Source: Porphyromonadaceae bacterium (GTDB lineage: Bacteria; Bacteroidota; Bacteroidia; Bacteroidales; UBA12481). Taken from it: a stretch of 51,328 nt of DNA. Positions 1-51,328 of the stretch are shown piece after piece. Positions within the stretch are counted from its first letter, which is position 1, and every line of letters starts with the position of its first letter. Below the pieces are notes generated by a model. That model was not told where the DNA came from, made no database searches, and saw only the letters and a program-made list of their open reading frames with translations. Position numbers and translations under genes: made by a program. Where the stretch lies: assembly GCA_007280905.1 (NCBI GenBank), contig QYQM01000117.1:1-51328 (forward strand). Direction: 5' to 3'.

Positions 1-849
1 CCCATGAACTTTTACTGCATCACCAGCCTGATTATGGTGGCCCTTACCATGATATTCGGATGGAACCTGGGAGCGATGAAAAAGTACGCAGTCGGCAGTC
101 GGCAGTCGGCAGTAGACGTACCGCCAACCACCGACGACGGACAACTGATAACCGACAACCGACAGCCATCTCAAGGTCTTCCAGTCTTAAAGTCTCACAG
201 TCTTCTAGTTATAATCCCAGTTCTCGTCCTGGTAGCCACGATGCTGTTAAGCCTGGTGGTTACGGGAAAAGGTTCGATGATGAAGGGCGACGGAACAGCT
301 TCTGTATTTTATGCCGTGCTGGCGGCTATCGCGGTTCTGGCGCTGATGGTGCAGTTTAGGCCAAAAGCCCAACGTCCGGATATTGAAAAATCAGTTTATA
401 CAGGGATCGGCGACTTTATGGAGGTGGGAATCCTGCTGGCACTTGCCCTGACACTCGGCAGCCTCTGCAAAGAGATGGGAACCGGTTATTACATTGCAGG
501 ACTGGCTTCAGGGAATGTTCCCGGATTTTTGATGCCACTGATCTTTTTCTTCGTCAGCTGCCTGATCTCGTTTGCAACCGGCACCTCTTACGGAACTTTC
601 AGTATCATGGTTCCGCTGGCGGTTCCTGTGGCTCAGGCGATGAATATCCCGCTGCCGCTGATGTTTGCTGCCTGTGTTTCCGGCGGGGTGTTCGGCGATA
701 ACACCTCACCCTTTTCCGATACGAGTGTTGTTACGGCTATTTCGGCAAAAACCGGAGTGGTCGAACATGTGGAAACGCAGCTTCCTTATGCGCTGATTTC
801 AGCAAGTTTAGCGGGTGTGATGTTTGTGGTGGCCGGGCTGCTGGCATAG
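1..849 (+). CDS. NhaC-type Na+/H+ antiporter, C-terminal part (5' end outside window)
   Basis: Inner-membrane ion antiporter of the NhaC family, exchanging Na+ for H+. The frame is open from base 1, so the gene starts upstream and only about 283 residues are visible. Several hydrophobic segments can be read. The conserved stretches FATGTSYGTFSIMVPLAVP and GGVFGDNTSPFSDT, with charged and polar residues inside membrane helices, are typical of the family. It ends in PYALISASLAG followed by a last helix. Between the motif AMKKYA and the helix starting LLVIIPVLVL there is a polar stretch of about 40 residues encoded entirely by word-repeats (88-207). It looks like an in-frame repeat insertion in a loop. 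The family assignment is firm; the ion preference is inferred from the family. Confidence 0.85.
   Translation, partial: PMNFYCITSLIMVALTMIFGWNLGAMKKYAVGSRQSAVDVPPTTDDGQLITDNRQPSQGLPVLKSHSLLVIIPVLVLVATMLLSLVVTGKGSMMKGDGTASVFYAVLAAIAVLALMVQFRPKAQRPDIEKSVYTGIGDFMEVGILLALALTLGSLCKEMGTGYYIAGLASGNVPGFLMPLIFFFVSCLISFATGTSYGTFSIMVPLAVPVAQAMNIPLPLMFAACVSGGVFGDNTSPFSDTSVVTAISAKTGVVEHVETQLPYALISASLAGVMFVVAGLLA
88..207. repeat. in-frame word-repeat insertion in antiporter gene
   Basis: The first part is a degenerate tandem of GCAGTCGGCAGTCGGCAGT. It is followed by the relative ACAACTGATAACCGACAACC and then by AGTCTTAAAGTCTCACAGTC, which is the reverse complement of the AAGACTGTAAGAC family found at 852-906. 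All of it is translated in frame inside the antiporter. The same words fill non-coding gaps elsewhere in the window. Confidence 0.8.
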
Positions 850-851
850 AG

Positions 852-906
852 GAAGACTGTAAGACGATAAGACTGTAAGACTGTAAGACGATAAGACAAG
901 AAGACC
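852..906. repeat. AAGACTGTAAGACGATAAGAC word-repeat, gene-end gap
   Basis: Degenerate tandem of a roughly 9-10 base word (AAGACTGT, AAGACGAT) directly after the antiporter stop, in the gap between two convergent genes. There are no spacers, so it is not a CRISPR array. Relatives lie at 35420-35465 (intergenic) and 48729-48790 (coding). Confidence 0.85.
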
Positions 907-979
907 GGTTTACCTCACTGTACCTGGATCTTATACTTCAGAATTGGATTTCGAATCTAGAAATTCTTCCTTAAAACTT

Positions 980-1642
980 CTATTTGTTAACGATCTTGTA
1001 ATTCGAGTACTGAACAATAACGGTGGCCTTCTTGGGTATCGAATCGGGTTTCTGGATTCCCTTGGTCATGATTTCATTCATCGCTTTGGTGGGGAAAGCC
1101 ATATTGTTGATCTCAAAGCTCACGGTTAAACGGTCGGGCAATGGACGAAAATTAGTATTATATTCAAAATCAATAATATAAGATCCCGACTTTCTGGTAT
1201 AAGTTTTCATCCGCATGATACGGCTTAGCTCAGGGTCGATCCAGAGTTGAGCCAGGATAACATCCGAATCTTCAGCTTCCGGAATTACTTTGATGATCCG
1301 GGTTTTCCGGTTGTCTACGAGCTCTTCCCCTACATCGATGGCTGTATATTTGGCTTTAAGAAGCTGCAGGTAATCCATCTGCAATCCTTTTTTTGGGAGG
1401 AGAGCCAGACCTTCGGCTTCGAAGGTGAATTTATCGGGACATTCAAACCTGACCTTAATCTTCCGGTCTTTAATATTGATAAAATCCACATCTACCTTAA
1501 CCAGTGCATCTGCCTCAAACCGGAGGATCTTATCCATGTTCTGCCCAACGGCTTTCAGGAGCGATTCCGCATCCTGAGCCGGAAGGGTGTAACCGATCAA
1601 TGAGCAGATCAGGGTTATAAGGATTATTTTTAACGTTCTCAT
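980..1642 (-). CDS. LolA-like exported protein
   Basis: Protein of 220 residues with a clear signal peptide (MRTLKIILITLICSLIGYTL, cut near PAQ), so it should act in the periplasm. The mature part is beta-rich and contains a MKTYTRKSGSYIIDFEY-type strand pair, matching the LolA/LolB-like fold of outer-membrane lipoprotein carriers and related sensor-like proteins. I could not place it in a more precise family. It starts 1 base away from the end of the ABC permease gene (stop at 1644), so it is the third gene of the minus-strand ABC operon. A role in lipid or lipoprotein handling together with that transporter is possible but inferred. Confidence 0.6.
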   Translation of the reverse strand: MRTLKIILITLICSLIGYTLPAQDAESLLKAVGQNMDKILRFEADALVKVDVDFINIKDRKIKVRFECPDKFTFEAEGLALLPKKGLQMDYLQLLKAKYTAIDVGEELVDNRKTRIIKVIPEAEDSDVILAQLWIDPELSRIMRMKTYTRKSGSYIIDFEYNTNFRPLPDRLTVSFEINNMAFPTKAMNEIMTKGIQKPDSIPKKATVIVQYSNYKIVNK

Positions 1643-1643
1643 G

Positions 1644-2480
1644 TTAACTCAGAATATCTTTTTTTCGAAAATACCAGATGGTGACACTTAAAAACCCTAC
1701 AATATATATAAGCTGTATCAGGATGGCATGACCTATGGATGACAAGCCTGAATCGGTTTGAAAAAACAGTTGCCAGGAGGGCAGATACGAGGTGAAAATG
1801 TATTGATTGACCGGTCCCAGCAAAATTGCCCCGACTGTGCTGATAATTGTGATACCGATTATCATGGCAACTGTTCCGATGATCGGCCCGATTGAGTTGT
1901 CGGCGAATGAGGAAAGCAGAAATGACAATGCCGCAACAGTAGTCATGCTTAAAACCCCGTAAGCATAGGCGCCTGCGAACCTCCACAGAAGATCGTTGGA
2001 CGAGAAAATATTCACTTTGTTTGTCACCACGAGCAGATCGCCCGGCCCGAAAAGGATCAGGCCGATGCCAATACTGAGGATGGCCATTACCGCCACCAGC
2101 AATACTGCATAGATCCAGCCGGCAATGAATTTGGCGAGGACAAGCTGAACACGGCTAATCGGTCGGGTCAGAATAAGCCGGAAGGTTCCGGAATTGGCTT
2201 CGCCAGCCAGCATATCACCTGTTACCAGTGCCACTAAAATTGGAACATGAATCCACAAGGTGTTCAGAATGATGTATGAAACCAGGTACAGGTTAATGAT
2301 ATTGCCTTCAAAAATGAAACGGTCCTTGATATTCTGAATAATAATACCCACCATCGTATCACCCTCAAGCAAGATCCCGAATTCAATCGCGAGTACAATG
2401 ATGATCACGGCACCAAATCCGATATAGGTTCGCGGTTTACTGAATATTTTAAACAGCTCGATGCTAACTAACTTTCTCAT
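1644..2480 (-). CDS. ABC-2 family transporter permease
   Basis: Protein of 278 residues with about six hydrophobic helices. It begins MRKLVSIELFKIFSKPRTYI, a classic ABC-2 N-terminus with a cytosolic amphipathic start before the first helix. The motif GEANSGTFRLILTRPISR matches the conserved loop of NatB/CcmB-like export permeases. I chose the ATG at 2480 rather than the one at 2528 because it overlaps the ATPase stop by 17 bases and gives the usual N-terminus; a longer start would run deep inside the ATPase gene. It pairs with the ATPase encoded just upstream. The substrate cannot be read from the sequence. Confidence 0.85.
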   Translation of the reverse strand: MRKLVSIELFKIFSKPRTYIGFGAVIIIVLAIEFGILLEGDTMVGIIIQNIKDRFIFEGNIINLYLVSYIILNTLWIHVPILVALVTGDMLAGEANSGTFRLILTRPISRVQLVLAKFIAGWIYAVLLVAVMAILSIGIGLILFGPGDLLVVTNKVNIFSSNDLLWRFAGAYAYGVLSMTTVAALSFLLSSFADNSIGPIIGTVAMIIGITIISTVGAILLGPVNQYIFTSYLPSWQLFFQTDSGLSSIGHAILIQLIYIVGFLSVTIWYFRKKDILS

Positions 2481-3384
2481 CTTCTGTAATTTGTAAAAAG
2501 AACTCCTCAAGTGATCGTACCGGTTCAACTGCGAAGATTTGCATTTTATGTCCTACCAGGAAAGCATTGAGGTCAGGTATTTCATCCTTATTGATCTTAA
2601 AATAGATCCGCTCCTGATTGCTTTTTATAATCTTTGCAGCCCAAACGGTTTCATTCAGGAAGGAAAGGCCTGCTGCGGTATCCGCGAGTACAAAGGCTAC
2701 CTGACGGTCCTGGCTGTTGACAAGCTCCTGTACATTGCCCTCAACGAGAGCTTTTCCTTTGTCGATAATGATCATCCGGTTGGCAATTTGTTCTATCTCG
2801 AATAATATGTGACTGGATATCAGAATGGTAATATTGTTGTCCTGATTAAGCGATGTAACCAAGTCCCTAATTTCTTTCTGACCCTGAGGATCAAGGCCGT
2901 TGGTGGGTTCGTCCAGAATAATCAGATCAGGATGATGGAGCAGCGACTGAGCAATGCCGAGCCTTTGTTTCATGCCCAGTGAGTAGGTTCGGACCGTGCT
3001 GCCGGCTCGGGGAAGGAGTCCGACCAGTTCAAGAACCTCGTCCACTCTGTGTTTCAGGTTTGAAATATTGGAAAGCCTACCGAGTATCTCGAGATTTTTC
3101 CTGGCTGAAAGGTAATTGTAGAAATCAGGTTTTTCGATCAGTGCGCCGAGTCGACTGAGTGTTTTATAGCGATCCCTGGCCAGGTCGTGGCCAAAAAGCA
3201 GGATTTGCCCTGAGGTTGGCCGGATGAGGGAAAGCATCATCCGGATGGTAGTGCTTTTTCCCGAACCATTGGGTCCGAGGAAGCCATAAATATCACCTGG
3301 CAGTACTTTCATCGACAGGTCATCCACAGCCCGGATCTGACCGAAGTGTTTGCTCAGGTTCAGGATTTCAATGTATGGATCCAT
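2464..3384 (-). CDS. ABC transporter ATP-binding protein (NatA-like)
   Basis: ATPase of 306 residues. Walker A is GPNGSGKST at about 37-45, the signature is YSLGMKQR at about 139-146, and Walker B is LIILDEPTNGLDP at about 154-166, followed by an SSH switch histidine. The extra C-terminal domain of about 80 residues is usual for ATPases serving ABC-2 permeases. It is the first gene of the ATPase-permease-LolA-like operon. The start at 3384 gives MDPYIEILNLSKHFG, a standard beginning. The energy-coupling role is certain; the cargo is unknown. Confidence 0.93.
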   Translation of the reverse strand: MDPYIEILNLSKHFGQIRAVDDLSMKVLPGDIYGFLGPNGSGKSTTIRMMLSLIRPTSGQILLFGHDLARDRYKTLSRLGALIEKPDFYNYLSARKNLEILGRLSNISNLKHRVDEVLELVGLLPRAGSTVRTYSLGMKQRLGIAQSLLHHPDLIILDEPTNGLDPQGQKEIRDLVTSLNQDNNITILISSHILFEIEQIANRMIIIDKGKALVEGNVQELVNSQDRQVAFVLADTAAGLSFLNETVWAAKIIKSNQERIYFKINKDEIPDLNAFLVGHKMQIFAVEPVRSLEEFFLQITEDEKVS

Positions 3385-3404
3385 TAGGTTTTCGAATTAC
3401 TAAA

Positions 3405-3505
3405 GGTTATCGGTTATCGGTTGTCAGTTATCAAGGTTGTGATTGTTGTGATTGTTGCGGGTTATCGGTTATTCCGAGTCACGCGTCACGCATCACGCGT
3501 CACGA
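3405..3505. repeat. mixed word-repeats between rhamnosidase and ABC genes
   Basis: The gap between the GH78 stop and the ABC ATPase start contains GGTTATCGGTTATCGGTTGT, then TTGTGATTGTTGTGATTGTT, then a CACGCGTCACGCATCACG tandem. The last family runs into the end of the rhamnosidase gene, whose stop (3500-3502) lies inside it. The other families recur at 6585, 12140, 26591 and 35472. Confidence 0.8.
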
Positions 3506-6253
3506 ATTTTTAGTTACGAACTCATACGATCCCGATCCTACCATATATACGGCAAAACCTTTATCCATTCTCAGAAAGAGTATTTCGGGCGAAGTTGAAA
3601 CGGGTTTTCCACCTTCGGTTATCTGCCGAACGTCATTAGTTTTTATATAGATTTCAGCAGTGGTATTAGTCGGAATCGTGACTTTAAGAATCATGTCCTT
3701 GTTATCGATTTTCCATTCCGATTTAACTGATCCGTAGATCGATTCATGCTCTGCGCGGGCCCAGGTTAACCCACCCCCGGGAATAGGCCGGATGATAATT
3801 TTTTTGTAGGCGGGTATAATAGGATCTTCCTGTAATCCTGCTACCTGGGTATACATCCAGTTGCCGATTGCCCCGTACGCGTAATGGTTGAAAGAGTTCA
3901 TACCGGCATCCTGAAAGCTGCCGTCGGGTTTGATGCCATCCCAACGTTCCCAGATGGTGGTTGCCCCTTTGGTAATCGGATAGAGATAGCCGGGGTATTC
4001 TTTGCGCATCAGCAGCATATAAGCCAGATCATCATATCCGAATTCCGATAATACAGGGTTTACCAGTGATGCCCCGATAAAACCGGTGGTGATATGTCCG
4101 AACGACCTGACATCACGTGCAAACCGGGCGGCTACACTGTCGCGCTGCCAATCCGGTACCAGATCGAAGGTAAGGGCAATAACATAAGCGGTTTGAGTAT
4201 TCGAAGAGAGCCGGCCGTTCGGGGTTACAAACTCCTTCTGGAAAGCTCCGCGAATGTTATTGTACAGTTCCTGGTATGCTGTTGCCTCATCCTGCTTATT
4301 CAGAATTCCGGCAATGCGGCTTACCAGTTTGGTTGACCAGGCAAAGTAAGCGGTAGCGATCAGATCCTTGTCGGTAGTGGCACCCGGGTAATCTGAACGG
4401 TCGGATGCAAAAGCCAGCCAGTCGCCGAAATGTTCACCGTTGTTCCATAAAAAGCTGCTGCCCGACCTGGTTTTCATGTAATTGATCCAGGCTTTCATCG
4501 ATTCATACTGGCGTTCGAGGATTCGTTTATCACCATACTGGCGGTAGACTGTCCAGGGAACGATTACGGCTGCATCGGCCCAGCCGGTTGATCCGCCAGC
4601 TTTGAGGATGTCGGGGATTACATGAGGTACGCGGCCATCAGGAAATTGATCAAAAGCCAGGTCTTTCAGCCATTTGGTATAAAAGGTAGCGGCATCCCGG
4701 TTAAAGCAGGCCGTTGGGGAAAAAACCTGTGCGTCGCCGGCCCAGCCGAGGCGCTCATCACGTTGAGGGCAATCCGTTGGAACATCCAGGAAATTGCCCA
4801 TCAGTCCCCACTGAATATTATGCTGGAGCTGGTCGATCATCGGATCGGAACAGGCAAATTCTCCGGCAGGATTCATATCGGAATAGATAACAATACCGGT
4901 AATTTCTTTTTTTTCAGGCATTTCTATGAATCCCGAAACTTTCACATATCGGAATCCCTGGAATGTGAAATGGGGTTCATACACTTCCTCGAGATCGCCC
5001 TTAAGGATATATTCGATGGTTTGTTTTGCCGCACGGAGGTTGGTGAAGTAAATGTTTCCTGCCTTGTCGAGTACCTCGGCATGCCGGAGCGTCACTTTAC
5101 GGCCTGCATGCCCGTTGACTTTAAGCCGGACCCAGCCAACCATATTCTGGCCCATATCAACGAGGGTATCTCCATTGGGTGCTTTAAATATATTTACCGG
5201 GGATAGTTCAGCCATTCTTCTTACCGGAGGACCGCTCTGGGCGGCGAGATTCTGCATGTTAAAGTCCTTTTCTAACACCGGTTTCCACCCTTTATCCTTA
5301 AATGCCGGGGAACTCCAACCCGGAATTTCCAATCGGGCATCGTAGGTCTCACCGTGATATATTTCCGACATCAGGATCGGACTGTTGTTGAATTTCCAGG
5401 TTTTATCGGTGACAATCAGGACTTTTGACCCATCGGTATATTCCACTGAAAGCTGTGCCAGGACTCCGGTTTGCGTGCCATAAAGATTCCGCATTTTGCT
5501 CCACGCAAGATCCCCTCTGTACCAGCCGTTTCCAAGAATTACACCGATAGCGTTATCGCCCTTTTTAAGCAGTCTGGTCAGATCATAGGTCTGATATTGC
5601 AGATGTTTGTTGTAGCTGGTCCATCCCGGAGTAAATAGCCAGTCGTTCGGTTTTAAACCGTTCACTTCAAGCTGATAGAGCCCATGTGCGGTAATATATA
5701 ACCGGGCTGATTTAACCTCCTTTTTGAGTTTGAAAGTTTTACGGATCAGCGGGCAGGATTGTTCGGCCTTTGCATCAGCTATTGTATTGGGTTCGATCCA
5801 GGAAGCTTTCCAATCGGTAAGTTTCAGCAGCCCTGTTTCCAAGTAAGATATTGGTGACCAATCAGTTATATGGTTCTGATTATCCCAAATCCTGACTGTC
5901 CAATAATATCTTTTCCCGGATTCAAGAGCAGGACCTGTATAAGCCACTTGATTACTCTCATCCGATGGTACCTTTTTACTGGTCCAGAACAGAGGTTCAG
6001 CGTTTTTCAGTTTATCAATAGTGAGGCCCACCCGAACCTCATAGGCAATCTGCCTGATGTCACGCACATTGGCTTTAATCACCCAACTGAAACGAGGTTG
6101 TAATACATCTATACCGACTGGATTAACCTGATATTCAGTACGAAGCCGGATGACTTCAACAAAAGGTTTTGAGTTTTGCGCCAACGACAGCTGGCCAACC
6201 AGGGAGCTTCCTGTTAACACCAAAACTGGAAATAGGATCGCTAATCTTTTCAT
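3500..6253 (-). CDS. GH78 alpha-L-rhamnosidase, exported
   Basis: Protein of 917 residues that removes terminal alpha-L-rhamnose from glycans or glycosides. It has a signal peptide (MKRLAILFPVLVLTGSSLVG). Next come a fibronectin-like N-terminal domain (about 30-140), rhamnosidase beta domains with HGLYQLEVNG at about 190-199 and GNGWYRGDLAW at about 241-251, an (alpha/alpha)6 catalytic barrel (about 460-800) and a C-terminal beta domain. The catalytic signature DCPQRDERLGWAGD lies at 494-507, with the likely acid E500. The second carboxylate is in TTIWERWDG, at E769. The length fits the family. It is the last gene of the minus-strand operon, 31 bases after GH38. The final residues VTKNS come from a CACGCGTCACG repeat, so the C-terminus has been extended or replaced by repeat DNA. 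Confidence 0.95.
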   Translation of the reverse strand: MKRLAILFPVLVLTGSSLVGQLSLAQNSKPFVEVIRLRTEYQVNPVGIDVLQPRFSWVIKANVRDIRQIAYEVRVGLTIDKLKNAEPLFWTSKKVPSDESNQVAYTGPALESGKRYYWTVRIWDNQNHITDWSPISYLETGLLKLTDWKASWIEPNTIADAKAEQSCPLIRKTFKLKKEVKSARLYITAHGLYQLEVNGLKPNDWLFTPGWTSYNKHLQYQTYDLTRLLKKGDNAIGVILGNGWYRGDLAWSKMRNLYGTQTGVLAQLSVEYTDGSKVLIVTDKTWKFNNSPILMSEIYHGETYDARLEIPGWSSPAFKDKGWKPVLEKDFNMQNLAAQSGPPVRRMAELSPVNIFKAPNGDTLVDMGQNMVGWVRLKVNGHAGRKVTLRHAEVLDKAGNIYFTNLRAAKQTIEYILKGDLEEVYEPHFTFQGFRYVKVSGFIEMPEKKEITGIVIYSDMNPAGEFACSDPMIDQLQHNIQWGLMGNFLDVPTDCPQRDERLGWAGDAQVFSPTACFNRDAATFYTKWLKDLAFDQFPDGRVPHVIPDILKAGGSTGWADAAVIVPWTVYRQYGDKRILERQYESMKAWINYMKTRSGSSFLWNNGEHFGDWLAFASDRSDYPGATTDKDLIATAYFAWSTKLVSRIAGILNKQDEATAYQELYNNIRGAFQKEFVTPNGRLSSNTQTAYVIALTFDLVPDWQRDSVAARFARDVRSFGHITTGFIGASLVNPVLSEFGYDDLAYMLLMRKEYPGYLYPITKGATTIWERWDGIKPDGSFQDAGMNSFNHYAYGAIGNWMYTQVAGLQEDPIIPAYKKIIIRPIPGGGLTWARAEHESIYGSVKSEWKIDNKDMILKVTIPTNTTAEIYIKTNDVRQITEGGKPVSTSPEILFLRMDKGFAVYMVGSGSYEFVTKNS

Positions 6254-6284
6254 TTAAAGAAATTTGGTCAAAGGTAATTTATTT

Positions 6285-8570
6285 TTATCCGATCGGCAGA
6301 TGTGGCCAAACCAATGGCGGAGCATTCAACCATTCCGCAATCGAAAATGGATCAGTAGTGGAGGACCCATGGGTACTCCCGGCTGCCATTCCGCAGGTAT
6401 CCTCCCATATTGCCAGCCGGATTTCATGAATTCCGATATCCATATATTTATGCGACCTGCCATTGTTCAGATCATAACCCTGTTCATGGCAATAGGCAGC
6501 ACTCCGGAGGACTGACAGCCGAACCTCTTTTCCGTCGAAGTCGAAGCCGTGCAGGCCGGAGTGGGCGATATATTTGCGATGGTCGTGGGTTATCGGTTGT
6601 GGGTTATCGATTGTCGGTAGTGGGTTGTCGGTTGATTCCAGCGTAATCCAGGTTCCGTGCACATACTCTTGTCCGTCTGCCGGAAATTCTACGGCACCGC
6701 CAGGTATTTGGGCAATTAGTCGCGGATTTTTCATCCCGGTGGGTATGGCCAGTTTTAGCCGTTTTTGCTCTTCATTCCATTGAATGCGGATTTTGTACTC
6801 TGTAACGTGCCATTCGGCATAGACAATGCGATGAACGATTATTTTACTATGACGAAAGATCAAAGTAAATTCATAGATATTTCGAACAACTCCGTTTTCG
6901 ATGATCCGCTCGTTATGCTCTGCCTCAAACTTACCTGCTACCTCACGCCATGCCCATGTGTTGGTGCCCCAGGAATCGGCTTTATCGCGGAGAACGAGGA
7001 ACCTGACCTCCCCCTGCCCCAGAAGTATCTCCCCTTGCGCCCTCCTTAGGAAGGTGGGGGAGGTACCTTCAGTGGGCTTGAGATAGAAATGATGCACTCC
7101 TTCACTGAGATCCTTCGCCAGGAACGAAATCTTTCTGCGCCAGCGGTGGAAAGGCAGCCGGGCTTCGGGCTGTTCTTCCTGGCAGGGGATCTCATTGCCT
7201 TGCCGATCGTATAATTTGAGTACCCATTCGCCTTCCCAGAAGGGCCGGTAATCACTCATGCATTCGAACTCTACAGGGAAAGTGGTAAGTCCGGGATTTG
7301 AATGGAATACAGTTACCGGAATATGAGCTTTAAGCGGTTCAACAGATTGATTAATAGCAGTGATCGATTCCATATTTATTCGGCGGATATTCTCCAGGGC
7401 CCGGCCATATAAATCAAGCGCATCCTGCTCCGCCTGCTCTGTGCATGATCCGGTCAGGATATCATGAAAATCGTTAAAGAGGATGTCGCGCCAGATATCA
7501 GAGACCTCCTTCTGCGCAGGTACCTCCCCCGGCTCACAAAGGACCTCCCCCTGCCCCCTCCTTAGAAAGGAGGTGGTGGGAGCACCTGTATAATTTTCTA
7601 CTGAAGGAAAGCAGGAGCTGGAAGCCCCCTCCTTCATAAGGAGGAGGTTGGGGGAGGTACTTCTGGGGTGGCAGTATCGAACAAGTCTTTCAGCCTGTAC
7701 CGCAGCGCCACTGGCTTCGGCGGCTTTGCGCTTGAGGCGGGCGAGCGAGGTGTAACAGCCGGTAAAAACCCGCTGAAGACCGCCTTCATATACCGGTAAT
7801 CCGGTAATCAGCGACTTGATGGCTTCGTAAAAGTGGTCGGTGGTGCTGTGAATGAACTCTATACGATTCTCGTTCGCTGAGAACTCCCGGATCCGATCGA
7901 GATCGGTACGGGTGGCGCCGCCGCCATGATCACCGAGGCCCCAAAAGAGTGCGACATCGCGACCACGCTCCAGAGCCAGATTGGTGGCTTCAGTCAGCCT
8001 CTGTGTGATGTTTTTCCGCTCGGTATGATAGAGCCCGATTTCAATCCGATAGGCAGGGATCGTGCAGTCATTCAAGCCTTTCCACCGATACAGGCTGTCA
8101 GGTAAATCGAGAAATTCTTTTTCTGGCCGTTGGTGGATATAAAGTTCATAGCCAAAATCACAGAGAAGTTTGGGCAAACCGGCCGGGTGGCCAAAGGAAT
8201 CGAAGTTGTAGGCCACCCTGGGCTCAACACCAAATTCTGTTTTGAAAAAATCGCGGCCAAACCGGATGTGCCGCACCAGGTTTTCGTAAGGAGGGAGATT
8301 AACATCAGGTTGCAAGTACCAACCCCCGGCAATGAACCAGCGGTTTTGCTCAACAAGATCCCTGATCTCGTGGAATAATCGGGTGTCATATTTCTGAACC
8401 CACTGATACAAAATGGCTTCATTATGATTAAATATCAGTTCCGGATATTCATGGATGATTTCCACTGCGTTCCGGAAAGTGGCAATAGCTTCTGAGCAGC
8501 CTTCGGTCCAGCGCCACTGCCAAACCGGATCGAGATGCGCGTTACAGATCAGGTGAACTCTATTTTTCAT
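6285..8570 (-). CDS. GH38 alpha-mannosidase carrying repeat-derived inserts
   Basis: About 761 residues from the ATG at 8570. That start overlaps the symporter stop by 11 bases and gives MKNRVHLICNAHLDPVW; the upstream ATG at 8612 lies within the symporter. Zinc and catalytic residues of GH38 are visible: H12 and D14 (AHLDPVW), nucleophile D124 (YNFDSFGH) and H369 (NDFHD). No signal peptide is seen, so it is probably cytosolic. Three tracts match non-coding repeat families: about residues 302-355 (bases 7519-7660), a shorter one at 7005-7064, and a TTATCGGTTGTGGG tract at 6585-6635. The protein ends at PLVWPHLPIG, earlier than I would expect, so the last beta domain may be truncated. If it folds, it would release mannose from alpha-mannosides. 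Confidence 0.88.
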   Translation of the reverse strand: MKNRVHLICNAHLDPVWQWRWTEGCSEAIATFRNAVEIIHEYPELIFNHNEAILYQWVQKYDTRLFHEIRDLVEQNRWFIAGGWYLQPDVNLPPYENLVRHIRFGRDFFKTEFGVEPRVAYNFDSFGHPAGLPKLLCDFGYELYIHQRPEKEFLDLPDSLYRWKGLNDCTIPAYRIEIGLYHTERKNITQRLTEATNLALERGRDVALFWGLGDHGGGATRTDLDRIREFSANENRIEFIHSTTDHFYEAIKSLITGLPVYEGGLQRVFTGCYTSLARLKRKAAEASGAAVQAERLVRYCHPRSTSPNLLLMKEGASSSCFPSVENYTGAPTTSFLRRGQGEVLCEPGEVPAQKEVSDIWRDILFNDFHDILTGSCTEQAEQDALDLYGRALENIRRINMESITAINQSVEPLKAHIPVTVFHSNPGLTTFPVEFECMSDYRPFWEGEWVLKLYDRQGNEIPCQEEQPEARLPFHRWRRKISFLAKDLSEGVHHFYLKPTEGTSPTFLRRAQGEILLGQGEVRFLVLRDKADSWGTNTWAWREVAGKFEAEHNERIIENGVVRNIYEFTLIFRHSKIIVHRIVYAEWHVTEYKIRIQWNEEQKRLKLAIPTGMKNPRLIAQIPGGAVEFPADGQEYVHGTWITLESTDNPLPTIDNPQPITHDHRKYIAHSGLHGFDFDGKEVRLSVLRSAAYCHEQGYDLNNGRSHKYMDIGIHEIRLAIWEDTCGMAAGSTHGSSTTDPFSIAEWLNAPPLVWPHLPIG
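6585..6635. repeat. TTATCGGTTGT word-repeat inside GH38 gene
   Basis: Degenerate tandem GGGTTATCGGTTGTGGG, TTATCGATTGTCGG, TAGTGGGTTGTCGG, translated in frame on the minus strand as a stretch rich in N, P, T and D just before the last strands of GH38. The words match the intergenic tracts at 3405 and 12140. Confidence 0.75.
7005..7064. repeat. short copy of GGTACC-ended palindromic element inside GH38
   Basis: Starts GACCTCCCCCTGCCCC and ends GGTGGGGGAGGTACC, so the two ends are inverted copies of each other. It contains the CCCTCCTTAGGAAGG core also present in the longer copy at 7519-7660. It is read in frame in GH38, giving a stretch that includes FLRRAQGE, a near repeat of FLRRGQGE from the longer copy. 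Confidence 0.75.
7519..7660. mobile_element. MITE-like palindromic element inserted in frame in GH38
   Basis: A 142-base unit bounded by GGTACCTCCCCC and GGGGGAGGTAC. It has inner hairpins (CCCCCTCCTTAGAAAGGAGG and CCCCCTCCTTCATAAGGAGG) and a centre reading GGAAAGCAGGAGCT. The intergenic element at 45897-46000 has matching ends and the centre GGAAAGCAGGTGCT, so these are two copies of one family. It has no coding capacity of its own. It adds about 47 residues in the helical linker of GH38 before DIWRDILFNDFHD. Mobility is inferred from copy and position; no transposase is in the window. Confidence 0.7.
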
Positions 8571-10323
8571 CTTTGGAAGGAAGATTTTTATACCAGGTAA
8601 AATAAAGTACAACCATCACGGCTGCCATAATTAGTGCTACTGTCCAGAACTGGGGCCACTTCCGCAGGAATAGGTAGAACGGGAGAAGCGCTACCGTAAA
8701 CTGGAACACGGGAGCGATCAGTCCGTTAATGGCATCCCACATGGGTTCCTTGTCATTGGCCTTCATAAGTCCCAGTGCAACAGATTCTTTGCGGATGGGT
8801 CCCCAGAAACCGAAGGGTTTAACTTTACTGTAGAATTTCACCAGTATCTGTTTATCGGTTGGCTTGACTATGAATCCGATTGCTACCGTAATCACCAGGC
8901 TCGAAATAATATTGATGCCCAGTGAGTTGGTTCCTGATATCGATCCGAAGAAAACTTTCTGGATGACAATAAAGACAGCTGTGCCGATCATGCTCCATAC
9001 AAAGGCTTTGGCACTGAAACGCCACCAGTGCCAGCGCATGGTGGCCGGTACCAGGATCATCGTAACCACTACGAAAATCATGGTTTCCCAGGCGGAGATG
9101 ACGTTCTCGAAAGCCAGACTGAAGACGAATCCCAATAAAAGTGCACATATCGAAGCCAGCTGACCGATCCGGATGACCTTTTTCTCGGGCAGTTTTTTAA
9201 ATATATAGCGTTTGAGAAAATCATTGGTGACGACGTTGGCTGTGATGTTAATCATCGCGTCGAGGGTCGACATCAAAGCCGCCAGCATGACCGCGAGAAA
9301 GAGGCCGCTAACCCCGATCGGCAACCTGGAAATCACCAGAGGCAATATTTTTTCGGCGTCAATATTTGTTGTTGCTGTACCTAAAATGGAGATCCCGAAC
9401 AACAGGAAGGCAATAGCGATGATCCAGCGGAGGATGAACATAGCAGTCCACATACCTCCGGCCAGTGCGGCATCGCGTGGGGTACGGGTAGTCAGGAAGA
9501 ACTGGAAATCCCACACGTTTGGTCCGGCTAAAACCCTGAACATCATCCAGGTGAACCCGATAATCATCAGTGGGCCAAATAGATTGAAATGCTGGTACGC
9601 CATCGGGGTAGAATCCAGATAGCCCGGCCACAGGTGCCAGTTTAAGGCCAGTGAGCTCCAACCCTCCGGCTTTGAAGCGGCCAGATCTGCGCCGATTCCA
9701 CCGGTAAATATCATAATAATCATAACGATTGCCCCCACAGCAATCAAGGCCGTTTGCAGGATATCCGTGATAACCACCCCGTAAAATCCGCCGAGCGTTA
9801 CGTAAATACCCACCACCCCAAATACGATCAGGGTGGATTGCCAGCGGGTAAGCGGGAAGAAATCTTCAGCAAATTTTCCGATCCCGACAGCCATGTATAT
9901 CAGGTTAAAAATCATCAGAACGAGAAGAAAAGTAGCCGATGCCAGCCTGGCCATTTCGGCATCCCGGTCCTTTCCAAAACGGGTTTCGTTCCATTCGGCA
10001 AAGGACATAACACCGGAGCGACGGATCCACTTGGCCTGGAAAGCCATATAACCGGCCATCATAAACCATCCCCAGAAAATGTTAGTCATCCAAACGGTTT
10101 TCAGTCCAAGATAAAACAGCGCCCCAACCAGTGCCATGATACCGGCAATATCGATATAGCTTGAGCACCCTGCTATCCCGAGCACCCACCACGGCAAACT
10201 CCGCCCGGCCAGGAAGTAATTATCGAGACCTGATGAGGCCTTCTTACGGATCAGGAATCCCACCATCGCCACCATCACCAGGTAAACGATCACAATTGTC
10301 AGGTCAATCCAGTTGAGGTTCAT
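8560..10323 (-). CDS. sodium:solute symporter (SSS family)
   Basis: Membrane carrier of 587 residues with about 13-14 hydrophobic helices, using a Na+ gradient to import a sugar or related solute. The N-terminus MNLNWIDLTIVIVYLVMVAMV and the following DNYFLAGRSLPWW are typical of the SSS family, as is the LAALMSTLDAMINITANVV segment. I chose the ATG at 10323 because the next one upstream (10365) only adds a polar leader. It is the first gene of the minus-strand operon with GH38 and GH78, which suggests import of mannose, rhamnose or a released oligosaccharide. It diverges from the kinase gene across a gap of about 110 bases that probably holds both promoters. Confidence 0.9.
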   Translation of the reverse strand: MNLNWIDLTIVIVYLVMVAMVGFLIRKKASSGLDNYFLAGRSLPWWVLGIAGCSSYIDIAGIMALVGALFYLGLKTVWMTNIFWGWFMMAGYMAFQAKWIRRSGVMSFAEWNETRFGKDRDAEMARLASATFLLVLMIFNLIYMAVGIGKFAEDFFPLTRWQSTLIVFGVVGIYVTLGGFYGVVITDILQTALIAVGAIVMIIMIFTGGIGADLAASKPEGWSSLALNWHLWPGYLDSTPMAYQHFNLFGPLMIIGFTWMMFRVLAGPNVWDFQFFLTTRTPRDAALAGGMWTAMFILRWIIAIAFLLFGISILGTATTNIDAEKILPLVISRLPIGVSGLFLAVMLAALMSTLDAMINITANVVTNDFLKRYIFKKLPEKKVIRIGQLASICALLLGFVFSLAFENVISAWETMIFVVVTMILVPATMRWHWWRFSAKAFVWSMIGTAVFIVIQKVFFGSISGTNSLGINIISSLVITVAIGFIVKPTDKQILVKFYSKVKPFGFWGPIRKESVALGLMKANDKEPMWDAINGLIAPVFQFTVALLPFYLFLRKWPQFWTVALIMAAVMVVLYFTWYKNLPSKDEK

Positions 10324-10433
10324 CGTCTTTTGGTTTTGCTGTGAAATTGCTGAAATATTCCTCAAATTCCAATTCCGGACAAATCATAACCCCAATGATA
10401 CAAATTGTCCGATTTACGTGGTATTTTTAAAAA

Positions 10434-11435
10434 ATGAATAAAGATTTACGCATTATCGTGCCGGGTGGACTGAACACTGATCTGATCGGGCTGGGAGTCG
10501 ACCGGCTTTTGGGGCCGGGAGAGCTTACATTGGGAGGCGCTTTTCATGTCGGTCCGGGTGGCAAGGCACGAAATATGGCCCAGATGGCAGCGGTGTGGCT
10601 TGGGCCAGGCAAAGTGGCGATGATAGGAAAAACCGTCCGCGATCCTTACGGTCTGTGGAAAGTTCCGTTGGATGCGCTTAAAGAGACTGGTGTAAATACC
10701 GATTCTGTCCAGATCCTGGATTTTGAACAATCAGGTCGCAAATTTCCTGGTATCGCCCTCATACCGGTAGATCAATCGGGGAAGAATCAGATATACTGCC
10801 TTCCCGGCATCAACAGTGAATTCGGTCCTGCCGATATCCAGGCTGCTGAAGAAATGTTTCGGACTGCCACCAAACCGGCTTACCTGATGCTGGCACTGGA
10901 GATTCCGTTGGAGACTGTAAATGAGGCTATTGCCAGTGCAAGAAGACATGGGATCAGGGTAATACTCGACCCTGGCGGAATTGGCACAGAACGCCGATCC
11001 GGAGCCGGTGTAGAGACGCATAATTATGCGTCTCTACGTGACGTTTATTTAATTAAGCCGAACGAATTTGAAGCTGAGATTCTGACCGGAGTGCCTATTA
11101 CCGGATATGAAAGTGCGGCGGAGGCAGCGAAAGGGTTATTGAATCAGGGAGTTCAATATGTGATGATTACGCACGGTGCCAAAGGGGCTTATCTGTTTGG
11201 TGAGGGGATCTCCAGGCATATCCTGGTACCGGAAATTTCCGGCAGTGAAGTCCATGATGAAACCGGCTGCGGGGATCAGGTCACAGCAACACTCACGGCC
11301 TGTCTAACCGAAGGTTTATCAATTGAGCAAGCTGCTGAAAGTGCCGTCCGCGCTGGAACGATCCAATTTCATCGCAAAGGCATTCAACCGGTTAGCAAGG
11401 AAGATGTTTTCCCCGATTCTTTTCACATTTTTTAA
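10434..11435 (+). CDS. PfkB-family sugar kinase
   Basis: Ribokinase-fold enzyme of 333 residues that phosphorylates a sugar with ATP. The N-terminal substrate region contains GPGGKARNMAQMAA (39-53), the family's GGKGANQA-like motif. The C-terminal motif is DETGCGDQ (275-282) with the predicted catalytic base D281; the usual form is D-T-x-G-A-G-D, so Cys for Ala and Gln after the Asp are unusual. Residues V193-R202, between ILDPGG and the IKPNEFEAE motif, are encoded by a perfect palindrome (11010-11037) and make this loop about 10 residues longer than in ribokinases. Just downstream is a lyxose/mannose isomerase-like gene, suggesting fructose or xylulose as substrate. Confidence 0.85.
   Translation: MNKDLRIIVPGGLNTDLIGLGVDRLLGPGELTLGGAFHVGPGGKARNMAQMAAVWLGPGKVAMIGKTVRDPYGLWKVPLDALKETGVNTDSVQILDFEQSGRKFPGIALIPVDQSGKNQIYCLPGINSEFGPADIQAAEEMFRTATKPAYLMLALEIPLETVNEAIASARRHGIRVILDPGGIGTERRSGAGVETHNYASLRDVYLIKPNEFEAEILTGVPITGYESAAEAAKGLLNQGVQYVMITHGAKGAYLFGEGISRHILVPEISGSEVHDETGCGDQVTATLTACLTEGLSIEQAAESAVRAGTIQFHRKGIQPVSKEDVFPDSFHIF
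11010..11037. repeat. perfect 28-base palindrome inside kinase gene
   Basis: GTAGAGACGCATAA followed at once by its exact reverse complement. It encodes V193 to R202 of the kinase. A longer hairpin with arms starting GTAGGGACGCATAATTGCG lies between the two peptidase genes (14991-15051), so the unit belongs to a repeat family. Confidence 0.85.
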
Positions 11436-11490
11436 CCTTTCAGGTACCGGTTTTCTGCATCGGCTTTCCTAACTTTCCCTTCTTGAAATA

Positions 11491-11585
11491 GTGACACGTG
11501 ATACGAGACGCGAGATGCGAAAAAACCTTATTTCGCTTCACGCTTCACGCTTCACGACTAAACCAGTCACTCGTCACTCGTCACT
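11491..11585. repeat. CACGCTTCACG / GTGACACG word-repeats before isomerase gene
   Basis: The gap holds GTGACACGTGATACGAGACG, then CTTCACGCTTCACGCTTCACG, then CAGTCACTCGTCACTCGTCAC, ending 8 bases before the isomerase ATG. It is related to the tract at 3478-3505. No obvious ribosome site other than AAAAAG survives next to the start. Confidence 0.75.
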
Positions 11586-11593
11586 AAAAAGAT

Positions 11594-12124
11594 ATGAACG
11601 AATCAACTTTCTCATCCGCCCGCCTGCGTACCATCGATTTGCTCGACCGGGCAAAAATTGTACTGACAGACAAAGAGAAACAGAACATCGAGATTGCCGA
11701 CCTGGGGGTGGGCGACCTGGACCATGTTGGTCTCGAAGTGGTACAATACATTAATAATGACCGCTATTGCGCAAAGGAGCTGGTATTGTTTTCCTGGCAG
11801 ATATGCCTGGAGCATCGCCATCCAAAAGTTTCGGAAACCAATCCCGGGAAAATGGAAACTTTCCGTTGCCGCTGGGGCGAGGTATATCTTTATACCAAGG
11901 GTGATCCAACTCCCAATCCAAAAGCCAGAGTATCTGAAACGTATCTGCCATACCTAACTGCCTGGAACGAGGTGATCCTGTTGCCGGGTGAACAGTATAC
12001 CATCCCGAAAAATACCCTCCATTGGTTCCAGGCTGGCCCTGATGGATGTGTTGTATCTGAATTCAGCTCCGCGAGCACTGATGAAAATGATGTATTTACC
12101 GATCCGAGGGTGAAGCGCGTGTGA
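11594..12124 (+). CDS. D-lyxose ketol-isomerase-like cupin (lyxose/mannose isomerase)
   Basis: Cupin of 176 residues resembling the sigma-B-linked YdaE type of D-lyxose isomerases, which convert D-lyxose to D-xylulose and commonly D-mannose to D-fructose. Metal ligands fit H74 and H76 (LEHRHPK), E88 (GKMETFRC) and H143 (NTLHWFQAGPDG). The ending SEFSSASTDENDVFTDP is a conserved family block. No signal peptide, so cytosolic. It follows the PfkB kinase on the same strand after a repeat-filled gap of 158 bases. With the alpha-mannosidase and symporter on the other side it suggests a mannose-to-fructose-phosphate route. The family is firm; the physiological sugar is inferred. Confidence 0.85.
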   Translation: MNESTFSSARLRTIDLLDRAKIVLTDKEKQNIEIADLGVGDLDHVGLEVVQYINNDRYCAKELVLFSWQICLEHRHPKVSETNPGKMETFRCRWGEVYLYTKGDPTPNPKARVSETYLPYLTAWNEVILLPGEQYTIPKNTLHWFQAGPDGCVVSEFSSASTDENDVFTDPRVKRV

Positions 12125-12180
12125 CGACGTGAGGACGTTAAGGCCGTAACCGACAACCGATAACTGATAACCAACAACCA
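12125..12180. repeat. AACCGACAACCGATAACTG word-repeat
   Basis: Fills the whole gap between the isomerase stop and the first M16 peptidase ATG. It starts with GACGTGAGGACG words and passes into AACCGACAACCGATAACTGA. It leaves no typical ribosome site, only an A-rich stretch (CCAAAA) before the ATG. Confidence 0.8.
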
Positions 12181-12183
12181 AAA

Positions 12184-14985
12184 ATGAAAAACCTAATCTT
12201 CTTATTAGCCTTTACTGGCCTGCTGATGGCCGGTTGTAACCCGCAACCAAAATCAGAGTTGAATATTCCGTATGAAAAGTTTACCCTTGCGAACGGGCTC
12301 GATGTAATCCTGCATGAGGATCATTCGGACCCTATCGTCGCCTTTGCTATTCAGTTTCATGTAGGTTCAGGCCGGGAGGCCGAAGGTCATACCGGTTTTG
12401 CCCATTTATTTGAGCATTTCATGTTCTCCCGGTCGGAAAATGTGGCTCTCGGGCAATTCGATGAGATCATCCAGAATGCGGGTGGATCATCAAACGCCGG
12501 CACGGGCAACGATGCCACCACCTATTTTGAGGTAGTTTCAAAAAACGCCCTGGAAAAAGTCCTCTGGCTCGAGTCCGACCGTCTGGGATTTCTCGCCAAC
12601 GCCATCAACAAAAAAGCGCTGAATATCCAGCAGAACGTGGTTCAGAACGAGAAGCGGCAGTACGAGGATAATGCCCCCTATGGCTATACCGACTGGGTTA
12701 TCTCAAAAAACCTGTATCCAAAGGGACATCCCTATAACTGGACCGTGATCGGTGAAATGGAAGATCTTTTTAAAGCCTCTGTAGAGGATGCCAAAACCTT
12801 TCATGATACCTTCTATGTTCCAAACAACGCAACCATGGTTTTGTCGGGCGACTTTAATCCGGCTGATGCTAAGAAGCTGATTGAAAAATATTTCGGCGAG
12901 ATCAAGCCAGGTCAGAAACTTAGCGATCCTGCACCGAAGCCGGCAACTCTTACTCAGACCAAAAAGCTGTATCACGAAGATAATTTTGCCCGGGCAGCTC
13001 AATTAACCATGGTGTGGCCTACTGTAGAACAATACAGTCCGGATAGTTATGCGCTTGATTATCTGGGACAGCTCCTATCGCGCGGGAAGAAAGCCCCGTT
13101 GTACAAGGTGATTGAAAAGGAGAAGAAACTGGCTTCCGGTCCGCGTGCCGACAACGGCAGCATGGAAGTTGCCGGTGCTTTTACGATAACAGTAACGGCT
13201 AACGAAGGTGTGAGCCTGAAAGATATTGAAGCCGCCGTGTTCGAGTCATTTAAACGGTTCGAAACTGAAAGTTTTACTGAAGCCGATGTGGAACGGATCA
13301 AAGCCGGGTTGGAGACCAATTTCTACAACAGGATCAGCAGTGTTTTGGGTAAATCTTTCCAGCTGGCTCAATATAATGAGTATGCGGGTTCTCCTGATTT
13401 TTACAAAACCGATCTCGCAAAGACAAAAGCGGTTACTAAAGCCGATATCATTCGCGTGTATGAAAAGTACATCAAAGGCAAGCCTTACCTGGCTACCAGT
13501 TTTGTGCCAAAAGGACAACCTGATCTGGCCGCAGAAGGATCGGTAATTGCCGGTGTGAAGGAAGAAGATATCCTGAATGCTACGCAGGTTAAGATTGATG
13601 AATCATCCAACGTCAAAGTCGTAAAAACCCTTACAGCCTTTGACCGTACGGTAGTGCCGCTCGACGGGCCTGAGACGGTGATGACGATTCCGACAGTATG
13701 GAACGATAAACTCTCGAATGGAATGGCCGTTTGGGGTATTGAACAAAACGAACTGCCGTTGGTACAGTTTAATATGGTATTGAAAGGCGGCCATTACCTG
13801 GATAAACTGGAAAAACCCGGTGTTGCCTCCATGATGGCTTCGCTGATGAACCAGGGAACAAAGAATAAAACTCCGCAGGAACTTGAGGAGGCTATTGAAT
13901 CATTGGGTGCCCGGATCAATATAGGCTCTTCCAGCGCAGCAATTACCGTCAGTGCCAACTGTCTGGTCCGGAATTATAATGCCACCCTTGCCCTGATGGA
14001 GGAGATGTTACTGGAGCCACGCTGGGATGCTGATGAGTTCGCTATGGCTCAAACCCGTGTGATGAACAACCTGAAGCGACAGAAGGCCAGCCCTGTTGCC
14101 CTTGCCTCCGAAACATACATGCAGAAAGTATATGGTGCTGGTCATATTTTCTCAGTGAACGCCAGCGGTACCCTGGAATCGGTTCCAACAATTACCGTCG
14201 ATGATCTGAAGTCCTGGTATGCCGCCAATATGACTCCGTCGGTGGCAAACTTCCATGTAGCAGGTAATATCAAGCAGGATCAGATTATGAAGTCATTGCA
14301 GGGCCTTGCCTCGAAATGGCAGGCCAAAGAGGTGACATTCCCGGTTTATCCCATTCCGGCCCCCTTGCAAAAATCTGAAATCTTCTTCGTGGATGTTCCC
14401 GGTGCCAAACAATCAACCATCCGGATCGGTAACCTGGCACTGGCTCAGACGGATCCCGATTATTTCGCTGCAACAGTAATGAATGATCATCTCGGTGGTA
14501 ATTTCTTGTCGCTTGTTAATCAGGTTCTACGTGAGCAAAAAGGATTTACCTATGGAGCCAGTACTTCATTCAACGGATCCTATATTCCCGGGCCTTTTAC
14601 GGCTTCCTCCATGGTACGTTCCTCTGCAACACTGGAATCAATGCAGATTTTCAAGAATCTGATGGAGAATTACCGGAACGGGATTTCAGAAGAAGATTTG
14701 GCGATGACACGGAATTATCTGATTAAATCTTATGCTTTGAGCTTTGAAACCCTGAATGCTTTAACCGGAATGCTCGGTGAGATCAGTATGTACAATCTGC
14801 CTAAAGATTATGTGAGGACTGAACAGGAGACCATCCGGAACATGACCGTGGATCAGCATAAAACCTTAGCACAGAAATACATAAATCCGGACAGGATGTA
14901 CTATGTGATATCGGGCGATGCCGCTACTCAGGCCGAACAGCTTACGGTGCTGGGATTTGGAAAACCGGCTGTCATAAAGAAATAG
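12184..14985 (+). CDS. M16 zinc peptidase lipoprotein (first of tandem pair)
   Basis: Protein of 933 residues with a lipoprotein signal (LLMAGC, Cys18), so probably anchored in the periplasm or outer membrane. The N-terminal M16 domain carries the inverted zinc motif HLFEH (74-78) and the distal ligand E156 in QNEKRQ. The second half repeats the fold (GGHYLDKLEKPGVASMMASL) without HxxEH, as in two-domain pitrilysin-like peptidases where the second half only shapes the chamber. It should cleave peptides or small proteins. It is a close paralogue of the next gene (same lipobox position, same zinc positions, near-identical ends), a tandem duplication. Only a hairpin repeat separates them. Confidence 0.93.
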   Translation: MKNLIFLLAFTGLLMAGCNPQPKSELNIPYEKFTLANGLDVILHEDHSDPIVAFAIQFHVGSGREAEGHTGFAHLFEHFMFSRSENVALGQFDEIIQNAGGSSNAGTGNDATTYFEVVSKNALEKVLWLESDRLGFLANAINKKALNIQQNVVQNEKRQYEDNAPYGYTDWVISKNLYPKGHPYNWTVIGEMEDLFKASVEDAKTFHDTFYVPNNATMVLSGDFNPADAKKLIEKYFGEIKPGQKLSDPAPKPATLTQTKKLYHEDNFARAAQLTMVWPTVEQYSPDSYALDYLGQLLSRGKKAPLYKVIEKEKKLASGPRADNGSMEVAGAFTITVTANEGVSLKDIEAAVFESFKRFETESFTEADVERIKAGLETNFYNRISSVLGKSFQLAQYNEYAGSPDFYKTDLAKTKAVTKADIIRVYEKYIKGKPYLATSFVPKGQPDLAAEGSVIAGVKEEDILNATQVKIDESSNVKVVKTLTAFDRTVVPLDGPETVMTIPTVWNDKLSNGMAVWGIEQNELPLVQFNMVLKGGHYLDKLEKPGVASMMASLMNQGTKNKTPQELEEAIESLGARINIGSSSAAITVSANCLVRNYNATLALMEEMLLEPRWDADEFAMAQTRVMNNLKRQKASPVALASETYMQKVYGAGHIFSVNASGTLESVPTITVDDLKSWYAANMTPSVANFHVAGNIKQDQIMKSLQGLASKWQAKEVTFPVYPIPAPLQKSEIFFVDVPGAKQSTIRIGNLALAQTDPDYFAATVMNDHLGGNFLSLVNQVLREQKGFTYGASTSFNGSYIPGPFTASSMVRSSATLESMQIFKNLMENYRNGISEEDLAMTRNYLIKSYALSFETLNALTGMLGEISMYNLPKDYVRTEQETIRNMTVDQHKTLAQKYINPDRMYYVISGDAATQAEQLTVLGFGKPAVIKK

Positions 14986-14990
14986 AGGCT

Positions 14991-15051
14991 GTAGGGACGC
15001 ATAATTGCGTCCTTTAATCGACGATTCGTGGACGCAATTGTGCGTCCCTAC
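14991..15051. repeat. long hairpin repeat between the M16 genes, possible terminator
   Basis: Arms of 22 bases (14991-15012 and 15030-15051) pair with one mismatch around a 17-base loop. The arms begin GTAGGGACGCATAATTGCGT and are related to the perfect palindrome inside the kinase gene. A short T run (CAATTTTT) follows, so it could end transcription of the first peptidase, but the repeat family is the simpler explanation. Confidence 0.75.
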
Positions 15052-15093
15052 AATTTTTAATGTAAATCGAAAACGAACATAAATTAAACCTAA

Positions 15094-17898
15094 ATGAAAA
15101 AATTTAGCTTTCTCCTGGTGTTTGCGATCCTGCTGATGGCAGGCTGCAAGCCGCAAACGAAATCGGAATTGAACATTCCGTATGAAAAGTACACCCTGAA
15201 AAACGGGATGGATGTTATTCTTAGCGAGGATCATTCAGATCCGATTGTTGCACTCACCATCCAGTTTCACGTAGGGTCGAACCGCGAAACAGTAGGCCGT
15301 ACCGGTTTTGCCCATCTTTTTGAGCACATCATGTTTCAGCGTTCCGAGAATGTTCCTGAAGATCAATTTTTTAAGATTGTTCAGGATGCCGGAGGTACAC
15401 TGAACGGGGGAACAGGAAACGATGCCACCACCTATTTTGAATTGGTTCCGAAAAACTCGCTCGAGAAAATTCTCTGGCTCGAATCCGACCGAATGGGATT
15501 TTTGGAAAATACCATCACCAAAAAAACATTCAATATCCAGCAAAATGTGGTGCAGAATGAGAAACGCCAGAGTGTTGACAATGCCGCTTACGGGCATACT
15601 GAAGCTGTGATAGCTCATAATCTTTTCCCAAAAGGGCATCCTTATAGTTGGACGGTCATCGGCGAAATGGATGATCTGTTCAATGCCACCGTCGACGATG
15701 TAAAAGCTTTCCATGCCAAATTCTATGTGCCCAACAATGCCACATTCGTTTTATCGGGCGATTTTGATCCGGTTACGGCTAAGCAGCTGATCGAAAAATA
15801 CTTCGGGGAGATCAAGCGCGGTGCTGATTTGGCTGATCCCAAACCGGTACCCGTAAAACTCACGGAAACTAAAAAGCTGTACCACGAGGATAATTTCGCC
15901 AGGGCACCACAGCTGACCATGGTTTGGCCCACAGTGGAGGAGTTTAGCCCCGATAGCTATGCTCTTGATTACCTCGGACAACTACTCTCCAGCGGGAAAA
16001 AAGCTCCATTGTATAAGGTTCTGGTTAAAGAGAAAAAGCTAACTTCCAATGCAAGAGCCAATAACAGTAGCCAGGAAATCACCGGAACTTTCGACGTTTC
16101 GGTTACGGCTAATGAGGGAGTCAGCCTTAAGGATGTTGAAAGTGCCATTTTTGAGGCCTTTGCACGTTTTGAAAAAGATAGGTTCACCGAAGCCGATGTC
16201 GACCGTATCAAAGCCGGTCAGGAAACCCGTTTTTACAATGGAATCAGCAGTATACTGGGTAAGTCGCGTCAACTGGCCTCCTATAATGAATATGCAGGTT
16301 CACCGGACTTCTACAAGAAAGATATCGAACGGGTAAAAGCAGTAACAAAAGCCGATATTATCCGTGTATATGATAAATACATCAAAGGCAAGCATTATCT
16401 GGCAACCAGCTTTGTACCAAAAGGTCAGGCCGATCTGGTTGCCAATGCTTCCATGAACGCAGGAGTTAAGGAAGAGGATATCCTGACTGCTACACAGGTC
16501 AAGATTGATGAGAATGCACCCGAGGAAACGGTGATGAAGACCCCTTCGGGATTTGATCGTTCGATAATGCCGAAAGACGGTCCCGACCCGACCATTAACC
16601 TGCCGGTAATCTGGGATGATAAACTATCAAACGGAATGAGGGTATATGGAATTGAACATGCTGAACTTCCATTGGTTCAGTTTAATATCACGCTGAAAGG
16701 GGGTCATTTCCTCGATAAGCTTGATAAGGCCGGAGTTGCCAGTCTGGTTGGCCAGCTGATGAACGAGGGAACCAAAAACAAAACCCCGCTGGAACTGGAA
16801 GAGGCGATTGAAGGACTCGGCTCGAGCATCAGGTTTGGTGCATCAGGCACCAGTATTTTTATCAGCGGAAATACATTAGCTCGAAATTTCGATCAGACTC
16901 TTGCCCTTGTAGAAGAGATGCTTCTGGAACCCCGCTGGGACGAAGAAGAATTCGAATTGGCCAAGGTTCGCACGCTCAACAATCTGAAAAGACAGAAAGC
17001 CAACCCGAATTCGATGGCTTCGGAACTTTTCCAGAAACTGGTTTACGGGGATCAGCATATTTTTGGAACCGGCGCCAGCGGTTCTGAAGAAACAGTCAAC
17101 GGCATCACTCTTGATGATCTTAAGGCTTATTATGCATCCTTCTTTTCGCCCAATGTAGCTACGTTCCATGTGGCAGGACAGATCGCCAAGGAAAAGGTAA
17201 TGGCTTCACTGCAGGCTCTGGCTCAGAAATGGCCTGCCAAAGAGGTCGCCTTCCCAACCTACCCGATTCCTGAAGCTCCTGCAAAATCGATGGTTTACTT
17301 TATCGATGTGCCGGGTGCCAAACAATCCATCATTAATATAGGGGGAGCGGGACCAGCAAAAACGGATCCCGACTATTTCGCTGCAACGGTGATGAACGAT
17401 AAACTCGGCGGCTCATTCAACGGGTGGGTCAACATGGTACTTCGCGAAGAAAAAGGTTTCACTTACGGAGCCCGTAGCAACTTCTCCGGTTCCTATGTTT
17501 CCGGAACCTTTACTGCTTCTGCCCCGGTACGTTCTTCTGCAACTCAGGAATCTGCAGAAATCTTCAAAAACCTGATGCTGAAATATGATCAGGGCATCAC
17601 CCAGGAAGATCTCGATTTCACTAAAAATTCACTGTTGAAATCTTATGCCCGCAAGTATGAAACATTGGGTGCACTTACCGGTATGCTTGGCGAGATCAGC
17701 ATGTATAACCTGCCGAAAGATTATGTGAAGAATGAACAGGAAACCATACGAAACATGACTCTCGAACAGCATAAGGCATTGGCTCAGAAGTATATCAATC
17801 CAAACCGGATGTACTATGTGGTCGCCGGAGACGCTGCCACGCAGGCTGACCAACTTACCTCGCTGGGATTTGGGGTGCCGACGAAAATAAAGAAATAA
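15094..17898 (+). CDS. M16 zinc peptidase lipoprotein (second of tandem pair)
   Basis: Protein of 934 residues, same layout as its upstream paralogue: lipobox LLMAGC with Cys18, zinc motif HLFEH at 74-78, the matching glutamate in QNEKRQ, and an inactive-looking second M16 half starting near GGHFLDKLDKAGVASLV. Both copies keep all zinc ligands, so both should be active; differences in the second half may change substrate choice. It ends FGVPTKIKK, like FGKPAVIKK in the first. The start is fixed by the signal peptide MKKFSFLLVFAILLMAGC. Confidence 0.93.
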   Translation: MKKFSFLLVFAILLMAGCKPQTKSELNIPYEKYTLKNGMDVILSEDHSDPIVALTIQFHVGSNRETVGRTGFAHLFEHIMFQRSENVPEDQFFKIVQDAGGTLNGGTGNDATTYFELVPKNSLEKILWLESDRMGFLENTITKKTFNIQQNVVQNEKRQSVDNAAYGHTEAVIAHNLFPKGHPYSWTVIGEMDDLFNATVDDVKAFHAKFYVPNNATFVLSGDFDPVTAKQLIEKYFGEIKRGADLADPKPVPVKLTETKKLYHEDNFARAPQLTMVWPTVEEFSPDSYALDYLGQLLSSGKKAPLYKVLVKEKKLTSNARANNSSQEITGTFDVSVTANEGVSLKDVESAIFEAFARFEKDRFTEADVDRIKAGQETRFYNGISSILGKSRQLASYNEYAGSPDFYKKDIERVKAVTKADIIRVYDKYIKGKHYLATSFVPKGQADLVANASMNAGVKEEDILTATQVKIDENAPEETVMKTPSGFDRSIMPKDGPDPTINLPVIWDDKLSNGMRVYGIEHAELPLVQFNITLKGGHFLDKLDKAGVASLVGQLMNEGTKNKTPLELEEAIEGLGSSIRFGASGTSIFISGNTLARNFDQTLALVEEMLLEPRWDEEEFELAKVRTLNNLKRQKANPNSMASELFQKLVYGDQHIFGTGASGSEETVNGITLDDLKAYYASFFSPNVATFHVAGQIAKEKVMASLQALAQKWPAKEVAFPTYPIPEAPAKSMVYFIDVPGAKQSIINIGGAGPAKTDPDYFAATVMNDKLGGSFNGWVNMVLREEKGFTYGARSNFSGSYVSGTFTASAPVRSSATQESAEIFKNLMLKYDQGITQEDLDFTKNSLLKSYARKYETLGALTGMLGEISMYNLPKDYVKNEQETIRNMTLEQHKALAQKYINPNRMYYVVAGDAATQADQLTSLGFGVPTKIKK

Positions 17899-17922
17899 GG
17901 CTCAAGGCTCAAGACTCAAGGC
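17899..17922. repeat. GGCTCAAGGCTCAAGACTCAAG word-repeat
   Basis: Fills the entire 24-base gap between the convergent M16 and beta-helix genes with a CTCAAGG word tandem. This word is not seen elsewhere in the window. Confidence 0.7.
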
Positions 17923-19797
17923 TTATTTCTTAAAAGTGTTTCCCCGCATAGTGAAAGCCGTCACCCTATCCGGATAACCCCATTCCTTCGGCCACCCGGG
18001 ATTGGACCAGGTGATGGTAGTGTCTTTATTGGCATAAATCATGGCTTCATAAGGCGGGGTGTGACTGATGGCGGGCAGGTCGGTTGTGTAAAACGTGTTG
18101 CCAATAAGTTCAACTCCGGCGGTGCGATGCCCGCGGATGCAGGTATGCACGGTGTTCCGGATCGTATTGTCTTCTATCCGGTAACCTTTGCTGCCTTCAT
18201 CGATAAACATCCCATTGTTGGGCGAGGCGTGGTTAAGTTCACTGCGGAGAATATCGTGAATGTCATTGCCCGATATAACGGATCCAGGCTGAAATCCAAG
18301 GGTGTAGATACCACCACCGTCCCCAAGTACCTGCATCACATGATGGATCTTATTGTTCAGAATACGGTTGTCGTGCGACGAGGTTGGAAGGGGATTCCAT
18401 TGCCATCCCACGGAAATCCCTGTATAGGGCATATCGTATATTTCGCTGGTTGATACTTCATTATTAGCTCCGAATCCCAGCCAGATTCCAACAGAACCCT
18501 GGAAGGAAACACCGGTCCGGCAAACCTCGCATCTTACTACCGAATTATTAAAGGGCAGCAGCAGGGTATCTTCTTTAGGATCATAGTTCAGACCGATCAT
18601 CACCCCGTTACCGCCGATATCCTCTGCAACCATGCGTTCCAAACGATTATCCCGGCACCCTTCCCGCAGATAGATACCGTTTCCTCCGGCATGGCTGATC
18701 CGGCAACCGGTAATCCTGCATTTCACCGTCCATGTCATTTCGATGGCCGGATTCACCAGTCCGGCTCCCCCCGTCGCCTCCGTATTACCCGGATAGTAAA
18801 ATGCAGCCTGCATCCCGTCGTGGCTGAATTCCGGCAATAAGTACGCACACTCTTGAAACTGTATACTTCTGAACTCAAAATTCTCAATTGGTCTTCCTCT
18901 TATCCCCTTTAAAATCACCAACTGATCTACAATCGGGGCTATTACCAAGATTTTGCCTGAAGATTGACCCGGTAGCGGCTTATAATAGAGCCGGTTAGCC
19001 TTTCGATCGAGTGCCCACTCACCCGCCTCATCCAAAAAGGCCGGATCACCCTCCAGAAAACAGCTGTACCGGTTGGCGTTTCCGGCAAATATGGAGTTGT
19101 AAGGTCCATCAAATAAGGCAAAAGGAGGTTTCAGATAAACTTCGGCCGGATCACTGGTTTTCAAACCGGTTGCATGAAAGCGGGAGGTGGTCCAGTCCTT
19201 AAAGACCACCATTTCAAATTCTTCGAATGGCATCAGGTTCGCAAAATATCCTCTGTCCTTAACTTCAACTGTGATGTTTTGCACCGATGAATCGGGGTTA
19301 TATACCCATCTTGATTTATTCAGATAGATCCGCGGAAGTGAATCAGTCCGGTTCGGCGTTCGTGCCCGGGTAGCCCGGATCCCATCGATATATAGTTGTT
19401 CGAAATAAATGGAAGAGTCCACGCTAGCCCACCAAATCCCGTAACCGGCATCGTGAAAACCGGCAATCACCCTGCCGCCTGAAAAAACAGTTTTACCATT
19501 GGGAGCTCCCTCCCAGGTGACCGAACACTTGCCGGAACCGCCATCTTCTGCTGTAAATACCAGTGATTTAGTCAGATACCAGGTTCCTTTACCAAAAATA
19601 ACTTTGATATTTCGCCCGGGTTTTTCAGTCCGGATTTTGCGTACCGCCTGCTGCGCGGCCTCAGGATTTTGCAAAGGCTGGGTTTTCGAACCGTTATTAA
19701 TGTCGTTGCCTTCGGCGGAAATATAGATTTTTTTCGCCGGCATGATGCTGCATGAAGCTGCCAGCAGCAGGATAGGGAGAAGGGTTATAGTTTTCAT
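17923..19797 (-). CDS. right-handed beta-helix lipoprotein, GH141-like
   Basis: Protein of 624 residues with a lipoprotein-type signal (LLLAASC, Cys16). The first part, KKIYISAEGNDINNGS, is the usual opening of secreted parallel beta-helix carbohydrate-active proteins. Many short turns with N and G residues follow (for example HAGGNGIYLREGCRDN and RILNNKIHHVMQVLGDGGG). The segment YDMPYTGISVGWQWNP resembles GH141 and related beta-helix glycosidases. Cell-surface polysaccharide cleavage is likely, but the linkage cannot be told and the catalytic residues were not identified with confidence. It is a single gene, divergent from the 19925 operon. Confidence 0.7.
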   Translation of the reverse strand: MKTITLLPILLLAASCSIMPAKKIYISAEGNDINNGSKTQPLQNPEAAQQAVRKIRTEKPGRNIKVIFGKGTWYLTKSLVFTAEDGGSGKCSVTWEGAPNGKTVFSGGRVIAGFHDAGYGIWWASVDSSIYFEQLYIDGIRATRARTPNRTDSLPRIYLNKSRWVYNPDSSVQNITVEVKDRGYFANLMPFEEFEMVVFKDWTTSRFHATGLKTSDPAEVYLKPPFALFDGPYNSIFAGNANRYSCFLEGDPAFLDEAGEWALDRKANRLYYKPLPGQSSGKILVIAPIVDQLVILKGIRGRPIENFEFRSIQFQECAYLLPEFSHDGMQAAFYYPGNTEATGGAGLVNPAIEMTWTVKCRITGCRISHAGGNGIYLREGCRDNRLERMVAEDIGGNGVMIGLNYDPKEDTLLLPFNNSVVRCEVCRTGVSFQGSVGIWLGFGANNEVSTSEIYDMPYTGISVGWQWNPLPTSSHDNRILNNKIHHVMQVLGDGGGIYTLGFQPGSVISGNDIHDILRSELNHASPNNGMFIDEGSKGYRIEDNTIRNTVHTCIRGHRTAGVELIGNTFYTTDLPAISHTPPYEAMIYANKDTTITWSNPGWPKEWGYPDRVTAFTMRGNTFKK

Positions 19798-19924
19798 AAT
19801 CTAAAGATATAGATTTCACCGGAACGATTGATTCAGGACATGCAGGAAGGGGAAAATTCGGAAGGATTTTGAATAGAAAAGCGTATCTTTTCAAGCACTA
19901 ACGGGATTAGAAAAAGTTTAAAAT

Positions 19925-21370
19925 ATGCAACGCTTTGCTCTCGCAATTCTCACTGTTTTCTTGCTTCTTCAGTCAGCTGTGTCTCAGAATCCTGGCCGCT
20001 TTCAAAGCGAGATCGATCAATTTAAAGCTGACACCACGGATTATTCTTTGGTCGGTAATCTGGTTTTGTTCACCGGCAGTTCAACCATACGAACCTGGAC
20101 CAATCTACAAAAGGATTTCCCAGACCTTACTGTTTTAAACAGAGGCTTTGGCGGATCATATATGAGCGATTTACTCTATTATGCTGATACCCTGATCCTC
20201 CAGTGCCGGCCGGCAACAGTCCTTATTTACGAAGGGGATAATGATATTGCTTCCGGGAAAAAGATAGAGGATATTATTGCGGAAGCCGGCAAGCTGGTTC
20301 AATTGATCCGGCAAAAGCTGCCGCAATCCACCATTTGTTTCATTTCGGCCAAACCAAGCATCGCCCGATGGAATTTAAAGAAAGCCTATCTGGATTTTAA
20401 TAAGCTTTTAAAAGAATTCACCCTGCACCGACCGAATGTTTATTATCTGGATGTATGGGATAAAATGATTGGCGCTGACGGGAATCCAAAAAGCGATATT
20501 TTCCTGGAGGATGGACTTCACATGAACCGGAAGGGATATGTTATCTGGAAGGAACTTGTCGGTGAATTTCTCCATTCCGACCTCTCCGGCCGGCAGGTGA
20601 CTTTTGGAGTTTGCACCTCATTGACCTATGCGGATACACTTAAAGATATCGGATTTGCTTATGTGGAGGGGAGTGTTGGGCGCGACCTGATGCCCGGCAA
20701 ACCGGATGCGGAATTTGCCAAAAAGATGAAGGAGTTCGATACATGCCCGCTTCCGGTGATCGCCTGCAACGGCTTCCTGCCGGGAACCCTGAAGGTAACT
20801 GGTCCGGCTGCAAAACCCGATACGGTTCTTAAATATGCCGAAGTTGCATTCCGGCACGCGGCATCCGTTGGGATCCGGATTATCGTTTTTGGCAGTAGCG
20901 GGGCCCGTTCAATTCCTGAGGGATTTGACCGGCAGCGGGCGCGGGAGCAGTTCATCAACTTGTTGAAAGAGATGGGACCGATCGCCAGGAAATACGGGGT
21001 AACAGTGGCCATCGAAAACCTGCAGAAATCGGAAACCAATTTTATCAATACGGTCAGGGAGGAGCTGGCCATCGTCAGGGAGGTAAATGATCCGAATATC
21101 CGGGTGATGGCCGATATTTTCCACATGATGCGGGAGAAAGAGGGACCGGAAGCGCTGCTTGAAGCAGGGGACTATTTGGTGCATTGTCATATCGCAGAAA
21201 TCCGGGACCGCACAGCTCCCGGTATGGCAGGGGATGATTTTCGCCCCTATTTCGCTGCACTGAAGAAGATCGGGTATCGGGGCGGAATTTCGATTGAGGG
21301 ATCCTGGAAAAGCGAAAACCTTCCCAAGGCATTTCAGGTACTCAAAGACCAATGGAAAACTAACCAATAA
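19925..21370 (+). CDS. fusion of SGNH/GDSL hydrolase and sugar isomerase/epimerase TIM barrel, exported
   Basis: Protein of 481 residues with a signal peptide (ILTVFLLLQSAVSQ). Residues 40-220 form an SGNH hydrolase: block I GSST with S53, block II GFGGS (74-78), block III GDND (104-107), block V DGLH (196-199). All four blocks are present, so an active esterase, perhaps a deacetylase of sugars, is plausible. Residues 226-481 form a xylose-isomerase-like TIM barrel with putative metal ligands E364, D397, H400, H422 and E459. The two halves are usually separate proteins. The next gene begins 15 bases downstream on the same strand. A dual role on an acetylated glycoside or sugar is inferred. 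Confidence 0.85.
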   Translation: MQRFALAILTVFLLLQSAVSQNPGRFQSEIDQFKADTTDYSLVGNLVLFTGSSTIRTWTNLQKDFPDLTVLNRGFGGSYMSDLLYYADTLILQCRPATVLIYEGDNDIASGKKIEDIIAEAGKLVQLIRQKLPQSTICFISAKPSIARWNLKKAYLDFNKLLKEFTLHRPNVYYLDVWDKMIGADGNPKSDIFLEDGLHMNRKGYVIWKELVGEFLHSDLSGRQVTFGVCTSLTYADTLKDIGFAYVEGSVGRDLMPGKPDAEFAKKMKEFDTCPLPVIACNGFLPGTLKVTGPAAKPDTVLKYAEVAFRHAASVGIRIIVFGSSGARSIPEGFDRQRAREQFINLLKEMGPIARKYGVTVAIENLQKSETNFINTVREELAIVREVNDPNIRVMADIFHMMREKEGPEALLEAGDYLVHCHIAEIRDRTAPGMAGDDFRPYFAALKKIGYRGGISIEGSWKSENLPKAFQVLKDQWKTNQ

Positions 21371-21385
21371 ACAAAACTTTATATC

Positions 21386-22759
21386 ATGACCGAACGAAGA
21401 GATTTTATTAAGCAGGGGTTGGTCGGGTCTGCCGGCATTGCCATCGGAGGCTTGGGCTTTACCGCAAAATCCTATGCCTCGATCATCGGGGCCAATGAGC
21501 GTATTAACCTCTGTGTCATCGGGATACACGGACAAGGGGAAACCCATATCCGCAAATGGGCCAGTCTGAAGGAAAACCGGAATATCAGGCTGAAAACCCT
21601 CTGTGATGTTGACGAGCAGTTCTTTCCCGACCGGTTAAAGCTGGCCGAGGAGCTCACCGGATCACGGCCGGGCACCGAATGGGATATGCGGCGCGTGTTC
21701 GACGACAAGGAGATCCATGCAGTCTCTTTTGCCGTTCCGAACCATTGGCACGCGCTGGGCACCATCCGGGCCTGCCAGGCCGGAAAGAACGTGTTCGTGG
21801 AAAAGCCTGCCTGCTTCAATGTTTTTGAGGGTCGCAAGATGGTTGAGGCTGCCCGGAAGTATAACGTCAGAGTGCAGGTCGGCTGCCAGAACCGTTCGAT
21901 TCCCAACGTTATTGCAGCCATAAAGCTGCTTCATGAGGGTGGAATCGGTGAGGTCTATATGGCCCGCGGCCTCTGTCTTAAGCCCCGTGATTCCTTTGGT
22001 ATCGCTCCCGACAGCGAACCGCCGGCATCTTTACATTATGATACCTGGCTCGGACCTGCCCCCTGGAGGCCTTACAATGAAAAGCGGGTGCACTACAACT
22101 GGCACTGGCACTGGGATACTGGCAACGGCGATACCGGCAACCAGGGACCCCATCAGTTCGATATCGCACGATGGGGACTGAACAAGAACGATCACCCGGC
22201 AACCGTCTTTTCCTCCGGCGGGATTTACGGAATCAATCCGAAGGAATGTTCTCAGGAAACGCCAAATACTCAAACATCGGTATTCAAATACGATGACGGG
22301 AAAATGCTGGAGTTCGAGACCCGCGGCCGGTATACGAACGACGAATCCAAATTAGGCATCATGATCGGGAATTTTTTTTACGGAACAGATGGTTATCTTG
22401 AGCTGAACGGCAGCACCTGGAAAGCATACAAACAGCGCGAGAAGGAGCCGTTTGCCGCTTCACCACCCGAAGATTCGACAGCACCTGCAGATCCCAGCTT
22501 CCGGGCGGCTCCCGGCGGATCGGAGCACTTTGCCAACTTTATCGATGCAATCCGCTCGGGCAAGGATTCCGACCTGAACTGCGACATTCAGGAGGGTCAT
22601 CTTTCGGCTGCACTGCCCCACCTGGCCAATATTTCTTACCGCCTGGGACGCGAACTTCATTTCATGGGAAGCTATGAGAAATTCGCCAACGATCCCGAAG
22701 CCGATCTGATGCTGACCCGCAATTACCGCAAACCCTATGTTGTACCTGAAGAGGTGTAA
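21386..22759 (+). CDS. Tat-exported Gfo/Idh/MocA oxidoreductase
   Basis: Protein of 457 residues with a Tat leader (MTERRDFIKQG followed by a hydrophobic stretch), so it is exported folded with its NAD(P) cofactor. The Rossmann start is INLCVIGIHGQGETH, a variant of GxGxxG. The EKP motif (VFVEKPACFN) and the RWGLNKNDHP region are typical of the family, which oxidises or epimerises sugars. Spacing to both neighbours is 12-15 bases, so it is cotranscribed with the SGNH/TIM fusion and the GH36 gene. Exported Gfo/Idh/MocA proteins often handle glycosides by redox chemistry; the exact sugar is unknown. Confidence 0.88.
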   Translation: MTERRDFIKQGLVGSAGIAIGGLGFTAKSYASIIGANERINLCVIGIHGQGETHIRKWASLKENRNIRLKTLCDVDEQFFPDRLKLAEELTGSRPGTEWDMRRVFDDKEIHAVSFAVPNHWHALGTIRACQAGKNVFVEKPACFNVFEGRKMVEAARKYNVRVQVGCQNRSIPNVIAAIKLLHEGGIGEVYMARGLCLKPRDSFGIAPDSEPPASLHYDTWLGPAPWRPYNEKRVHYNWHWHWDTGNGDTGNQGPHQFDIARWGLNKNDHPATVFSSGGIYGINPKECSQETPNTQTSVFKYDDGKMLEFETRGRYTNDESKLGIMIGNFFYGTDGYLELNGSTWKAYKQREKEPFAASPPEDSTAPADPSFRAAPGGSEHFANFIDAIRSGKDSDLNCDIQEGHLSAALPHLANISYRLGRELHFMGSYEKFANDPEADLMLTRNYRKPYVVPEEV

Positions 22760-22771
22760 TACATAAATATC

Positions 22772-24844
22772 ATGAAAAGAAAAATTTTGTTAAACCTGAT
22801 TATGATGGTAGCATTGTTTGCTGCTAATCAGACAATTAGTCAATCACAGATAAAATCTTCAAAGACTGAATTCGATGCGGTTCACTGGGCCGGACAAAAC
22901 TTTGCCGGGAACAAAATACCGCCATTCTCCTTTTTGTATGGTGGGAAAGAGTCGAAAACTTTCATCCGCAGTTGGGAATTTCGCGCCGAGAAACTTCCGC
23001 AAGCCGATCCCAAAGTCCAGGAATTGAAATACTCCTGGCGCGACCGCAAATCAGGCTTCACCGCAACCTGCCTGGTTACGTGTTTTACCGATTTTCCTGC
23101 CGTGGAATGGGTAGTGAAATTCAGGAACGGAGAGGGACAGAATTCACCGGTACTGGAAAAAGTCAAGGCCATCGATTACGCTTTTGGTTATGAGCAGGCC
23201 GGACCAGTTATCCTGCATCATTCACTGGGCAGCAGTGCCAGACGCACCGATTTTGAATACCTGAGCGATGAACTCAAATCGGGTCAATCCATTTACATGA
23301 CTCCGGACGGCGGTCGCTCATCGGACAACACTGCATTTCCGTTCTTCAACCTGGAAATGCCAGGAGGCCATGGGATCATTACCGCGGTAGGCTGGTCTGG
23401 TAAGTGGTATGCCAATGTTACCCAATCGGGTAAACAAACGGTAAACCTGGAATCAGGAATGGAACGCCTGAAACTGTTCCTTTATCCCGGTGAGGAGATC
23501 CGGACACCCCGGATTGCACTTCTTTTCTGGAAGGGAGAAGACCGGATGGCCGGACATAACCAGTTCCGGCAGTTTATCCTGACCCATCATACCCGGATGA
23601 TCAACGGCAAGCCGAACGAACTTCCTTTTGCCGGCGGTCTGGGCTACGGCGGACCTTCACCCTGTAACGAATATAGCTGTGCAACTGAGAATTATGCTAT
23701 TGCCATGGCTTATAGGTATCGTCAGTTCAACGTGGTTCCGGAAGTTCTCTGGATCGATGCCGGCTGGTATACAGGCTGCGGAGTCTGGTGGGCTAATGTT
23801 GGCAACTGGACGGTAAACAAGATCGCTTTCCCCAATGGGCTTAAACCAGTTACCGATGCTGTTCACGAAGTGGGTGCCAAGTTTATCCTGTGGTTTGAAC
23901 CGGAACGGGTTTTTAAAGGAACACAATGGGATAAGGACCTTGACAAATGGCTCATCCGCGTACCCGATTCTGTGATCCGGGAACCTTATAATAAAGTTAA
24001 CAGGGAAAACGCCCTGTTTAATCTCGGCAATCCGGAAGCCTGTGCATGGCTGACAACATATATCGGTGACATGATCCAGAAGGAGGGAATCGATTATTAC
24101 CGCCAGGACTTCAATTTCGATCCCTGGTATTACTGGATGTATAACGACAAGCCCGGCCGGGAAGGAATGTCGGAGATACGGCATATCGAGGGATTGTATG
24201 CTTATTGGGATGGTCTGCTCAAGCGGTTCCCGAATCTGATTATTGACAACTGTGCGAGTGGCGGCCGGCGGATCGACCTGGAAACGACATCCCGAAGTTC
24301 GCCATTGTGGAGGACCGATTACGCCTATGGCGAACCCAATGGTTATCAGTGTCATACCTATGGCCTGAACTTTTACCTGCCGCTCCACGGTACGGGAAAT
24401 ATCACCCTGAACCCCTATACGTTCCGCTCCAGCATGAGCAGCGCCATGGTTACTTCCTGGGACCTGGATAACGGCGGGTATACCATTCCCGATTTGCAGA
24501 AATATATTGCTGATTATAAAAGATTAAGGCCATTTTATTATGCCGATTATTATCCTCTGACTCCCAATAAGAATATCACCTCCGACAGCATCTGGCTGGC
24601 CTATCAGATGAACCGGTCTAAAGAAGGAGACGGAATCATTGTAGCATTCCGCAGGCCGGCTTGTCCGATCGAAAAAATCAGCGTAAAATTCAGAGGCCTT
24701 GAAATCAGTGGCACCTATGAATTGTTTTTTGAAGACGAAAATATCCGGCTAAATAAATCAGGAAAAGAATTGATGGAAAATCTCGATTTATTACTTAAAG
24801 AAAAACCCAAATCGTTATTAATCAGCTATAAAAAAATTAAATAA
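22772..24844 (+). CDS. GH36-type alpha-galactosidase, exported
   Basis: Protein of 690 residues with a signal peptide (ILLNLIMMVALFAANQTISQ). A beta-sandwich domain (about 30-280) precedes the TIM barrel. Clan GH-D signatures are visible: EVLWIDAGWYTG (324-335), ILWFEPERV (372-380), YYRQDFNFD with predicted nucleophile D446, and CASGGRRIDLETTSRSSPLW followed by RTD with predicted acid/base D516. It should hydrolyse terminal alpha-galactosides (or alpha-N-acetylgalactosaminides) in the periplasm or outside. It is the third gene of the operon and 13 bases ahead of the DUF4432 gene. The family is firm; the substrate is inferred. Confidence 0.92.
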   Translation: MKRKILLNLIMMVALFAANQTISQSQIKSSKTEFDAVHWAGQNFAGNKIPPFSFLYGGKESKTFIRSWEFRAEKLPQADPKVQELKYSWRDRKSGFTATCLVTCFTDFPAVEWVVKFRNGEGQNSPVLEKVKAIDYAFGYEQAGPVILHHSLGSSARRTDFEYLSDELKSGQSIYMTPDGGRSSDNTAFPFFNLEMPGGHGIITAVGWSGKWYANVTQSGKQTVNLESGMERLKLFLYPGEEIRTPRIALLFWKGEDRMAGHNQFRQFILTHHTRMINGKPNELPFAGGLGYGGPSPCNEYSCATENYAIAMAYRYRQFNVVPEVLWIDAGWYTGCGVWWANVGNWTVNKIAFPNGLKPVTDAVHEVGAKFILWFEPERVFKGTQWDKDLDKWLIRVPDSVIREPYNKVNRENALFNLGNPEACAWLTTYIGDMIQKEGIDYYRQDFNFDPWYYWMYNDKPGREGMSEIRHIEGLYAYWDGLLKRFPNLIIDNCASGGRRIDLETTSRSSPLWRTDYAYGEPNGYQCHTYGLNFYLPLHGTGNITLNPYTFRSSMSSAMVTSWDLDNGGYTIPDLQKYIADYKRLRPFYYADYYPLTPNKNITSDSIWLAYQMNRSKEGDGIIVAFRRPACPIEKISVKFRGLEISGTYELFFEDENIRLNKSGKELMENLDLLLKEKPKSLLISYKKIK

Positions 24845-24857
24845 GATAATATCTGCC

Positions 24858-25871
24858 ATGATTAGCTGCGAAAACAAGATCAGTCATCCGATGCAGATCG
24901 GCGGCATCGAAACGTCGGTATTGGACAACGGCGCCGGACGCGGCGTGCGCATAGCCTGGATCAATACCGGATCCGGACTTAGATATAAAGTAGTTGTCGA
25001 CAGGGGATTGGACATCGCCGAAGCCTTTTATAACCAGCACGGGCTGGCCTGGATCAGCAGGGCAGGAATCCGGCCACCAGAACAGGCTGCCATGGTGGGA
25101 TTGGAATGGCTGCGCAATTTTGGCGGCGGCCTGGTAACTACCTGCGGCATCAGTAACATGGGCAGTCCGGACTCAGATGAACACGGCGAGCGCGGCCTCC
25201 ATGGCCGGATCAGCAATATCCCGGCCGAAATCATTTCCATCAAACAGCCTGATCCACAGAACGGCCAGGTGGATTTCAGTATCTCCGGCATTGTTCGGGA
25301 ATCAAAGGTTTTCGGGCCCCATCTCGAATTGGAGCGAACCATTTCCGGGACACTCGGGGTGCCAGAGATTCAAATAAATGACCGGGTAATCAACCGGGGA
25401 AACAGTCCGGCTCCTCACATGATTCTGTATCACTGCAATATGGGCTGGCCATTGATCGATGCAGGAACGAAGCTCAACTGTAATGGTCATTGGAAATCCC
25501 GCGGCAATAAATTGGATAATGAAATTTTCCATGAAGGTGGAAATTTCCGCGAATGCCCTGAACCGATGGATTCCCATCAGGATGGCGGTGAAGCCTGTGC
25601 CTTTATCGATGCCGTAGCAGACGAATCCGGATTCTGCCATTGCAGCGCCTATAACCCGGCTCTTAGCATAGGCCTTGAAATCAGCTTCCGGAAAGATCAG
25701 CTGCCCTGGCTCATCAACTGGCAGCACTGGGGCAAGGGCGAATACGTGACCGCGCTCGAGCCGGGCACTAACCTGACGACCGGGCAAAGTCAGGCAAGAA
25801 AGGATGGAACTCTGATCATACTGGCACCCGGAGAAAGCCGGGAATATGAGCTGAGATTGAAGATGTGCTGA
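24858..25871 (+). CDS. DUF4432 aldose-1-epimerase-like protein
   Basis: Protein of 337 residues with the galactose-mutarotase-like beta-sandwich. It reads KVVVDRGLDIAEAFY near the start, GGGLVTTCGISNMG in the middle, HGRISNIPAE, and MILYHCNMGWPL toward the end. DUF4432 proteins are sugar-binding or epimerising proteins found with glycan operons. No signal peptide is seen (MISCENKISHPMQIGG), so it should act in the cytosol on the released sugar. It is the last gene of the 19925 operon. Confidence 0.85.
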   Translation: MISCENKISHPMQIGGIETSVLDNGAGRGVRIAWINTGSGLRYKVVVDRGLDIAEAFYNQHGLAWISRAGIRPPEQAAMVGLEWLRNFGGGLVTTCGISNMGSPDSDEHGERGLHGRISNIPAEIISIKQPDPQNGQVDFSISGIVRESKVFGPHLELERTISGTLGVPEIQINDRVINRGNSPAPHMILYHCNMGWPLIDAGTKLNCNGHWKSRGNKLDNEIFHEGGNFRECPEPMDSHQDGGEACAFIDAVADESGFCHCSAYNPALSIGLEISFRKDQLPWLINWQHWGKGEYVTALEPGTNLTTGQSQARKDGTLIILAPGESREYELRLKMC

Positions 25872-25912
25872 TCAGCTATATGAAGAAATAATTTACCGAT
25901 ATAACTAAAAAA

Positions 25913-26527
25913 ATGATGAAAACACAATTAAAAAAGGACGAAAAAGTAATTCTCGTAACAAAACCGCATTTGTTTACTTTGATTATTCCTTTTCTTATTC
26001 TGCTCGTAACTTCAATAATAATAGGTTTTTTAATTGGCGGTTATGGATATATACTAGTTCTGGGTGCAGCAGTATACTTTATTTACAAAGTTGTCGAAAG
26101 AAATAATAATATCTGGGCTGTTACCAACTTAAGAGTCATCGACGAATTTGGAGTGTTTTCCAACAACTCAAAAGAAAGCCCGCTCGACAAAATAAATAAC
26201 GTTTCTTACCAGCAGTCATTTTGGGGTAAGGTTTTTGGTTTTGGGAATGTTCAGATTCAGACAGCAGCCGAAATTGGTTCTACCACTTATTCCACAGTTG
26301 AAAATCCAAAGAAACTGAAAGACTCTATTACCCGGATGCAGGAAGAATATAAGGAAAATCAGATTAAAAAGCAGGCTGCCGAATTAGCAAATGCAATTAT
26401 TGCCGGACAGCAAAATAGCAAAATAGATGTACCCGCTGAACTGGAGAAATTGTATGATTTGAAACAACGCGGAATTATTACCGAAGAGGAGTTTGTAAAT
26501 AGAAAGGCAAAAATACTTAACACCTGA
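25913..26527 (+). CDS. PH-domain membrane protein with SHOCT tail
   Basis: Protein of 204 residues. Two hydrophobic segments at about 20-60 (LIIPFLILLVTSIIIGFLI and ILVLGAAVYFIYKVV) are followed by a bacterial PH-like domain with AVTNLRVIDEFGVF and the conserved SPLDKINNVSYQQSF-type loop. The end, LEKLYDLKQRGIITEEEF, is a SHOCT domain. It resembles the YdbT/YdbS group; function unknown. The ATG at 25913 is followed by a second ATG at 25916; either could be used. Confidence 0.85.
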   Translation: MMKTQLKKDEKVILVTKPHLFTLIIPFLILLVTSIIIGFLIGGYGYILVLGAAVYFIYKVVERNNNIWAVTNLRVIDEFGVFSNNSKESPLDKINNVSYQQSFWGKVFGFGNVQIQTAAEIGSTTYSTVENPKKLKDSITRMQEEYKENQIKKQAAELANAIIAGQQNSKIDVPAELEKLYDLKQRGIITEEEFVNRKAKILNT

Positions 26528-26543
26528 CTATGCAGAAGCTATT

Positions 26544-26613
26544 GTCATCCCGGCGAAGGCCGGGACCTCTTGACGCTTCACTGGGTCAAACCGACAACTG
26601 ACAACTGACAACC
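26544..26613. repeat. CCCGGC palindrome plus ACAACTG word-repeat
   Basis: GTCATCCCGGCGAAGGCCGGGA (26544-26565) is a short palindrome, related to the one at 34743-34760. It is followed by an ACCGACAACTGACAACTGAC tandem (26591-26613). Together they occupy the gap between the convergent PH/SHOCT and ABC-F genes and might act as a two-way terminator. Confidence 0.75.
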
Positions 26614-26618
26614 TGAGT

Positions 26619-28280
<1,662 letters not shown>

Positions 28281-28349
28281 TCATGATTCAGGCATCTCAC
28301 TTAAGTTCTCAAATACAAATGGTATCTTAGCTGAATATTATGTTTAGTT

Positions 28350-29240
28350 ATGACGTCAATTGAAAATTCAGATATTCTTTTCATTATTAACCCGAACTCC
28401 GGTAGTAAGAGATACCATCATCTCATTAGGAGAATAAAAAAGTCGGATCCTGAATTGACGTACATTGTTACCCCGAAAAACGAAACAATAAAGCAGGTAT
28501 TAGAGAAAAACCTTGAAAAATATACAGTTTTTATTATTGTTGGGGGCGACGGCACTGTGCATGATGCCGCCCGATATTTGTATAACCGGGAAGATAAAAT
28601 ATTAGGCGTTGTTCCGAATGGTTCAGGGAATGGTTTTGCCTTTGAGCTGAAATTTAATAGAAACATTAAATTCCTCCTGCATGACATTCATGCCGGTGAG
28701 ACGATTAATCTGGATGTTTTGAAAATAAATGATATTGAATGCATTAACATTGCCGGACTGGGCTTCGACAGTTATGTGGCACACCGGTTTAACATGGGAA
28801 AAATACGAGGATTTATTAGCTATTTCTTTGTGACAATTAAATCATTATTTGAATTTAAACCTTTCAATGCGTCAATTTTAATTGAAAAAAAAGAAATTGT
28901 TGGCCGTTTTCAGATGATTTGTTTTGCAAATAATAAACAATTTGGCAATAATGCATTTATTGCTCCTTTAGCTAAACCCAATGATGGTGTTTATGATATT
29001 GTGCTGGTTAAGCCATTCCCATTTTATTTTTATCCGGTTTTTACATTACGAATGTTTCTCGGACGTCTAAGTGAATCGAAATACGTTAAATATATAAAAA
29101 CTTCGGAGGAGATCACCATAAAGGCCGATTCCAATGAATTCCACATTGATGGGGAACCGTTTCTGTTTGATGGCCCGATCAATATCAAACTCGGGAATAA
29201 ATATCTGAAAGTAATAAGAACAAAGCGCAATAAGTTGTAA
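28350..29240 (+). CDS. diacylglycerol-kinase-like lipid kinase
   Basis: Protein of 296 residues of the DAG kinase/YegS family, which phosphorylates lipids such as diacylglycerol or related alcohols. Visible motifs are IINPNSGS (12-19), VGGDGTVHDAA (64-74) and PNGSGNGFA. The C-terminal beta-sandwich ends with DSNEFHIDGEP, the usual family ending. No signal peptide; cytosolic or membrane-associated. It stands alone between the ABC-F and GH127 loci. It is slightly AT-richer than neighbouring sugar genes. Confidence 0.9.
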   Translation: MTSIENSDILFIINPNSGSKRYHHLIRRIKKSDPELTYIVTPKNETIKQVLEKNLEKYTVFIIVGGDGTVHDAARYLYNREDKILGVVPNGSGNGFAFELKFNRNIKFLLHDIHAGETINLDVLKINDIECINIAGLGFDSYVAHRFNMGKIRGFISYFFVTIKSLFEFKPFNASILIEKKEIVGRFQMICFANNKQFGNNAFIAPLAKPNDGVYDIVLVKPFPFYFYPVFTLRMFLGRLSESKYVKYIKTSEEITIKADSNEFHIDGEPFLFDGPINIKLGNKYLKVIRTKRNKL

Positions 29241-29317
29241 TCGTTCTTAACCACATTAGGCAAATAGTTCACAATAGGTCTTCATTAACTAAACATTCTG
29301 CCTCAATACCAAAAGTT

Positions 29318-30936
29318 ATGATAAGAATACGCCCACTTCTCAACTGTGCAGCCATCATTCTGGCATTTACAGGACTGAATCTGGTTGCTCAAGACATTCA
29401 ATTCACACAGGCAAAAAAGAACCTGGTTATCAAAATGGCATCCCTCTCCCAAAGGCCTATCGGGTGCAATACTGGGATGGGTCAGGATTTGTTCCGGTGA
29501 AAAATGCCAAAGGTCTCGGACTGGTCAATAAGCAATTCAATACCACCACTTTTGATGAGGTTCAGACCACTAAGCTGAGGATTGAAGTGGATTCGGCGAC
29601 CCTGTTTCCGAACAATGTCCAGGAATGGATCGTATATCAATCGCCTGGTTCACCGGACATAACACCGATTGTTACCGCAGGGGCCGAGCGTGATGTAATG
29701 GCCGGTGGGAAAACTTATCTGTCGGGAAGCCTGAAGTCGGTAACTCCAGTAAATAAAACGGTTTGGACCCAAAAATCCGGTCCGGGGAAAGTGGAATTTA
29801 AGAATCCGGAATCCATCAGCACCACAGCCGTTTTATCCAAACCGGGCGATTATATCCTGACATTAACAGCCACCGAAGGCAAGTTGAGCTCCTCATCGGA
29901 CCTGAAAGTCAAAGTGCATTTACCACCGCCGCATCAAAGGCTGGATGTGGTGTACACCAAACGCTATTCCCAAGATCCTGGCTGCCCAGGAGCCAGATGG
30001 TTACCTGCAGACTGCCTATACCCTGCGCGATACGGCCCGCTGGCACGAAAGGTGGTCACCCGAAACCCGGGGCAACCATGAAGGATACACGGCTGGATAT
30101 TTTATCGAATCTGCTATAAATCACTACACCCTGACAGAGGGCAAAGACAAGCGGCTATATGATGCAGCGAAGAAACTGGCCGACTGCTGGGTGGCTAATC
30201 TCGGACCAGGTAAAAAGCCCTGGTTCGATGGCCATCAGGAGATGGAACAGGCATTGGTCCGCTTTGGACGGTTTGTCAACGATATGGAAGGCAATGGCCG
30301 GGGCGACAGCTACATCAAGCTCGCAGCGGGGAAACCAGCGAAGGCTTTGGCGGCAATTACTCCCTGGGCAATAATGCTTACTGTGAAGCCTGCTCAAGCT
30401 GCGGCCTGATCTTTTTCGATTATAAGATGAACCTCTCTTACCATGATGCGAAATATGCCGATCTGTATGAGGAGACCATTTACAATGCCTTGCTGGGCGC
30501 ACTCGATCTCGATGCTATGAATTTCTATTATGATAACCCGCTCACCGGCAGCCAGCCACGGGGTTCGTGGCATGTTTGTCCGTGCTGCGTGGGAAATATC
30601 CCCCGTATCCTGCTGATGATACCCACCTGGACCTACGTCAAGAGTGCCGATGGCATTTATATTAACCTGTACATTGGGAGTACCATCAAGGTTGAAAAAG
30701 TGGCCGGAACGGATATCGAGATGGTTCAGAAAACGGATTATCCCTGGAGCGGCAACGTATCCATCACGGCCAAAGCGGAGAATGGATATGTCGCCATCAA
30801 ACGCACCTGGCAATCAGGGGACAAAGTTGAAATTCAGATACCGATGCCAAGGATACAGGCGGGTCGACAGTATGGATTAATAGGTAAACACTCACCACGG
30901 AGAGGTATAAAAATGAAGGAAGAGATTCGAATTTAG
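29318..30936 (+). pseudogene. GH127 (DUF1680) glycosidase, decayed with frameshifts and internal deletions
   Basis: Fragments in two alternating frames read as a GH127 beta-L-arabinofuranosidase-like exported protein. A signal peptide (29318 on) is followed by a frame change near the A-run at 29411-29420. Next comes the accessory domain (GYQNGIPLPKAYRVQYWDG to VHLPPPHQRLDVVYTKRYS), a junction near 29964-29970, barrel part IPKILAAQEPDGYLQTAYTL to RFVNDMEGNG, and a junction near 30321-30331. Then come SGETSEGFGGNY, YCEACSSCGLIFF and the cysteine motif WHVCPCCVGNIPR. A likely in-frame loss sits near 30780 and the 3' end is missing. Relative to family members I recall, roughly 60-90 residues are missing at each junction. 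It should make no active enzyme. Confidence 0.85.
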
Positions 30937-31096
30937 AGTTCCGAATGCCGAGGTGCGAGATTCAGGTAATCAAGAAGTTGTAAATTCCTACTTCATAAAT
31001 ACTTGAATCTGTTAAGTTCGTAATTCGGAATTCTGAATTGGAATCTCAACCCTTTTACTTCAATTAAAATCCTAACTTAGGTAAAAATTAATCGCC

Positions 31097-32110
31097 ATGA
31101 AGGATACAATCAAAATGCGGATCCACGGGTGGTTCACGCTGGCTTTTGTTTTGATTTTACTGGCCCTGAGCACCTCAGCAATTGCCCAAAACAAGCGTTC
31201 GATGAAGTATTCGACCCGCTCGGCCAAAAAGGCTCAGATCTGGCAAAAGGAAGTCCGGGCCAAGCTGAGCGGTCTTCTGAATATCGATGATCTTCTGGCA
31301 ACCGGGAAAAGTATTCCCCTGAATCCGAATGAGATCCTTACCGAAAATAAAGGTGATTACCTGGTGAAGGAGGTCGAGATCAATTCTACTGCGAACCGAC
31401 GGATCCGGGTTATCGTTACCTTTCCACTCCTGACCAATGGCCCCTGGCCGGCGGTTGTGTGTATTCACGGACATGGAGGTAAGCCTTACAGTGTTTATGA
31501 TAAGGAGTCGCCGTATAAAGCCTTTGCAGCGGAGCTGGCCGTCCGCAATTATGTGACCATTGCACCGGTGGTGAGTCAGCATGAAGTTTACGAAGCAGGC
31601 CGCACCCTGATGGGCGAGCGGCTCTGGGATGCGATGCGGTGCATCGACTATCTGGAATCACTCATCTCGGTCGACGCAACCAGAATCGGGTGCGCAGGGC
31701 TCTCTCTTGGCGGTGAAATGGCCATGTGGCTGGGTGCCATGGACCAGCGCATCAAAGCCACCGTGAGTGCCGGTTTTCTTACCCGGATGGATCAGATGGA
31801 GCAGGGTCACTGCATGTGCTGGAAATTCCCGGGATTGAGGGAATTGGTTGATTATGCCGATATCTACTCATTGATTGCCCCCCGGTTGCTGCTGTGCCAG
31901 AACGGACTGAAAGAACCCCCGACGGATTTCACCGTTGAACTCGCCCGTGCAGCCTTAAAAGAGATTCAGGTGAGCTACACCAATTACAGCAGGCCTGAAA
32001 ACGTCACGTTGGTTGCCCATCCGGAAGGCCATGTGGTGGATGTTCCCAGTTTGCTGTCTTTTTTCAAAAAGCAATTTAACCCGATAAAAAATTCATACGA
32101 TGAAGAATAA
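31097..32110 (+). CDS. exported alpha/beta hydrolase (dienelactone hydrolase-like esterase)
   Basis: Protein of 337 residues with a signal peptide (WFTLAFVLILLALSTSAIAQ). The hydrolase fold is seen in AVVCIHGHGGK (oxyanion loop) and the nucleophile elbow GLSLGGEM. A C-terminal histidine follows in VAHPEGHVVDVP. The dienelactone-hydrolase/acetyl-xylan-esterase-like group fits best. It probably removes ester groups from glycans, given that it is cotranscribed with a GH109-like enzyme: its last 11 bases overlap the start of that gene. The substrate is inferred. Confidence 0.82.
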   Translation: MKDTIKMRIHGWFTLAFVLILLALSTSAIAQNKRSMKYSTRSAKKAQIWQKEVRAKLSGLLNIDDLLATGKSIPLNPNEILTENKGDYLVKEVEINSTANRRIRVIVTFPLLTNGPWPAVVCIHGHGGKPYSVYDKESPYKAFAAELAVRNYVTIAPVVSQHEVYEAGRTLMGERLWDAMRCIDYLESLISVDATRIGCAGLSLGGEMAMWLGAMDQRIKATVSAGFLTRMDQMEQGHCMCWKFPGLRELVDYADIYSLIAPRLLLCQNGLKEPPTDFTVELARAALKEIQVSYTNYSRPENVTLVAHPEGHVVDVPSLLSFFKKQFNPIKNSYDEE

Positions 32111-33506
32111 CCGCAGGGATTTTTTAAAATGGACCGGTCTGGCCGGACTCGGACTGGCTGGTACCCCTTTCCTTCATGGATTTGCCTCCTCGCCGGATAT
32201 TCAGAAATCGCATAAGCAGCGGTTTAATATGTCGGGCTATATCGCGCCGAAAATTGAAAAGGTCAGGATCGGGATCATCGGGTTAGGTAATCGCGGCCCG
32301 GCCCATCTGGAAACGATGCGGTATATCGAAGGCGTTGAAATCAGGGCCTTGTGTGACCTATTGCCTGAACGGGCGGCTGCGGCTAAAAAAAGGCTCGATG
32401 GCACCATCCATAATCCAACCCTTTACTCAGGCAGCAAAGATGAATGGATGAAGCTATGTGAGCAGGAAGATATTGACCTGGTGATGATTACTACCCCATA
32501 TTACATGCATGCCGGCATGGCCGTTTATGCCATGGAGCATGGAAAACATGTTGCCTCCGAGGTTCCGGCCGCAGCGACTATCGAAGAGTGCTGGAAGCTG
32601 GTGGAAACTGCTGAACGCACCCGCAAACATTGCATGATGCTCGAAAACTACGCCTATGGTTTTTTCCAGGTGCTCACGCTGAACATGGCCCGGAAGGGTT
32701 TTTTCGGAGAGATCGTTCACGGCGAGTGTGCCTATAACACCAGTAAGATGGCCAACAACTTTTCCAAAACCATGTATTGGAATATGTGGTGGCTTAGGTT
32801 GTATGCATCGAAAAAAGGCAATATTTACCCAACGCATGGTTTGGGCTCAGTATGCCAGATCATGAACATCAACCGGGGCGACCGGTTTGATTACCTGGTG
32901 TCGATGGAGAGCAACGACTTCATGATGGGTGCCAAAGCAAAAGAACTGGCGGCCAAAGATGATTTCTTTAAGCCGTTTGCAGATAAGAATTATCGCGGCA
33001 ACATCAATACCAGCATCATCCGCACTGTTAAGGGCCGCACTATCATGGTTCAGCACGATGCCACCTCCCCCCGCGGACCACATACCGTGATTCACGGAAT
33101 CACCGGAACCAAAGGGATGGCACTTGAATATCCGCTGCCGGCCAGGATCTCAAAGGATCTCAGCGGTTGGGTCCCTCAGGAGGAATTTAACGCTATTGCA
33201 AAAGAATATACCCCGGCCATTATTACCAGGATCAGCGAGCTGACCAAGCAAGTGGGCGGTCACGGCGGAGGCGACCTGCTCGAGGACTGGCGTCTCATCG
33301 ACTGTCTGCACAACGGGCTGCCCCTCGATCAGGATGTGTATGATGCAGCAGCCTGGAGTTCCATTGGGCCCTTGAGCGAGTGGTCGGTGCTGAACCGTTC
33401 CAATTCCATCGATATTCCCGATTTCACCGCGGGTGCCTGGGAAAAGAACCTGCCGAACATGGACATTAACCTGACTCAGGGCGGAACCACTAAAATACTG
33501 GTATAG
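32100..33506 (+). CDS. GH109-like NAD-dependent glycosidase (Gfo/Idh/MocA)
   Basis: Protein of 468 residues with a Tat leader (MKNNRRDFLKWTGLAGLGLAG), so exported folded. The Rossmann motif is RIGIIGLGNRGPAH. The segments MLENYAYGFFQVLTLNMARKG and YPTHGLGSVCQIMNINRGDR closely match GH109 alpha-N-acetylgalactosaminidases, which cleave through a transient 3-keto sugar using bound NAD+. GGHGGGDLLEDWRLIDCL near the end is also characteristic. It overlaps the esterase gene by 11 bases and is 6 bases ahead of the UroD-like gene, so all three form one operon. Confidence 0.9.
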   Translation: MKNNRRDFLKWTGLAGLGLAGTPFLHGFASSPDIQKSHKQRFNMSGYIAPKIEKVRIGIIGLGNRGPAHLETMRYIEGVEIRALCDLLPERAAAAKKRLDGTIHNPTLYSGSKDEWMKLCEQEDIDLVMITTPYYMHAGMAVYAMEHGKHVASEVPAAATIEECWKLVETAERTRKHCMMLENYAYGFFQVLTLNMARKGFFGEIVHGECAYNTSKMANNFSKTMYWNMWWLRLYASKKGNIYPTHGLGSVCQIMNINRGDRFDYLVSMESNDFMMGAKAKELAAKDDFFKPFADKNYRGNINTSIIRTVKGRTIMVQHDATSPRGPHTVIHGITGTKGMALEYPLPARISKDLSGWVPQEEFNAIAKEYTPAIITRISELTKQVGGHGGGDLLEDWRLIDCLHNGLPLDQDVYDAAAWSSIGPLSEWSVLNRSNSIDIPDFTAGAWEKNLPNMDINLTQGGTTKILV

Positions 33507-33512
33507 TTCAGG

Positions 33513-34586
33513 ATGGCCGATTATTCCAAAAATCCGTTTATCCGGTCACGCATGCTTCCGGTGGATGTGGTATTTCATCCCTCCTGGTGGAACAAACATG
33601 CCGGAATTGTATTCGATGAGGATTTTTTCTACCACCCCCTGAAGCGGGTGGAGGCTGAAAAGAAGATGGAAAACGTGCTGTATGAGCGGTTTGGGCAATT
33701 CGGGTTAGGGGAGAACCGGAACCAGGCTTTGCCGGTGATTGGAGCCGTTCACAATGCCGCGGGGTATATCATCCAGGAAATGCTCGGCTGCAAGGTAATT
33801 TATCAGGAAGATTCACCCCCTCAGGTGATATCCGCCGGGATGGGAAAGCTGGATATCGATCCCCTAAAGGCTTTTAATTCTGATGTTTTTAAAAAGCTGC
33901 TCAATCTTCAGGAGCAGCTTAAATCCAAATATGGTTACCTCACCGGCGACATCAATTGGGGAGGGGTATTAAATATCGCTTTGGATCTGATTGGAGAAAA
34001 GGTATTTACCGATTTTTATCTCGAACCGGATGAAACCAAAAAGCAGTTCCGGTTGATATCTGATGTCATTGAGCGATTTGCATCGTGCATTGCCAGCCTC
34101 ACAGGCACCACTTCGATTTCGGTAAACCGGAATGTCAGGCACATCGAACATCCTGTTTTCCTCCATTCCGAATGCACGCATACTATGATCTCAACCGGAC
34201 AATATGAAGAATTCTTAATGCCCATCGATATTGTATGGAGCCAGAAATACCGGCCTTTCGGCATCCATTATTGCGGGAAGGATCCCCATCGGTACGCTGA
34301 ATCCTTCAGTAAAATCAGCAATCTGAATTTTCTAGATGTAGGCTGGGGTGGTGACATAAAAGAGCTTCGCAAGTTTCTGCCGCACACCTTTTTAAATATC
34401 CGGCTCGATCCCGTCTCCATCAATAGTTACACCGATGATGATCTTGAAAAAACCATAACCAATCTGGTAACCGGTTCTGGCAATCCATATCTGACGGGTG
34501 TGTGCTGCATCAACATGGATGACAAGGTGGAAGACGGCAAGATCGCGACCATCTTCCGGACGGTGGAGAAGCTCCGGGTACTATAA
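33513..34586 (+). CDS. UroD/MtaA-superfamily protein, possible methyltransferase
   Basis: Protein of 357 residues of the uroporphyrinogen decarboxylase superfamily. Instead of a plain HemE active site it has GIHYCGKD (H252, C254) and a late VCCIN (C331, C332), matching the H-x-C...C zinc site of MtaA/CmuA methyltransferases, which move methyl groups to or from corrinoid or thiol carriers. HSECTHTMISTGQYEEFLMP is the superfamily's central block. No signal peptide. It sits in an operon with an esterase and a GH109-like enzyme, so demethylation of a methylated sugar is conceivable but unproven. No corrinoid protein gene is nearby. Confidence 0.75.
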   Translation: MADYSKNPFIRSRMLPVDVVFHPSWWNKHAGIVFDEDFFYHPLKRVEAEKKMENVLYERFGQFGLGENRNQALPVIGAVHNAAGYIIQEMLGCKVIYQEDSPPQVISAGMGKLDIDPLKAFNSDVFKKLLNLQEQLKSKYGYLTGDINWGGVLNIALDLIGEKVFTDFYLEPDETKKQFRLISDVIERFASCIASLTGTTSISVNRNVRHIEHPVFLHSECTHTMISTGQYEEFLMPIDIVWSQKYRPFGIHYCGKDPHRYAESFSKISNLNFLDVGWGGDIKELRKFLPHTFLNIRLDPVSINSYTDDDLEKTITNLVTGSGNPYLTGVCCINMDDKVEDGKIATIFRTVEKLRVL

Positions 34587-34969
34587 ACGTTGTCGGTGGT
34601 GATAGTTGTGATGGTTGTGATGGTTGCCCGTTTTGGTCAGGTAGAGGACAAATCTGCGAATCAACCGGGCAGGCGCAAGGCCTGCCCCTTCATTACGGTT
34701 CGATGGAAAAGATAAAGGAAGATTCGGAGTAGCGTGATGAGATCCCGGCCTGCGCCGGGATGACAAAAGCCGCTGGGGAAATAACTAAAATTGGGCTAAA
34801 GCCCATTGTAATCAATTCATCATCAATCCACTACATAAATGTAGTGGCAACTAATAATGAACACTGTGGTATCATTTATCTCCTCACTCCCGTAACTTCC
34901 TCACTCCCTCACGCCCCCACTTCCTCTCTCACGTTCTTTTCTTTCTTCCTGTCTTCTTGTCATCCGTCT
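34587..34969. repeat. 383-base gap built of stacked short repeats
   Basis: No gene is seen. From left to right: a TTGTCGGTGGTGATAGTTGT-type word tandem (34590-34628), a GGGCAGGCGCAAGGCCTGCCC palindrome (34667-34687), a TCCCGGCCTGCGCCGGGA palindrome (34743-34760), GGGCTAAAGCCC (34793-34804), CCACTACATAAATGTAGTGG (34828-34847), and a CCTCACTCCCTCACG word tract from about 34880. Any of the palindromes could stop transcription between the convergent genes. At least five different families sit side by side. Confidence 0.8.
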
Positions 34970-35350
34970 CTACTTCGCCATCCCCATAAATATCCCCCCA
35001 ATATACGGCACCAGCCAGATGAGCCAGACAATTATACTGTAGCGGTGAAATCCGGTACGGGTTTTTTCGCTGCCCTTGCGTACCACAAAGGTAGCCCAGA
35101 TAGCATGAACCAGCATCAGCCAGAGTGCCAGTTGGCCGGTCAGAGTATGCATCTTGGTAAAATCAAACAATCCACCGGCCATTATATGCATGCCCAGTGT
35201 ACCCGAAACATCAAAGGTGAACCCGGTCCAGAAAGCGATTACATGCCAGGGCTTCAAATATTTGGATAGCCGTTCGGACCATACGCCCAGGGAGTAAAAG
35301 ATAAAAGCGAAAGTGATCAGGATACTGGAAAGGATCAGGAGAGGCGACAT
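34970..35350 (-). CDS. HsmA/TIGR03987-type small membrane protein
   Basis: Protein of 126 residues with four hydrophobic helices (ILSSILITFAFIFYSLGVW, WHVIAFWTGFTFDVSGTLGM, LTGQLALWLMLVHAIWATFV and IIVWLIWLVPYIGGIFMGM). The conserved histidines and tryptophans (KPWHVIAFW, KMHTLTG) match the TIGR03987/HsmA family, whose biochemical role is not settled. It stands alone between repeat-filled gaps on both sides. Confidence 0.8.
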   Translation of the reverse strand: MSPLLILSSILITFAFIFYSLGVWSERLSKYLKPWHVIAFWTGFTFDVSGTLGMHIMAGGLFDFTKMHTLTGQLALWLMLVHAIWATFVVRKGSEKTRTGFHRYSIIVWLIWLVPYIGGIFMGMAK

Positions 35351-35390
35351 AGGTCCCGGGTTTTTAGTAATTTCGAAAGTTAGGAAAAAT

Positions 35391-35544
35391 GGTGAGGGAG
35401 TGAGGACGTGAGGACGACATAGACTATAAGACTATAAGACTGTAAGACTATAAGACTGTAAGAATAGTACCGGTAACAGATAACTGACAAACAGCACCAT
35501 CACAACCATCACAACCATCACAACCGATAACTGACAACTGAGAA
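35391..35544. repeat. three word-repeat families in series before DDAH gene
   Basis: GGTGAGGGAGTGAGGACGTG (35391 on), then an ACTATAAGACTATAAGACTG tandem (35420-35465), then CAGATAACTGACAAACAG passing into ACCATCACAACCATCACAAC and CGATAACTGACAACTGAG (35472-35543). It ends only 2-3 bases before the DDAH ATG, so any promoter or ribosome site of that gene must lie in or be made from repeat sequence. Confidence 0.85.
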
Positions 35545-35546
35545 TC

Positions 35547-36317
35547 ATGGTTAGAACTTTTACAAGGGCGATCGTACGTAAACCTTGCCCGGAGATTGTG
35601 CATGGAATTACGTCAGCCAATTTAGGAAAGCCTGATTTCGGAAGGGTGATGGAGCAGCATCAGGATTATGTGGAGGCACTGGAGCAGTGCGGATTCCGGG
35701 TAATCGTGCTTATAAGTGACAGCAGGTTCCCGGATTCTGCTTTTATTGAGGATGTTGCACTTTGCACCTCTGCATGCGCAATAATTACCAATCCGGGGGT
35801 CGTATCAAGGAAAGGGGAGAAAGATGGAATGAGGGAGGTGCTGTCGGAGTTTTATCAGGACATTGAAGAGATCAGATCTCCGGGCACATTGGAGGCTGGG
35901 GATGTGATGATGGTGGATGCGCATGTCTATATCGGCATTTCGAAACGGACCAATAGGGATGGAGCGGAACAACTGATCGGCATTTTGGATAAGTATGGAT
36001 TAACCGGATCAACGGTTCCTTTAAAAACAGTCCTTCATTTGAAAACAGGCGTATCTTATCTGGAACAGAACAACCTGCTGGTTTGCGGAGAGTTCATCGA
36101 TTGTAAGGATTTTGATCCATTTAACAGGATTGAAGTGCCTGCATATGAATCTTATGCTGCTAATTCGCTGTGGATCAATGGCACAGTGCTGGTCCCAAAA
36201 GGATTCCCGGTGACCTTGGCCAAAATTGAGAAGGCAGGATACCCGATTATTGAAATGGATGTTTCTGAATTTCAGAAATTAGACGGGGGCCTGAGCTGCC
36301 TGTCGCTGAGGTTTTAA
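35547..36317 (+). CDS. dimethylarginine dimethylaminohydrolase (DDAH)-like amidinohydrolase
   Basis: Protein of 256 residues of the guanidino-group modifying superfamily, which hydrolyses methylated arginine (to citrulline and an amine) or related guanidines. Key residues are readable: FIEDVALCT (E68, D69), H164 in VLHLKTGVSY, and the nucleophile C251 in GGLSCLSLRF at the very C-terminus, as in DDAH. No signal peptide; cytosolic. The length fits. It is monocistronic or followed by the small membrane protein at 36362. Confidence 0.9.
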   Translation: MVRTFTRAIVRKPCPEIVHGITSANLGKPDFGRVMEQHQDYVEALEQCGFRVIVLISDSRFPDSAFIEDVALCTSACAIITNPGVVSRKGEKDGMREVLSEFYQDIEEIRSPGTLEAGDVMMVDAHVYIGISKRTNRDGAEQLIGILDKYGLTGSTVPLKTVLHLKTGVSYLEQNNLLVCGEFIDCKDFDPFNRIEVPAYESYAANSLWINGTVLVPKGFPVTLAKIEKAGYPIIEMDVSEFQKLDGGLSCLSLRF

Positions 36318-36334
36318 TTTGAGTTTGAATATGT

Positions 36335-36342
36335 TACCTTTG
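36335..36342 (+). promoter_or_regulatory. possible Bacteroidota -7 promoter word
   Basis: TACCTTTG matches the TAnnTTTG consensus exactly and lies 19 bases before the ATG at 36362. A T-rich word (TTTTAA) sits about 20 bases upstream of it, but not a clean TTTG. Confidence 0.35.
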
Positions 36343-36361
36343 TTTATAAATAACATCATTC

Positions 36362-36631
36362 ATGAAAGCAATTATCACAATTGTTGGAATTCTGCTGATT
36401 GTCGGTGGATCTTATTTGGTTTACGATGGCTACCAGGTAAAGCAGACTGCGGGAGCTAAGGTTGAAAAAGAAGTTTCAGCCGTCGTCAAGGCGCTAACCG
36501 ATAATTCGGTTAAAACCAAGACCAATGTGAATAATGAGTCGGCTATGAAAATGATCGGAGGAGGCGTTTTAGCAATTACCGGAATCATACTGGTTGTTGG
36601 CGGGCTGAGGAGGAATGGGATAAGACGGTAA
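36362..36631 (+). CDS. small two-helix membrane protein (DUF3185-like)
   Basis: Protein of 89 residues. Helix 1 (IITIVGILLIVGGSYLVYDGY) and helix 2 (MIGGGVLAITGIILVVGGL) flank a polar middle of about 40 residues (GAKVEKEVSAVVKALTDN). The pattern fits DUF3185-type proteins; function unknown. Its last codons (NGIRR and stop) run into an ATAAGACGGTAAGACC tract of the AAGACTG repeat family, so the C-terminus may have been overwritten. Confidence 0.65.
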   Translation: MKAIITIVGILLIVGGSYLVYDGYQVKQTAGAKVEKEVSAVVKALTDNSVKTKTNVNNESAMKMIGGGVLAITGIILVVGGLRRNGIRR

Positions 36632-36680
36632 GACCATAAAAGTAGGCAGTTGGCAGTAAGCAGTAAGCAGTTGGCAATCG
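36618..36680. repeat. word-repeats around the end of the small membrane protein
   Basis: GATAAGACGGTAAGACC (36618 on) overlaps the stop codon. It is followed by AGTAGGCAGTTGGCAGTAAG and CAGTAAGCAGTTGGCAATCG up to 36680, just before the GGGAGAAAG ribosome-site-like stretch of the next gene. Confidence 0.75.
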
Positions 36681-36688
36681 GGAGAAAG

Positions 36689-37711
36689 ATGAAGGAACAA
36701 AAATTAGCGGTGATCAATGATTTGACTTCGCCGTTGTTCAGGATCATGGCGATTCAAAATGACCTGGAACCGCAACAGAGGCAGTACGATAATAATATTT
36801 GCGCCTTTCATATTGGTAATGGATTCATATTAAGCGTGGGCCATAATCTGAGGCTCGAGGCCACCATGTTCAAGTCGATTGCCGAAGACCGCTATCAATC
36901 TGAAATTGCCCCTCATCTGAACCCTGCTGAACTGCAGCATTTTAATCAGATCCTGGTCCCTGGCCCAGCAGTTACTGGCAAGAGATACCTGAAGATTGTG
37001 AATCAGAACGATGTGCCCACTTTTGTTACCGCATTAAAGCGGATCAATTTTGATACCCGATGGGTGACCATGTATCAGAAGCAAATCGCTAAACCCTATT
37101 TGTTAATCCAGCAGCGCGGCCCGGTTTTTTACAATGATCAGGCGGTGCATGCCCGGTTTAACCCCTTGCTCACATTTGTTGATCCCAACTCCAACCGGCA
37201 GTCATACCTCATCGAGACTGAATTGATCGATGCCTGGTATGAGGATGATGTGGCACTTTATAAGATTGTGAATACCCCTGAAAGTATCATTGATACAATT
37301 CCACGGTTTGAAATAGACCCTGAAATTTATGATGTTTCAAACGGTGACTATTTCTGTGTTCAAACTGCCCCATCTGACCTGAATCCGGGAAGAATGATCA
37401 ATGAAGCAAATATTGAGGGTCTGGTTGATCAGTATACTCCGTTCAAGGACCGTTTTGGCGGCAATTACAATCTCCAGGGGCTTCGATATCTGATTAAAGG
37501 TTATTTCAGATTTGGTTCATCCGGCGCACCATATATAAAATTCGATCCGGCAAGCTATACCTTTAAAGTAAATGCGGTACAAACCGAAGCATGCCCGATC
37601 CAGTTGGAGATTAAGGGAAGCAGGATGGGCAATTTTCAGTTTATCAATGCAATAGCCACCCCGCTGGCCAATGTTATCGACCGCATCAACCGGCAAATGG
37701 TCCACGGGTAA
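36689..37711 (+). CDS. possible trypsin-like (S1-fold) cytosolic protease
   Basis: Protein of 340 residues from the ATG at 36689. This ATG follows GGGAGAAAG, and an earlier ATG (36650) lies within repeat DNA. There is no signal peptide. Residues 38-54 (CAFHIGNGFILSVGHNL) resemble the first barrel of trypsin-like proteases with H52, D187 lies in DDVALYKI, and S278 is in GSSGAP, like GDSGGP. Order and spacing fit a catalytic triad, but the rest is too divergent for a firm call. A related non-peptidase fold is possible. Confidence 0.5.
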   Translation: MKEQKLAVINDLTSPLFRIMAIQNDLEPQQRQYDNNICAFHIGNGFILSVGHNLRLEATMFKSIAEDRYQSEIAPHLNPAELQHFNQILVPGPAVTGKRYLKIVNQNDVPTFVTALKRINFDTRWVTMYQKQIAKPYLLIQQRGPVFYNDQAVHARFNPLLTFVDPNSNRQSYLIETELIDAWYEDDVALYKIVNTPESIIDTIPRFEIDPEIYDVSNGDYFCVQTAPSDLNPGRMINEANIEGLVDQYTPFKDRFGGNYNLQGLRYLIKGYFRFGSSGAPYIKFDPASYTFKVNAVQTEACPIQLEIKGSRMGNFQFINAIATPLANVIDRINRQMVHG

Positions 37712-37790
37712 CCTTAAGTTTCCAAGTTTCCAGCGCGGTTTTTTGTTGTAAATCCATTCCCTATATTTACCGCAAACAAAAGTTGCTATT

Positions 37791-39137
37791 ATGACAATGA
37801 AACCGACCATTATTCTTGCTTTTTTAGTTAGCCTGATACTTATTGCGCCTGAGGCGCTTAATGCCCAATCGAATATAACTGCAGTCGAAAAGAACTGGCC
37901 CCAATGGCGCGGACCGTCAGAAACCGGGGTAGCCCTTTATGGTAACCCTCCGGTTGAGTTCAGTGAAACGAAAAATATCAGATGGAAAACTGAGATTCCC
38001 GGGAAAGGTCACGCCACTCCTATTATCTGGGGCGACCAGATCATCGTTTTAACTGCGGTGGCGACAGATAAAAAACCTGCCAAGGGGGAGGTCACACAGG
38101 AAGCTGGTAGAATGGGACCGCCATCCAGCGGAACGGAGTTCATTCATAAATTTCAGGTGATTTCGGTTGACCGGAAAACCGGTAAGATACAATGGGACCG
38201 CACCGTTAAGGAAGAGATTCCAGTTGAACGCACGCATACCCTGGGAAGCTGGGCCTCCAATTCTCCTGTTACCGATGGGGAAAATATCTATGCTTATTTT
38301 GGATCACGCGGATTGTTTTGCCTGGATTTTAAAGGGAACGTATTGTGGGATCGTGATTTCGGACAGATGGAAATTATTATGAGTTTTGGAGAAGGCAGCT
38401 CCCCATCGATCTATAAGGATAAGATCATTGTGGTTTGGGATCATGAAGGTGGATCCTTTATCGTTGCACTGGATAAAAAGACGGGAAAAGAGGTCTGGAA
38501 GGTTGATCGGGATGAAATAACCTCATGGGCAAGCCCGCTGATCGTCGAGGTTAACGGACAAGCCCAGGTGATCACCGCCGCAACCAATAAAGTTCGCAGC
38601 TATGATTTTGAAACCGGTAAGTTGATCTGGGAATGCACCGGGTTAACCAGAAACGTGATTCCAAACCCGGTTTACGCGGATGGAATTTTGTATGTGATGA
38701 GCGGTTACCACGGGAATGCCCTGATGGCCATTAATCTGGCCAAAGCAAAAGGAAATATTACCGGCACCGGTGTCATCCTTTGGAAATACAATCAGGATAC
38801 TCCTTATGCCCCAAGTCCGATGGTGATGGACGGTAAACTCTATTTTCTGAAGGCAAATAACGGAACCATTACTTGTCTGGATGCCAAAGACGGTAAGGTC
38901 AATTATATTAATGAGAAACTCGAAGGTATTTTGAATATTTATTCATCCCCTACAGGTGTTGGCGATCATCTTTATATCGCGGCTGAAGGCATTGTTGATG
39001 TGATAAAGGCTGGTCCGTCATTTGTGCTCCTGGCTAGCAACAAGCTGGATGACACGTTTCATGCTTCACCGGTTGTGATAGGTAATGACCTCTATTTGAG
39101 AGGGTTCAAATACCTATACTGCATTTCGGCGGAGTAA
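37791..39137 (+). CDS. exported PQQ-like beta-propeller protein
   Basis: Protein of 448 residues with a signal peptide (IILAFLVSLILIAPEALNA). PQQ-type blades recur: WPQWRGPSETG at the N-terminus, then VDRKTGKIQWDR, LDKKTGKEVWK, YDFETGKLIWE and LDAKDGKVNY. These W-docking repeats form an eight-bladed propeller in outer-membrane BamB-like and secreted proteins. No catalytic dehydrogenase domain is seen, so a binding or scaffold role is likely. A possible promoter (TTTG at 37742, TATATTTA at 37762) lies upstream. Confidence 0.85.
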   Translation: MTMKPTIILAFLVSLILIAPEALNAQSNITAVEKNWPQWRGPSETGVALYGNPPVEFSETKNIRWKTEIPGKGHATPIIWGDQIIVLTAVATDKKPAKGEVTQEAGRMGPPSSGTEFIHKFQVISVDRKTGKIQWDRTVKEEIPVERTHTLGSWASNSPVTDGENIYAYFGSRGLFCLDFKGNVLWDRDFGQMEIIMSFGEGSSPSIYKDKIIVVWDHEGGSFIVALDKKTGKEVWKVDRDEITSWASPLIVEVNGQAQVITAATNKVRSYDFETGKLIWECTGLTRNVIPNPVYADGILYVMSGYHGNALMAINLAKAKGNITGTGVILWKYNQDTPYAPSPMVMDGKLYFLKANNGTITCLDAKDGKVNYINEKLEGILNIYSSPTGVGDHLYIAAEGIVDVIKAGPSFVLLASNKLDDTFHASPVVIGNDLYLRGFKYLYCISAE

Positions 39138-39161
39138 AACATCTCATCTGATAAAAGATTT

Positions 39162-39169
39162 TAAATTTG
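39162..39169 (+). promoter_or_regulatory. possible -7 promoter word
   Basis: TAAATTTG fits TAnnTTTG exactly, 21 bases ahead of the ATG at 39191. No good TTTG word was found at the -33 position. Confidence 0.3.
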
Positions 39170-39190
39170 GACCAATAAAAAATTGTTGAT

Positions 39191-39910
39191 ATGAAAGTAT
39201 TTCTTGGAGTGATTTTGGCATTGATTGTTGTGGCTTTTGTTTTCAGATTAACCAAAAAGCAAGACACCCCGGTTGAAAATCCGCCCGCTGTTAATGCTAC
39301 TGCTATCCATAATGTTATAGTGGAGGAGGTTATACAGGCTAGCTCTTATACTTATATGAGAGTGAAGGAGAACAAGGTTGATTACTGGGTTGCAACAGTG
39401 AAAGACGATGTGGCAGTCGGGAGTAAATATTCGTTTGGAGATGCCCTGGAGATGACCAATTTTAAGAGCAAGGAACTCGACCGAACTTTTGATCGCATAT
39501 ATTTTATCAGCGATAATGATGAACAGGCAGGTAATCAGGAGAATAGCATGATGGCCCCCACCACGATGGGGCGGCCTAAGGTGGAGTTAAAGACGGATGT
39601 TGTAATTCAACCATCCGTGGGTGGAATTTCCATTGCCGAACTATATAAAAACCGGAACAACTATGCCAATAAAAAAGTCCATGTCAAGGGCAAAGTAGTA
39701 AAAGTGAACAGCGAGGTTATGGATAGGAACTGGGTTCATATTCAGGATGGAACAAATGATTCGGGGAATTTTGATCTGACTATTACCACTCTTGAATTGG
39801 CTAAGATTGATGATGTTGTCGAATTTGAAGGGACTATCATTTTAAACAAGGATTTTGGTGCCGGGTATACTTATGACGTGATCATGGAAGGTGGAACCAT
39901 CATCAGATAA
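39191..39910 (+). CDS. membrane-anchored protein with OB-fold domain
   Basis: Protein of 239 residues. A single N-terminal helix (FLGVILALIVVAFVF) anchors it. The first part (YTYMRVKENKVDYWVA) resembles small ligand-binding beta domains. The end (about 145-239: AELYKNRNNYANKKVHVKGK, DRNWVHIQDGT, DLTITTLELAKIDDVVEFEG) is an OB-fold, nucleic-acid-binding-like domain seen in many exported Bacteroidota proteins of unknown role. The gene follows the PQQ gene on the same strand. Confidence 0.65.
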   Translation: MKVFLGVILALIVVAFVFRLTKKQDTPVENPPAVNATAIHNVIVEEVIQASSYTYMRVKENKVDYWVATVKDDVAVGSKYSFGDALEMTNFKSKELDRTFDRIYFISDNDEQAGNQENSMMAPTTMGRPKVELKTDVVIQPSVGGISIAELYKNRNNYANKKVHVKGKVVKVNSEVMDRNWVHIQDGTNDSGNFDLTITTLELAKIDDVVEFEGTIILNKDFGAGYTYDVIMEGGTIIR

Positions 39911-40040
39911 AGAAGTTTTCTCATAAAACTGTCTTAGCTTTACTGATCTTCGACAGTTAATAATTACAACTGATTGATTAACAACAGACTAAATTTAATT
40001 TATTTTTCTTTGGCACCACAGTGCCAAACTTTCAGACCGA

Positions 40041-40110
40041 TAAACCACCGTTCAGTTATTCAGCCGGCTTCAACCGGATGGTCGGTGGTAAAGCCACCCC
40101 CACCGCTTTG
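40041..40110. repeat. CCACCG palindrome cluster overlapping MNT gene end
   Basis: TAAACCACCG (40041-40050) and CGGTGGTAAA (40083-40092) are inverted partners. Between them sits AGCCGGCTTCAACCGGAT, and an AAAGCCACCCCCACCGCTTT hairpin-like stretch follows. It is translated on the minus strand as the last residues of the nucleotidyltransferase gene. Confidence 0.65.
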
Positions 40111-40304
40111 AACACGGAAGAGCAGGTTCCTTTACATTCTGTTCGCACGAGGTATTCCCGGTCCAGGAGTATTAAAAGATCAATATCCGAATCGGGTCGA
40201 TTATCACCCCTCGCAAAAGAGCCGAATAATATGACGGTGGAACCTGGTTCTAACGAAATTACCATCTTCTTAATCGGAACCAGTATTTTCTCAGTTGATG
40301 TCAT
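40056..40304 (-). CDS. truncated MNT-type nucleotidyltransferase (antitoxin-like)
   Basis: 82 residues. The core ILFGSFARGDNRPDSDIDLLIL (split as GSFARGD and SDIDLLI) carries the G-S and D-x-D metal site of minimal nucleotidyltransferases, which in HEPN/MNT pairs act as antitoxins. After LDREYLVRTE the sequence stops looking like the family and is encoded by palindromic repeat DNA (40041-40110). No HEPN gene follows. A broken remnant is likely. Confidence 0.6.
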   Translation of the reverse strand: MTSTEKILVPIKKMVISLEPGSTVILFGSFARGDNRPDSDIDLLILLDREYLVRTECKGTCSSVFKAVGVALPPTIRLKPAE

Positions 40305-40451
40305 TCTACAAATTTAGCATTTTCCCAAGTAAATGTGATGCAGATACTTTCACCGTAGAAACCCAATAAGCCAAACGTCGATGCCATGAGGAGCATTGAT
40401 CTTGGGATGTGTCACAGGTCCGGCAGATAGTATACAAGAATCTGCCAATGA

Positions 40452-41369
40452 TTATTGCCGGGTGTGTATTAATGCAAAATCATCGGCTTGCTTTTCCTTT
40501 ACTTCATCCATACCGGAGTTTTCAATCGTCTCTAAAAAAATATCCTTTTTACCATGTAAGAGTATATGCCCTGCTTCGTGAAAGAACGTAAACCGGAAAC
40601 TATCGTTCCTGTTGTACCTGCCTGATAATTGAATTAACGGCGTATCCTTTAACCAACGTGTACAACCACTAATGGGAGCCTTAGGCAAGCAAGGGGTATG
40701 CACCACTTTTACTCCAGCTTCCAAACAAATGTCTTGCAATTGGTTGAAGAATTTATCAGGATGCTTTGCCATGATGATTTTTAATTCTGAAAGTGCCTCT
40801 TTAAAGTCTTTCTCCACATAATCTTTTGCTTTTAACCGGGCAGACTGTAACTCTCCTTTGCGCAACCAGGCAGAGATTGCATAAGGCTCTTTGGTATTTT
40901 TCAATGAGATACGAAAGGCCACTTTCAGTTGTTGGTTGAAGTAATAATCTTCCCAGGCTCTGTGACTGGCAAATCCAAAGAACGCCAGCATGGCGGATGC
41001 TGTTTCCTGGATTGATACCACGCGTGGCAGCCAGCCCTTTTTAATCATATCGGCAATCGGGAAAAGTTTTGCCCATTCCTTTGCTTCCTCAATCACAGTT
41101 TTCCACTTTTCACGCGCAATGTATTCATCATACCCCCTTTGGTGGTTCATCCAGAAGTGAGCGGGAATTTTTGTTACATTCTCAAATTGGACAGCCATAT
41201 CGGGTGTGATGGAGCTGGTACCCTTCAAAATAGCCGTAATGGTTTTTTCCGGCTTTACGGTACGAATGGCAAACTCTTTGGGCCCCATTTCCATTTCCTC
41301 AAGCTTTTCTGCCAGTGTCTCACCCGGATATGGAACCGATTGAGGAATGTATTTATTATCCCGTACCAT
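40452..41369 (-). CDS. higA: HigA-type antitoxin with HTH and M78 peptidase domain, truncated C-terminus
   Basis: 305 residues. The N-terminal HTH region (LAEKLEEMEMGPKEFAIRT) is XRE/HigA-like. The C-terminal ImmA/IrrE (M78) domain has HEAGH at 264-268. The start lies 2 bases after the HigB stop, the usual toxin-first HigBA order. After ADDFA the frame ends in LIHTRQ. One frame over, the DNA reads THPAIIIGR, which resembles the family's normal ending GIVVGR block, so roughly 40 residues have been lost with a frameshift. DNA binding may remain but the peptidase domain is probably damaged. Confidence 0.8.
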   Translation of the reverse strand: MVRDNKYIPQSVPYPGETLAEKLEEMEMGPKEFAIRTVKPEKTITAILKGTSSITPDMAVQFENVTKIPAHFWMNHQRGYDEYIAREKWKTVIEEAKEWAKLFPIADMIKKGWLPRVVSIQETASAMLAFFGFASHRAWEDYYFNQQLKVAFRISLKNTKEPYAISAWLRKGELQSARLKAKDYVEKDFKEALSELKIIMAKHPDKFFNQLQDICLEAGVKVVHTPCLPKAPISGCTRWLKDTPLIQLSGRYNRNDSFRFTFFHEAGHILLHGKKDIFLETIENSGMDEVKEKQADDFALIHTRQ

Positions 41370-41371
41370 AA

Positions 41372-41713
41372 TTATTTCTCCTTGTGATAGTTAGCAATTT
41401 CAATTATTTCGACTCCTTTTATTTCCAGCCATATATACTGACCATTTTCATTAGTTGGGATCGGAGCTTCGTGAGGTGTGAAAACCAACCGGTAAGGTTG
41501 ATCTAAGTCACAAGCCCATTCCCCCTTTCTATTTTCTGTAAGTTCGTGAAAGTTGCCCGGTAGATTCCTCGTATCCTCCAACGTGTTGGCAAACCTCAAA
41601 TCGTTTAACCTCTTTGTAATCTTTTTCGCCCGAATTTTCCCGAACTCCTTCAATAGTTTTTTATCATCGTTAGCCAGTTTTTCAAATTTTCCATCTTTAA
41701 ATGTAATATTCAT
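41372..41713 (-). CDS. higB: HigB-type toxin (RelE/ParE fold)
   Basis: 113 residues, beginning MNITFKDGKFEKLAND. It contains LPGNFHELTENRKGEWACDL and PYRLVFTP, hallmarks of HigB ribosome-dependent mRNA interferases that cut translated mRNA at the ribosome. It ends VEIIEIANYHKEK. It is complete. It is paired with the HigA gene downstream, whose C-terminus is damaged, so whether the toxin is still neutralised depends on the HTH part. Confidence 0.88.
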   Translation of the reverse strand: MNITFKDGKFEKLANDDKKLLKEFGKIRAKKITKRLNDLRFANTLEDTRNLPGNFHELTENRKGEWACDLDQPYRLVFTPHEAPIPTNENGQYIWLEIKGVEIIEIANYHKEK

Positions 41714-42260
41714 TGCAAATATAAGGTTATTTTAATTAACAGAAGGTGTAATCTGAAATAAAATTCAATTGGGTTACGGCACGAACAACGTGTTGCCTGG
41801 CTGCCTGCAAAAGTCCGGCAATTTTTAAGCAGAGGCTCTCCGGTTCTATTGCTTTGGTCATAAGCCAATCACTATATTTTTTATTTCGATAGCATTGCTT
41901 TTATGGATATAGATGCAGGGAATTGAAGTAAATGGAAAAATCCTGTGTTTTTTTCTCTTTATCGTTTTTTGAATGACGAATTTAATCCGGCCAATGCCCC
42001 TCGCCCCCTCTCCCGCGAGCTCGCGAGCGCGGGAGAGGGGGGGCGGGAGGTGAGGTGGATCGCGGGATTGAACTTCTGCTGAACAGTACCTAAAATACCG
42101 ACCTGGCTGATTATACTGTTACTGATGAAAGTATTGGATCGCGAAACCAGAATGATCCAGAATTTTTCGAAATAAAGATCAGACATGGTCATTTTGGTAC
42201 GCACATGAAGATTATCATCGGGTTTATCAAAAAATTTGTACATTATCAAAAAAATACGAG
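41714..42260. other. 547-base gap without recognised gene
   Basis: AT-rich in its first part. GGCACGAACAACGTGTTGCC (41778-41797) is a weak inverted repeat that recalls integron attachment sites but lacks a convincing pair of core sites. The GC-rich hairpin at 42003-42044 follows. A minus-strand open frame over 41959-42354 is partly made of that repeat and was not accepted. Confidence 0.6.
42003..42044. repeat. GC-rich hairpin repeat
   Basis: GCCCCCTCTCCCGCG pairs with CGCGGGAGAGGGGG around the loop AGCTCGCGAG. The purine-rich arm is flanked by GGGCGGGAGG. It is a distinct palindromic family from the GGTACC-ended one, although both are C/G-rich. Confidence 0.75.
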
Positions 42261-42581
42261 ATGATAGATAGTAAATTAATATTGAATGATTTGAAATTAA
42301 GTTTACTTGAGAAGTATTCGGATTCTGTAAAAAATGTGATATTGTTTGGTTCACAAGCTAGTAACAGGGCAAGTGAATACTCCGATTACGATATTTTAAT
42401 AGTATTGAGTAAAGATTATTCAAGACAGGACGAGGATACTATTTTTGATATTTGTTATGATATAGATTTAAAATATAACATTTTAATTGATGCTCATTTA
42501 CTTTCTACAAATGAACTTATGACATGTAGAGGGAAACAACCTATTTTTATTAATGCTTTAAAAAATGGCATATGCGCATGA
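42261..42581 (+). CDS. MNT-type nucleotidyltransferase (antitoxin)
   Basis: 106 residues. VILFGSQASNRASEYSDYDI contains the G-S motif and the D-x-D metal pair of minimal nucleotidyltransferases; the family's antitoxins AMPylate their HEPN toxin partners. The length is close to complete. It overlaps the next frame by ATGA, as HEPN/MNT pairs often do. Base composition is AT-rich compared with the sugar genes, which suggests separate origin. Confidence 0.75.
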   Translation: MIDSKLILNDLKLSLLEKYSDSVKNVILFGSQASNRASEYSDYDILIVLSKDYSRQDEDTIFDICYDIDLKYNILIDAHLLSTNELMTCRGKQPIFINALKNGICA

Positions 42582-42679
42582 CCCTGGATGATAAAAATAG
42601 ATTGGATTTAATTCAATACAGGTTGGATGAGGCTAAAGATACGGAAACAGATGGCCGATCTGCTGGTTCCTTTTTTTAG
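42578..42679 (+). pseudogene. HEPN toxin remnant (first 33 codons)
   Basis: ATG at 42578 overlaps the MNT stop (ATGA). It reads MTLDDKNRLDLIQYRLDEAK, the usual first helix of HEPN toxins, then runs into DTETDGRSAGSFF and a stop. The rest of the domain, including the Rx4-6H motif, is missing. An ATG at 42572 could also start it. Confidence 0.65.
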
Positions 42680-42709
42680 TCAACTTCTGAAAGATTAATA
42701 CAAAAACCG

Positions 42710-44338
42710 TTATTTCCCTGCTTCCAGATACAGTCCCTTTCTCGAAAGCAAATGATCCAGGTTAGCCACACCGTAAACCACAACTGCGGTGACGACTGAG
42801 GTATGGTTCTGGTATTCAGGGATGCTCTTGTTGTACATATCGCGTTCGGTGTGCCAGATTTCCCCGTAGTTAAAGTCGTATCCTTTGGTATCAGCCGTGC
42901 CAAAGCTGACGGTGGGTATACCGTTCATGGCAAAATAGGCATGGTCTGATCCGCCGGCACTGGTTGGCCGGGGCCTGGGTTCATCGGTTCGCTTGGTCAG
43001 GGTAAATGGAAAATCGGGATTGATGCTATTGAGCGGTTCACAGATCTTTAGGAAGTCATCATACATAGCTTCCGTTACATTCAGACTGTTAGCCACGGTA
43101 GGGCCCCCGTCACGGTTGAAATAATTGGATATTTTGTCCCAATTTTTAGTGTTTTTCTCCACCCAGCTTTTCGAGCCCAGCAGTCCGAATTCCTCACCTG
43201 CCCATAAACAAACCAGGATCGTGCGTTTCGGCTGGCCGCCGGCAGCCATGATCAAACGTGCGGCTTCCATAGCCGGGGTTGCACCCGAACCATCATCCAC
43301 GCCGCCGGATGCCACATCAAAACAATCGAGATGGCCGCCCATGATTACGTATTCATCCGGGTATTTTGTGCCCTTTATTTTTCCGATCACGTTATAATAT
43401 TTAACCGGGCCCATCTTAAAATAATTCCGGATATCAAACTCCAGCTGGAAATATCTGCGTTCCTTAACCATCTGTTCAATAATCTTATACTGCTGGTCTT
43501 CCAGTTTTATATCGGGAACGGTAGGCAAAGTTTCGAAGGTCATTTTGTCGACATTCTTGCGGTCGTATAAAACCCGGATAGGAACTGCGGCCGACTGGAT
43601 AATTCCTAAAATGCCGGCTTCACGCATCTGCTTGTAAAAAAGGGCAGGTTCCTCTATCAGGGGAAGCGGCTTTTTCTCTTCGACTTTCGGGTTTTTCCGC
43701 TTGGCTTTCGGGTTTTTCTGTTGCGCTTTAAGGAATTCCTGTTCGGCCTCCCGGATTCTACGGTTCTCCATCATTATGTCCCGATTGACTTTACCGATGG
43801 AATCGTTTTTGGCAATAGTTATGGCCCGGGTGGAATCAGCTTTTACTGAATAATCAATCGGCCAACCGCTATTATCACCCGAGATCAGCACCCAGGCTCC
43901 CTTCAGAACGCCCTTCATGCGATCAAAATCAGCCTGGGATTTAGGCTCAATCACCACGTGCCCGTGCTGTACACCATGGGTTCCGGACGTATATGACGGG
44001 GTGGCGAAATGCAGATCCATTCCGTTTTCGCTCAGCAACCGGCCAAACCAGGGTCCGCGGTTAAATCCCACCGGAAGCACTCCTGCTTCATCCAGTTCCG
44101 TTTCCATTCCCCATTTTTTGAACTGCGCCACACACCACTCCGCAGCATTTTCATAGGCATCAGAACCTAATACTCTGCCGCCAAATCGATTGCAAAGTAC
44201 ATCCAGATGGTTCATGGTCTGATTATCAGTCTGACCGATCTCGATGATTTTATCGACGACCTTGCTCTTCTGTGCCTGTACACTGGAGACAGCGATCATC
44301 ATGCAAAGGACAAAAGCCAGTAAATAAATCCGTTTCAT
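42710..44338 (-). CDS. M28-family zinc peptidase, exported
   Basis: 542 residues with a signal peptide (IYLLAFVLCMMIAVSSVQAQ). Zinc-ligand motifs of M28 are GGHLDCFDVASGGVDDGSGA (H and D), LWAGEEFGLLGS (E pair) and GGSDHAYFAM (H). A PA-type insert sits before them (HGVQHGHVVIEPKSQ). The family contains aminopeptidases and carboxypeptidase-Q-like enzymes. It has a lysine-rich insert (about 200-230, KNPKAKRKNPKVEEKKPLP) that looks like a linker or low-complexity addition. It is expected to trim peptides in the periplasm. Confidence 0.9.
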   Translation of the reverse strand: MKRIYLLAFVLCMMIAVSSVQAQKSKVVDKIIEIGQTDNQTMNHLDVLCNRFGGRVLGSDAYENAAEWCVAQFKKWGMETELDEAGVLPVGFNRGPWFGRLLSENGMDLHFATPSYTSGTHGVQHGHVVIEPKSQADFDRMKGVLKGAWVLISGDNSGWPIDYSVKADSTRAITIAKNDSIGKVNRDIMMENRRIREAEQEFLKAQQKNPKAKRKNPKVEEKKPLPLIEEPALFYKQMREAGILGIIQSAAVPIRVLYDRKNVDKMTFETLPTVPDIKLEDQQYKIIEQMVKERRYFQLEFDIRNYFKMGPVKYYNVIGKIKGTKYPDEYVIMGGHLDCFDVASGGVDDGSGATPAMEAARLIMAAGGQPKRTILVCLWAGEEFGLLGSKSWVEKNTKNWDKISNYFNRDGGPTVANSLNVTEAMYDDFLKICEPLNSINPDFPFTLTKRTDEPRPRPTSAGGSDHAYFAMNGIPTVSFGTADTKGYDFNYGEIWHTERDMYNKSIPEYQNHTSVVTAVVVYGVANLDHLLSRKGLYLEAGK

Positions 44339-44455
44339 TAAATTTCTATTATTTTAGATTTCAGTTTAAGTTTAGTGTATCGGATTGCAAGTTAATTTTA
44401 TTGAGGAATAGTTGGCAACGCGAATGACGTAAAACATAATACGGAGAGGTGAATT

Positions 44456-45895
44456 ATGAACGAAGAAATCAGGACCAAAGGTTTGGATATCGAAGAAATC
44501 ATGGAACGGGCGCGGATATCGGGCGAGAAGTTCAGTACCTATTCTCAGGCACGTGTGGACCAGATAGTTAAAGCAGTATATGAGGCGGGATTTAACAACA
44601 GGGTGCACTTGGCAAAGATGGCTCATGAGGAGACGGGGATCGGCAAATGGCAGGATAAGGTATCGAAAAATGTAATCGCCACCCGCTATGTATATCAGGA
44701 TATTAAAGATTTAAAAACTGCCGGAATTATCAGGGAAGACCCGGAAAGCGGTATAACAGAAGTGGCGAAACCCATCGGACCGATCTTTGCGATGACTCCT
44801 ATTACCAATCCCACTTCGACGGCACTATTCAAGATCCTGATCTCGATGAAAACCCGGAATCCGATCATCATACGGCCGCACGGATCGGCAAAGAAATGTA
44901 CCTGCGAAGCGGCCCGGATCTGCTACGAAGCTGCTGTTGAGGCTGGTGCCCCGGAAGATTGCATTCAGTGGATCAGACGGTCGACACCCGAAGAGACTCT
45001 TGAAATGATGGGCCATAAGCTGGTAGCGTTGGTGCTGGCTACCGGATCGGTCAGCCTGGTCAAGTCGGCCTACAGCTCAGGAAATCCGGCTATTGGCGTT
45101 GGCCCGGGAAATGTGCCGGTATACGTGGGACAAAGTGCCGACTTAGCCTTTGCCGCTGAACAGATTATACTTTCAAAAACATTTGATTACGGTACTGTCT
45201 GCGCCAGTGAACAGTCGTTGGTCATTAAGGCCACCAAGGCTGATGAGCTGATCGCTGAATTCAAAAAGCAGAAGGCCTATTTCCTGAATGATGCCGAGAA
45301 AAGGAGGCTGGAAGAGGTAGCTTTCAATAAGATACAGAAATCAATGAGCATCGATGTGATCGGTCAGCCGGCGCACAAAATTGCTGCCATGGCCGGGATT
45401 GATGTCCCGGAGGATACAACGATTTTAATTGTCCGTTATGCCAATCATGAGGTGGGTATCAAATATCCCCTTTCGCTCGAGATCCTGGCACCGATCCTCG
45501 CGATGTATGTCGTGGATGACTTCATAGAGGCTATCAATATGTGCAAGAGGATTGTCAGTTACGGCGGGATGGGGCATACCATCAGCATTTTTTCCAATGA
45601 GGAGGACAAAATCATGTATTTTGCCGAGGTAACCAATGCCGGGAGGTTGCTAGTCAACACTCCTGCCTCACAGGGAGCCCTGGGCGGCACTTACAACGGC
45701 TTGCAGCCATCGCTTACCCTGGCAACCGGAGCCGGTGGGAAAAATATCACCACGGATAATATCACGGCCAGACATCTGCTAAATATCCAGCGGCTGGCCC
45801 GCCGGACCTTTATTCCCTGCAACCCTGATCTGACGGATATTTACCTGGATGAATCGATTGATGCACAGAGGATAGATGATGAGTGCGGGAGGTAA
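44456..45895 (+). CDS. CoA-acylating aldehyde dehydrogenase (EutE/AdhE-N type)
   Basis: 479 residues that convert an aldehyde to its acyl-CoA with NAD+ (acetaldehyde or a related short aldehyde). GPIFAMTPITNPTSTALFK (108-126), RNPIIIRPHGSAKK (134-147) and TFDYGTVCASEQS (242-254) with catalytic C249 are diagnostic of the acylating subgroup. There is no iron alcohol dehydrogenase domain, so it is not AdhE itself, and no microcompartment genes are near. The start is supported by GGAGAGG 9 bases upstream. It is followed by a palindromic element and then GH30. Confidence 0.92.
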   Translation: MNEEIRTKGLDIEEIMERARISGEKFSTYSQARVDQIVKAVYEAGFNNRVHLAKMAHEETGIGKWQDKVSKNVIATRYVYQDIKDLKTAGIIREDPESGITEVAKPIGPIFAMTPITNPTSTALFKILISMKTRNPIIIRPHGSAKKCTCEAARICYEAAVEAGAPEDCIQWIRRSTPEETLEMMGHKLVALVLATGSVSLVKSAYSSGNPAIGVGPGNVPVYVGQSADLAFAAEQIILSKTFDYGTVCASEQSLVIKATKADELIAEFKKQKAYFLNDAEKRRLEEVAFNKIQKSMSIDVIGQPAHKIAAMAGIDVPEDTTILIVRYANHEVGIKYPLSLEILAPILAMYVVDDFIEAINMCKRIVSYGGMGHTISIFSNEEDKIMYFAEVTNAGRLLVNTPASQGALGGTYNGLQPSLTLATGAGGKNITTDNITARHLLNIQRLARRTFIPCNPDLTDIYLDESIDAQRIDDECGR

Positions 45896-45896
45896 A

Positions 45897-46000
45897 GTAC
45901 CCACCCCAACTCCTCCCTCGACCAGGGAGGGGCTATGCTCCGAGGGAAAGCAGGTGCTCATTCCCCCTCCCTGTTTCAGGGAGGGATGGGGGTGGGTACC
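45897..46000. mobile_element. MITE-like GGTACC-ended palindromic element (intergenic copy)
   Basis: 104 bases, from GTACCCACCCC to GGGGGTGGGTACC. Near-perfect terminal inverted repeats and inner hairpins CCTCCCTCGACCAGGGAGG and CCCTCCCTGTTTCAGGGAGG are present, with the centre GAGGGAAAGCAGGTGCTCA. The centre matches the copy inside GH38 (7519-7660), GGAAAGCAGGAGCT. No transposase or coding capacity. It starts 1 base after the aldehyde dehydrogenase stop. Confidence 0.75.
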
Positions 46001-46032
46001 TTTTGGGGCCATATGGCAACATACTAAGGGAT

Positions 46033-46040
46033 TAATTTTG
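46033..46040 (+). promoter_or_regulatory. possible -7 promoter word
   Basis: TAATTTTG fits TAnnTTTG exactly and lies 36 bases before the GH30 ATG. The nearest upstream TTTTG (46001) overlaps the end of the palindromic element region, spaced a little too far. Confidence 0.3.
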
Positions 46041-46076
46041 TAACTTATTCGGTAACTTCTCAAAAAATACCGACCC

Positions 46077-47549
46077 ATGAAAAAGGCTCTTACCCTCCTT
46101 ATTATCAGCTTCCTAACATTCTGTACAATCCCTAAACAAGCCGATACCCCAACCGTTTCCGCGAATAAAAACGCATCCTTCAGCCTGGAAGGGAAGAAAG
46201 TGATCGTTTATACCACCGCCGATAGCACCAATTACCACCTGACGGCCACTGATACCCTGACCTTTTCCGCTTTTGGGCAACCGCTGGAAACCCAGCCCGG
46301 CGTATTTGTCGATCCGGGGCACCGGTTCCAGACTTTCCTCGGGATCGGAGGGGCCTTCACCGATGCAGCAGCCGAAACTTTTGCCCGGCTACCGGCCGCG
46401 AGGCAATCGGAATTTTTGCTGGCCTGTTTCGACTCGGTCAATGGAATCGGCTACACGTGGGGCCGGACTCACATGAACAGCTGCGATTTTTCGAGCGACA
46501 TGTACACCTATGTGGAGGATGGCGACAAAGAGCTGGCCACCTTCAGCATTGCACATGATGAAAAGTACAAAATCCCTTTGATCAGAAAGGCCATGCAAAC
46601 GGCTGGCAAACTGAACCTGTTCATCAGTTCCTGGAGCCCCCCGGCCTGGATGAAGGACAATAACGACCGGCTGCACGGCGGCAGACTGAAACCGGAATAT
46701 TTCCAGACCTGGGCCAACTATTATGTCAAATACATCCAGGCGTTGGAAAAGGCTGGTGTGCCGGTGTGGGGACTGACGGTACAGAATGAGCCCATGGCCA
46801 GGCAGATCTGGGAAAGCTGCATGTATACGGCAGAGGAGGAGCGCGACTTTATCAAGAACTTCCTCGGACCCACCCTGCACAGCAACAGCCTGGGCGGTAA
46901 GAAACTCATCGCCTGGGACCACAACCGCGACCTGTTATTCCAACGAGCCTCCACCCTGCTGGGCGATCCCGATGCAGCCAAATACATCTGGGGGATCGGG
47001 TTTCATTGGTATGAAGTCTGGAATGGCGGCCGTCAGTATGAAAACGTTAAACGTACCGCCGAAGCCTTCCCGGAAACCAACCTGCTGCTGACCGAAGCCT
47101 GCAATTATCCGTTCAGCTGGCAGACTTTCGGCCAGTGGAAGTGGGGTGAACAATACGGCGAGAATATGATCCATGATTTCAACAATGGCGCCGTTGCCTG
47201 GACCGACTGGAACATTCTGCTGGATGAGACCGGCGGACCCAACCATGTCAACGGATTCTGCTTTGCCCCCATCCATGCCAAAACACAGGAAGGGACCCTG
47301 CATTACATGAACTCCTATTATTATATCGGCCACTTCTCGAAATTCATCCGGCCAGGGGCCAGGCGGGTGGTCAGTTCATCCAGCCGGGTTCAGCTGCTGA
47401 CTACGGCCTTTCTGAACACCAACGGAAAACTTGCGGTTGTGGTCATGAATCAAACCGGCGAAAAGCTCCCGTACCGGATGTATATTGGCAGCCAGGCAGT
47501 AGAAACCATCAGCCTGCCGCATTCCATCCAGACATTGGTGATTCAGTAA
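46077..47549 (+). CDS. GH30 glycosidase (glucosylceramidase / beta-glucosidase type)
   Basis: 490 residues. An N-terminal signal with a possible lipobox (FLTFC, Cys16; the Phe before Cys is unusual) precedes a GH30 TIM barrel: FQTFLGIGGAFTDAAAE (84-100), ISSWSPPAWMKDN (183-195), GLTVQNEPM with acid/base E238 (232-240) and LLLTEACNYP with nucleophile E340. The barrel is followed by a beta-sandwich as usual. Family members cleave beta-glucosyl or beta-xylosyl bonds. It stands alone after the palindromic element; the next gene on the same strand starts 131 bases later. Confidence 0.93.
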   Translation: MKKALTLLIISFLTFCTIPKQADTPTVSANKNASFSLEGKKVIVYTTADSTNYHLTATDTLTFSAFGQPLETQPGVFVDPGHRFQTFLGIGGAFTDAAAETFARLPAARQSEFLLACFDSVNGIGYTWGRTHMNSCDFSSDMYTYVEDGDKELATFSIAHDEKYKIPLIRKAMQTAGKLNLFISSWSPPAWMKDNNDRLHGGRLKPEYFQTWANYYVKYIQALEKAGVPVWGLTVQNEPMARQIWESCMYTAEEERDFIKNFLGPTLHSNSLGGKKLIAWDHNRDLLFQRASTLLGDPDAAKYIWGIGFHWYEVWNGGRQYENVKRTAEAFPETNLLLTEACNYPFSWQTFGQWKWGEQYGENMIHDFNNGAVAWTDWNILLDETGGPNHVNGFCFAPIHAKTQEGTLHYMNSYYYIGHFSKFIRPGARRVVSSSSRVQLLTTAFLNTNGKLAVVVMNQTGEKLPYRMYIGSQAVETISLPHSIQTLVIQ

Positions 47550-47680
47550 ATAGATTCAAATAGAAAGACCATCCGGATATCAACACACTATGTCGCTTCT
47601 CCCGGTGCCTTTTTGCCGGCATGATTTTGTTATCGCGGCATTCCTTTTCCCTACATTTATTGCCTTAATTACATCTCGCC

Positions 47681-50600
47681 ATGAAACTTCATCCCTTGCA
47701 CTTTTTGCCTTCTTTCTTCTTCCTGATTTGTGCCTGCTGCCTATTGCCTACTGCCTACTGCCAACTTCCTACAGACCAGCCAACCAAGGTAAAAGTCGCG
47801 GTGGTGGTCCAGGATCCATTGCTTCCCCAATACGGCGGCAAACGGATGCATGAGGTGATGAAAACCCCGGGCAGGACGTTCATGTGGAACGATCCCCGCG
47901 AACTGAGCAAAGAATATGAGGCTGCTCTGGAGAAGATCAGTCACGGAACCATTCAATATGAGGTGGTTAAGATGATCGATGATACCTTGCTTTTTTCTAA
48001 CCGCAACGACAACAACCAGCCGGTGGGGATGACTGAAATGGTCCGTCTGCTGATAGAGCCCGACTGGAAAACGCTGAAGGGAATCGGTACCCATTTCGAT
48101 TATAAGCGGTTCGTGGAGCATTACGGATTTGACAAGATGCGCGACCGCGATGAGATCAACGAGGTGTGGGTATGGTCGTTTCCCTATGGAGGCATGTGGG
48201 AATCAAACTATTGCGGGAAAACCGGATTCTGGCTCAACTCTGATCCCACCACCACTACAACGAATGAAAAGCTTCTGGTTGTGATGGGGCTCAACTACGA
48301 ACGGAAAATGTCGCTGGCCCTCGAAAGCTACGGCCACCGTTTCGAATCAGTCATGTGGCATTTGTACGGACGGTGGGAAAAGGATGCACCCAACCCGAAC
48401 AATTGGGAGAAATATACCCGTTTTGAAAAGACCCACCCGGGATTGGCTAATATCGGGAACATCCACTTCCCGCCGAACGGCGAGCATGATTACGACTGGA
48501 TCAATAAAACTCCCGTCACCACCTGTGCCGATGGCTGGAACTATTATCCGGATATCAAATCCGATATGACCCGAACGGTGGACTGCACCGAATGGCAATG
48601 CTCACACGAAGGTTATATGACCTGGTGGTTCAGTCATATTCCGCATTTCGAAGGAAGCAACTCCTCTGATGGTCATTTGAATAATTGGTGGCGTTACGTT
48701 GTTAACTGGGAGTCGGCGATTTTGGCAGAGAAGACTATAAGACAAAAAGACTTTAAGACTATAAGACGAGAAGACTATAAGACGGGAAGAATTGGGTTTG
48801 TAAGCAGCGGGGGCGGAGAGGAACAGAAGGCGGCGTTTCAGTATTTGCAGGAGCAGAAACAGTTGCAGGTGCAGGAGGTGAATTGGCCGGGATTGAGAAA
48901 AATCAAGGGACCTGAGGATTGCGGGGTGATCTGGTATCATAAGGCGGATACGGTTTTAACGGCTGCTGATACTTCGAAGCAGACGATCGGTTTGCTGAAA
49001 AAATATGTCGAAGCGGGCGGGAGCCTTTTTCTGACTTTGGATGCAATGCGGTTGCTGCCTTATCTGGGTGTTGAGAAAATGGCTCCAACAGTGAATTATG
49101 TGGAATTGAAAGACGAGGGCAACGGACGGAAGCTTGGACTGCACGGTTTCCGGAGCCATCCGGTATTTGACGGACTTTTAGGTGGGGCGTACACCTATGC
49201 CCCGAAAGAGGATGTGAAGGTTCGGCGGGTGGGTTATTTTGGAGCTTCGGTGCCGCAAGGTAAGGTTGTGGCTGTGGATTGGGCGTATATATTTATCTAT
49301 GAGGATAGTAAGCTGATTACAGAGTATAATCTGGGGAAGGGGAAAATCCTGGCTGCCGGGGCGTATCTTTATTTTAGCCAGCCCAATTACAACCGGGCAC
49401 ATCTGGAGAAATTCACCTCAAATGTGTTTGCGTACCTGAGTGGTGAACATTCCGAATCTCCTGTGAGGTACTGGGATTTTGAGCCCGGCCGGGTAGTTGC
49501 TGCTGATTTTCCTTCGCCTGATTGTACCCGTGGAGCCCCGGTAAATTGGGAGGTGACGCCCAATCCGATTGCCCTGACCAACCCCTCGGGTACTAAGGAT
49601 ATGTGGGACATCGCGGGTGAGCGGATGGTGCTCATGGGCAAGGAGTCGGGCGGAATTGATGAAGTGTGGGCACACCCTTTTATGGCGATACGGGATTATG
49701 AGGTATCCCTGAAATTCCCGAACAATAGCAAATCGATACGACTGAATGAGCTGACTCCCAAAATCAGCGTCGGCCCCGAATCGTTTACCCGTACATACCA
49801 GATAGATAGTAAGATACTCAAAGAAATCATTACTTGTCATCCGACCGATGGCACCGCTGTGATTCATTATGAATATACCGGTAGCGACCCGGTTGAGATC
49901 AATATTGCCTTCAAAAGTAATCTTCGCTTTATGTGGCCCTATTCAGAAAAGGTTACCGGGGCGATTAAATATGGATGGGATAAAGGTCTGAATGGCTGGG
50001 TGATCCAAAACAAGGCCGGAGATTTTGTATCGGTTATCGGGATGAACAGGACCATAAAGGATAAGAAGGCCTCAGCCGGAGAGAGTTTGCTTATGGGTGC
50101 CGGAATGACTGCTGCATTAAATGGGACCGAATGTTTGGATGTGGTTCTGGCCACATCGGCTACCGGTTTAACAGAGGCCATCAGTGCTTATAGCCGGGCG
50201 ATGCGCGATCCGAAGGCTGTTTATCTGGCTTCAGTCGCCAATTCAAAATCGCTTTTTAACGGCAAACTGAGCATCACCGGTCCGGATGCCGATTTCAATA
50301 CCGGTTACAAATGGGCCGTGGTGGGCACCGACCGGTTTATCGTGAATACCCCCGGTGTGGGGCGTTCACTTGTTGCCGGTTATGCTACCACTGATTATGG
50401 CTGGAAGGGAGGGCATAAAGTCAACGGGCGTCCGGGCTATGCCTGGTATTTTGGTCGCGATGCCGTATGGAACGGTTTTGCGGTTTTGGATTACGGTGAT
50501 TTCGACCGGGTGAAAACGGTGCTTGAACTCTTCTCGAGATATCAGGACATATCCGGGAAAATCTATCATGAGTTGACCACTTCGGGAATCGCCCATTACG

Positions 50601-51328
50601 ATGCAGCCGATGCCACTCCGTTGTATATCGCGTTAGCCGGCAAGTATTTACATCACTCCGGTGATACCGCGTCGATCAGGAAAGAGTGGCCGGCGATCAA
50701 AAAAGCGATCGACTTTTGTTATTCCACCGATACCGATGGCGATCATTTGATTGAAAATACCCAGCAGGGTCACGGATGGGAAGAGGGTGGCGATCTGTAC
50801 GGAACACACACTACCCAGTATATGGTTTCGTGCTGGGCCGAGGCTCTGAATCAGGCCGCTTATATGGCCGAAAGTATCGGACTGAAGGATTTGACTGCCA
50901 AATATGAACAAGAGGCCAAAATCGTTCTGGAAAAGCTCAATACCGGTTTCTGGAATCCGGATACCAGGTTCTTTAATCATGGATTGTACAAAGATGGCAC
51001 TTACCTGGCTGTACCCTCGGTAATGACTGCCATACCCGTATACTGGGGACAGATTAAGGATTATAACAAGGCCAGGAGTGTAGTAGAGCAGCTTGCTTCA
51101 TGCAATTTCACAACCGATTGGGGCACGAGGATCGTGAGTGAAAAGGCTAAATTTTTCGCTCCCGGCGGATACCACACCGGAAGCGTGTGGCCGCTGTTCA
51201 CCGGCTGGGCAGCCCTGGGTGATTACGCCGCAGGGAACTCCGCACAGGGATTTTCCAAAATGATGAGCAACCTGCTGGTGTATAAATACTGGTCGCTTGG
51301 TTATATTGAGGAGGTACTCCACGGAACG
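47681..51328 (+). CDS. very large exported protein with glycogen-debranching-type (alpha/alpha)6 domain (3' end outside window)
   Basis: Open from the ATG at 47681 to the window end, 1216 codons with no stop. The signal peptide MKLHPLHFLPSFFFLICACC ends in residues encoded by a word-repeat (47731-47770). Residues about 30-349 are a tryptophan-rich domain I do not recognise (EVWVWSFPYGGMWESN; EWQCSHEGYMTWWFSH). A repeat-coded linker (about 350-370) leads to a Rossmann-like region similar to GATase/ThuA folds (370-585: FVSSGGGEEQ, VEAGGSLFLTLDA). Beta domains (590-850) follow. Residues about 855-1216 match amylo-alpha-1,6-glucosidase/GDE-C barrels (YFGRDAVWNGF, GHGWEEGG, APGGYHTGSVWPLFTGW). Glucan or glycan cleavage is inferred. 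Confidence 0.75.
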   Translation, partial: MKLHPLHFLPSFFFLICACCLLPTAYCQLPTDQPTKVKVAVVVQDPLLPQYGGKRMHEVMKTPGRTFMWNDPRELSKEYEAALEKISHGTIQYEVVKMIDDTLLFSNRNDNNQPVGMTEMVRLLIEPDWKTLKGIGTHFDYKRFVEHYGFDKMRDRDEINEVWVWSFPYGGMWESNYCGKTGFWLNSDPTTTTTNEKLLVVMGLNYERKMSLALESYGHRFESVMWHLYGRWEKDAPNPNNWEKYTRFEKTHPGLANIGNIHFPPNGEHDYDWINKTPVTTCADGWNYYPDIKSDMTRTVDCTEWQCSHEGYMTWWFSHIPHFEGSNSSDGHLNNWWRYVVNWESAILAEKTIRQKDFKTIRREDYKTGRIGFVSSGGGEEQKAAFQYLQEQKQLQVQEVNWPGLRKIKGPEDCGVIWYHKADTVLTAADTSKQTIGLLKKYVEAGGSLFLTLDAMRLLPYLGVEKMAPTVNYVELKDEGNGRKLGLHGFRSHPVFDGLLGGAYTYAPKEDVKVRRVGYFGASVPQGKVVAVDWAYIFIYEDSKLITEYNLGKGKILAAGAYLYFSQPNYNRAHLEKFTSNVFAYLSGEHSESPVRYWDFEPGRVVAADFPSPDCTRGAPVNWEVTPNPIALTNPSGTKDMWDIAGERMVLMGKESGGIDEVWAHPFMAIRDYEVSLKFPNNSKSIRLNELTPKISVGPESFTRTYQIDSKILKEIITCHPTDGTAVIHYEYTGSDPVEINIAFKSNLRFMWPYSEKVTGAIKYGWDKGLNGWVIQNKAGDFVSVIGMNRTIKDKKASAGESLLMGAGMTAALNGTECLDVVLATSATGLTEAISAYSRAMRDPKAVYLASVANSKSLFNGKLSITGPDADFNTGYKWAVVGTDRFIVNTPGVGRSLVAGYATTDYGWKGGHKVNGRPGYAWYFGRDAVWNGFAVLDYGDFDRVKTVLELFSRYQDISGKIYHELTTSGIAHYDAADATPLYIALAGKYLHHSGDTASIRKEWPAIKKAIDFCYSTDTDGDHLIENTQQGHGWEEGGDLYGTHTTQYMVSCWAEALNQAAYMAESIGLKDLTAKYEQEAKIVLEKLNTGFWNPDTRFFNHGLYKDGTYLAVPSVMTAIPVYWGQIKDYNKARSVVEQLASCNFTTDWGTRIVSEKAKFFAPGGYHTGSVWPLFTGWAALGDYAAGNSAQGFSKMMSNLLVYKYWSLGYIEEVLHGT
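47731..47770. repeat. word-repeat inside signal peptide of the large protein
   Basis: TGCCTGCTGCCTATTGCCTA followed by CTGCCTACTGCCAACTTCCT. This is the reverse complement of the CAGTTGGCAGTAAGCAGT family at 36641-36680. It encodes the C-terminal part of the signal peptide and the first mature residues. Confidence 0.75.
48729..48790. repeat. AAGACTATAAGAC word-repeat in interdomain linker
   Basis: AGAAGACTATAAGACAAAAA, GACTTTAAGACTATAAGACG and AGAAGACTATAAGACGGG in series, read in frame as a charged stretch (KTIRQKDFKTIRREDYKTGR) between the N-terminal domain and the GATase-like region. Same family as the intergenic tracts at 852-906 and 35420-35465. Confidence 0.8.

Follow-up and report, generated by a model that had tools for sequence, protein, structure and literature searches.

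The Rickettsia palindromic elements (RPEs) are repeats that occur in intergenic DNA and also, in frame, inside unrelated genes, whose proteins they lengthen; RPE-1, RPE-4 and RPE-6 are recounted in PMC3733652, a 2013 paper that also reports REP singletons and dimers inside the open reading frames of many species, tRNA synthetases included, and different REPs at about the same recB site in two Xanthomonas species. REPs inside RAYT genes have been described for RAYT subclass 2.4 (PMC6006769). The element analyzed here lies within a GH38 alpha-mannosidase gene of a 51,328-nucleotide stretch of DNA (the window) from a Porphyromonadaceae bacterium. The preliminary description of this DNA had likened it to the RPEs, and the likeness holds in placement: palindromes of a dispersed family occur between genes and in frame in several unrelated genes, whose predicted proteins they lengthen. 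The organism and the arm differ, however, the putative parent carries a DUF559 gene, and several palindrome families use one and the same linker. The intragenic REPs of PMC3733652 are GTAG- or CGTC-tagged, whereas the family described here is GTACC-ended; the recB case is a direct precedent, and the recurrence in GH38, with three families in five of six species, is stronger.

With REPIN/RAYT systems (PMC6006769, PMC3116915) the element shares the inverted doublet of short palindromes and the many dispersed copies, and one RAYT gene with in-frame REPs inside it occurs in the genus (L345, G006); it differs in lacking a RAYT partner and in its foot sequence, the candidate partner here being the DUF559 nuclease. 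Homing endonucleases of the Vsr-like fold (PDB 3r3p) are similar in that they match DUF559 in sequence and that the element holds a small stand-alone nuclease gene, but no intron or intein was seen, palindromic arms bound the element and short gene-less derivatives occur. The initial classification as a MITE-like mobile family is supported. The copies are short, non-autonomous and dispersed, with inverted ends, and a longer element, their putative parent, has a gene between the same ends (contig C76 and, with the gene broken, elements of G005). The gene of the likely parent codes for a DUF559 nuclease and not for a known transposase, no DDE transposase was seen and no target-site duplication was recognised.

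The GH38 frame is free of stops from 6285 to 8612 on the minus strand and encodes 775 residues; it opens with TTG, and the methionine at KMKNRVHL is the probable real start. The predicted protein matches the Pfam profiles Glyco_hydro_38N (E=1.7e-44), Alpha-mann_mid and Glyco_hydro_38C, gene names throughout this work being profile matches. Its predicted structure has a mean pLDDT of 81.6 and a pTM of 0.84, and the stretches with pLDDT below 50 include residues 318-362, at linker site 1, in addition to those given in Table 1. In this model the insert forms a low-confidence loop with helices 291-314 and 365-379 on either side, in agreement with the earlier suggestion that it falls between two folded parts, and we take it to lie in a surface linker as a disordered loop of the predicted fold; low pLDDT is partly expected here because aligned relatives never cover the insert. 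Beyond what had been described before, the gene also contains a second arm, a tandem-repeat linker and an extension (Table 1).

Table 1 Features of the GH38 gene, the palindromic doublets of the window and the occupants of linker site 1 in sister species
Feature	Position	Strand	Basis
GH38 alpha-mannosidase gene	6288..8612	minus	ORF and translation, 775 aa; Pfam profile matches
GH38 extension found only in the window, CGMAAGSTHGSSTTDP; origin not clear	6357..6404	minus	Alignment; pLDDT <50 at residues 740-750
Linker site 3, imperfect short tandem repeats CCGACAACC/CGATAACCC	6567..6647	minus	GATACCC repeats in relatives; pLDDT <50 at 671-675
Linker site 2, second degenerate arm, predicted peptide GTSPTFLRRAQGEIL	7025..7066		Covariance model R1; in frame; pLDDT <50 at 522-533
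MITE-like palindromic doublet, GH38 linker site 1, residues ~318-365	7519..7660		Sequence, fold, genome copies, absence in relatives, pLDDT <50
Extra outer tag GGTACCTCCCCC	7519..7530	+	Sequence; also in isoleucyl-tRNA synthetase copy
Left arm, tag ACCTCCCCC then 23-nt palindrome	7541..7579	+	Covariance model R1, 53.0 bits, E=7.6e-10
Doublet centre GGAAAGCAGGAGCT	7606..7619	+	Pattern search; resembles GGCAAGTGCTC, right subterminal sequence of DUF559-remnant elements
Right arm, inverted	7622..7660	minus	Covariance model R1, 54.4 bits, E=3.3e-10
Intergenic doublet, subfamily B, arms 45897-45935 (+) and 45961-45999 (-)	45897..45999		Between ORFs 44456-45895 and 46077-47549
G006 site 1: shorter type-A doublet
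G004 site 1: single type-B arm
G001 site 1: perfect 28-nt palindrome GTAGAGACAGATAATTATCTGTCTCTAC, GTAG family
G003 site 1: GTCATCCCGGCTAATGCCGGGATCC, CGTC-type palindrome
G005 site 1: without palindrome

At site 1 the insert consists of two 39-nt palindromic arms arranged as an inverted doublet of 142 nt, which amounts to about 47 residues in the GH38 frame. The arms of this copy and of the intergenic one each carry a palindrome built 10-3-10, which in GH38 is 23 nt long and follows the tag. The unit itself is not divisible by three, and the frame is kept by the occupied linker as a whole. The intergenic doublet follows the same plan with a variant arm (ACCCACCCC...CTCCCT), and its arms match covariance model R1 at E=2e-8 and 7e-10; for the arm at site 2 the values are 0.003 and 0.19, one on each strand. 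The folding energy of both doublets was better than that of 200 out of 200 dinucleotide shuffles (z about -3.7 to -5.8), and sequence, fold and covariance model thus agree with the original report of a palindromic unit in GH38 and a matching copy between genes. The arm alignment begins GTACC or GGACC. In several copies the ends continue as the inverted sequence AAGTACC...GGTACTT, with no direct repeat seen by eye, and no clean empty site with a recognisable target duplication was found.

A BLAST search returned 59 matches in the window genome (G000), and a pattern search for the arm returned 32, against none for the reversed pattern; the pattern of the centre motif gave 323 matches against 171 when reversed. 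The covariance model gave 93 matches at E<=1, representing about 37 sites, and since several draft contigs of G000 end in the element the true copy number may be higher. Six of the eight genomes of the genus carry the arm at E<=1e-6, compared with 0 of 52 more distant genomes; among 247 genomes sampled from the class at E<=1e-7, just four more contain the arm (1-4 matches per genome). Further genome copies, as expected of a mobile family, are therefore present. An Rfam search with both doublets yielded one weak match only, which we take as chance, and a known RNA family was rejected as the identity of the element. Spread by plasmids or phages was rejected as well, the element having no match in phage sequences and one 48-nt partial match, to a Nocardia plasmid, among plasmids.

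The share of sites lying in frame within genes varies among the genomes, at about 5 of 37 in G000, 3 of 4 in G001, 7 of 8 in G004, 8 of 15 in G006, 0 of about 34 in G005 and 0 of 6 in G007, counts that rest on the stretches around matches and on our reading of open frames, and that are uncertain near contig ends, the relatives being draft genomes, mostly metagenomic. The roughly 34 copies of G005 (L286-L316) are almost all intergenic, and because they are near-identical there appears to have been a recent burst in this genome, confined to intergenic DNA. Old copies may survive mostly within genes.

On contig C76 (positions 1-510), an intact ORF of 120 residues matching DUF559 (PF04480, E=3e-24) lies between inverted arms of this family, the only intact DUF559 copy in the genus with these arms on both sides. 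Elements of 431 and 305 nt in G005 and one at C406 contain DUF559 in a broken frame, and DUF559 has an arm directly beside it where contig C147 (G000) ends and also in G172, a genome of another family. A second DUF559 gene on C147 (L214, 3954-4700) lies within a different, 68-nt inverted palindromic arm (CACCTCACCCCCGGCCCCTCTCCC...). The doublet centre is similar to what the subterminal parts of the G005 elements give when joined (GAGCACCTG ... GCAAGTGCTC), a likeness from side-by-side comparison that is short and only suggestive. Residues E21, D59, E70-x-D72-G73 and H76 of the DUF559 protein are invariant in 16 sequences. Against the PDB, the DUF559 profile matches 3hrl, the mobile intron protein 3r3p (7e-8) and, weakly, Vsr (1cw0, 0.03); weak hits on enterotoxin B chains (E >0.2) were set aside as chance. 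Viral contigs contained no DUF559 relative of the C76 protein, and DUF559 was not presented as a mobile element in the titles and opening lines of papers naming it, a search that lay mostly outside subscription papers and preprints.

In order to see how DUF559 is placed elsewhere, we scored flanking inverted repeats at 20 plasmid loci from Cyanobacteriota, Deinococcota and Pseudomonadota, leaving out one more match sited inside a long gene. With a cut-off of 15, matching inverted repeats stood on both sides of 13 of the 20 genes, a pattern shared by 3 of 687 random windows and by none of the 110 other genes scored on three of these plasmids. The repeats reach 114 nt, most are C-rich palindromes, and the left one matches its own right arm. 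The remaining 7 genes have no flanking inverted repeats, and DUF559 therefore occurs in other settings too, including beside defence genes. Six of the loci with inverted repeats (L368, L374, L369, L375, L376 and L381) interrupt runs of suf, transhydrogenase, paa and hpa genes: the neighbours of DUF559 are sufB and sufC in one case, transhydrogenase subunits in another and paaD and paaZ in a third, and in three Deinococcus the gene stands at a different point of the hpa operon each time.

It is possible, if rather doubtful, that DUF559 is a passenger in these structures, or inserts into existing palindromes, and that something else moves the arms. REPs are known targets of insertion sequences (PMC1525189), and in other phyla the arms around DUF559 are of many unrelated sequences, as a passenger would allow. 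The pairing of arms and DUF559 nevertheless recurs in Cyanobacteriota, Deinococcota, Pseudomonadota and Bacteroidota, each left arm matching its own right one, and within the suf, transhydrogenase, paa and hpa operons DUF559 stands alone between such arms. We infer that DUF559 drives the mobility of the arms. A credible case can be made for a new element class, and we hold it an even question whether palindromic, mostly C-rich arms around a gene for a DUF559 (Vsr/homing-endonuclease-like) nuclease, in at least four phyla, form a class of mobile element absent from the papers searched, whose internal-deletion derivatives would be REP-like repeats that enter genes as well as intergenic DNA and write new linkers into proteins.

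An unlikely mobiliser is a RAYT (Y1, HUH) transposase, acting on a classical REP/REPIN and either missing from the assembly or working from elsewhere. The inverted doublet is the form of a REPIN, one of the GH38 sites holds a GTAG palindrome, and the genus possesses a RAYT gene with GTAG palindromes: L345 (G006, contig C15, about 1069-1722), with the motifs NHFH and YIRNNP, is flanked by them and contains them in frame. Yet none of the 13 Y1 matches (PF01797) in seven genomes of the genus (3 in G000 and 10 in six relatives) is flanked by arms of the family, and several of these genes carry hairpins of their own; moreover, the foot of the arm is GTACC and not the GT[AG]G of canonical REPs. RAYT was accordingly rejected as the mobiliser on the evidence of the PF01797 flanks. 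In G004 about 0.9 kb separate a Y1 gene from one arm, which is located inside another gene.

The recurrence of palindromes in GH38 can be followed in the sister species, where orthologues within the genus are 74-77% identical. Alignment of these homologues, as had been proposed, showed that the frame is intact on both sides of the insert and continues across the site without the 47-residue stretch. Site 1, between QAERL and DIWxDILFND, holds a palindrome in 5 of the 6 sister species, from three unrelated families (Table 1); in two further genera of the family the orthologues have none there. The GTAG family to which the G001 palindrome belongs has 15 copies in that genome against 0 in the control, and the CGTC-type family of the G003 palindrome has 14 matches in its genome, likewise against 0. 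A copy of the CGTC-type palindrome, GTCATCCCGGCGCAGGCCGGGATCT, was also observed at 34740-34764 of the window. Even with 250 palindromes per genome, and with species taken as independent, the chance of occupation in at least five of six species is about 8e-11, a generous estimate that is nonetheless a simplification, the species not being truly independent.

One might instead suppose a single ancestral insertion in the linker that later diverged. The type-A palindromes (window species and G006) and the type-B one (G004) might have diverged from one insertion, and at site 2 the palindromic arm is clearly common to G001 and G006, which points to inheritance by descent of some palindromes in GH38; G006 has an additional palindrome, CCCGCGAACGCGGG, at this site. 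A single origin is nonetheless improbable for site 1, where the GTAG palindrome of G001 and the CGTC-type palindrome of G003 belong to different multi-copy families and no simple point-mutation path connects the palindrome families. Since three unrelated families occur there, filling of site 1 by repeated independent insertion is better supported by the sequences than one inherited insert or a conserved protein segment. The same stretch at a conserved position in relatives had been named as an observation that would speak against mobility; the different palindromes found there instead support recurrent insertion.

Other genes are hit in a similar manner. In the isoleucyl-tRNA synthetase gene of G000 (L200, C71:19830-19958) a 129-nt doublet lies in frame directly before FFMAWTTTPWTLP; the same linker contains other repeat-like sequence in four sister species and is short in G007. 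Further in-frame copies of G000 are situated in a nucleoside transporter and in a 655-residue protein, and those of G001, G004 and G006 in glycosyltransferases, a citrate-type transporter, a class-III aminotransferase, an IF-2B-family isomerase and other proteins. It is conceivable, though we consider it very unlikely, that positive selection keeps the insert, because the hairpin slows interdomain translation or because the loop binds something: in GH38 and isoleucyl-tRNA synthetase, inserts are indeed found repeatedly where domains or subdomains meet, but the peptide and its frame are different each time, and the palindrome is absent from GH38 in G005 and from isoleucyl-tRNA synthetase in G007.

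Several other arms touch genes in different ways. At the hisA/hisF junction of G006 (L258, C397:40142-40180) a single open frame extends from the end of HisA across an arm and on into HisF, which could be a gene fusion created by the repeat. The start of a DegT-type aminotransferase gene in G000 (L220, C95:6280-6318) is broken by an arm and a CGTC-type palindrome; the sequence after the arm is apparently unrelated, and the gene is likely decayed or rearranged. Arms at gene ends in the same genome (L217, L218, L221 and L227) appear to provide the final residues and the stop (VPPPAPSL-stop).

Outside the linkers, species comparisons of GH38 give a dN/dS of 0.03-0.09 wherever dS can be measured and synonymous change is unsaturated, which indicates that the gene is under purifying selection. 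Only one of the six frames of the doublet at 7519-7660 is stop-free, and this is the frame that GH38 uses; given both observations, translation of the 47-residue insert is very likely, and GQGEVLCEPGEVPAQK would be one peptide across the insert and its flank. That the insert is left untranslated, in a decaying gene or through ribosome skipping of the hairpin as in phage T4 gene 60, is highly improbable despite the very stable hairpin predicted for the message, because all GH38 copies are in frame, free of stops and under purifying selection, an open frame is not needed in a skipped segment, and isoleucyl-tRNA synthetase, expected to be essential, has the same pattern. The possibility that open frames are built into the doublets by design was rejected: between 0 and 4 of their six frames are stop-free, about as in shuffled sequence, so that survival within genes is better explained by selection after insertion.

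We consider that the GH38 insert is probably a non-autonomous palindromic mobile element in a tolerated linker, whose parent likely consisted of arms and a DUF559 gene. The sequences themselves show dispersed copies, a frame that stays open through the insert, absence of this insert in relatives, different palindromes at one site in sister species, purifying selection on the gene and an intact DUF559 gene enclosed by these arms. The non-autonomous element would be a pair of inverted REP-like arms flanking a short remnant, and it would have entered a surface linker of GH38 in a stop-free orientation and frame and persisted because the approximately 47 extra residues form a tolerated disordered loop; the insert appears to be harmless to the enzyme. 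The same linkers in the sister species seem to have been filled separately by other palindrome families, and such linkers may therefore act as permissive landing sites. The parent would most likely be the same arms around DUF559, a small nuclease whose relatives are Vsr and the catalytic domain of a homing endonuclease from a mobile intron; it may drive movement, probably by cutting DNA into which it is then copied in the course of repair. The doublets would be internal-deletion derivatives of this parent, moved in trans or left behind.

REP-like repeats with a partner other than RAYT have hitherto been without a clear source, and a DUF559 partner would supply one; if true, the partnership would also account for a gene family whose function is at present listed as unknown. 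GH38 and isoleucyl-tRNA synthetase represent a natural experiment, in which the same linker has received unrelated repeats in sister species, and in a single enzyme one can test directly how insertions are tolerated, how disordered loops arise and what becomes of mobile DNA in coding sequence. The findings suggest mobile DNA of a kind that is little known and that makes proteins longer without drawing notice.
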